A DNA stretch of 33,299 nucleotides from a candidate division WOR-3 bacterium (GTDB taxonomy: Bacteria; Hydrothermota; Tepidihabitantia; Tepidihabitantales; Tepidihabitantaceae). The notes beneath the pieces were generated by a model. The model saw nothing but the letters and a program-made list of their open reading frames with translations. It was not told the origin of the DNA and did no database searches. Numbering within the stretch: the first letter of the stretch is position 1; each line of letters opens with the position of its first letter. A program made the translations under genes and the position numbers. The DNA is taken from assembly GCA_016867815.1 (NCBI GenBank), contig VGIR01000030.1, forward strand, positions 1 to 33,299, in the 5' to 3' direction. This document shows, piece by piece, positions 1-33,299 of this stretch.

Positions 1-90
1 CAATCCGCAATCTTCAATCTGCAATCTGCAATCTGAAATGTCCCCTGTGCCCCGTCTTTTGACTTCTGCAAACTTCAATCTACAATCTGG
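1..90 (+). repeat. Heptad repeat, CAATCTG words
   Basis: Positions 1-35 read as five consecutive 7-bp units: CAATCCG, CAATCTT, then CAATCTG three times. Two further units (CAATCTA, CAATCTG) lie near 76-89. The first array may continue beyond the left edge. It is the leftmost member of the short-period array family that fills the gaps in this window. No coding potential is seen. Confidence 0.85.
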
Positions 91-106
91 AGCCTGACAG
101 TGGTCG

Positions 107-179
107 GGGCCGTTAGCTCAGATGGAAGAGCACCTGATTTTTAATCCGGTGGCCGCAGGTTCGACTCCTGCACGGCCCA
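107..179 (+). tRNA. tRNA-Lys (anticodon TTT)
   Basis: The sequence folds into a full 73-nt cloverleaf. The acceptor stem is GGGCCGT paired with ACGGCCC, the D arm is GCTC/GAGC, the anticodon loop is TTTTTAA giving anticodon TTT, and the T arm is GCAGG-TTCGACT-CCTGC. The discriminator base is A179 and CCA is not encoded, because TCT follows. The anticodon stem (CCTGA with TCCGG) has one T-C mismatch at the 29-41 pair. Bases 162-179 are repeated downstream at 233-250. Confidence 0.95.
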
Positions 180-287
180 TCTACCGAACAACATAGGTAC
201 AGGATTCGTGCGGCCGCCCAAGCGGCCGATGGCGACTCCTGCACGGCCCATCTACTGAACAACATAGGTACAGGATTCGTGCGGCCG
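162..287 (+). repeat. Tandem duplication of tRNA-Lys 3' end and flank
   Basis: A 55-bp block at 162-216 recurs at 233-287 with one mismatch (C185 against T256), offset by 71 bp. The block holds the last 18 nt of the tRNA (part of the T loop, the 3' T stem and the 3' acceptor strand) plus 37 nt of flank. Sixteen bases separate the copies, and CGGCCG palindromes lie at the junction. tRNA 3' ends are typical integrase attachment sites, so the second copy could be a scar of an excised element. A simple tandem duplication is equally possible. No integrase is seen nearby. Confidence 0.85.
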
Positions 288-514
288 AACCGGGAGTCTA
301 TCCGCTCCTGCCCGGGCGAGTCGCTTCTAGTGAGCCGCGACCGCGGACGGTGCGTCAGGACGGCGGACCATCGAGGTTCAAGCTGTCGGCTTCATCCCGG
401 CTCCTCTGATTGCATCAGCACTACCCTTGCAGACCTCCCGCTCTTCTCCGAGGAAGACGCGGGTCTCGGCGGCGCCTGTCACCAGCAGCTAAGTCGTCAA
501 CAGTTGAGCAGATA

Positions 515-533
515 AGCGCGGGAAACCCGCGCT
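515..533. other. Perfect 8-bp hairpin
   Basis: AGCGCGGG, a 3-base AAA loop and CCCGCGCT form a perfect inverted repeat. No T tract follows on either strand, so it is not a standard intrinsic terminator. It lies just upstream of the promoter of the kinase gene. Apart from this hairpin and the direct repeats and promoter to its right, I see nothing convincing between 288 and 599; the short open frames there have no protein-like composition. Confidence 0.6.
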
Positions 534-535
534 GA

Positions 536-559
536 CGATGTCGCACCCCGATGTCGCAC
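536..559 (+). repeat. 11-bp direct repeat beside the promoter
   Basis: CGATGTCGCAC occurs at 536-546 and again at 549-559, a 13-bp period. The second copy ends 6 bp before the -35 hexamer at 566. Paired direct repeats in this position are typical of activator or response-regulator binding, but that role is inferred from position only. Confidence 0.6.
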
Positions 560-565
560 TTGGGG

Positions 566-593
566 TTGACAATGGCCAAGACCGCGGTATGAT
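566..593 (+). promoter_or_regulatory. Sigma-70-type promoter of the kinase gene (leaderless)
   Basis: A consensus TTGACA (566-571) is followed after 16 bp by TATGAT (588-593). The expected transcription start, about 7 nt downstream, coincides with the ATG at 600. The kinase mRNA would therefore be leaderless or nearly so. The ATG has no good Shine-Dalgarno sequence, which agrees. Confidence 0.7.
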
Positions 594-599
594 GGCGAG

Positions 600-3500
600 A
601 TGACGCGGGCCGGAACATTCCAGGCATCACAGCTGATCGCTGACCGCTACAAAGTAGTTGCCTGCCTCGGGGTGGGCGAAGTCACCGAAACGTACAAGGT
701 CAATGACACGGGCGCCAACCGCGTTGTGGCGCTCAAGATCCTGAGACCGGATACCCCGAAGGGGACAGAGCTACAGCTTCGGGCCGAGTTCTACAATCTC
801 TCGCGCTTCACGCATCCAGGCATTGTCGCCGCTTTCGACTACGTATCGACTCCTCAGCCCAGACCGTACTTCACGATGGAGTTCTTTGAAGGCCTCCCCA
901 TCAACGCGTTCTTTGCGGAGGGCTTCTCCCCCGGGCTGACAGCTGTCACGCTCCAGTTGCTGCACGCTTTGGACCGAATTCACGCCCAAAGCCTGATCCA
1001 CTGCGACCTGAAACCTCAGAACATACTCGTGGCCGAAGGGGACGGGGCGCCGCAAGCCAAGCTGCTCGATTTTGGCCTTGCGGGCCGGCCGTCGTCTTCG
1101 GAAGCAGCCGTACCGCGCGGGACTCTGGGCTATGTCGCGCCTGAGATACTCAAGGGCGTGGATGCCGACGCGCGCGCCGACCTGTACTCGCTCGGTCTCG
1201 TCCTCTACGAGGTCGTTACCGGACAGGGACCGGGCAAGGAGAAGGACCTCCACGCCTGGATGCGTATGCAGTATCGGACCGAGTTCAAAGCCCCGCGGGA
1301 GTTCGACAAAGGTATACCGGAGGAGTTCGAATCCCTGATTATGTCGATGCTCCAGCGGGAGCCGGAGCGAAGGCCGCGCTCTGCGGCAGCGGTGATCGAG
1401 CAGTTGTCCCGGCCCGGACACCGGCTGGATGCCGGCGGCGAGCCGCAGGACTACCCCCTGGCGGCGGGCTTCGTGGGCCGCAGCAAGGAACTGGAGAGCC
1501 TGCAGGAGATGCTGGAGGGCGCGAGCAAGGGTGGGGCATGCGTAGCCTGTGTGACGGGCGAGCGCGGCGTCGGTAAGAGCCGACTGCTTTCCGAGTCGAG
1601 GTTCGCGGCTCAACTCGAGGGAGCGACGATTGTCTCCTTCCAGCCTGCCTCGCCTGGTTCCCGACGCAGGTCGCTGGTGGAGCTGACCCTCGGCTACCTG
1701 GCTGCGTACTCCCCGGCCCCCTCCCCGAAGGACGACGGCAGCCCAGCCGCGACCCCCGCCGAGAAGTACCAGTTGTTTGAGGCTGCGGCGCACGGTCTTA
1801 AGGAACTGAGCTCGTCTCCTCGCGTGCCCCGCTGCCTCGTCCTGATGGTCGACGACTTCGAGCTCTACGACTCGACCAGTTACGAGTTCCTGCGCTACCT
1901 TACCTTCAGCCTTGGCAGCGAACGGCTTATGGTGCTGGTGGCCGGCGTGAACGAGCCCCACTTCCTCGAACTTGTCGGCGAGCTGACACGATCGAGCCAC
2001 TTCCGTCACGTGCCGCTGGCGCCGATGGAACGGGACGACGTCGAGGCTCTGCTGGCATCGCTCGTCGGCGAGATGGCAGGCAGCATCGTACTCACCGAGT
2101 GGCTGGTGCGCACCACCGGGGGGAACCCGCTCTTCGTCATCGAGGCCATTCGTTCCTTGATTGAAGGCGGCGTGCTCGCGCGGAGAGGCAGTCGCTGGAC
2201 GCTGCTGGAGGAGGCGCTGAACGAGTACAGCCCTCCGCATTCGGTTACCGACGTTCTCTACCGGAGATTGGAGGCCCTCTCCGCAGAGGAGCTGGACGTC
2301 CTGCGAGTGGGAGCGACCGCGGCCGGGCCGTTTTCGCTCGCGTTGCTGCAGGCGGTGTTGCGACAGGAAGAAGCGCCGCTGGTCCGTGTTGTCGCGAAGC
2401 TGCGGACGCTGGGCTTGCTGCGCGGCATCGTCACTAACGGCCAGGGGTCTTTCGTCGTGGCGAGCAAGATGCTGGAAGCAGCGGTGGCCGAGCGGATGGC
2501 GGTCCCGGAGCGGAAAGAGAGTCATCGTCGAGTTGCGCTGGCACTGGAACTGCTCCATCCGGAGAAAGAGGACAAGCCGCTCTACGACCTGGCGCATCAC
2601 TTCACGCAGGCGGGCGTCGAAGATCAGGCCTTCAGCTATTCGTTGCTGGCCGGAGCCCTGGCCCGAGAGAACCGGCTGAGCGAACAGGCGCTGGGCTACT
2701 ACGAGACCGCGCTCGCGCTTTCGGCTCAGGCGAAGTCCGCAGGGGAACGCGTGGAGCTGCTGGAGCGGGTGGGAGAACTGCGCGAGGCTACCGGGAGGTA
2801 CTCCGAGGCGGTTGCCGCCTATACGCAGGGAATGTCGTCGATCGCTGCCGACTCGGAACTGGCAGGTGACCGGCCGCTCGGGTCGCGATTCCTCCGGAAG
2901 CTCGGGCTCGTGCATCAGAAGCGGGGTCAGCACCAGGATGCACTGGACAGCTTCAATCAGGCGCTCCTCACACAGCCGGAGCGGCACGTACCTTCCTACA
3001 TCGATACTCTCAACGACATGGGCTGGTCACACATGGCACTCGGCGTCCTCGGCCGGGCCGAGTTCCTGCTCTCCGACGCTCTGCGACTAGCCGGCGGCCT
3101 GAAGAAGCTGGCACCGGACAGTCACTCCCGACTTGCGGCCCGCTCCTTCTACTGCCTGAGTGTACTGGCCTGGTCGCGGGGCGACGCCGTGCTCGCGCAG
3201 CAGCTGGTCGAACAGAGCCTCGACATCTACGGGACGATCCGGGACGACCATAGCGCCAGCGAGATAGGCCAGTTTCTGGCGACCCTCTGGTGGCGTCGTG
3301 GTGAGACGGAGAAGGCGAAGAAGCAATACCAGCGGTATCTCCCGGCGCAACGACGCTCGGGCGCGGTCAGTTTCCTGTTGCGGTCACTTCAGGGTCTGGG
3401 AATAATCTGCATGGACGAGAGCCGTTGGGAAGAGGCGCACGATCAGTTCACCGAAGCCCTCAACCTCGCCGAGCGGATCGGTGACTACGCGGCGATGGCC

Positions 3501-3854
3501 GATCTCAACATGAACCTCGGGCTGACGTGTGATGAGCAAGGCGAAGCGCGGCCGGTCGTCTCAATCATCACCGAGATTGAACTGCTCGGTTTCCCCCGGC
3601 TGACCCGTCAAGACGAATCCCGCATACAAACGCTGCTGTCCGGATTCACGGTCGTTGCGGTAGACGAGCGGATAGCGGGTCAGGCCGTTGTCCTCAAACG
3701 CCGGCACGGCATCAAGACCCCGGACGCCATCATCGCGGCCACCGCCCTGATCGAAAACGCTTGCCTGGTCACGCACGACCAAGACCTGCTGCAAAAGGTG
3801 CCCGAGATTCGGTCACTCAACCCGTTCGGGCGCAGCCCGCAGCCGGCAGCGTAG
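600..3854 (+). CDS. Ser/Thr protein kinase - AAA ATPase - TPR regulator, C-terminally fused to a PIN fragment
   Basis: This 1084-residue protein starts with a Hanks-type kinase at about residues 16-270. It has the Gly-rich loop LGVGEV (23-28), the VALK lysine K46, the catalytic loop HCDLKPQN with D136, DFG at 157-159 and an APE motif, so it should be active. A STAND/AAA module follows, with FVGR near 290, Walker A GERGVGKS (320-327) and Walker B VDD (417-419). About 330 residues of TPR-like helical repeats come next. The layout matches the soluble kinase-ATPase-TPR sensors common in large bacterial genomes. From about residue 985 the sequence changes to the C-terminal part of a VapC PIN domain (VSIITEIELL, then TPDAIIAATA), so the TPR array appears cut and fused. 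The gene stands alone and converges with the polysaccharide locus. A role in regulating that locus is possible but unproven. Confidence 0.93.
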   Translation: MTRAGTFQASQLIADRYKVVACLGVGEVTETYKVNDTGANRVVALKILRPDTPKGTELQLRAEFYNLSRFTHPGIVAAFDYVSTPQPRPYFTMEFFEGLPINAFFAEGFSPGLTAVTLQLLHALDRIHAQSLIHCDLKPQNILVAEGDGAPQAKLLDFGLAGRPSSSEAAVPRGTLGYVAPEILKGVDADARADLYSLGLVLYEVVTGQGPGKEKDLHAWMRMQYRTEFKAPREFDKGIPEEFESLIMSMLQREPERRPRSAAAVIEQLSRPGHRLDAGGEPQDYPLAAGFVGRSKELESLQEMLEGASKGGACVACVTGERGVGKSRLLSESRFAAQLEGATIVSFQPASPGSRRRSLVELTLGYLAAYSPAPSPKDDGSPAATPAEKYQLFEAAAHGLKELSSSPRVPRCLVLMVDDFELYDSTSYEFLRYLTFSLGSERLMVLVAGVNEPHFLELVGELTRSSHFRHVPLAPMERDDVEALLASLVGEMAGSIVLTEWLVRTTGGNPLFVIEAIRSLIEGGVLARRGSRWTLLEEALNEYSPPHSVTDVLYRRLEALSAEELDVLRVGATAAGPFSLALLQAVLRQEEAPLVRVVAKLRTLGLLRGIVTNGQGSFVVASKMLEAAVAERMAVPERKESHRRVALALELLHPEKEDKPLYDLAHHFTQAGVEDQAFSYSLLAGALARENRLSEQALGYYETALALSAQAKSAGERVELLERVGELREATGRYSEAVAAYTQGMSSIAADSELAGDRPLGSRFLRKLGLVHQKRGQHQDALDSFNQALLTQPERHVPSYIDTLNDMGWSHMALGVLGRAEFLLSDALRLAGGLKKLAPDSHSRLAARSFYCLSVLAWSRGDAVLAQQLVEQSLDIYGTIRDDHSASEIGQFLATLWWRRGETEKAKKQYQRYLPAQRRSGAVSFLLRSLQGLGIICMDESRWEEAHDQFTEALNLAERIGDYAAMADLNMNLGLTCDEQGEARPVVSIITEIELLGFPRLTRQDESRIQTLLSGFTVVAVDERIAGQAVVLKRRHGIKTPDAIIAATALIENACLVTHDQDLLQKVPEIRSLNPFGRSPQPAA
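3552..3854 (+). pseudogene. Truncated VapC-type PIN domain fused to the kinase gene
   Basis: Residues 985-1084 of the kinase ORF match the C-terminal two-thirds of VapC ribonucleases: VSIITEIELL, TPDAIIAATALIE, LVTHDQDLL and LNPFG. The N-terminal strand carrying the first catalytic aspartate (the LLDTN motif of VapC) is absent, and TPR sequence directly precedes PVVSI. No VapB antitoxin gene is nearby. Three of the four acidic PIN positions look present. I therefore expect no nuclease activity. The fragment is open and in frame, so it is translated as the tail of the kinase protein. Confidence 0.7.
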
Positions 3855-3915
3855 ACGCCGGCCCCGGTCCGCGAGTCCACTATGACGAACCCGCATGACC
3901 TTGGCTACGTGGTGC

Positions 3916-4160
3916 AGTTCCCGGTTGTTGGTTACTTGTTCCCCTTTTCGAGCACCTCTGCATTCTGACTTCGGCCGACCATGGCTTTTGCCTTTTGGCT
4001 TCTAGCTTCCAGCCTCTCGCTTCTCACTTCGCCTTGCCGCTTCGCTCGGTGCCCTTTGTGCCTTTGTGTCTTGGTGGTAAACTCCGTGTCCGCGGTTTTG
4101 GCTTCTGGCTTTTGGCTTCTGACTTGGTTCTGCGCTCTCGCCTCCAGCTTCTCACTTCGG
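3916..4160 (+). repeat. Heptad and octad word arrays
   Basis: A non-coding, pyrimidine-rich plus strand built of short-period words. Heptads occur at 3916-3943 (AGTTCCC, GGTTGTT, GGTTACT), about 3985-4045 (TTTTGCC, TTTTGGC, TTCTAGC, TTCCAGC) and about 4096-4126 (TTTTGGC, TTCTGGC). An 8-bp array (CTTTGTGC, CTTTGTGT, CTTGGTGG) lies near 4053-4076. Several frames stay open, but the translations are low-complexity. Confidence 0.75.
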
Positions 4161-4181
4161 TTGGCGGTTCATGCCGCCCGC

Positions 4182-4457
4182 CGAATCGTTGCGCGAAGCA
4201 CGTGGCGAAGTATGGGCAGAGGCACCGGCAGGTGTTTCATGAGCCGCGTCGTGCGTCGCGTCAACAGTCGTGTCCGTCGCTGAATCCTGAGCTGCATCGC
4301 AAGCTGCATCAGAAGTTGCTTGCCGCGCTGCGCCTTCCGTCGCTCGCGGAGTTGCTCCCGCCGTCGCTCCGGTCGTTTCTCGGGTCGTTGCTCGCGTCGA
4401 TTCTCGCGGACAAGCTTCAGTCGTTCGGTGCGTCGTCGCGTGCCGAGTTCTGTCTGC
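4182..4457 (+). repeat. 12-bp-period minisatellite (left array)
   Basis: About 23 consecutive 12-bp units fit one unbroken phase, for example CGTCGCTCGCGG, AGTTGCTCCCGC, CGTCGCTCCGGT, CGTTTCTCGGGT and CGTTGCTCGCGT. Units near the left end are more degenerate. I found no indel relative to the 12-bp phase. Reading frames on both strands stay open and give 4-residue periodic peptides (for example repeating RATT-like units on the minus strand), but nothing resembles a known protein. A related 12-bp array lies in opposite orientation at 30045-30380. Confidence 0.8.
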
Positions 4458-4555
4458 AGAAGCCGCCCACCAGGCGGCCCCTGGGCTGTCCACTCCCCGG
4501 CGGAATTGTGGTCCGGGCGCCATCTCATACCATACGTTGTGGCCACCGGGGTGCT

Positions 4556-4772
4556 GGTTCTTGGTTCTCGATTCGCGGTTCCAGATCCTCAGTTCTTGGT
4601 CCTTGGTTCTTGGTCCTTGGTCCTCGGTCTTCGGTCTTCAGTCTTCTGTCCTCGCTCCGCATTCATCCCTCATCACTCATCGTTCTCCTCACTCCTCACT
4701 CCTCACTCCTCCCTCCTCACTCCCCACTCATCGTTCATCACTCATCGTTCTCCTCGTTCCTCCGTCTTCAGT
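4556..4772 (+). repeat. Heptad array, 31 units
   Basis: Exactly 31 consecutive 7-bp units keep phase over 217 bp while the word drifts. It begins GGTTCTT, GGTTCTC, becomes GGTCCTT, GGTCTTC, then ACTCATC, TCACTCC and TCGTTCA, and ends CTTCAGT. A 7-bp period shifts the reading frame at every unit, so protein coding cannot explain the phase conservation. The plus strand is pyrimidine-rich. Confidence 0.9.
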
Positions 4773-4785
4773 GCCCGCCTCCCGC

Positions 4786-4820
4786 CATTTTGCATTTTGA
4801 TATTTGCATTCTGCAATTTG
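4786..4820 (+). repeat. Heptad array, CATTTTG words
   Basis: Five 7-bp units in phase: CATTTTG twice, ATATTTG, CATTCTG and CAATTTG. It is AT-richer than its surroundings. A few more TTTGGCT-type heptads follow near 4840-4862. Confidence 0.75.
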
Positions 4821-4883
4821 ACTTCGTCCCGTCCCCATCTTTGCCTTTTGGCTTCTGACTTGCGCCCCTTCACGCTGTCCCTG

Positions 4884-5044
4884 GTCCTTCGTCCTCACTC
4901 CTCAGTCCTCAGTCTTCCGTCTTCCCTCCTCCTTCATCCCTCATCACTCATCGTTGTCCTCTGCGCTCCTCATTCATCGCTCAGCATTCATCCCACTCCT
5001 CCCTCCTCACTCCTCCCTCCTCACTCCCCACTCATCGTTCATCG
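4884..5044 (+). repeat. Heptad array, 23 units, sharing a 41-bp exact copy
   Basis: Twenty-three 7-bp units in phase: GTCCTTC, GTCCTCA, CTCCTCA, GTCTTCC, CTCATCA, CTCATCG and so on, ending TTCATCG. Bases 5003-5043 are identical to 4699-4739 in the previous heptad array, a 41-bp exact direct repeat 304 bp apart. Confidence 0.88.
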
Positions 5045-5089
5045 TTGTTTTCGGCGTTCATCGGCGGATGATAGTTCCTCTTCCGAGCC

Positions 5090-5116
5090 ATCTGTGTAAT
5101 CTGCGAAATCTGCGGA
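5090..5116 (+). repeat. 9-bp word array
   Basis: Three 9-bp units: ATCTGTGTA, ATCTGCGAA and ATCTGCGGA. The reverse-complement word occurs near 29812-29840 on the other side of the island. From 5117 to the end of the acetyltransferase gene at 5199 I see nothing else. Confidence 0.75.
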
Positions 5117-5198
5117 TGATTCCGTTCTGCTCGTGCCAATCCAAAGTCGGCAATCCAAATGGCCTGCCTGACGTGTGCGGCGGAGACAAGGATACGCC

Positions 5199-5852
5199 TC
5201 ACATCTCGTCCTTTTCCGCGGGGCCATCAAGAACCCGAGCCGGGTTGCCCACAACCATGACGCCGGAGGGCACGTCGTGGTGGACGAGAGAGCCCGCTCC
5301 CACAACGCACCAAGCTCCGATGCACAGCCGCGGAGTAACCATGGCGCCGATACCAACCAGCGCCCCCTCACCTACGACTACCTGTCCGCCAAGCCGGACA
5401 CCGGGGGCGACGTGCGCGTAGTCGCCTATCAGGTTGTGGTGGTCGATACTGCAACCCGTATTGAGAAGGACACACGAACCGACTACTGAGCCCGGATTCA
5501 CGACCGCACCAGCGCAGACCGTTGTCCCAGGACCGATACTCACATCCCGAGCAATCACGGCATCAGGGTGCTGCGCTGTGGCGAGCCTCTCCCCGCTTCT
5601 GAGTAAGGGCTCGGTGATCCGTCGTCTTGTAGCATTATCCCCAATCGCAACGATGAATGCGTCATGGGCGACGCTGGCGAAGGCAGCCGTAGTCCCGAGG
5701 ACGGGAAGCCCCAGGACTTGTCGCCCGGATAGTGCGGGATTGTCATCGAGAAAGCCAATCGGCTCGACGGCAACCGTACGCTCACTCATCCGCAGCAGGA
5801 TGTCCGCGACCACCTGGCCATGTCCACCTGCACCGATGATCAACACTCGCAT
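5199..5852 (-). CDS. PglD/NeuD-family sugar O/N-acetyltransferase
   Basis: The 217-residue protein has the two-part build of PglD/NeuD enzymes. An N-terminal Rossmann-like UDP-sugar-binding part carries GAGGHG (7-12). A left-handed beta-helix of hexapeptide repeats spans about 100-205. The conserved SIDHH motif places histidines at 138-139 where PglD has its catalytic base. Such enzymes acetylate a UDP-amino sugar using acetyl-CoA in the cytoplasm. A strong Shine-Dalgarno (AAAGGAGGT, 5862-5870) lies inside the end of the upstream transferase gene, 9 nt before the ATG, so the two genes are coupled. It is the last gene of the operon. In other genomes PglC- and PglD-like genes often pair with a PLP aminotransferase, which is missing here. 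Confidence 0.9.
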   Translation of the reverse strand: MRVLIIGAGGHGQVVADILLRMSERTVAVEPIGFLDDNPALSGRQVLGLPVLGTTAAFASVAHDAFIVAIGDNATRRRITEPLLRSGERLATAQHPDAVIARDVSIGPGTTVCAGAVVNPGSVVGSCVLLNTGCSIDHHNLIGDYAHVAPGVRLGGQVVVGEGALVGIGAMVTPRLCIGAWCVVGAGSLVHHDVPSGVMVVGNPARVLDGPAEKDEM

Positions 5853-5855
5853 ACC

Positions 5856-6428
5856 CTATCGACCTCCTTTGAACTCCCCCGCCGTGGCATGCCCTTGCTG
5901 GGTGATGCCCTCGCGCCGCAGAACCTTCCAGGGCGTAAGAACGAGTATCTTAAGGTCAAGCCAAGATGACTGGTGATCTACGTACCAGACGTCGAATGCG
6001 AACTTCTGTTCCCAGGTGATTTCATTCCTGCCGTTGACCTGCGCCCATCCGGTAATGCCCGGCTTCACTTCGTGCCGCCTCAACTGCTCTGGCGTGTAAC
6101 GGTCGAGGTACTCCATCAGCAGTGGCCTCGGTCCGACAAGGCTCATGTCTCCCTTCAGCACGTTCCAGAGTTCGGGCAACTCGTCAATGCTATGCCGCCG
6201 CAGAAACCGCCCCAGCCCCGTGAGCCGCACCGCGTCCGTTCCGGTTCCGCTACGCATCGTGCGGAACTTCACCAGCCTGAAGGGCTTGCAGTGCAGTCCC
6301 GGCCTCTCCTGTACGAAGAATAAGGGAGAGCCCAACCTGACTCGCACCAACGCGGCAACTCCCGCCAGGACGGGCGAGAGCAGGAGCAACCCGAGGCCGG
6401 CACCACCAACGTCAATCAGCCGTTTCAT
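5856..6428 (-). CDS. PglC-like polyprenyl-phosphate phosphosugar transferase (initiating enzyme)
   Basis: A 190-residue small monotopic phosphoglycosyl transferase. It has an N-terminal hydrophobic re-entrant helix (about 8-30), KFRTM (54-58), the catalytic Asp-Glu pair in IDEL (D82-E83) and VGPRP (98-102). The length matches the PglC/WecP core without the extra membrane domain of WbaP. It moves a sugar-1-phosphate from UDP-sugar to undecaprenyl phosphate at the inner leaflet and so starts the repeat unit. Its ATG overlaps the stop of the upstream glycosyltransferase by 4 nt (ATGA). The sugar substrate cannot be read from sequence; an N-acetylated 6-deoxy-hexosamine is plausible given the PglD neighbour. 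Confidence 0.93.
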   Translation of the reverse strand: MKRLIDVGGAGLGLLLLSPVLAGVAALVRVRLGSPLFFVQERPGLHCKPFRLVKFRTMRSGTGTDAVRLTGLGRFLRRHSIDELPELWNVLKGDMSLVGPRPLLMEYLDRYTPEQLRRHEVKPGITGWAQVNGRNEITWEQKFAFDVWYVDHQSSWLDLKILVLTPWKVLRREGITQQGHATAGEFKGGR

Positions 6429-7663
6429 ATCCGTGCGGCAGACCCGACAATGCCAACCAGTCTGGGGATCACGGCGTCGCGACTGAACTCTCTTAGTGCG
6501 TACCGACGGGCGTTCTCCCCCATCTGCCGCAGCGATTGAGGTCTGTGCTTGACGCTCCGAAGCACTTGCGCGACGGCGACTGGGTCTCCCGGCGGAAGAA
6601 CAAAGCCTGACTGGGACTCGCGCAGGATCGTGGCCGAGTGATTCTCCGCGGGAACGCTCGCCACTATCGGTTTGCCGGAGAGCATGTAGAAAGCTTGTTT
6701 GGACGGCGTCGCACTGAGCGACATTCGACCCGCAAGACTCAGCAGCAGGACATCCGCAGCAGCCTGGACCTCCGGGACGTCGGATGGCTTCAGCGGATGA
6801 ACGACCACAATGTTGCTGAGTTTCCTATCGGATATGTCGCGCTCCAGATCGGCACGGGATGGTCCGTCACCAACCAGCAGAATCACAATTCCGTCCTCGC
6901 TGCGCAGGGCGTCAGCTACCTCGATGTAGAGATTGAGGCCCGCCGACTGCGTCAGACTGCCAACGAACATGGCCAGAAAGACGCTGACAGGAATGTCGTG
7001 CCGGCTACGGAAGGCAAGCGGGCTCACTGCCTGCGCAAAAGGCCCGGCGTCGGCGTAGACCGGGAGATGGTTCACCCTACTGCCTTGCAGCCCGCGCGTG
7101 GCCACGAGCAGCTCGGCCATCCCGGGGGTAAGCGTGAGGATGGCGCTACATTGCCTTAGGTGCAGTCGGTCCAGTCCGAGCATGACACGGGCAACGATTC
7201 CATCCGGCTTCAGCGTGCCCCTCTCGACGAGCGATTCAGGGTAGACATCAAGCGCGCACGACACGACCGGAACTCCCCAGAGTCGTAGCACGAGAGAGTT
7301 GAGGTTTCGCGCGAAAAGTGACCATGTTCTCAGGAAGGCCACGTTCACGCGAGGCCGACCAAGCAGGTGCACAATGAGCTGCACTGTAGAAGTGAGTCCA
7401 AAGGAGATGTTCTCGGCAAATCGGGAGAGCATGGTGGAGCGTCCGGACAGTGTATGCCAGCTTCGCACCACGCGGCAACCGCCTTCCCGAGTGACACTCC
7501 GCCAACGACGATGGTAGCCTTCGTAGATCTTGCCTCCGGGCCGATTCGGAAACGGCGCGAAGACGGTCACGTCGTGCCCGCGCCGTACGAACTCATCGGC
7601 AACGTCCGACGAGAACACGGCGGGCTCGGGCGGATGGGTATGAGCGACGACGAACGCCCGCAT
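6425..7663 (-). CDS. GT4 glycosyltransferase, WbuB/WcaI-like
   Basis: This 412-residue GT-B enzyme has an N-terminal region with HTHPPEP and VFAPFPNRPGG that resembles WcaI/WbuB-type transferases. Its C-terminal nucleotide-sugar site contains FVGSLTQSAG and VGDGPSR. WbuB of some E. coli O-antigen loci transfers L-FucNAc. The position directly after genes for an L-6-deoxy-hexosamine pathway suggests this enzyme uses that product, which is an inference. GAGAAGG precedes the ATG by 3 nt. A 74-nt gap separates it from the 2-epimerase gene. Confidence 0.85.
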   Translation of the reverse strand: MRAFVVAHTHPPEPAVFSSDVADEFVRRGHDVTVFAPFPNRPGGKIYEGYHRRWRSVTREGGCRVVRSWHTLSGRSTMLSRFAENISFGLTSTVQLIVHLLGRPRVNVAFLRTWSLFARNLNSLVLRLWGVPVVSCALDVYPESLVERGTLKPDGIVARVMLGLDRLHLRQCSAILTLTPGMAELLVATRGLQGSRVNHLPVYADAGPFAQAVSPLAFRSRHDIPVSVFLAMFVGSLTQSAGLNLYIEVADALRSEDGIVILLVGDGPSRADLERDISDRKLSNIVVVHPLKPSDVPEVQAAADVLLLSLAGRMSLSATPSKQAFYMLSGKPIVASVPAENHSATILRESQSGFVLPPGDPVAVAQVLRSVKHRPQSLRQMGENARRYALREFSRDAVIPRLVGIVGSAARI

Positions 7664-7737
7664 CGGCCTTCTCGCAAGGGAGACGCCTGGCGCCCGCGAC
7701 TCGGTGCGCGCGCAGCGAGAGTTGATGGCTGCGATGC

Positions 7738-8868
7738 CTACTCCAGATGCCAGGTGCCTCGGTTAACGTAATCGGTGTAGCTCAGTAGGATTCGTAGCAC
7801 CTTGTCCGACACGTTCGGCACATCGTAGTCGGACACAAGGCGGAGAGTGGGGCTCGTTCCACGATTCTGGGATGCGAGCACCTCGAGGCCCTGCTGGACC
7901 CGCGTCCAGTTCATTCCCACCATCATCACCGCGCCCTCTTCCATGCCCTCGGGGCGTTCGTGCGCCTCCCGAAGGTTGAGCGCAGGGAAGTTCAGGATGG
8001 AAGACTCCTCGGTGATGGTCCCACTGTCCGATAGAACGGCCAGCGCGTGCTTCTGCAGCTTCACGTAGTCAAGGAAACCCAGCGGTCTCAGAAGCTCGAC
8101 CTTGGCAGGAAGCTTCACGCCCCTAGATGCCAGCTTCTGTCGGGTTCGCGGGTGGGTGGAGACAATCACCCGCTTGCCTTCACTCCCGGCCAGACCTTTT
8201 AGTATGCCCAGAAGTCCGTCGAACTGACGGTCGTCATCTATGTTCTCTTCCCGGTGCGAGCTCACTACGAAGTAGTCCTGCTCCTTGAGCCTCAGTCGCT
8301 GGAGCACGTCTGACGCGTCAATCTTCTCCATGTAGTGGTGCAGCACCTCGAACATTGGACTACCGGTCTTGATCACCCGGTCTGGCGGAATGCCCTCACG
8401 CAACAGGTACTCCCGAGCAATGCGGCTGTACGGCATGTTGATGTCGGAGATGTGATCCAAGATACGGCGATTCATCTCCTCGGGGACTCGCTCGTCGAAA
8501 CAGCGATTCCCTGCTTCCATGTGGAAGACCGGTATCTTGCGCCGCTTCGCCGAATAGGCAGCGAGGCAGCTGTTCGTGTCGCCCAGCACCAACAAGGCGT
8601 CGGGGCGGACTTTGGCGAGCACGGCGTCGGTTCGGACAACTACGTTCCCGACAGTCTCACACGGCGTTTTCCCCGCGGCTTTCAGGAAGTAGTCAGGCTT
8701 CCTGATTTCCAGCTCCTCGAAGAAGACTTGGTTCAATTCGTAGTCATAGTTCTGCCCGGTGTGGACCAGAGTGTGGTCTGTTACCTCGTCCAGCCGCGCG
8801 ATGACGCGGGAGAGCTTAACCAGCTCTGGTCGTGTGCCGATGACGGTCAGCACTCCTGGCCTAGTCAT
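7738..8868 (-). CDS. wecB: Non-hydrolysing UDP-N-acetylhexosamine 2-epimerase (WecB/FnlC/WbvD type)
   Basis: The protein has 376 residues from the ATG at 8868. I chose that start because AGGAGG (8875-8880) lies 6 nt upstream; a frame extension to 8904 lacks this. Hallmarks are GTRPE (11-15), GDTNS, HMEAGNRCFDE and PEEMNRRILDH, the UDP and catalytic motifs of WecB-fold 2-epimerases. With the dehydratase and reductase just upstream it fits the last step of the L-FucNAc or L-QuiNAc pathway (FnlC/CapG or WbvD), inverting C2 of the UDP-6-deoxy-hexosamine. A plain UDP-GlcNAc/ManNAc epimerase is the alternative. Confidence 0.92.
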   Translation of the reverse strand: MTRPGVLTVIGTRPELVKLSRVIARLDEVTDHTLVHTGQNYDYELNQVFFEELEIRKPDYFLKAAGKTPCETVGNVVVRTDAVLAKVRPDALLVLGDTNSCLAAYSAKRRKIPVFHMEAGNRCFDERVPEEMNRRILDHISDINMPYSRIAREYLLREGIPPDRVIKTGSPMFEVLHHYMEKIDASDVLQRLRLKEQDYFVVSSHREENIDDDRQFDGLLGILKGLAGSEGKRVIVSTHPRTRQKLASRGVKLPAKVELLRPLGFLDYVKLQKHALAVLSDSGTITEESSILNFPALNLREAHERPEGMEEGAVMMVGMNWTRVQQGLEVLASQNRGTSPTLRLVSDYDVPNVSDKVLRILLSYTDYVNRGTWHLE

Positions 8869-8934
8869 GATGAACCTCCTTGAGCTGAGCTCGTTCGTCT
8901 CCACGCGATCTACGTGCCCTCAGCGATATTCGGC

Positions 8935-9960
8935 TCACTGTCGGTGCCTCCAATCTGCAAGCGCGTCCTTCGTGTACTGCAGCCCCTGAAGCAGACCAAC
9001 GAGTTCCTCGATGCCGAGCCGCCGCGTGTTGTGCGAATTGTAGTCTTCCTGGCGCGAGAGCCTTTCCTCGCCTTCGGTGAAGTACAGGTTGTAGTTCAAG
9101 CTGCGGTTGTCGGGCACAATCCGGAAGTAGTTGCCGCAGTCCTCGCTCTTTGCCATCTCCTCGCGCGTGAGCAATGTCTCGTAGAGCTTCTCGCCGTGAC
9201 GCGTGCCGATGACCTTCACCGGGTTGTCTGCCTTGAAGATGCGCCTCACTGCCTCTACTAGTCCACCGATAGTGGTGGCCGGGGTCTTCTGTACGAAGAT
9301 ATCGCCCGGCCTTCCGTGCTGGAAGGCGAAGACAACAAGGTTCACTGCGTCTTCAATGGACATCATGAACCGGGTCATGTTCGGGTCGGTCACGGTGAGC
9401 GGCTGGCCTTGCTTGATCTGGTCGACTAAGAGCGGGATGACCGACCCGCGCGAGGCCATGACGTTGCCGTAGCGGGTGGCGCACACGACCGTCCCGTTCG
9501 GGTCGGCTATGCGCGTCTTGGCAATCATCAGTTTCTCCATCATTGCTTTGGAGATGCCCATCGCGCTGATGGGATAGACCGCCTTATCCGTACTGAGCAG
9601 GACTACTCGCTGCACCTGCCCGGCAATCGCCGCGTTGAGGACATTCTCGGCGCCGAGTGCGTTGGTTCTGATTGCCTCGAGCGGGTAGAACTCACACGAT
9701 GGGACCTGCTTCAACGCTGCGGCGTGGAAGACGTAGTCAACGCCGAACATTGCCGAAGCGACGCTGTCATAGGCCCGGACGTCACCAATATAGAACTTCA
9801 GCTTGGGGTTGGAGTAGCTGATCCGCATGTCCTCCTGCTTCTTCTCGTCCCGACTGAACACGCGGATCTCTCTCACCTCGGTCTTGAGAAACCGCTTCAG
9901 AACTGCATTACCAAACGACCCGGTGCCGCCGGTAATCAGGAGTGTCTTGTCTTTGAACAT
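8935..9960 (-). CDS. fnlA: UDP-GlcNAc 4,6-dehydratase/5-epimerase (CapE/FnlA/WbjB type)
   Basis: This is a 341-residue extended SDR. It has the NAD(P) motif GGTGSFG (11-17), STDKA (123-127) and, in place of the usual Tyr-x3-Lys, Met134-x3-Lys138. That substitution marks the CapE/FlaA1 group of inverting dehydratases. The enzyme makes UDP-2-acetamido-2,6-dideoxy-L-arabino-hexos-4-ulose, the entry to L-FucNAc, L-RhaNAc and L-QuiNAc. I place the start at 9960, where GAGGAAG lies 2 nt before the ATG; a GTG at 9990 is possible. A 25-codon mini-ORF fills the gap to the reductase gene. Confidence 0.93.
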   Translation of the reverse strand: MFKDKTLLITGGTGSFGNAVLKRFLKTEVREIRVFSRDEKKQEDMRISYSNPKLKFYIGDVRAYDSVASAMFGVDYVFHAAALKQVPSCEFYPLEAIRTNALGAENVLNAAIAGQVQRVVLLSTDKAVYPISAMGISKAMMEKLMIAKTRIADPNGTVVCATRYGNVMASRGSVIPLLVDQIKQGQPLTVTDPNMTRFMMSIEDAVNLVVFAFQHGRPGDIFVQKTPATTIGGLVEAVRRIFKADNPVKVIGTRHGEKLYETLLTREEMAKSEDCGNYFRIVPDNRSLNYNLYFTEGEERLSRQEDYNSHNTRRLGIEELVGLLQGLQYTKDALADWRHRQ

Positions 9961-9990
9961 CGCTTCCTCACTCTGACTCGCGTCGTTCAC

Positions 9991-10068
9991 TCAGAACTTC
10001 CAGTGCATGTATTGACAAACCCACTGGCCTCGACGCACCAAGTTGCAGTCCGCGTGGCAGTTTTCCAT
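9991..10068 (-). CDS. Candidate 25-residue Cys/Trp-rich microprotein
   Basis: An ATG overlaps the reductase stop (TGATG) and the frame runs 25 codons to a TGA that abuts the possible GTG start of the dehydratase gene. The peptide starts MENCHADC and ends CQYMHWKF: three Cys and two Trp in 25 residues. Overlap at one end and adjacency at the other fit translational coupling. Chance is a real alternative at this length, and I recognise no family. Confidence 0.25.
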   Translation of the reverse strand: MENCHADCNLVRRGQWVCQYMHWKF

Positions 10069-10982
10069 CAGGACTCCCTCAGGAGCGCAGGTAACCACTC
10101 TTCATACGGCGTCGAGTCCTCGGCGAGTTGACGGACCATACTCAACCACGGTGGAGCTAGATATCCGGTCGCGATACGAAACTTGTCTCCCTTCATGCTG
10201 CGATCCGAGACCTCAGTGTCGTCTGGCGTGAGGTCGACCGCCAACCCGAAGGCGTCGCGGAGCAGACATAGGAGGTCGTACTTCGAGATCGGCGTCGAGA
10301 CTACCTGGTACAACCCCGATAGGGTAGGGAACTCCCGAATCACGCGTGCGACCACGTTAGCGATCTCGTTGGTGGTAACGCCTGAGTATATGACATTCCG
10401 ATAACCGCGCACCGACTTCCGGTTCTGGGCAAGAAACCAGTCCAGCAGTGACCGGTGCTCGACCAACTCCCGGCCGATAATCGACGTCCGCAGCGTGAGT
10501 GCGTTGGGGACCGTCACCTCACCTAGATACTTGGTCCTACCATACAGGTCATCAGCGTCCGATTGGTCGTCCTCGGTGTATGCTCCGCGCCTGCCACTGA
10601 AGACGCAGTCGGTGCTGAAGTGAATGACCCTGCCCCCCCACCCTGTCGCAATGGTGGCGAGTTTGTGCGGGAGCAGCGAGTTAACGGTTATGCTGGGTAT
10701 CGGCGACGTTGCCTCCGGTCGTTGTTTGATGATACCTACGCAGTTGACGATGAAGTCAGGCCTTGCGCCGGCAAGCGTTTTTCGGAGTCCGGCGAAGTCA
10801 GTAACATCCAGACCCGTGACAATGTCGTTCCCTTGGAGCAGCTCGACCTTGTCGAATGGCGGCTTTCTGACATCCTCCAGCGTCGTGCCGAGTGTCCCAT
10901 CGAAGTGCTCCCGAAGTACCTGGAACAGCTTGTGCCCCAGCATGCCCGCAGCGCCAATGACCACGACCTTGGGTTGTGTCAC
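10068..10982 (-). CDS. RmlD-like UDP-4-keto-6-deoxy-hexosamine reductase (WbvR type)
   Basis: A 304-residue SDR with GAAGMLG (10-16), STDCVFSG (123-130) and the catalytic pair Y147-x3-K151, as in dTDP-4-dehydrorhamnose reductases. The start is the GTG at 10982: GGAGG lies 8 nt upstream and the GTGA overlaps the stop of the epimerase gene. FnlB/CapF, the reductase of the L-FucNAc route, is longer and ends in a cupin domain, which is absent here. An RmlD-type reductase beside a CapE-like dehydratase and a WecB-like epimerase instead matches the WbvB-WbvR-WbvD order described for UDP-L-RhaNAc and UDP-L-QuiNAc. No RmlA, RmlB or RmlC is present, so dTDP-rhamnose synthesis is unlikely. Confidence 0.88.
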   Translation of the reverse strand: MTQPKVVVIGAAGMLGHKLFQVLREHFDGTLGTTLEDVRKPPFDKVELLQGNDIVTGLDVTDFAGLRKTLAGARPDFIVNCVGIIKQRPEATSPIPSITVNSLLPHKLATIATGWGGRVIHFSTDCVFSGRRGAYTEDDQSDADDLYGRTKYLGEVTVPNALTLRTSIIGRELVEHRSLLDWFLAQNRKSVRGYRNVIYSGVTTNEIANVVARVIREFPTLSGLYQVVSTPISKYDLLCLLRDAFGLAVDLTPDDTEVSDRSMKGDKFRIATGYLAPPWLSMVRQLAEDSTPYEEWLPALLRES

Positions 10983-11908
10983 CTTCCGACCTCCGATTTT
11001 GCCCATTGCACGTATTCCGACAGGCCCGCAGGCATGTCTACATTCGGGCTGTAGCCAAATGCGGCGCGTGCGGCTGAGATGTCGGCGAGGCTATGAAGCA
11101 CGTCACCGGGTCTGGATGGTCCGTATCTCACCTCAGGGTGCATGCCGCTGACCTCACAGAGCAGTCCGACGAGCCGGTTGATGGTGATGTGCGTGCCACT
11201 GGCAACATTGAACGCACCGGTCAGGCCAGGCTTCACTGCAGCTTTGATGTTTGCCTGCACAACATCGTTCACGTTGACAAAGTCGCGCGTCTGTTCGCCA
11301 TCTCCGAATACCGTCAGCGGCTTTCCGCGCAGCATCTGGAACACGAAGATGGGGATAACATTGCCGTAGGCATCGTAGCGTTGGTTGGGACCGTACACGT
11401 TGAAGTAGCGCAGGCAGACGACCTCGATGCCGTACAGCTTGGCGTAGACCAAGCATTCCTTCTCCTCGCAAAGCTTCGTACAGCCATAAGGAGAGTCGGG
11501 TTCGGTCGGGTGGTTCTCGCTAATCGGCAGTGCCTTCAGCTCACCAAATATGCCGGCAGAGGACGAGACAACAACCTTCCGAACTTTTCCCCCTCGTGCC
11601 GCCTCCATGATTCGCAGGCTGCCCAGAACATTGACTTCGGCGTCGGTAATCGGGCTGTCAATCGAGCGCTTGTTGCCGACTGATGCGGCCAGGTGGAATA
11701 CTACGTCAGAACCCTTGATCGCCTCTGCGACATCCCTTTCATTGCGCACGTCTCCTTCGATGACGCGCACCTGCGGGAAGGAGTCCAGATTGCGGCGGTC
11801 GCCAGAAGACAAATCGTCAAGGACGGTGACCGCGTGACCCTCACCTACCAGCGCCGCTACGACATTGGAGCCGATGAAACCCGCACCGCCGGAAACGAGC
11901 GCCCTCAT
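10979..11908 (-). CDS. NAD-dependent UDP-sugar 4-epimerase (GalE-like)
   Basis: A 309-residue extended SDR with GGAGFIG (7-13), the SSSAGIFG active-site serines and Y141-x3-K145. Its tail contains the RPGDVLHSLAD motif common in UDP-glucose and UDP-GlcNAc 4-epimerases. It probably makes UDP-Gal or UDP-GalNAc for the polysaccharide. It is the first gene after the 184-nt gap with a promoter (11935-11963), so it leads the sub-operon for nucleotide sugars and chain initiation. Its stop overlaps the GTG of the reductase. It differs clearly from the second epimerase at 30483-31529. Confidence 0.9.
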   Translation of the reverse strand: MRALVSGGAGFIGSNVVAALVGEGHAVTVLDDLSSGDRRNLDSFPQVRVIEGDVRNERDVAEAIKGSDVVFHLAASVGNKRSIDSPITDAEVNVLGSLRIMEAARGGKVRKVVVSSSAGIFGELKALPISENHPTEPDSPYGCTKLCEEKECLVYAKLYGIEVVCLRYFNVYGPNQRYDAYGNVIPIFVFQMLRGKPLTVFGDGEQTRDFVNVNDVVQANIKAAVKPGLTGAFNVASGTHITINRLVGLLCEVSGMHPEVRYGPSRPGDVLHSLADISAARAAFGYSPNVDMPAGLSEYVQWAKSEVGR

Positions 11909-11934
11909 GAAAACCTACCTGTCATCGCGTGTTC

Positions 11935-11963
11935 ATTCTACGCTGACCGGCAGTCTGCGTCAA
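11935..11963 (-). promoter_or_regulatory. Internal promoter of the sugar-nucleotide sub-operon
   Basis: On the minus strand TTGACG (11963-11958) is followed after exactly 17 bp by TAGAAT (11940-11935). The expected start near 11928 gives a leader of about 20 nt to the ATG at 11908. It sits in the largest gap (184 nt) of the island core, so the seven genes from 11908 to 5199 may be transcribed independently. Confidence 0.55.
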
Positions 11964-12092
11964 TGGCTCCTTGCCCCTGCGGTTTGAGAAGCAACTCACA
12001 ACCGTGACCTTGAGACCCGTTGCCGCGAGGAGTTGGTCGAGGGTGTGGGTCTTGGTGCGGGAAAGGAAGAAGGTCTCACATCCGCCTACCAT

Positions 12093-13250
12093 TCAAGGAC
12101 TCGGCAAACTGTCGTTAGAGCGTGCCATGCGCGAGAGACGGCTCACTTGTACAGCCCGCACAAGAACGTCCAGCAGCCCACCATACGACCTGCTTGTGGT
12201 TCGCATCGCCACGAGGGCGGCTCCGCTCCTAGACAACTCGCAACGCAGGGCGGAATCCTGCAACAGCCGGACTGTCTTGTCGGCGAAGTCTCTCGGATTC
12301 AACGGATCGAAGAAGACGGCCGCGTGCTCACACATGTCGTGAGCGTAGGGCCGATCCGCGACCAACACTGGAGTCCCTACAAGCATCGCCTCGGACATCG
12401 TTAGGGGGCCCGATTCCACCAGCGATGGCTGAATTAGCACCGTGGCCAGCTCATATGCCTTCCGGAGGTCCGCTTTGCCCAGGTAGCCGAGGCAAACGAC
12501 GCCGTTGTCCCGAGGAACGGTGTCCGTCGCGGGCCATGTTATAAACAGCTTGGCATTCGGGAAGGCCGCCCGAACATATTCCAGACCACGTATAGCCACA
12601 TCGACATTCTTGTAGGGCGAGTCGTTGCCTACATAGAGGATGCGCTGGCCGACTGGGGTCGTCATCATCTCACCAAGCACGGGGCTTGCGGCATCAATGC
12701 TGGGCAGTTCGCGGGCGGTCGGCATGACTATCAAGCACCGTTCTTCTTTCAAACGAAAGGCTCCGGCGACCCATGAGAGCATGGTGGGCGTCTGGACGAT
12801 TACTCTCCAAGAGTTGGCGCATGACTGTTCCATCAAGTGTCTCAGGACCAGCATGCGCAGGCGGAGCCCGGCGCTACAGCGCTGCAAAGCCTCTCTCGAA
12901 AACGGCAGTGACTGCTGGACAAATGTTACGTACGGGGTTGTCGCAGGGATGGTGCCAATGCCCGTGGCGCAGAACAGCACATCGGCCCCAACCCGCGCGC
13001 ACTCCCTTCCGAGGTTCCGCCTGAGCCAAAGTAGCCGATGCACGTACGAACGCTCGGGGAGCGGTTGTTCAATCTCAACTAGCCTTCCAGAGGCAGGCAG
13101 GTCGAAGTTGCGCGTCGAACGCGGAGAACTAAACACTGTGATTCTGGACACTCTGTCATCAGTCAACGTGGCGGCGAGCAAGTCAAGCAGAACAGTTGCG
13201 CCCCCGCTGTGCTTGATGCCCACAGCGTCGACGGCCACGTGTATCTGCAT
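12093..13250 (-). CDS. GT4-family glycosyltransferase
   Basis: This 385-residue GT-B transferase begins with a Rossmann half (MQIHVAVDAVGI, then HSGGATVLLDLL). The nucleotide-sugar half has ILYVGNDSPYKNVD and the E-x7-E signature (ESGPLTMSE), which is diagnostic for retaining GT4 enzymes. It acts in the cytoplasm on the lipid-linked repeat. Two bases separate it from the upstream GT4 gene. Donor and acceptor cannot be assigned. Confidence 0.88.
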   Translation of the reverse strand: MQIHVAVDAVGIKHSGGATVLLDLLAATLTDDRVSRITVFSSPRSTRNFDLPASGRLVEIEQPLPERSYVHRLLWLRRNLGRECARVGADVLFCATGIGTIPATTPYVTFVQQSLPFSREALQRCSAGLRLRMLVLRHLMEQSCANSWRVIVQTPTMLSWVAGAFRLKEERCLIVMPTARELPSIDAASPVLGEMMTTPVGQRILYVGNDSPYKNVDVAIRGLEYVRAAFPNAKLFITWPATDTVPRDNGVVCLGYLGKADLRKAYELATVLIQPSLVESGPLTMSEAMLVGTPVLVADRPYAHDMCEHAAVFFDPLNPRDFADKTVRLLQDSALRCELSRSGAALVAMRTTSRSYGGLLDVLVRAVQVSRLSRMARSNDSLPSP

Positions 13251-13252
13251 GG

Positions 13253-14386
13253 CTAGTGTCGAGAGCTATTTCCCTCGCAGAGCCATGGGGGTGTCGGCCT
13301 CGGCCGCAGCCCGGCGGAGGCAGAAACGACATCAAGGAAGTACGCGGCGACCGACTGCCCTTCAATGCAGTGAGACCACGCCTTGATGCGTTCGCTCGCC
13401 TCCGGCGTCTTCTTCCCCCGCGCAATCCACTTCTCAAGCGCGTCAGTCAGCGCACTCACAGAACCACTCTGGAAGACCTCTCCGCGCCAAGGGGCGGCCA
13501 CCAGGTCTGACGCTCCGCAGCGGTCGCTGCACACCACCGGTACGCCCCTCATGAGGGCTTCATTCACGACCGCTCCCCAACCGTCGAAACGACTCGGCAG
13601 CACAAGGACATCAGAGTCTGCAAGTTGACAAAGAGCTGCCTGGTTTGCCATGGCTCCCAGAAAGACAGTCCTGCTTCCGATGCCATGATGCGATGCGAGG
13701 CGCTCGTACTCGCCGCGCAGAGGCCCATCACCTATGACTAGGAACTCGCTGTCGTGTGTCCGAAGGCGCCCGAACGCCTTGATTAGCACGTCCACACCCT
13801 TTCGGTGGATGAGCTGCCCCAGATAGGCGATCCTGAAGTGGCTTCCTGCAGAGGAGTTGCCATGCTCAGAAGGAACCGTTGCGGGCTTCTCTGTCGTGTA
13901 TGCGTAGTTGAAGACTTTGTCTGCCGGCCAACCTCGCTTTCTATACCAGGTCACGCCATTTCGCCCCATCGCCAGCATGAAGTCGACATCCTTACCGAAG
14001 CGCACCCGATCGGCTGCATGCACCATACGCCTGGCGAGCCCCTTGATTCCGCGAGGATCGCCTCCCTCGCAACCCAACGCAATGCGTGTTCCCGCCTTAC
14101 GGCAGGCCTCGAAGGCACCCCTACCAAGCGTACGGCTCTTCAATCCTCCGATCAGATGCACAGTATCATTGTCATTCATCGTGGAGAGCCTGTCGATCGT
14201 TTCCGCACTTGGGTCGACGATCGTGCGCGCCGGCGCGACGTCCGGCACGCTCCAGCCGAGAGTTCTGCGAGCCCCGATGACCTCACACCCGGCCACCACC
14301 GTAACGTCGTGCCCCATCTGTGCAAGGGCCCTCATGTCCGCCGACCGGTGGATGGCCAGCATATTGGTCCAAAGCACCAGCTTCAT
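13253..14386 (-). CDS. GT4-family glycosyltransferase
   Basis: A 377-residue GT-B enzyme. The C-terminal half has YLGQLIHRKGVDVLI, VIGDGPLRGEYERL and a donor loop DGWGAVVNEALMRGVPVV. The first E of the E-x7-E signature is replaced by D (D-GWGAVVN-E), a common GT4 variant. I place the start at the ATG 14386, preceded by AAGG; a GTG two codons upstream is the alternative. The very next gene upstream encodes a deacetylase. The specific sugar is unknown. Confidence 0.87.
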   Translation of the reverse strand: MKLVLWTNMLAIHRSADMRALAQMGHDVTVVAGCEVIGARRTLGWSVPDVAPARTIVDPSAETIDRLSTMNDNDTVHLIGGLKSRTLGRGAFEACRKAGTRIALGCEGGDPRGIKGLARRMVHAADRVRFGKDVDFMLAMGRNGVTWYRKRGWPADKVFNYAYTTEKPATVPSEHGNSSAGSHFRIAYLGQLIHRKGVDVLIKAFGRLRTHDSEFLVIGDGPLRGEYERLASHHGIGSRTVFLGAMANQAALCQLADSDVLVLPSRFDGWGAVVNEALMRGVPVVCSDRCGASDLVAAPWRGEVFQSGSVSALTDALEKWIARGKKTPEASERIKAWSHCIEGQSVAAYFLDVVSASAGLRPRPTPPWLCEGNSSRH

Positions 14387-14428
14387 TTGCACCTTGCAGG
14401 AGAAATGCAGGTCATGATGGGGTGGTGA

Positions 14429-15346
14429 CTATAAACCCTGCTGCGTGCCACAGGACAGCCGCCTGGCTTTCTGCAAAGTGTTCTGGAATGACATGAGCCT
14501 ACCGCGCCAACGCAGGCGATTCAGACCGCCCGTGGCGAACTTCACCGCCTCCAGCGACCAGAATGCTTCGACATTGGACCTCTTGATGAAGTAGGGGTCC
14601 TTCGGATGGCAGTTTGACCCGTAGAGCGTGGAGAAGAAGTACTCGTAGTTGTCGAGAATAAGGGCAAGCTCCGCCGTCCCGCAACTGAGCAGAGAATCGA
14701 ACGGCCCGCAGAAGGCCCGAACCTTGTCCGGTGCGATCCCGCAACCCGCCGCGATCCGACGCCTGCTATCCACGATCTCCCGTCTCCGCGAATCAGAGGA
14801 CAAGCCCTGCAGTCTCAGCAAGTGCGTGAAGGAATGGGAACCAACTTCGTGACCTGCTCGCGCCAAGTCACCCAAATCCTGCCAGGACATTGCGGTCAGG
14901 TCCTCCGGTTTGGCATCGATCTCGGGATCTATGCTCGGCCGTATCCTCTCGATGAAGTATCTGCTCTGTTCTTCCTCGGGAGTGTCAATGAACGCGGGGA
15001 CGACGTGAAAGAACGCGTGAATCCCCGTGCGCTCAAGCAGGTCTGCGGCGTAGAGGTTGTTCCTGATTCCATCGTCGAAGTTCAGCAGGAGGAGCGGTCC
15101 GCCGGCGGCACTCACTTGTGTGCCGAAAAAGGAATCGAGGTCCGCCGGTGAGATGACCCGGAAGTTGCTCCGGTAGAAGGACAACTGCTCCTCAAGATTC
15201 CTCATGAAGCGCCTCTGGGTACCATGATAGTTCAGAACCACCAGGTCGCGCTCAGGGATTCTCGCCCATGGCGTCCAGCCCGCCATCCGTGAGACAAGTG
15301 CCTTGGCAAGAACGGCTCTGCGCTGCGCTGTGCGGGCAAATCTCAT
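14429..15346 (-). CDS. NodB-type polysaccharide deacetylase
   Basis: The protein is 305 residues from the ATG at 15346; the frame stays open to 15412 but that part overlaps the upstream gene. The NodB metal site is complete, with NFDDG (D91, D92) and HSFTH (H171, H175), and the barrel continues to about 280. It should remove N- or O-acyl groups from a sugar or a lipid-linked intermediate. No signal peptide is evident, so cytoplasmic action on the precursor is likely. One base separates the upstream stop from this start (TGA-C-ATG), consistent with coupling. The enzyme may work with the GNAT encoded immediately upstream, exchanging one acyl group for another. Confidence 0.92.
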   Translation of the reverse strand: MRFARTAQRRAVLAKALVSRMAGWTPWARIPERDLVVLNYHGTQRRFMRNLEEQLSFYRSNFRVISPADLDSFFGTQVSAAGGPLLLLNFDDGIRNNLYAADLLERTGIHAFFHVVPAFIDTPEEEQSRYFIERIRPSIDPEIDAKPEDLTAMSWQDLGDLARAGHEVGSHSFTHLLRLQGLSSDSRRREIVDSRRRIAAGCGIAPDKVRAFCGPFDSLLSCGTAELALILDNYEYFFSTLYGSNCHPKDPYFIKRSNVEAFWSLEAVKFATGGLNRLRWRGRLMSFQNTLQKARRLSCGTQQGL

Positions 15347-15347
15347 G

Positions 15348-16322
15348 TCACCAAGTGTCGATGTCGTCGAAGTACAGCTTCCAGAGCTCGGGGTTGAAGA
15401 GCGCCTCTCCAACGGTGAAGTCCTTCACGAGAAAAAAGATGCGCTTCCGGATTCGCATGAATCCCACCTGGTCGAGAATGCGGAGGAGGCCGACTTCGCG
15501 GCACTTGAAGTTCAATGCAATCGACAGGATCGTGAAGGCTCGCTCCCCCCGAACCTTCTTGACAAGGGCATCCAAGGCGCCCCGCACGAAGGCCGGGTCA
15601 TCACAGTCGGTCAGCGGGCGTCCGATCACCAGTTCTTTGACCCTTCCGCGGAACTTCGCTTTGAGGTCGAACCTCGCGTGGCGCCCTCCTTTGGCATAGT
15701 GATAGAAGAAACGGCGTTCCCGACTCATGTAGCCACCGCGCCACGAGTCGAAACTTGGGTCCTGAGTGAGGATGAAGCCTTCCCAAGTGGGGCCACAAAG
15801 CGTGGGCTCCCGTTCTCTTCCGAGTGTGCACCTCGTGAGATCTGTTCCTCTGCTCAGCACTGAGAGGGGCGACAGGGGCAGCACGAGCCAGTTCAGGTCG
15901 ACGGTGTTCGACCATCCGTCACGGATGAGGTTCCCGTAGGACGGCTCTATCGGGAATCCGAAGACGAAATCGATCGATCTTGTACTGCGCACTACGTCCA
16001 TGTACGTTAGAAGACGGCGGAATATCCCCTGTCCTCGATAGTCTGGATGCACGATGGAGTTTCCGGATTGGTATGAGTTCTGCATCCGACCAGCCAACAT
16101 ATATGGCCAGCGAAAGAAGCTCTGGAACCCGACCACCTTCCGATCGTCCAAGGCAACGATACGAATGGCGCTGTCACGCTGGTAGGGGTGTTCATAGAAG
16201 GCCCTTGTCAAGCGGTCCTGCGATTCCCAATCGACGCCATACTCCCGGCTGATCATATCCACGACCTGATTGTGCATCCACGGCTCGAAAAGCCCGATCC
16301 GCAACTCGCCGGGCCGAGTCAC
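15348..16322 (-). CDS. GNAT-family N-acyltransferase
   Basis: A 324-residue protein with an N-terminal GNAT fold. The acyl-CoA loop is RGQGIF (96-101) after VHPDYR, and GFPIEPSYG resembles the beta5 region of sugar or peptide N-acyltransferases. The C-terminal 150 residues are less familiar and could be a second, degenerate GNAT-like half. Such genes recur in exopolysaccharide loci, where they acylate amino sugars. Its ATG overlaps the stop of the GT2 gene by 4 nt (ATGA). Adjacency to the deacetylase suggests deacetylation followed by re-acylation, which is an inference. Confidence 0.82.
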   Translation of the reverse strand: MTRPGELRIGLFEPWMHNQVVDMISREYGVDWESQDRLTRAFYEHPYQRDSAIRIVALDDRKVVGFQSFFRWPYMLAGRMQNSYQSGNSIVHPDYRGQGIFRRLLTYMDVVRSTRSIDFVFGFPIEPSYGNLIRDGWSNTVDLNWLVLPLSPLSVLSRGTDLTRCTLGREREPTLCGPTWEGFILTQDPSFDSWRGGYMSRERRFFYHYAKGGRHARFDLKAKFRGRVKELVIGRPLTDCDDPAFVRGALDALVKKVRGERAFTILSIALNFKCREVGLLRILDQVGFMRIRKRIFFLVKDFTVGEALFNPELWKLYFDDIDTW

Positions 16323-17272
16323 TTGCGCCCTGCTCTGCGCGTGCGCAGTCTGTCGCGGATCTTCGCGCTGAAGGGGATATTGCCGAAGTCGGGCCGCAAC
16401 GAAGTGTCCCTATAGAACTCCACCGTTTCGGGGCGCACCAGCCTGTGTACGCGAATGCCGTCAATTCTGCCGCGCACAGCGGTATTCACCAACCGCGCAG
16501 CAAGCCAGGGGCCGACTCGGCTACACTCGTGTATCACCACGCCGATGAGGAAACGCGCGCCATAGAGCGTTGCCATGGGCCGCGGAAAGTGCTTGAATAG
16601 GACCCTGACGAAGTTGTATGTCCAGTTCTCGGCCCGCAAGCTATCGTTTCCTCCGGGTTGAGGACGCGAATGGTGCTCAGCGACCATGTCGGGCAGATAG
16701 ATTGTGCCGTAGCCGGCTGCGTGCGCTCGAATGGAGAAGTCCAACTCCTCCGCCCCGAACGTGCATAGCTCGTCGAATTCTCCCACCCGCATTAGCACTT
16801 CGCGTTTCAGCGCATGCGCGGCTCCAGCGAAGTTGGCAACTGGTCGAGCCACCGTTCCATGGTCGTTGACCCAATCACCGGAGATCGGATTGAGGACTTT
16901 GAAAGCCAGTAGCCCGCATCTCTCACGCGCGGCGAAAAGGCTTGGGACCGCGCGCAGTACCTCCGGCCGCATTGACGTGTCGTCGTCGAGAAGAACCAAG
17001 TACTCACCTTGCGCGACCCTCAGACCGTCATTCCGCCCGCCCGCAACGCCCCGGTTCACGGGATTCAGAACCAGCTTGAGGCCCGGATAGGATTCCGCGA
17101 GTCTGTTGAGCGCGTCCCGGGAACCATCGACGGAAGCATTGTCCACGACGATCAACTCGAACATGGACGGGTCCAACGTCTGCAGAAGTGCACCGAGGTG
17201 TTTCTCGAGAAGCAAACGACGGTTGCGAGTCAGGATGATGACCGAAACCAGAGGGGCATTGGGGCCTGCCAT
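16319..17272 (-). CDS. GT2-family glycosyltransferase
   Basis: This 317-residue GT-A enzyme has the GT2 landmarks VSVIILTRNR (9-18), VVDNASVDGS (42-51) and the metal-binding acidic triplet LLDDDTS (D96-D98). The central EFDELCTFGAEELDFSIR resembles the catalytic-base region of rhamnosyl- and related transferases. It is the only inverting GT2 of the cluster. Its start overlaps the upstream stop in TGATG. Its C-terminus lacks membrane spans, so it acts as a soluble or peripheral cytoplasmic enzyme. Confidence 0.9.
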   Translation of the reverse strand: MAGPNAPLVSVIILTRNRRLLLEKHLGALLQTLDPSMFELIVVDNASVDGSRDALNRLAESYPGLKLVLNPVNRGVAGGRNDGLRVAQGEYLVLLDDDTSMRPEVLRAVPSLFAARERCGLLAFKVLNPISGDWVNDHGTVARPVANFAGAAHALKREVLMRVGEFDELCTFGAEELDFSIRAHAAGYGTIYLPDMVAEHHSRPQPGGNDSLRAENWTYNFVRVLFKHFPRPMATLYGARFLIGVVIHECSRVGPWLAARLVNTAVRGRIDGIRVHRLVRPETVEFYRDTSLRPDFGNIPFSAKIRDRLRTRRAGRK

Positions 17273-18729
17273 CAGTCGGTTGGCCCCCTCTCAGTAGCAT
17301 GCGGCGGAATCGCCGATCCGCCGGCGCGGTCATCGATGAATGCGGCACTAGACAAGGCCCTGCGTATCTTCTCGCGAATCACAGCTTCGTCGTGATTCTG
17401 CCTTGCCACCTCAACCCCTCGCGCCACCAGTTTCTCTTGCAGGACTTCATCAGTTGCCAGCTTGAGCAGGGCACCGGCTAACGGGGCTTTCCCTTCTGTC
17501 TCGACTAGGCAAGCCCAACCCTCCCTCTTGGCGTACTCAGCCACTCCGGTCTCGGAGGGGGCGTATACTAGCACCGGTCTCTCGCTCATCATGTAAAGAT
17601 GGCTCTTTGATGAAACCGCTAGCCGGTTTGTGTTCGCATGCTTGGGGTTGAAGGACTCGGGAAGGAGCAGAATATCGGCTCCCCTCAGGTAGGACGGAAG
17701 CTCCTCATGAGACGGCGCTGGGAGGATGTTCAGAACACTGGACCGCGAGAGGATCTGTGCGAATTCGGGAGCCACGCCTGACGCAAGGGCGGTCACTTGA
17801 ACATCAAGCCCCGCAGTGCGCAGCTCCTCAGCGGCACCGCACAAATCCAAGACGGGGCCGCACCGCTGAGAGTTCAGTGCGCCAGCATACACCAACGAAA
17901 CTCGGCATTCATCGGCCACACGCCTGATCGGCGCTCGGCTGAACCTTCTTGGATCGTCGCACATCATGATTGGCTCGAAATCGACACCATACCTACGATG
18001 GAACTCGCGCGACATCGCATCCCCATTGGAGAGTCTTGATGAGGCAGCCATGACCAGTTCCCTCGCCGCTCGGCGAACCGGCGGTCTCAGCACCGCGCGG
18101 AATGGCGAACTCGAGTAAAGGTCCTTGGGCCAGTCGTCTCCCGTGTGAAAGCAGACCGGCACTCCCAAGGTACGGTGTATCATGACGGGAAGCCAGGCAA
18201 AAGCGAGGTTGTACCCTTGGCAGTAAACGACTTCGGGAGCGAAATCCTGCACCCACTTGACTAGTCGGGGAGAAAGAACAGGCTGAAAGAATAGCTCCCA
18301 CAGCCCCGAATTGACGAGGACGGTACTCATACGTCGGCGTAATGATGAGCTGTTTCGGCGATGGAGTTCATCGAGAGTACGGGCTGGCAATGCTGACAAA
18401 CCAACATGTCCTTGCGAAGACCGCTTCAGTTTGAAGAAGAGCTTGCCCCACCGTCTTTCCTCTGGGCCCAGCCTGAAAGTGCGCCCGCAGAATCTGGAGT
18501 CACCGACCTCACCGCCGGAGTATATTTGGGCCAGTCTGTCTTTCGGCCATCCAGCGAACCAGCCTCGGAAGGACACGCCATGCTGGTCGGCCTCGTTGAT
18601 GCAGGCCGCATAGACGATCAGCGTTCTGGGATAGACCGGCGACTCGGCCCCCCCGACGGCCTTGGCCTGACCGCAGGAGGGGCCCAGATGACCTCGGCTT
18701 CGCACCGCGTCAAGTCGCTTGCCCTCCAT
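17272..18729 (-). CDS. Glycosyltransferase, GT4-like
   Basis: A 485-residue GT-B-like protein. The N-terminal acceptor half starts at about residue 35 (TLIVYAACINEAD, then HGVSFRGWF). The donor half has VYAGALNSQR and ILLLPESFNP. The first 34 residues look unconserved, so the true start may lie a little downstream. However, the ATG at 18729 directly abuts the upstream stop (TAG-ATG). It is longer than the other GT4 genes here. Its substrate is unknown. Confidence 0.8.
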   Translation of the reverse strand: MEGKRLDAVRSRGHLGPSCGQAKAVGGAESPVYPRTLIVYAACINEADQHGVSFRGWFAGWPKDRLAQIYSGGEVGDSRFCGRTFRLGPEERRWGKLFFKLKRSSQGHVGLSALPARTLDELHRRNSSSLRRRMSTVLVNSGLWELFFQPVLSPRLVKWVQDFAPEVVYCQGYNLAFAWLPVMIHRTLGVPVCFHTGDDWPKDLYSSSPFRAVLRPPVRRAARELVMAASSRLSNGDAMSREFHRRYGVDFEPIMMCDDPRRFSRAPIRRVADECRVSLVYAGALNSQRCGPVLDLCGAAEELRTAGLDVQVTALASGVAPEFAQILSRSSVLNILPAPSHEELPSYLRGADILLLPESFNPKHANTNRLAVSSKSHLYMMSERPVLVYAPSETGVAEYAKREGWACLVETEGKAPLAGALLKLATDEVLQEKLVARGVEVARQNHDEAVIREKIRRALSSAAFIDDRAGGSAIPPHATERGPTD

Positions 18730-19860
18730 CTACTGGCTGTCCTCCCAAACGCGTCTGAGAAAGGCGAACGTCTCCTCGGCGCATCGCTTCCATGTGAAAT
18801 CGATGGAGCGTTCGTAGGCCTTCTGACCGCAGATTCGTCGCTTCTCTTCGTTTGTGGCGAGCGACGTCAGCGTACCTGCAATGCTCTCAGGGCTCTCGGG
18901 GTCGAAGTACACGCCGGCGTCCCGCAGGATGTCGGGCAGGCCGACCCTGTCCGAGCTTGCGATTGGCAGTCTCGCGCCCATTGCCTCCAACAACGTGTTC
19001 GGAAAGCACTCGCAAGAGGACGCGAAGACGAAGATGTCCGCATTCCGGTACTCAGGCAGGAGAGCTTTCGTGTCCAGCGGACCGATGAGTTCCACATGTC
19101 CGCCCGCGTTCTCTTGTCGGATTGCGCGCTCAAGCGGCCCGGCGGCTGACGTAGAGACTCCGCCGACGAGCCTCAGACGAACGTTCAGCCCCGTCTGATT
19201 CCTCGTAAGCCCCACCGCCCGTACCAGTTCCGGCCCGTGTTTGTAGTGGTACAAGTACGAAACGTACAGAACAGTCACAACGCTGCCAATGTCGTAGGAG
19301 CGCGACTCTTGGATTCTGAAGGCTTCGTCCAGTCCGTGCGGGACGACTGTGCTCATCCGGATGCCGGAGACTTGGGATGTGACGACCTCCCGTGAATGTC
19401 GTGAAACGAAGATGACACCGGCACTCCGGCGGAAGGAAGCGGCGTGATTCCGGCGGTACCTGAGGAAGAGCTCATACTCTGGAGTGCCCCGGTAGTGCTC
19501 CAGTTCGGCTCGGTCGAACGGCAGCAGGTTTCGGCACATCGTGACGGCGACTGACTTGCGGAGATAGACACGGAGTTGCCCAGAGGGAAAAAACTCAACG
19601 TCGGGTCGTAGCCGCCGCACAAGTCGCGGGTAGGCCCACAAGTGCCACAGATACCGCTTCAGCCGGGTTCGGCTTGCGGGCCAGTGATGCGTAATCACAC
19701 GAACTCCATCATCCAGCCGTCCGAGCTTCTCGTAGAACTGTGTCGAGCAGACGAAGTAGATATCCATGTCCGAAGGGATGGCACCGGTCCCGAGCAGCCC
19801 TTTGCAGTGCCTGACAAACCCACCGCTCCCACCGATGTCGCCGTAGATGAGCAGCCGCAC
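18730..19860 (-). CDS. GT4-family glycosyltransferase
   Basis: A 376-residue GT-B transferase starting at a GTG. It has GDIGGSGGF near the N-terminus, VVPHGLDEAF, VTVLYVSYLYHYKHGPELV and the donor loop SSCECFPNTLLEAMG (E-x7-E). The length and motifs are standard for retaining GT4 enzymes such as mannosyl- or rhamnosyltransferases. The polymerase gene lies 5 bp upstream. Confidence 0.88.
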   Translation of the reverse strand: MRLLIYGDIGGSGGFVRHCKGLLGTGAIPSDMDIYFVCSTQFYEKLGRLDDGVRVITHHWPASRTRLKRYLWHLWAYPRLVRRLRPDVEFFPSGQLRVYLRKSVAVTMCRNLLPFDRAELEHYRGTPEYELFLRYRRNHAASFRRSAGVIFVSRHSREVVTSQVSGIRMSTVVPHGLDEAFRIQESRSYDIGSVVTVLYVSYLYHYKHGPELVRAVGLTRNQTGLNVRLRLVGGVSTSAAGPLERAIRQENAGGHVELIGPLDTKALLPEYRNADIFVFASSCECFPNTLLEAMGARLPIASSDRVGLPDILRDAGVYFDPESPESIAGTLTSLATNEEKRRICGQKAYERSIDFTWKRCAEETFAFLRRVWEDSQ

Positions 19861-19865
19861 CTATA

Positions 19866-21329
19866 TTAGCCTCTGCTACCCTCCACGCGCTGCGTAGAAC
19901 GGGGCACGTCGAGGGATTGGCGACTTCCTGTCTTCACTCTTGTGCGCCACACCGTCCGACTGCTCTGAACGTATCCTCGGGATGCGGCACCGGCTATCGC
20001 AAGCATGGCAAAGGTGAAGCCCAGGAAGTGCCCATTAAGGAATGTCGGCCACAGGACTTCGCCCGTGAACCCCGCTACGAGGAGTCCCGCGTAGGCAGCC
20101 CGAGGGCCAGCGAGGTCTGGCAGGGAACCACGCAGCAGCCTAAATGCAGTCAAAAGCAGCATGAGATACAGCGCCAGCCCGAGGACGCCCCCCTCCAGCA
20201 GGGACTGCAGGTACATGTTGTGAGCGTTGCCGGGGACGCCTGGGATTCCCATCTCACCCATACCCCACCCAATGCCGGTTATCAACACCTCAGGGTTGGA
20301 TCGCACGTACTGCACTGTATCGGTCCAGCGGATTGTGCGTCCGGACAGGGTCGGATCCTGTTGGCGATTCAGTATTGATGCGGACCGTCTTTGCGCATAC
20401 GCGCCGACCTCCTCGTCAGTCTGGCCTAGGATACGGGGGGCGATCACCGCGAAAACGATGGCTGCGGCTAGCGTGAAGACAAACCTCCTGACGCTCGTGG
20501 CAGATGCCGCCACGAACATAGTTGCGAAGCCGACAGTTGCGCCACGAGACCCCGTTAGGAAAACCACTACGGCGGCAACGGCTATGAGCGGGACCCGGAA
20601 CGCCGCCGCCGGTTTGCGGCCAGCGAGGAGGAGTGCGGTGAAGACCGTTAGGTAGTTTACCATGCCGCCCGCGTTTATGCCGATCGGGCCAAATGGGCGG
20701 TGGGGTCCATTCATTGAGCGCACCGCTCCCCACGGACTGTCGGCGGGCAGGTGCGCGGCCAGCATCGCGCCTGGAAACAGTCCCGTTGCCTGCCCGAGAG
20801 CAACCGCCACGATGAATGCCGTCACAGCATAGACTGCGCTGGAGATCCTGGCAAGATGCTGAGGAGAAAACGCCATGCCGCGGATGCAGTGCCATACTAC
20901 GCCGAACTCGACGAGTCGGAGCGTCTGGTAACTCCCGGCTAGGCCCGCGAGAGTCGGTCCCTGAGGACTTGTGAAGCTGGTATAGACGGTGCTGGCAAGG
21001 GCCATCGTTACTCCGAGCACAAGGAGTCTCCAAAAGGACCGCTCTGTCCTGTCCATGGGGTTGACGAGCTGTGATCGGGAAAGGTGCACCGCGACGAGGA
21101 ACAGTGTGGCCAGGTCACTCAGTACGGGCCACAAGTACATGCTGCGCGTGAACGCGACTATCGGGAAGGTGAAACCCTGACTCAGTATATACACAACGAC
21201 TGCGGCTAGCTGGAGGTTATCGGCGTACTGCACCTCCTGGGCTGGCGCCGCCGTGCACGAGGTGAAGTTCGACCTCCCTATCAGGGCATCTCCTGCTGAG
21301 CCAGCAACAGGCGTAGTTCGTCGAGTCAT
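19866..21329 (-). CDS. Wzy/O-antigen-ligase-like integral membrane polymerase
   Basis: A 487-residue protein with about 11-12 hydrophobic spans between residues 40 and 460. The periplasmic-loop signature of the Wzy_C/O-antigen ligase family is clear: TGIGWGMGE, then PGNAHNMYLQSLLEGGVLG. These proteins either polymerise undecaprenyl-linked repeat units (Wzy) or transfer glycans to lipid A or protein (WaaL, PglL). With a Wzx in the same operon and no other candidate here, Wzy is the simpler reading, but the family cannot be split by motif alone. It starts at an ATG without a clear Shine-Dalgarno, 12 nt after the upstream GT gene. Confidence 0.85.
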   Translation of the reverse strand: MTRRTTPVAGSAGDALIGRSNFTSCTAAPAQEVQYADNLQLAAVVVYILSQGFTFPIVAFTRSMYLWPVLSDLATLFLVAVHLSRSQLVNPMDRTERSFWRLLVLGVTMALASTVYTSFTSPQGPTLAGLAGSYQTLRLVEFGVVWHCIRGMAFSPQHLARISSAVYAVTAFIVAVALGQATGLFPGAMLAAHLPADSPWGAVRSMNGPHRPFGPIGINAGGMVNYLTVFTALLLAGRKPAAAFRVPLIAVAAVVVFLTGSRGATVGFATMFVAASATSVRRFVFTLAAAIVFAVIAPRILGQTDEEVGAYAQRRSASILNRQQDPTLSGRTIRWTDTVQYVRSNPEVLITGIGWGMGEMGIPGVPGNAHNMYLQSLLEGGVLGLALYLMLLLTAFRLLRGSLPDLAGPRAAYAGLLVAGFTGEVLWPTFLNGHFLGFTFAMLAIAGAASRGYVQSSRTVWRTRVKTGSRQSLDVPRSTQRVEGSRG

Positions 21330-21341
21330 CTCAGGAGTTCA

Positions 21342-22490
21342 TTACGCAGATCGTCGGTCGGGAGTACGCCGAGCTCTGTCACTTGGCAGCAATCTACTCT
21401 CGTAGAGCCCGAGCATCCTTTCCACATACATCCCGAACCTGAACTTTGGGGGAATACTCCCGGTTCTGCTTGTGTGGTTGCCTTGACCAGCGAGTGCTGT
21501 TAGTACCCCATCCGCGAAAGCAGCGGCGTCGCCGGGTGGTACGAGGGACACGCGTTCCGACTCTCTCGCGATCTCACGAAGCGGCCCGATGTCGCTGGCG
21601 ACGACCGGCAAGCCAGCCGCAAGGGCTTCAAGAACTGCACCCGGCAGACCCTCGCTTTTTGACGGCAAGAGCAGGCAGTCACTTGCTTGCAGGAGGCGCG
21701 GTACGTCGCGGCGCAGCCCGGCGAAGTGAACGGAGCCCTCCAGGCCTCCATCCGTGACGCGACTGCGAATCCTCCCAAACAGGGGACCGTCACCAACAAG
21801 CAGGAAATGCACGCTTCCGTGTCTTTCGGCTACGCTCTGAACCACGGAGATTAGCATCTCGTGGTTCTTAGCGGGCAGAAAGCTACCAACGTGGATAACT
21901 ACGTGGGCGGCCAGCGGAATCCCGAACTCACTGAGAGTCTCTGCCCTATCGTAGCGAACGAGAAATGGCTGGGGGTCAATGCCGTTGTACAGGATTGTCG
22001 CGCGCGGGTCCCTCTGCCACTCCGCGCCCATGTAGGCTTCCATCGCACCTTCAGAAACGGCGACGATCCTTGTTGCGTATCGCCGGGTCCATGCCATGAG
22101 TAGCTTGCTGGCCCAGTGCCAGTAGACGCCGGGGCGGGGTGAATTTGCACCGCGCCAGTGTTGTATTCGAAGTGGGACGCCCTCTTTCGCCGCGGCCCGG
22201 AGATGGATTCCTGAGAGATGATTGACATGGCAGTGGATGATATCGTAACGGCCATCCCGGAGCAGCAGTCGGAAACGCTCGGATGATTCAAGGATGTTCC
22301 TTGTCACTCTGCAATGCGTGATTCCGAAGCCGAGCCCACGAATCCGGTCATCGTAGGCCCCTGGGTCAGGGCCGAACGCGCAGAAGTCGAGGTGATACTC
22401 GGACGAGTTCAGGGTAGCCGCGAATTCGAGAACACGAGTCTCTGCTCCTCCCACGTTCGTTGTGCCGATGACCTGCAGTACGCGAATCAT
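21342..22490 (-). CDS. GT4-family glycosyltransferase
   Basis: A 382-residue GT-B enzyme. It begins IRVLQVIGTTNVGGAETRVLEF, typical of EpsF/CapM-like transferases, and has IVAVSEGAMEA, LYNGIDPQPF, VGSFLPAKNHEML, LVGDGPLFG and the donor loop KSEGLPGAVLEALAAGLPVVASD with E-x7-E. It probably adds one internal sugar of the repeat unit. A 27-nt gap separates it from the ATP-grasp gene. Confidence 0.9.
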   Translation of the reverse strand: MIRVLQVIGTTNVGGAETRVLEFAATLNSSEYHLDFCAFGPDPGAYDDRIRGLGFGITHCRVTRNILESSERFRLLLRDGRYDIIHCHVNHLSGIHLRAAAKEGVPLRIQHWRGANSPRPGVYWHWASKLLMAWTRRYATRIVAVSEGAMEAYMGAEWQRDPRATILYNGIDPQPFLVRYDRAETLSEFGIPLAAHVVIHVGSFLPAKNHEMLISVVQSVAERHGSVHFLLVGDGPLFGRIRSRVTDGGLEGSVHFAGLRRDVPRLLQASDCLLLPSKSEGLPGAVLEALAAGLPVVASDIGPLREIARESERVSLVPPGDAAAFADGVLTALAGQGNHTSRTGSIPPKFRFGMYVERMLGLYESRLLPSDRARRTPDRRSA

Positions 22491-22517
22491 GTGGTCGACA
22501 GCGAACCTGATGATGCC

Positions 22518-23555
22518 CTAATCAGGTTGCCTCATGTCTGGCAGGTCCAGAGCATCTGCGAGCAGGCAATACTGGGGCCAGAAATGCCCTTCATGCCATC
22601 GCAGCGAAGCGTCCCAGAACCCGGGGCACTCGCGCACTGCGGCGTCTACGTAGGTGTAGCTGAGTTCGCACAGCGATGGAGAACGATCGGAATCGTAGAG
22701 AAAATCGTAGGCCATGGACTGGAATCGGAAGAAGCTCGATATCTCGAATGCCAATCGGACGAAGCGCAAGTCAATCATATCCCTGTCCCAGTTCATTCTC
22801 CCGCTACCTGACGCCCTGAAGTCCTTAGGTCCGTTGTACCGCCGGAAGGCGAACGCCCGGTCCCCGATGACTGTCACCCGTGTGTCGTAGTCATTGCCGG
22901 GCAGATATCGCTGAAACAGAACGTAGTTCTTGTGAAGCTCCCGGCCCGGTGTCGCCCGGCGAGGGTGCAATTTCAGACGAGCGCCTGCGGCCCAGCCGTA
23001 TAGAGTCCTCCAAGGATTGTTACCGATGCGGCGGACAACACTCAAGGGAACATTGCCTGAGGTCATGCCGGACTTGAACATTCTTCGAATCAGCCTCCGC
23101 CCAGAAGGCCTGTCTTTGACGAGAACGACATTTGAGGACCCTGCTCCTCCCCGGAGCTTGAACACAAGTGGCAAGTCGGCCGCTTCCATCCAATCCAGCG
23201 CTTGGTTAAGATCCCAGAACACCCAACTCTCCGCCATCGGGTACCCGTGGAGTCTCATCATGTAGTACTCCCTTATCTTGTCATCGTAGGCCCAGCAAGT
23301 CCTCATGTTGGGCAGGCAAGGAACTTCCAGCTCCAGTTCAACCAAGGGAATCACCGAAAGAGCCAGTTGCCTCTCGTAGTATTCATGTCCCCACCAGTAG
23401 ATAAAGAGGTCCAGATTCCGGACTCGGTCCCAGAATGACGGCTCGCCGACGTCCAGTCGGATGTGTTCAAGTCGGTTGTGGTCCAGAATCGCCTCGAAAC
23501 GGTGGGCAAACCGCGCGTGTCGCGTTGGGTAGGCCGTGTGTACGCCGACTAGCAC
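22518..23555 (-). CDS. RimK-like ATP-grasp ligase of a polysaccharide locus
   Basis: A 345-residue protein from the GTG at 23555, chosen because GGTGGAGG lies 7 nt upstream; a TTG extension to 23573 overlaps that Shine-Dalgarno. The ATP-grasp fold shows VFKLRGGAGSSNVVLV (glycine-rich loop), FQRYLPGNDYDTRVTVIGDRA, and a C-terminal metal-site stretch (AYDFLYD, LCELSYTY). RimK-type enzymes join a carboxylate to an amine with ATP. Within a glycan operon this suggests amide-linking an amino acid to a uronic acid or amino sugar. The substrate is inferred only. It is one of two ATP-grasp genes in the cluster. Confidence 0.8.
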   Translation of the reverse strand: MLVGVHTAYPTRHARFAHRFEAILDHNRLEHIRLDVGEPSFWDRVRNLDLFIYWWGHEYYERQLALSVIPLVELELEVPCLPNMRTCWAYDDKIREYYMMRLHGYPMAESWVFWDLNQALDWMEAADLPLVFKLRGGAGSSNVVLVKDRPSGRRLIRRMFKSGMTSGNVPLSVVRRIGNNPWRTLYGWAAGARLKLHPRRATPGRELHKNYVLFQRYLPGNDYDTRVTVIGDRAFAFRRYNGPKDFRASGSGRMNWDRDMIDLRFVRLAFEISSFFRFQSMAYDFLYDSDRSPSLCELSYTYVDAAVRECPGFWDASLRWHEGHFWPQYCLLADALDLPDMRQPD

Positions 23556-23606
23556 CAGCGATCCTCCACCCAAGTCCGCCGCCGTGGCACGTTCATGATC
23601 CCGTGG

Positions 23607-25166
23607 CTATCTGACTAGCGCTTGCCTGCGCAGAAGATTCCTAGCTAGGGCTCGATCGCCGGGTTGCAGCACAAGAGAGTATACGACGACTCCATACAGG
23701 CCCGACAGAAGCGTCACTAAGCTAATCAGGCCGGGCCAGGTCCGTATCGCCCAGACCTGGGATATTCCGTAGGCCAGGGCGCCAAGGACGACTGCACCGA
23801 CGATGCCCGGAATCAAAGGAAGCAGGAGAGCAAGCCATCGTGTCTTCATAATTGCTGCTCCGTAGGCGGGCATGAATACTGCCCTGTTCAAAGTCAGCGC
23901 CAACGCACCAGCGACGGCGATGCCTGAGATTCCCCAACCACTCCACTTGGCTAAGGCAAGCGCGAGCGCGATCTGGATCAGTCCAGTGATCAGGGTAATC
24001 GTGCTGGGCCAGCGAACCTTGTTCAGTGCGATAGCCGCTTCTCCTATCGGGGCGACCGCCAAGTTGACGCAGAGCGGAAAGATCATGATGGACAGCACAG
24101 TAGCCACGCCCTGAAACGAGGGACCCAACCACAGAGCAAGGAAGGGTTTGGCTAGACCGCACAGCAGGCCAATGGGCAGTGCCATTAGTAGACCCAGGAT
24201 ATTCATTGCCCGGCGCGTCACCGCCAGTGTGCCGGCCATACCATCGCAGGCATATCCGGCCACTGCAACCGGAGTGATGACGCGAACCATGGTGCTTGCC
24301 ATGGAGCGAGTGAGTACCGACAGCTGCAGGAGGGGCGCGTACGTCCCTGCAGCGAGTGGGCCGAGGATCAGATTGGCAACGACAATATCGGTGCCCACAT
24401 GGGCCATGAAGCCGACCTGCCCCAGCGTCAGCCAGCTCCCCATGCCTATCATGTCGACGACCAACGAACGGCTGGAAGTCCACGGTCGGATGTGCAACTG
24501 AGGGGTCAGATGGCGCCAGATGACAATGCTGCCAACCAGCGATACAAGGACGCCCGCCAGAATCCCGGTCCCCACATGCCACAGCGAAGGCGTGAGGGCC
24601 GCGAAGAGTGCGACGACTACACCCCGGTTCAACAAGAGACTGGCGACACCGACTGAGTTCTGCAGGTCAAAGCGACTCCTGGCGAACGAAGAAACCTGAA
24701 AAGCGCTCCCGAGTGCTGTGACCAGAAAGCCCCCCGCAGTAGCTGCGAATAGCCATCTGAAGGCGATTTCCTGGCCACTGGGAATCCTGAAGAGACGAGG
24801 AGCTGCGAAGACTAGCGCCAAGGAGATTGGCAGGATAGCGGCCGCAACAAGCGCACCGCCGGACAGAGCAGAGTTAAAGGTCCGATTCGCCGCAGCATTG
24901 TCCCCCCGCGCGAGTTCCATGGTCAAATACCGGCTCGCGGCGCTGTTGAACGACCCCGTCAGGACTCCGAAGAAATTCGTAACTGATGTCGCCAACGCTA
25001 TGAGCCCGTAGACCGCAACACCCAAGTGGCGAATTGCGTACGGCACAAACCATAGACTCACTAGGGACGGCAGCACGACGAAAGCGCCATTTGAGACGAC
25101 GTTGCGCAACAGATATCGGCGTGCTTCCGCTCGTGCGTCGGAGGAGGGCGCCAATCGCGAGGTCAC
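23607..25166 (-). CDS. wzx: Wzx-type polysaccharide flippase
   Basis: A 519-residue protein with about 14 hydrophobic segments, beginning LLRNVVSNGAFVVLPSLVSLWFVP. It follows the MOP/polysaccharide-transporter pattern (LGVAVYGLIALATSVTNFFGVL; GTYAPLLQLSVLTRSMAS). It should flip the finished undecaprenyl-PP-linked repeat across the inner membrane for polymerisation. The start is a GTG at 25166 whose GTGA overlaps the stop of a 34-codon mini-ORF upstream. No Shine-Dalgarno is visible, so translation may depend on coupling. Confidence 0.9.
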   Translation of the reverse strand: MTSRLAPSSDARAEARRYLLRNVVSNGAFVVLPSLVSLWFVPYAIRHLGVAVYGLIALATSVTNFFGVLTGSFNSAASRYLTMELARGDNAAANRTFNSALSGGALVAAAILPISLALVFAAPRLFRIPSGQEIAFRWLFAATAGGFLVTALGSAFQVSSFARSRFDLQNSVGVASLLLNRGVVVALFAALTPSLWHVGTGILAGVLVSLVGSIVIWRHLTPQLHIRPWTSSRSLVVDMIGMGSWLTLGQVGFMAHVGTDIVVANLILGPLAAGTYAPLLQLSVLTRSMASTMVRVITPVAVAGYACDGMAGTLAVTRRAMNILGLLMALPIGLLCGLAKPFLALWLGPSFQGVATVLSIMIFPLCVNLAVAPIGEAAIALNKVRWPSTITLITGLIQIALALALAKWSGWGISGIAVAGALALTLNRAVFMPAYGAAIMKTRWLALLLPLIPGIVGAVVLGALAYGISQVWAIRTWPGLISLVTLLSGLYGVVVYSLVLQPGDRALARNLLRRQALVR

Positions 25167-25267
25167 AGGGATTGTGCCGGACCACGGGTGATTGGCCGCC
25201 CGTCGCCAGATTCATCACATACGCACCACTGACCGGTGCTGGTGCCCCATCCAGATGTGGCGGTCAT
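25163..25267 (-). CDS. Candidate 34-residue microprotein between DUF362 and wzx
   Basis: An ATG overlaps the DUF362 stop (TGATG), and the frame ends at a TGA overlapping the GTG start of wzx (GTGA). The ORF thus fills the exact gap between the two genes with an overlap at each end. The peptide begins MTATSGWGTSTGQW and has a CVC motif. Both overlaps favour real translation or at least a ribosome relay to wzx, which lacks its own Shine-Dalgarno. No family is recognised. Confidence 0.3.
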   Translation of the reverse strand: MTATSGWGTSTGQWCVCDESGDGRPITRGPAQSL

Positions 25268-26727
25268 CAGGAGAGCTCACAATACCCTCGCCAACCGGCA
25301 GGCGGGACAAGAGGCCGCCCAGACCATTTGGCCCAGGGCTGGACGAGAAGCTCGCCGTTGACGAACGCGGTGACTTCGGTGTTTGGGAATTCTGCCAACG
25401 GGTATGTGAATCCCGTGAATCCTTCACGAATAACCGGCAGCCGCCGCCAGTCGAAACCGACAAGATGTGCGTGGACATAGTCTGCAGCAACGGGATTGGT
25501 GGAACATGTCACAGTGCCAAGATTCCTAGGGACGGGAGACAGAGGACCCTCGCCTTCACCAGCCACGATCGCGTCGGTGATGAAGAGCGTGCGCCGTTGC
25601 GGCACTTCGGACAGTGTGCCGTCCTCTCTGCCGTACATGAGAATGCGATTCAGGTCGAGGCAAGTGCGCCAGATCGTGTCGTTGCCGTGCCAATTGCCTT
25701 CAATATTGCGGTCCGCCCCGCGGGCCTCCGCCATCTGCCGCGCTCGGCGTGCGCCGAACAGGGCCGCTGCTCGAACAAGCCCGTCCGAGCGATTGGCGAC
25801 GTCCAAGAGGCTTTCTGCGTAGCTCTTCAGGCGAGAGGGGACGGCATAGCAGTCGCCCCGCTCAAGGCTACTCCCCTTGCGATGATGCGGGAGGAAGTCC
25901 TTCCGTCCGCAGATACCGATAGTGTTCTTCAGCGCAGCCGTGATGCCAACCTTCGTGTGAGTCTTTAGCTTCGGGACGCTGACAATAACATCCGCCGCGA
26001 TTGCTTCGCGCGCGACCGCGTAGCGATGCACACCGGGCCCGTGGTTCTTCCTGAGAACGTCCGGGTTGTACATGGTCACGCGGAATCTCTCGGGATCGCG
26101 TGAGAGCGGCTGTAGAAGGCTGGCTTTCCCCAAGTCGAAGATGATGTAGTCGTCTTCCGTTCGGCAAGGCGCGGCCCGCTGATCTTGGATTCCGGATTCC
26201 GTCAGCGTAGTCATACGGAAGTCGACCCACTCGACGGGCGGGCATCTTTCGGCGAAGTGCTTAGCAATCGAGTCATGTCCGGAAAGCTGCAGCAGTCGCC
26301 CCATGTCGCATCCTTGGACAGGCGCGTCACCAACTATGACGCGCGCGGGACGGGCAAGAAGAACATAGTCGAGCACGGGCTTGAGCACCGCCGGATGCGT
26401 TACGAGGCAATCCAGTCCTTGGCCGCTCAGATTTGAGTGACGGACCAGATTCGGCTTGACAAGCACCGTCTCCCCGGGACGGATGCAACTGCCCAGAGGA
26501 TTCCATGAGGGCAGACCGTAGTTGGACCGGTCCATCCCTGCCGCTGCCAGGCACGCCCGAACCGCTGAGTAGACTGGATTCGCCTTGTTCGCCACTGGAC
26601 CCGTATATTCAGGGTGCGCCGTGTCAGGCGCAAACCCACTTTCAGAAGAAGGGTACCCTTCGATCGCGGCATCCCGCACAACTGCGACCGAGCGATCTTG
26701 GGTGGAGTCTGACACTTCCGTATTCAC
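25267..26727 (-). CDS. DUF362 domain protein
   Basis: A 486-residue protein with the DUF362 pattern: VLVKPNLVRHSN, a THPAVLKPVLDY block, VIVGDAPVQG, and later VSVPKLKTHTKVGITAALKNTIG. Many DUF362 proteins carry a ferredoxin-type Fe-S domain, but no CxxCxxC cluster is evident here. Members occur in glycan and cofactor loci, often as uncharacterised oxidoreductase-like proteins. The start is a GTG at 26727 without a good Shine-Dalgarno. The 178 nt upstream hold no gene. Its role in this pathway is unknown. Confidence 0.85.
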   Translation of the reverse strand: MNTEVSDSTQDRSVAVVRDAAIEGYPSSESGFAPDTAHPEYTGPVANKANPVYSAVRACLAAAGMDRSNYGLPSWNPLGSCIRPGETVLVKPNLVRHSNLSGQGLDCLVTHPAVLKPVLDYVLLARPARVIVGDAPVQGCDMGRLLQLSGHDSIAKHFAERCPPVEWVDFRMTTLTESGIQDQRAAPCRTEDDYIIFDLGKASLLQPLSRDPERFRVTMYNPDVLRKNHGPGVHRYAVAREAIAADVIVSVPKLKTHTKVGITAALKNTIGICGRKDFLPHHRKGSSLERGDCYAVPSRLKSYAESLLDVANRSDGLVRAAALFGARRARQMAEARGADRNIEGNWHGNDTIWRTCLDLNRILMYGREDGTLSEVPQRRTLFITDAIVAGEGEGPLSPVPRNLGTVTCSTNPVAADYVHAHLVGFDWRRLPVIREGFTGFTYPLAEFPNTEVTAFVNGELLVQPWAKWSGRPLVPPAGWRGYCELS

Positions 26728-26905
26728 GAGACTGCATCAGCCATCACGTAGGAGGGAGAGACTTGTTGACGCGACGACGCACCAAGCGCGAAACAGCCCC
26801 CGTCGTGTTGGTGAGGTTGCCGGCTGTCGTTCACGCCGCCACGAACCACGGGGGTCCCGGGCCGGAACTGGTCGGGCGCGACGCGGTTGGCTGTACTCTG
26901 ACGTA

Positions 26906-27844
26906 TCACCACAACTTACCCAGTCTGAAGTCCCATTCCCTCGGAGTTAGCCTCCCGAGGCCGCCCTCCGGGTTCATCGTGATTTCCCCGAACAGAATTC
27001 TCTCAGGGTCCGGGGCGTACAGGTCGACGCGACAGAAGTCGAAGCCAACACTGAGCCGCTCGGCGACCCTGACCATCTCTGCAAGACGCGGAGGCCTCGG
27101 AACGGCTCCACGGCGTGGGTATAGAAACTGTATACTAGTATCCCTCCATTCGCGATCGAAGAGGACTCTGGTGTGCTCTCCGAATCTACCCAAGTCCACC
27201 TGAACAAGGTGCACTGACCCGTGGAAACAGAAGAACTTGTAGTCCACGGGCACGCCGTGCTCTCTATCCTCGATAAACCTCTCGACCAGTATCAGCGGAG
27301 CAATCCTGTCGTAATGCGTTTCGTGACTGCGCGTAGCCTTGCTGTACTTGTGGCTAAGCCAATCCCAACACAGCCGGATGACCTCCTTTCGGTCCAAGGT
27401 TCGCTTATCCGTAACAAAGATGTTCCACCCGCTCCCGTGATTCGCCTTGATGACGAACTGGTCAGGTAGGTCGTCGAATGGGATTCTCTCCGGGTCATCC
27501 GTGGTGAAGTAGACCTCGTTGAGGATGTTGGCAGGACCCCTTTCCGCGACATACTGCCGCACGCGCCACTTGTCTGAGACGAGTGATGCCAAGGGATGCG
27601 GCACGAGCAGTTGCCGGTGAGCGATCTTCTCATTCAGAGTCCTCGGGTTGCGGATGTTCGGCCAATAGCCCAGATTGAGCAGCATTTGGACAGACTTGTA
27701 GGTCATTGGTGAAAGCACCGGATGGAGGACCTCGACGAACTTGCTGAACTTGGCCGCTGCGATCTGAGCTGCCCAGCCTGGGCCTTCAGTCTTCCAGTGG
27801 TCAACGGCGCGTCCAAGTTGCTGCCGAAACGAGACGATGCTCAC
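26906..27844 (-). CDS. TupA-like ATP-grasp protein
   Basis: A 312-residue protein from the GTG at 27844 (GTG-AGC-ATC). It matches the TupA-like ATP-grasp family, with NLGYWPNIRNPRTLNEKI near the N-terminus, FVIKANHGSGWN (130-141, nucleotide-binding loop), ILVERFIED, DYKFFCFHG and a terminal GEITMNPEGGLGRL metal-site region. The family is named after teichuronopeptide synthesis, where amino acids are attached to a cell-wall polymer. It recurs in capsule loci beside glycosyltransferases. The same frame is open upstream to 28120 through a C8A8 tract and the end of the acyltransferase gene, but that extension is not protein-like. Confidence 0.87.
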   Translation of the reverse strand: MSIVSFRQQLGRAVDHWKTEGPGWAAQIAAAKFSKFVEVLHPVLSPMTYKSVQMLLNLGYWPNIRNPRTLNEKIAHRQLLVPHPLASLVSDKWRVRQYVAERGPANILNEVYFTTDDPERIPFDDLPDQFVIKANHGSGWNIFVTDKRTLDRKEVIRLCWDWLSHKYSKATRSHETHYDRIAPLILVERFIEDREHGVPVDYKFFCFHGSVHLVQVDLGRFGEHTRVLFDREWRDTSIQFLYPRRGAVPRPPRLAEMVRVAERLSVGFDFCRVDLYAPDPERILFGEITMNPEGGLGRLTPREWDFRLGKLW

Positions 27845-27983
27845 TGGGTCCGTTCCGCAGCGGCCAGACTGTGAGCGGCGAAGACCTCGCCCGCGTGCGG
27901 TGTGTGCGAGTCCCCAATGTGGATGCAGGTACGTTCTGGTCTGTCTGGGCATTCTGCGGCGGCGAGAATCGGCGAAGGAGGGG

Positions 27984-28736
27984 TCATCTTTGCCCCCAGC
28001 GGTGGCATTGGCGGTTTTTTTTGGGGGGGGCAGAGGGCCGTGAAGCCAGAAAGGAAAATGAGAGGCGAGAGGAAGGAGGCTTGAGGAGCGGATGGGGATA
28101 GTCCGCGGCCAGGACGGCATCCTCCGGAATAGTCCTTACGACCCGTGCAGGAGATCCAGCCAGGAGGCTGTGTGCTGGATAGACGCCGGCTCGCACAACG
28201 GAGTACGGTGCAATGATGCAGCCCTCCCCGATCTGCGCTCCCTTGAGTACCAGAGATCCCAAACACAGCCAACAGGAGTCGCCGATTGACACGGGAGCCG
28301 GGACGTCCTGCAGCTTGTGCCGGAATCGCGAATGCTCCAACGCGGCCGAATGTCCGTGCGCGTCGAGCACCTGACTGCCCGCGGCGAATAGGCACCTCTT
28401 GCCGATGGTGATGCCTAGCCATGCATGTATACAGCAGCCGTGACGCCGACTTTCCGCCCCGATCTGTATGCACGCGCATGGGCGGTCTGCCAGAATCGTA
28501 ACGGGATAGCTCATCCCTGCGTGATAGCCGCACGGCAAGGAATTCAGGAGAACGCCGTCGCCACACTCGACCTTGGCGCCTGCAGTGATGTAGATCCGCG
28601 GCCGCCCCGCCACCCTACAAGCAGTCCCGATAGACATGCCCTTGCGTCTGCACTCGGCCAGCAATAGCGAATTCATGAACCTGTCCCACGACGCGCGCGC
28701 AACTGCAAATGGCGAAGCGAGGAAACTACCTCTCAT
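27984..28736 (-). CDS. Left-handed beta-helix (hexapeptide) acyltransferase
   Basis: A 250-residue protein whose core (about 35-205) is hexapeptide repeats with the catalytic-loop histidines DAHGHSA, then APVSIGDSCWLC, GSLVLKGAQIGEGCIIAPYSVV and GSPARVVR. It is closest in form to WcaF/maltose O-acetyltransferase-like enzymes and should O-acetylate a sugar of the glycan. The N-terminus is uncertain: the ATG at 28736 overlaps an upstream stop (ATGA), while an internal ATG at 28676 follows AGG. The last about 45 residues are unusual. They are encoded by a heptad repeat array (28031-28079) and a T8G8/C8A8 tract (28015-28030), so the natural protein probably ends near RTIPEDAVLAADYP. Confidence 0.85.
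   Translation of the reverse strand: MRGSFLASPFAVARASWDRFMNSLLLAECRRKGMSIGTACRVAGRPRIYITAGAKVECGDGVLLNSLPCGYHAGMSYPVTILADRPCACIQIGAESRRHGCCIHAWLGITIGKRCLFAAGSQVLDAHGHSAALEHSRFRHKLQDVPAPVSIGDSCWLCLGSLVLKGAQIGEGCIIAPYSVVRAGVYPAHSLLAGSPARVVRTIPEDAVLAADYPHPLLKPPSSRLSFSFLASRPSAPPKKNRQCHRWGQR
28015..28030 (-). repeat. C8A8 homopolymer tract (slippage site)
   Basis: On the minus strand eight C (28030-28023) run straight into eight A (28022-28015), inside the last 50 nt of the acyltransferase frame. Losing one base here would carry the acyltransferase frame into the frame of the TupA-like gene, which is open from 28120 to 26906. Homopolymers of this length are typical replication-slippage sites and also typical assembly-error sites. 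Confidence 0.9.
28031..28079 (-). repeat. Heptad array inside the acyltransferase tail
   Basis: Seven 7-bp units in phase on the minus strand: CCTCCTT, CCTCTCG, CCTCTCA, TTTTCCT, TTCTGGC, TTCACGG, CCCTCTG, then the C8 run. It encodes the Ser/Pro-rich tail of the acyltransferase. Confidence 0.7.
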
Positions 28737-28973
28737 CTGAACCCGGTCCGTTCGGGAAGCAGGCTCTCCTGCCAGTCTTGGGGGATGTCAACCGCGCCCC
28801 ATTCAGCACGGCGTGGTACTCGCATATGTCGCCACTGCGTTTGTGTAGCCCGCAAGTCGAACACACACCGTTCATATACGACAGTTGTCACGGAACCAGA
28901 CGACGAAACGTTCAACCCCGACTTCGACAGGGATGCTGGGCGCGATGCCCGTCGGGTGACAGAGGGAGAGGTG
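28737..28973. other. Gap upstream of the acyltransferase; possible decayed gene
   Basis: On the minus strand a frame ends at 28733 with a TGA that overlaps the acyltransferase ATG (ATGA). Its last about 50 codons look more protein-like (VVYERCVFDLR, then WGAVDIPQDWQESLL) than the rest. They faintly recall the middle of a leucine-carboxyl-type methyltransferase, but they are too short to call. No promoter is obvious. I treat it as a possible remnant. Confidence 0.25.
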
Positions 28974-29134
28974 GAGGCTACGGAAGAGACAGAGGAAGGA
29001 GGACGGAGCGATGAGGAACGATGAACGCGGAGTGATGAGTGCTGAGTCATGAGTGAGAAAGGTGGACAGAGGAACGCGGAACGATGAGTGCTGAGTGATG
29101 AACGCTGAGCGAGGAACTCCGAACGTGACGATCA
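28974..29134 (-). repeat. Heptad array, 23 units (right of island)
   Basis: On the plus strand GAGGCTA, CGGAAGA, GACAGAG, GAAGGAG, then GAACGAT, GAACGCG, GAGTGAT, GAGTGCT and similar words keep a strict 7-bp phase. Read on the minus strand these are the same ATCGTTC and ATCACTC words as in the arrays at 4556-5044, so the orientation is inverted relative to the left side. Confidence 0.88.
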
Positions 29135-29208
29135 ACGACGTACAATAGACGATGAACGGCTTGCGCTTGTGCTTGAGCCGGCGCGCAGGCTTGGCGCGGG
29201 CCAGGTGG

Positions 29209-29414
29209 CTACAGGGCGTCGACGAGTTGGGCCAGCGGGATGACCTCGACGTCGGTCGCCAGTCGGTAGCGCTTGAAGCCCGGATAGGCGACGAGCAGCG
29301 TGACGAGCTTGAGGTCGGCCAGCGCGATGCGCTGGACGTTGTCAGCCGGGGCGCGTCCAGATAGCGTTCCCCGGTCCTGGGGTCCGCTTCGATAATGAAC
29401 AGGCGGTACTTCAT
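29209..29414 (-). pseudogene. Small frameshifted gene, family unknown
   Basis: The ATG at 29414 begins MKYRLFIIEADPRTGERYLDA. After a G/C-rich stretch near 29350 a second frame reads DNVQRIALADLKLVTLLVAY, then GFKRYRLATDVEVIPLAQLVDAL, and ends at the TAG 29211-29209. Both halves look like one protein of about 67 residues broken by a single-base deletion. Without the join the first frame runs into low-complexity repeat sequence. The cause could be a true mutation or an assembly error. No family is recognised, and it stands alone among repeat arrays. Confidence 0.5.
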
Positions 29415-29504
29415 GTTAGCGTTGCAGCGCCGGCCAACCCGGCGACTGAACTTTAGCCGAAGCATCGCCACCGGTCAAGAACAAGCGAGCGGGTTCGGAC
29501 AATG
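29415..29504. other. Short gap upstream of the small gene
   Basis: About 90 nt between the ATG of the frameshifted gene and the next repeat array. No promoter hexamers, RNA gene or ORF stand out. Confidence 0.5.
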
Positions 29505-29890
29505 CAGAAGTCAGATTCAGAAACCAGAATTCAGAATTGCCGCGCCGGATTCTCACCACAGAGACACCAAGACGCGACGAGGAATGGCGCACCAGCCAAG
29601 GATAGTTCAGAAGCCAGAATCCAGAAAGCAGAATTCAGAATTGAGGACTCGGAGCATACGACCACGGATATACGGATGGACACCGATTGGGGCATGGAAG
29701 GGACGGAGCTTGGCCACGAAGACAGGCGCGGCTGCGCCGCGAGTTCCCAGGTGCCAGTTTGCAGTTTCGGAAGAACCAGAAACGATAAACGAACAACGAA
29801 GAACGAGATATATCCACAGATTACGCAGATTCATACAGATTCCGGACGGAGTGAACCGCCAAGTACGCCAAGAACGCCAAGACGGGACGC
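29505..29890 (-). repeat. Mixed heptad, octad and 9-bp word arrays
   Basis: Purine-rich on the plus strand. Heptads occur at 29505-29539 (CAGAAGT, CAGATTC, AGAATTC), 29608-29649 (CAGAAGC, CAGAATC, CAGAATT) and about 29771-29805 (AACCAGA, AACGATA, AACGAAC). An 8-bp array (CCACAGAG, ACACCAAG) lies at 29556-29579. Nine-bp arrays built on ACGCAGATT and CGCCAAGAA-type words lie near 29812-29840 and 29860-29885. These are reverse complements of the words at 4053-4076 and 5090-5116. No gene is present. Confidence 0.75.
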
Positions 29891-29932
29891 GGAACGGAAG
29901 AGAACCGCAGTGTGGCGCAGATGCCGGACTCG

Positions 29933-30044
29933 GAGACCAGGAACCAGAGACTAAAGACCATGGACCAGGACTGAGGACGGAGGACTGAAGACTGGAAACC
30001 AGAAACTAAGAACCAGAAACCAAGAACTAGAAACTAGAAACAGA
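29933..30044 (-). repeat. Heptad array, 16 units, abutting the 12-bp array
   Basis: Sixteen consecutive heptads on the plus strand (GAGACCA, GGAACCA, GAGACTA, GGACTGA, AAACCAG, GAACTAG and so on) end exactly at 30044. The next base starts a 12-bp-period array, so the period switches from 7 to 12 with no spacer. The words are the reverse complement of the GGTTCTT/GGTCCTT family at 4556. Confidence 0.88.
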
Positions 30045-30380
30045 ACACAGGGCCGAGGCCGGAGACTGGAACGGCGGCTGGAACTTGGTCAAGTACGGAG
30101 TCAGGACCAGGGCACGGAACCGGGCCAGGAACGGCGCCTGAGACGGAGCGAGGACCAGGGACTGGAACACGGTCCGGCGCGGAGCCTGGAAGAGGGCCGA
30201 GTCCGGGGGCGGGGAGAGAGGTAGGTCCGGGGCCTGAGCCGGGGTCAGGAACGATGCCCGGTACGGGGCGAGAACCAGGGGCCGGAACGGGAGCGAGAAC
30301 GCGGCCTGAAACAGGGCCGAGCAGAGAGTCAGGAACGAGGCCCGGAACAGAGCCAGGCACAAGGCCAAGACCAGGGGTGA
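30045..30380 (-). repeat. 12-bp-period minisatellite (right array), 28 units
   Basis: Twenty-eight consecutive 12-bp units with plus-strand consensus close to GAACNGGGCCNG, for example GAACCGGGCCAG, GAACGGCGCCTG, GAACGAGGCCCG and GAACAGAGCCAG. No indel breaks the phase over 336 bp despite many substitutions. Two minus-strand frames are open with 4-residue periodicity, but the peptides are low-complexity and I do not call a gene. It is the inverted counterpart of 4182-4457. Confidence 0.88.
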
Positions 30381-30426
30381 GAATTCCCCCTTCCGTATGG
30401 GAGGCAGTTTTCGAAGACGGCTAGTC

Positions 30427-30492
30427 CAGAATTCAGAAACCAGAATTGTGTAACCACGTTCCTGGTTCTTAGTTCTTAGCCTTCAGTCCTTA
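30427..30492. repeat. Heptads that switch strand polarity at a gene end
   Basis: CAGAATT, CAGAAAC, CAGAATT (30427-30447) are purine-rich on the plus strand. From 30458 the words flip to GTTCCTG, GTTCTTA, GTTCTTA, GCCTTCA, GTCCTTA, in phase to 30492. The second array overlaps the last codons and the TGA (30485-30483) of the epimerase gene. The stretch 30381-30426 holds nothing notable. Confidence 0.75.
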
Positions 30493-31529
30493 GCCCGTGT
30501 GCCCCTAATCAGATGCTCAAGGCCGTCCTGAAAGGGCTGAGGGCTGGCCAAGCCCAGTCGGTCGCGGAGTACGTCAACCGATGCGAGCGAGTGCTTGACG
30601 TCCCCGGGCCGAGGTTTGTCGTAGACCGGCTCGACCTTCCTGCCCACAATGCGGCAGATTTCACTCACGAGAAAGTTCAGACTGTACCGTTCTCCGACGG
30701 CGACATTACAGAGAAGAAAGGGAGAGGTTGAGGCCAAGGTTGAGATTGAGAGCGGAGTTTCCTCCCCGGCCTTAGCCTCAGCCTTAGCCTTGACCTGTGC
30801 CGCCAGCGGCACTTCGCACGCTGCGAGATTCGCCGCGACGACGTTGGCGACCGGTGTGAAGTCACGGGACTGCTCGCCGTCGCCGTACACGACCGGTTTC
30901 CGGCCTTCGCGAACTGCAGCAATGAACTTGGGAATGACCGCGGCGTACTGGCTGTTCGGGTTCTGGCGCGGGCCGAATACGTTGAAGTAACGGAGCGCGA
31001 CGGTCTCGAGGCCATACAAACGACTGAAGACCCGGCAGTAGTGCTCGCCGGCCAGTTTGCTGACAGCGTACGGAGACAGCGGATTCGGCATCATGCCTTC
31101 GTGCTTGGGCAGTTCTACCGAGTCGCCATAGACGGACGACGACGAGGCGTACACAACGCGCTTAACGCCGCAGTCCCGGGCGGCAATCAGCACATTGAGC
31201 GTACCGGTGGCGCCGACCTCGTGAGTCGTGACCGGGTCCTGCACGGAACGGGGAACCGAGGGCAGGGCGGCCTGGTGGAGAACATAGGTTGAGGTCAAGG
31301 TTGAGGTTGAGGAGGAGCGGAAGGAAGAACCGGACATGGCTGAACGGAGGACCTCAAGGGATCGGATGTCACCTTCGATGAGTTCGATGTCCTTGAGAAA
31401 CGGAGCCAGGTTCTCTCGGCGACCGGTTGAGAAGTTGTCGACTACCCGGACCGTCTCCCCGCGCTTGAGCAGCTCCTCGACGATGCTCGAACCGATGAAG
31501 CCCGCGCCGCCGGTAACTACGTAGATCAT
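30483..31529 (-). CDS. UDP-N-acetylglucosamine/glucose 4-epimerase (WbpP/GalE-like) with two repeat-encoded insertions
   Basis: A 348-residue extended SDR. GGAGFIG (7-13), DNFSTGRRENL, QAALPSVPRSVQDP, the serines in YASSSSVYG, Y154-x3-K158, RYFNVFGPRQNPNSQYAAVIP and RPGDVKHS all identify the WbpP-type UDP-GlcNAc 4-epimerase group. Two stretches do not belong to the family: residues about 68-81 and about 244-271. Both are encoded by hexanucleotide repeats. Without them the protein would be about 306 residues, the usual size. The first lies just before the YVLHQAA strand, the second before the CNVAVGERY strand, so both sit at loop positions and all catalytic residues are intact. The start abuts a heptad array with no Shine-Dalgarno. 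The last three codons are repeat words. Confidence 0.9.
   Translation of the reverse strand: MIYVVTGGAGFIGSSIVEELLKRGETVRVVDNFSTGRRENLAPFLKDIELIEGDIRSLEVLRSAMSGSSFRSSSTSTLTSTYVLHQAALPSVPRSVQDPVTTHEVGATGTLNVLIAARDCGVKRVVYASSSSVYGDSVELPKHEGMMPNPLSPYAVSKLAGEHYCRVFSRLYGLETVALRYFNVFGPRQNPNSQYAAVIPKFIAAVREGRKPVVYGDGEQSRDFTPVANVVAANLAACEVPLAAQVKAKAEAKAGEETPLSISTLASTSPFLLCNVAVGERYSLNFLVSEICRIVGRKVEPVYDKPRPGDVKHSLASVDVLRDRLGLASPQPFQDGLEHLIRGTRAKD
30717..30800 (-). repeat. Hexanucleotide repeat insertion in the epimerase (second loop)
   Basis: On the coding strand GTCAAG, GCTAAG, GCTGAG, GCTAAG give a VKAKAEAKA stretch, followed by CTCAAT, CTCAAC, CTTGGC, CTCAAC giving SISTLASTS. The 6-bp period preserves the reading frame. 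Bases 30725-30743 share a 19-bp word, with one mismatch, with 31286-31304 in the first insertion. Confidence 0.85.
31287..31328 (-). repeat. Hexanucleotide repeat insertion in the epimerase (first loop)
   Basis: The coding strand reads CTCAAC, CTCAAC, CTTGAC, CTCAAC after a CCTCCT start, giving FRSSSTSTLTST between AMSG and YVLHQAA. In related epimerases these positions hold only one or two residues. The frame is kept. Confidence 0.85.
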
Positions 31530-31599
31530 GGTTCTTAGTTCCTGGTTCTTAGTTCTTAGTTCTTGGTTCCTGGTTCCTGGTTCCTGGTTCCTGGTTACC
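31530..31599 (+). repeat. Heptad array, 10 units, between epimerase and four-helix gene
   Basis: Ten 7-bp units in phase: GGTTCTT, AGTTCCT, GGTTCTT, AGTTCTT twice, GGTTCCT four times, GGTTACC. The array begins right after the ATG of the epimerase (31529) and runs 50 nt into the 3' end of the four-helix-bundle gene, supplying its stop codon (TAA, complement of 31549-31551). Confidence 0.92.
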
Positions 31600-31989
31600 G
31601 GGCTTGAACTTGCTGCCTTTGCGTTCAGTCGTGCGGAGGTATCTGGCCAATCCGCCGATCAGACGCGCATTCTCCTGGGCCAATCCCGCAAGCTCTCGGA
31701 ACCCGCGGTCATCGATGTACCCCTGGTCCAATGCAACGTAGAGATGAGAACCGACTTCGCCAGCCGAGCCCAGAGCCATCGACAGGAATTGCTGGAATTC
31801 TCTGGTGCCGCCTCGTCCATGCCCTTCGGCCACATTCGCCATGACGGACACGCAGGCGCGACGAATCTGGTCGCGCAGCGCACAGTCCCGAGCGAAGGTT
31901 CCCTTCGACGTGACGTCGTAGATTCGCCGCGTGAGTTCACGCGCCTTCTTCCAGGCGTCGATCTCCTCGAAGCTCCTGAAGGTGGCCAT
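31549..31989 (-). CDS. Four-helix-bundle protein (S23/IVS family) with a repeat-encoded tail
   Basis: A 146-residue protein. Residues 1-122 match the four-helix-bundle family first known from 23S rRNA intervening sequences: FRSFEEIDAWKKARELTRRIYDVT, then RRACVSVMANVAEGHGR and FLSMALGSAGEVGSHL. The family is structurally related to the Avd accessory protein of diversity-generating retroelements. Its function outside such elements is unknown. Residues about 125-146 (NQEPGTR, NQEPRTK) are a 7-residue repeat written by three-fold reading of the heptad array. The gene is flanked on both sides by heptad arrays, and its ATG comes 6 nt after one. It is not an obvious polysaccharide gene. Confidence 0.9.
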   Translation of the reverse strand: MATFRSFEEIDAWKKARELTRRIYDVTSKGTFARDCALRDQIRRACVSVMANVAEGHGRGGTREFQQFLSMALGSAGEVGSHLYVALDQGYIDDRGFRELAGLAQENARLIGGLARYLRTTERKGSKFKPGNQEPGTRNQEPRTKN

Positions 31990-32355
31990 CGGGTCAGTTC
32001 TTAGTTCGTGGTTGCTGGTTCATGGTTCCAAGTTCGTGGTTCCGGGTTCCTGGTTACTGGTTCAGAGAACTGCTCGGGAGGCTTGGCACCAAGGACCACG
32101 AACTCCGAACTGCGAACCGCACTCCGGCCGGGTGCTCGGTCCGCCCTGGAACTGGAAACCAGGAGCCTCGAACCAGCGGTTTTCTCCACGCTGGAATAGT
32201 ACGAAACGCACGAGGAGATTCAAGGAATTCGGGGAGGAGAGTAATCCAGTGTTCTAGTGATAGAGGGTCAAGAGAGAGAAGAGGATTGCGGAGGGCGGGG
32301 CGATGAACGCCCATGAACGTGGAGCCGGGAACGAGAGGCCGCAAGCGCCGGCAGA
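31990..32355. repeat. Two facing heptad arrays forming an imperfect inverted repeat
   Basis: 31996-32065 holds ten heptads of GGTTCNT/AGTTCGT type. 32088-32122 (ACCAAGG, ACCACGA, ACTCCGA, ACTGCGA, ACCGCAC) and 32148-32175 (GGAACTG, GAAACCA) are the opposite strand of the same words. As an example of pairing, 32031-32043 complements 32093-32104 except for one bulge. The whole could fold as a long imperfect hairpin in the transcript between two minus-strand genes. From 32180 to 32355 the sequence is purine-rich without clear phase, and no gene is seen. Confidence 0.75.
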
Positions 32356-32931
32356 TCAGTAGTCAGTCCAGTTCACGTAGTCCCTTGAACCCTCGTAGGA
32401 GACAATCCGGCCGGGCACGCCGGCAACAACGGCGTTGTCCGGCACGTCTTTCGTCACCACGCAGTTCGCCCCTATGGCCACGTTGCTGCCGACCCGTACG
32501 CTCCCCACCAACTTGGCACCGGGACCGATGTACACGTTGTCACCAATAGTGGCGTAGCCCTGGCGCGGTCCGCGATTCGCCTGACCAACCGTCACACCCT
32601 GCGAGATATTGCAGTTCGCACCGATGACGGCGCGGTGGTGCACGACGATCTGGCCAAAGTGCCCGATGTAGAAACCAGGACCTATCCGCGTTCGCCAGGG
32701 AATGCTGATGCCGTACTTGAGCGAGTGGTGTCTCAGGATGAGTCGGGCAATATGCCCGAAGCCAAATCTGAGGATCCGGCGACCGCTCAGGAACGCGGCC
32801 GTTCTCATCCAGTAGGTGTACTGAAACCCGGGGGTCAGGGCGGCGTGTCGCAGGAAGCCGGAGAGCCCAACTGCGCCCTCGTGACGGCAGAGGTCTGACC
32901 GAACTAGATACCGGTACTCAGAGTACGTCAT
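32356..32931 (-). CDS. Serine-acetyltransferase-like hexapeptide acyltransferase
   Basis: A 191-residue protein with an alpha-helical N-terminus (about 1-75) and a left-handed beta-helix (about 78-185). Motifs are GPGFYIGHFGQIVVHHRAVIG, NCNISQGVTVGQ, GDNVYIGPGAKLVGSV and VAGVPGRIV, the pattern of CysE/WcaB-type acetyltransferases. The short N-terminus and the glycan context favour WcaB-like O-acetylation of a sugar over cysteine synthesis. AAGG lies a few bases before the ATG. A possible small ORF overlaps its start by 14 nt. Downstream comes the facing-repeat region. Confidence 0.88.
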   Translation of the reverse strand: MTYSEYRYLVRSDLCRHEGAVGLSGFLRHAALTPGFQYTYWMRTAAFLSGRRILRFGFGHIARLILRHHSLKYGISIPWRTRIGPGFYIGHFGQIVVHHRAVIGANCNISQGVTVGQANRGPRQGYATIGDNVYIGPGAKLVGSVRVGSNVAIGANCVVTKDVPDNAVVAGVPGRIVSYEGSRDYVNWTDY

Positions 32932-33112
32932 TGGCCTTGGTGTAGTCAGGGCATGCGGGAAGAGAAACGCCCGCGACGGTCAAGCGACTCTGGAATCGGG
33001 CTTCAGCGCAAGCGACACGAGGAGCTTTGGGAACGGCAGATGATTCCCAGGTCGCTGTGAACGGACTTCCCGATGGGTACGCGCGCTGCGACGCGAGTCG
33101 CGACCTAGCCAT
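32918..33112 (-). CDS. Possible 64-residue protein of unknown function
   Basis: A frame from the ATG at 33112 (three bases after the upstream TGA) to a TGA that overlaps the acetyltransferase start. The spacing looks operon-like. Composition is plain (MARSRLASQRAYP, later CAEARFQSRLTVAG), with no motif or hydrophobic segment. It could be a real linker gene or simply open by chance in GC-rich DNA. Confidence 0.25.
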   Translation of the reverse strand: MARSRLASQRAYPSGSPFTATWESSAVPKAPRVACAEARFQSRLTVAGVSLPACPDYTKANDVL

Positions 33113-33114
33113 TC

Positions 33115-33299
33115 TCACTCCTTGGGCAAGACAGTGTAGACCGTGCCATCCCTCCGTGCGGCAAGCGTGTCAAGATCAACTCCGGTCGCCAATTCGGACG
33201 GTCCAAGCAAGCAGGGTCGGAGGCCGCTGTCGGCCGAGAACCAGGCACGCGTCGCGTTCAGCCGACTCGCCAACTCGCAAGCGACCCTTCGCTGTTGTA
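33115..33299 (-). CDS. 3' end of an unrecognised gene (partial)
   Basis: The last 60 codons of a gene that continues beyond the right edge. The frame ends GVDLDTLAARRDGTVYTVLPKE followed by TGA (33117-33115). Composition and codon use look genuine, and the other two frames are closed. I cannot assign a family from this fragment. It is probably an upstream member of the same minus-strand operon. Confidence 0.6.
   Translation of the reverse strand, partial: QQRRVACELASRLNATRAWFSADSGLRPCLLGPSELATGVDLDTLAARRDGTVYTVLPKE

Follow-up and report, generated by a model that had tools for sequence, protein, structure and literature searches.

The epimerase gene of the window (the whole 33,299-nt stretch of candidate division WOR-3 DNA analysed here) raises the question of how repeat DNA of an intergenic kind came to lie, in frame, within a conserved enzyme. 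Our analysis assigned the gene product to the extended SDRs: its Pfam Epimerase match covers residues 4–241 (E 2.6e-57), its best solved relative, both by sequence and by fold, is WbpP (1sb8, TM about 0.85), and it has the Rossmann GxxGxxG motif, the S-YxxxK catalytic set and the SDR fold. The catalytic residues S130/S131, Y154 and K158 do not vary across 26 sequences, and the GGAGFIG motif varies little or not at all, in agreement with the initial annotation, which had seen all catalytic motifs kept; judging from its sequence, the epimerase with both loops is probably still active. The two enlarged loops described there are real by comparison with relatives (sizes in Table 1), and trimming them to the relatives' loop lengths yields about 310 aa, close to the normal length of about 306 residues that had been proposed.

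Table 1. Positions of the epimerase, its insert sites and associated arrays (window coordinates unless a locus is named)
Feature	Position	Strand	Basis
Extended-SDR UDP-sugar 4-epimerase (WbpP/GalE-like), intact, 348 aa	30483..31529	-	ORF call, Pfam, structure match, motifs
Loop 1 insert, residues about 68-81, +12 aa	31286..31328	-	array detection, orthologue alignment, AlphaFold
Loop 2 insert, residues about 244-271, about +26 aa	30717..30800	-	alignment, AlphaFold, RNA folding
Left arm of loop 2 inverted repeat, 33 bp, AGGTTGAGGCCAAGGTTGAGATTGAGAGCGGAG	30725..30757	+	inverted-repeat search
Right arm of loop 2 inverted repeat, 33 bp, CCCCGGCCTTAGCCTCAGCCTTAGCCTTGACCT	30764..30796	+	inverted-repeat search
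Third site (loop 0), approximate, empty in the window; between helix 42-47 and strand 48-52	31385..31410	-	alignment, AlphaFold
Neighbouring intergenic 7-bp array (TGGTTCC)	31529..31596	+	tandem-repeat detection
Sorting-type domains with arrays	L109:3837-13132, L110:964-3571, L111:15796-18108 (G000), L127:234-382 (G007)		

Both inserts are built of GGYYRA hexamer DNA, and they share the word AGGTTGAGG[C/T]CAAGGTTGAG (30725-30744 and 31286-31305), which at 20 bp with one mismatch is slightly longer than the 19 bp first reported. The loop 1 insert consists of a TCAACC hexamer array (31286-31312, found in a single orientation by TRF) and an S-rich lead, with the TCAACC-type hexamers in the coding strand. 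The loop 2 insert runs from a hexamer arm (GTCAAGGCTAAGGCTGAGGCTAAGG) through a centre to an inverted hexamer arm (CTCAATCTCAACCTTGGCCTCAACC), giving an imperfect inverted repeat at 30725-30796 whose two 33-bp arms flank a 6-nt loop. Its RNA is predicted to fold into a hairpin of -34.9 kcal/mol (z -3.2), nearly no structure is predicted for the loop 1 RNA, and the hairpin architecture of the loop 2 insert is also present between genes. The AlphaFold model of the epimerase (pLDDT 86.7, pTM 0.87) places loop 1 between helix 58-66 and strand 82-85, and loop 2, itself a low-confidence stretch, between helix 227-239 and strand 271-276; pLDDT falls below 50 at residues 71-74 and 245-267. As modelled, both inserts are disordered helix-to-strand connections in loops of a surface type, a placement that the initial annotation had raised. 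In Rossmann folds, the helix-to-strand side is the one opposite the cofactor. Next to the gene, a 146-aa ORF at 31549-31989 (minus strand), which we take to resemble an IVS23S four-helix protein, has a C-terminal GNQEPGTRNQEPRTKN that the neighbouring 7-bp array encodes.

We compared the window epimerase with orthologues from its genus and family (G002, G007, G005, G003 and G001) and with 20 relatives from other phyla. The latter have no such loops: loop 0 is 8 residues long (5 in one case), loop 1 is 4 and loop 2 is 3–7, and these unrelated genomes yielded no example of the same loops encoded by non-repetitive DNA. In the window, G002, G007, G005, G003 and G001, respectively, loop 0 measures 8, 8, 15, 17, 47 and 8 residues, loop 1 measures 16, 15, 18, 4, 4 and 4, and loop 2 measures 31, 27, 26, 27, 51 and 53, with hexamer or heptamer arrays encoding most of the extra length. 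Loop 2 holds an insert in all six clade orthologues, and the other five genomes have filled it with differing repeats: its DNA consists of hexamer arms in the window, G007 and G005, of 7-bp arrays in G002 and G003, and of both kinds in G001. Loop 0 is empty in the window, G002 and G001; in G007 and G003 it holds 7-bp arrays, and in G005 a hexamer array. The loop 1 insert of G002 (TSTASSSGP) is encoded by DNA without recognisable repeats. G001 and G003 have core proteins with 91% identity; their loop 2 sequences agree in the right half and differ in the left. All inserts in the six epimerases are in frame and without a stop codon. Because the same loops hold different repeats in orthologues, we conclude that the insert site is stable while its content turns over.

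A second enzyme repeats the loop pattern of the epimerase independently. It matches Pfam GDP_Man_Dehyd, and our reading of its motifs suggests that it is RmlB-like, i.e. a dTDP-glucose 4,6-dehydratase-like protein. One of its loops contains about 24 aa encoded by a hexamer hairpin in G000, about 11 aa encoded by a 7-bp array in G004 and about 80 aa encoded by hexamers and heptamers in G003, and the insert is absent from G005, G007 and seven genomes of other genera. These inserts, too, are in frame and without a stop codon, and AlphaFold predicts a disordered helix-to-strand loop. Beyond the length of the empty site, G000 and G004 have flanking residues in common (SDSW, DSW), which suggests that content was replaced within an older insert.

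Segments with periods of 6, 7 and 8 bp and their multiples are abundant in the sampled DNA of this genome, G002, G003 and G007, the commonest base period being 7 in G000, G002 and G003. Markov shuffles gave zero segments at periods 6–8, and such segments are almost absent in the control genomes G006 (same family) and G031 (same class). The GGYYRA pattern (three units plus GG, GGYYRAGGYYRAGGYYRAGG) has 41 matches in this genome compared to 0 for a reversed-pattern control, which found one match across all 65 genomes. Six genus members, the window genome included, have 23–167 matches, G007 has 9, and each of 58 further genomes of the class has 0–4. The hexamer family is concentrated in the window genus and one sister genus. 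The family occurs both within and between genes, and the presence of the same array families in intergenic DNA and in genes bears out the earlier proposal that the repeat-generating process enters genes. Assembly artefacts are an unlikely source, as several separately assembled genomes have inserts and G007 is a single 3.26-Mb contig. Arrays with a 12-bp period, e.g. CAGGAACAAGGC (window 30085-30370), lie mainly between genes even though their period is divisible by 3.

What, then, decides whether an array is tolerated within a gene? Genes were called by a simple script based on codon usage, covering about 12% of this genome, the statistics refer to sampled stretches, and an in-gene array was counted as confirmed by homology if both of its flanks matched one protein of another genome. 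Of the 278 array clusters in the sampled stretches, 60 (in 43 genes) are confirmed in this way, and all 60, which are not fully independent as some lie in related C-terminal domains, have the same frame on both sides (0 shifted). The best period is 7 in 45 of them, 6 in 12 and 8 in 3. The initial annotation had stated that the period is 6 bp inside genes and 7 bp outside, which is wrong, and had seen the 6-bp period as the keeper of the frame. Period as a filter is refuted, because the 45 period-7 arrays keep the frame all the same; the orthologues of G002, G003 and G001 likewise carry in-frame 7-bp arrays. Survival of only frame-compatible forms, as had been proposed, agrees with the unanimous frame, but period 6 is not the reason for it. 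The ratio of genic to non-genic density is 0.30 for period 6, 0.18 for period 7, 0.077 for period 8 and 0.045 for period 12, and periods 6 and 12 are not over-represented in genes relative to 7 and 8 (31/94 vs 88/218, P = 0.25). Moreover, 7-bp arrays are stop-free on both strands in 43 of 78 genic cases compared to 19 of 100 intergenic ones (P = 6.6e-7); a preference of the coding strand for the stop-free orientation (15 vs 10) is not significant. Gene-breaking arrays were not found among these, a test that is one-sided because frameshifts were also missing at random positions (0/509). Selection sees a total length divisible by three and freedom from stop codons, and not the period.

We consider it likely that these observations are best explained by a lineage-specific array process together with the filling and refilling of loops and with selection in genes. 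Such a mutational process would build and spread arrays of degenerate 6-, 7- and 8-bp units, roughly 20–120 bp long, some of them as two inverted arms able to form a hairpin, and the copies would land within genes or between them. In genes, purifying selection would keep only those with a length that is a multiple of three, with no stops and in tolerant loops, which in the two modelled enzymes would be helix-to-strand connections; the outcome would be an extra disordered loop in an enzyme that is still functional. Once opened, a loop could in related species receive added repeats or have its repeats exchanged for another family. The spreading would consist in the copying of array blocks, most likely by replication template switching via the hairpin plus slippage, and not by a dedicated transposase. 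More tentatively, it is possible that a DNA-level process of the genus builds hairpin-prone arrays, spreads blocks of them and refills the same loops with different families, such that conserved enzymes keep gaining disordered loops.

Block copying is consistent with the identical three-unit blocks of this genome, which form 19 pairs compared to 5.7 expected under independent unit choice (P = 5.5e-4, after removal of a segmental duplicate and some overlapping windows), an excess which argues that array blocks are copied. In syntenic DNA, G001 and G003 differ by arrays that were gained or lost. For example, a 77-bp array of 7-bp period lies between two hexamer arms in G001 (L277, C95) and is absent from G003 C109, a case of arrays nested in arrays. 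An inverted-arm score of 12 is reached by 30 of 241 clusters; among as many shuffles and as many random places, 0 and 8 reach it. Inverted arms around arrays are enriched in G000 and G002, less clearly in G003, and were found in none of the G007 clusters; because long inverted arms accompany only some of the arrays, the hairpin may be dispensable. Transition-only hypermutation between units was considered and rejected, as 51–58% of adjacent-unit differences (lags 6, 7, 8 and 12) are transitions, which is unremarkable; the apparent excess stems from the choice of the GGYYRA pattern.

Alternatively, a Y1 transposase of the RAYT/IS200 type or a reverse transcriptase could move the arrays, which would then be non-autonomous mobile elements resembling REP/REPINs or MITEs. 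All seven array-rich genomes have 4–7 Y1_Tnp genes and most array-free family members have none, multi-unit blocks repeat verbatim, and several array elements are inverted repeats. We nevertheless find this unlikely: Y1_Tnp genes also occur without arrays (12 in G015, 5–13 in many class members), the share of Y1 genes with an array within 700 bp (5/20) is no higher than that of random positions (9–55% by genome), the reverse transcriptase domain RVT_1 is absent in G000 and G005, and fixed termini were not seen, with unit family, period and length all varying. REP/REPIN with RAYT, which would have palindromes beside a Y1 gene, was rejected on the same 5/20, and a diversity-generating retroelement product, which would come with a reverse transcriptase and a template/variable repeat pair, was rejected on the absence of an RVT_1 domain in G000 and G005. 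As for MITE features, inverted arms are found in part of the arrays, flank repeats at the empty sites in G001/G003 synteny are fuzzy, and clean target-site duplications were not established there. Searches for Y1 transposase and reverse transcriptase domains identified no generating machinery.

Still less probable is that the loops or mRNA hairpins were selected for a function in regulation, assembly or secretion, making the inserts adaptive; all six clade orthologues have an insert at loop 2 and C-terminal sorting-type domains are recurrent hosts, but sequence, unit family and length all vary at a given site, the loop 1 RNA is almost unstructured, and individual inserts are missing in close relatives. 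We regard as improbable that the loops grew within the gene by ordinary local codon slippage, unrelated to the intergenic arrays. Slippage commonly yields in-gene tandem repeats, and the units are imperfect; yet the same genus-concentrated GGYYRA family is found inside and outside genes, multi-unit words are common to separate loci, the same loop has different repeat families in different species, and inverted arms are not a product of simple slippage. Post-transcriptional removal or ribosomal skipping of the inserts (intron- or bypass-like), which a hairpin within coding sequence might suggest, seems extremely improbable, given that the inserts of both enzymes and all 60 in-gene arrays are in frame and stop-free; a skipped insert needs neither, and skipping is not needed to explain in-frame inserts.

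For the proposed array process, the closest precedents are the Rickettsia palindromic elements, for in-frame insertion, and the cyanobacterial STRR heptamers, for the class of array. The former are small palindromic repeats found between genes and in frame in unrelated metabolic genes, where they are thought compatible with protein function (PMC10969869), and our arrays resemble them in both locations. However, Rickettsia palindromic elements are defined families of ~150 bp, each with a conserved peptide, whereas the arrays here consist of degenerate 6–8 bp units, change at one site, span about 20–120 bp or more and have no fixed ends that we could see. They are not Rickettsia palindromic elements proper, as congeners differ at one and the same site in the sequence, the unit and the length of the insert. 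STRR/heptanucleotide repeats (in cyanobacteria; the GGGAATC type of Xanthomonas/Nostoc; TAACTGA in Beggiatoaceae) are dispersed and patchy, with a 7-bp period and an unknown mechanism (PMC4692102, PMC4679880). Our arrays likewise include dispersed tandem degenerate 7-bp units, but the main finding is the 6-bp family that accompanies them. STRR-type heptamers are mainly intergenic, with G-rich ones under-represented on the coding strand of genes; the arrays here differ in their frequent in-frame insertion into enzyme loops, their coexisting 6- and 8-bp families and their inverted arms. In the P6b stem-loop of the Nostoc tRNA-Leu intron, complementary 7-nt motifs are present and the repeat class has been replaced at a fixed site between lineages (PMC4476775), but there the setting is a group I intron whose RNA fold is the function, whereas here coding sequence, many families and many sites are involved. 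In Nematomorpha mitochondria, inverted repeats lie within functional protein genes (PMC6649704); those are perfect long palindromes encoding conserved regions, whereas the arms here are imperfect, are built of repeats and encode extra loops that vary. We found no earlier report of the combination seen here in the open-licence literature.

Heptanucleotide arrays were recognised in bacteria decades ago, and to our knowledge no mechanism has been given for them. Here, arrays lie within conserved enzymes whose orthologues in congeners have the same sites empty or filled differently, and frame, stop codons and loop position give a direct readout of what selection tolerates; these sites and this readout open the generating process, and likewise the origin of new protein loops, to comparative tests. 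They also mark natural positions where the epimerase and dehydratase folds accept 10–80 extra residues. Many further enzymes that look functional carry arrays; the other hosts include DegT aminotransferases, SelA, pyruvate:ferredoxin oxidoreductase, a glycosyltransferase and a C25 peptidase. In the sorting-type domains (PTIVRGVLxL..LLDATGRKV..LAPGVYFxR..KVVI; Table 1), 6- to 8-bp arrays recur at the same two turns, and in a pyruvate:ferredoxin oxidoreductase-type protein (L077:107-1876) hexamers encode a charged V/A-K/E linker of ~30 residues between two Pfam domains. L070 and L071 (G000 contigs C27 and C12) contain the same hexamer array with near-identical flanks, which represents a segmental duplication or an assembly duplicate. 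At three places (L007, L008 and L065), a GC-rich hairpin-type sequence (GCGGCTGCGCCGC or similar) directly adjoins a hexamer array.
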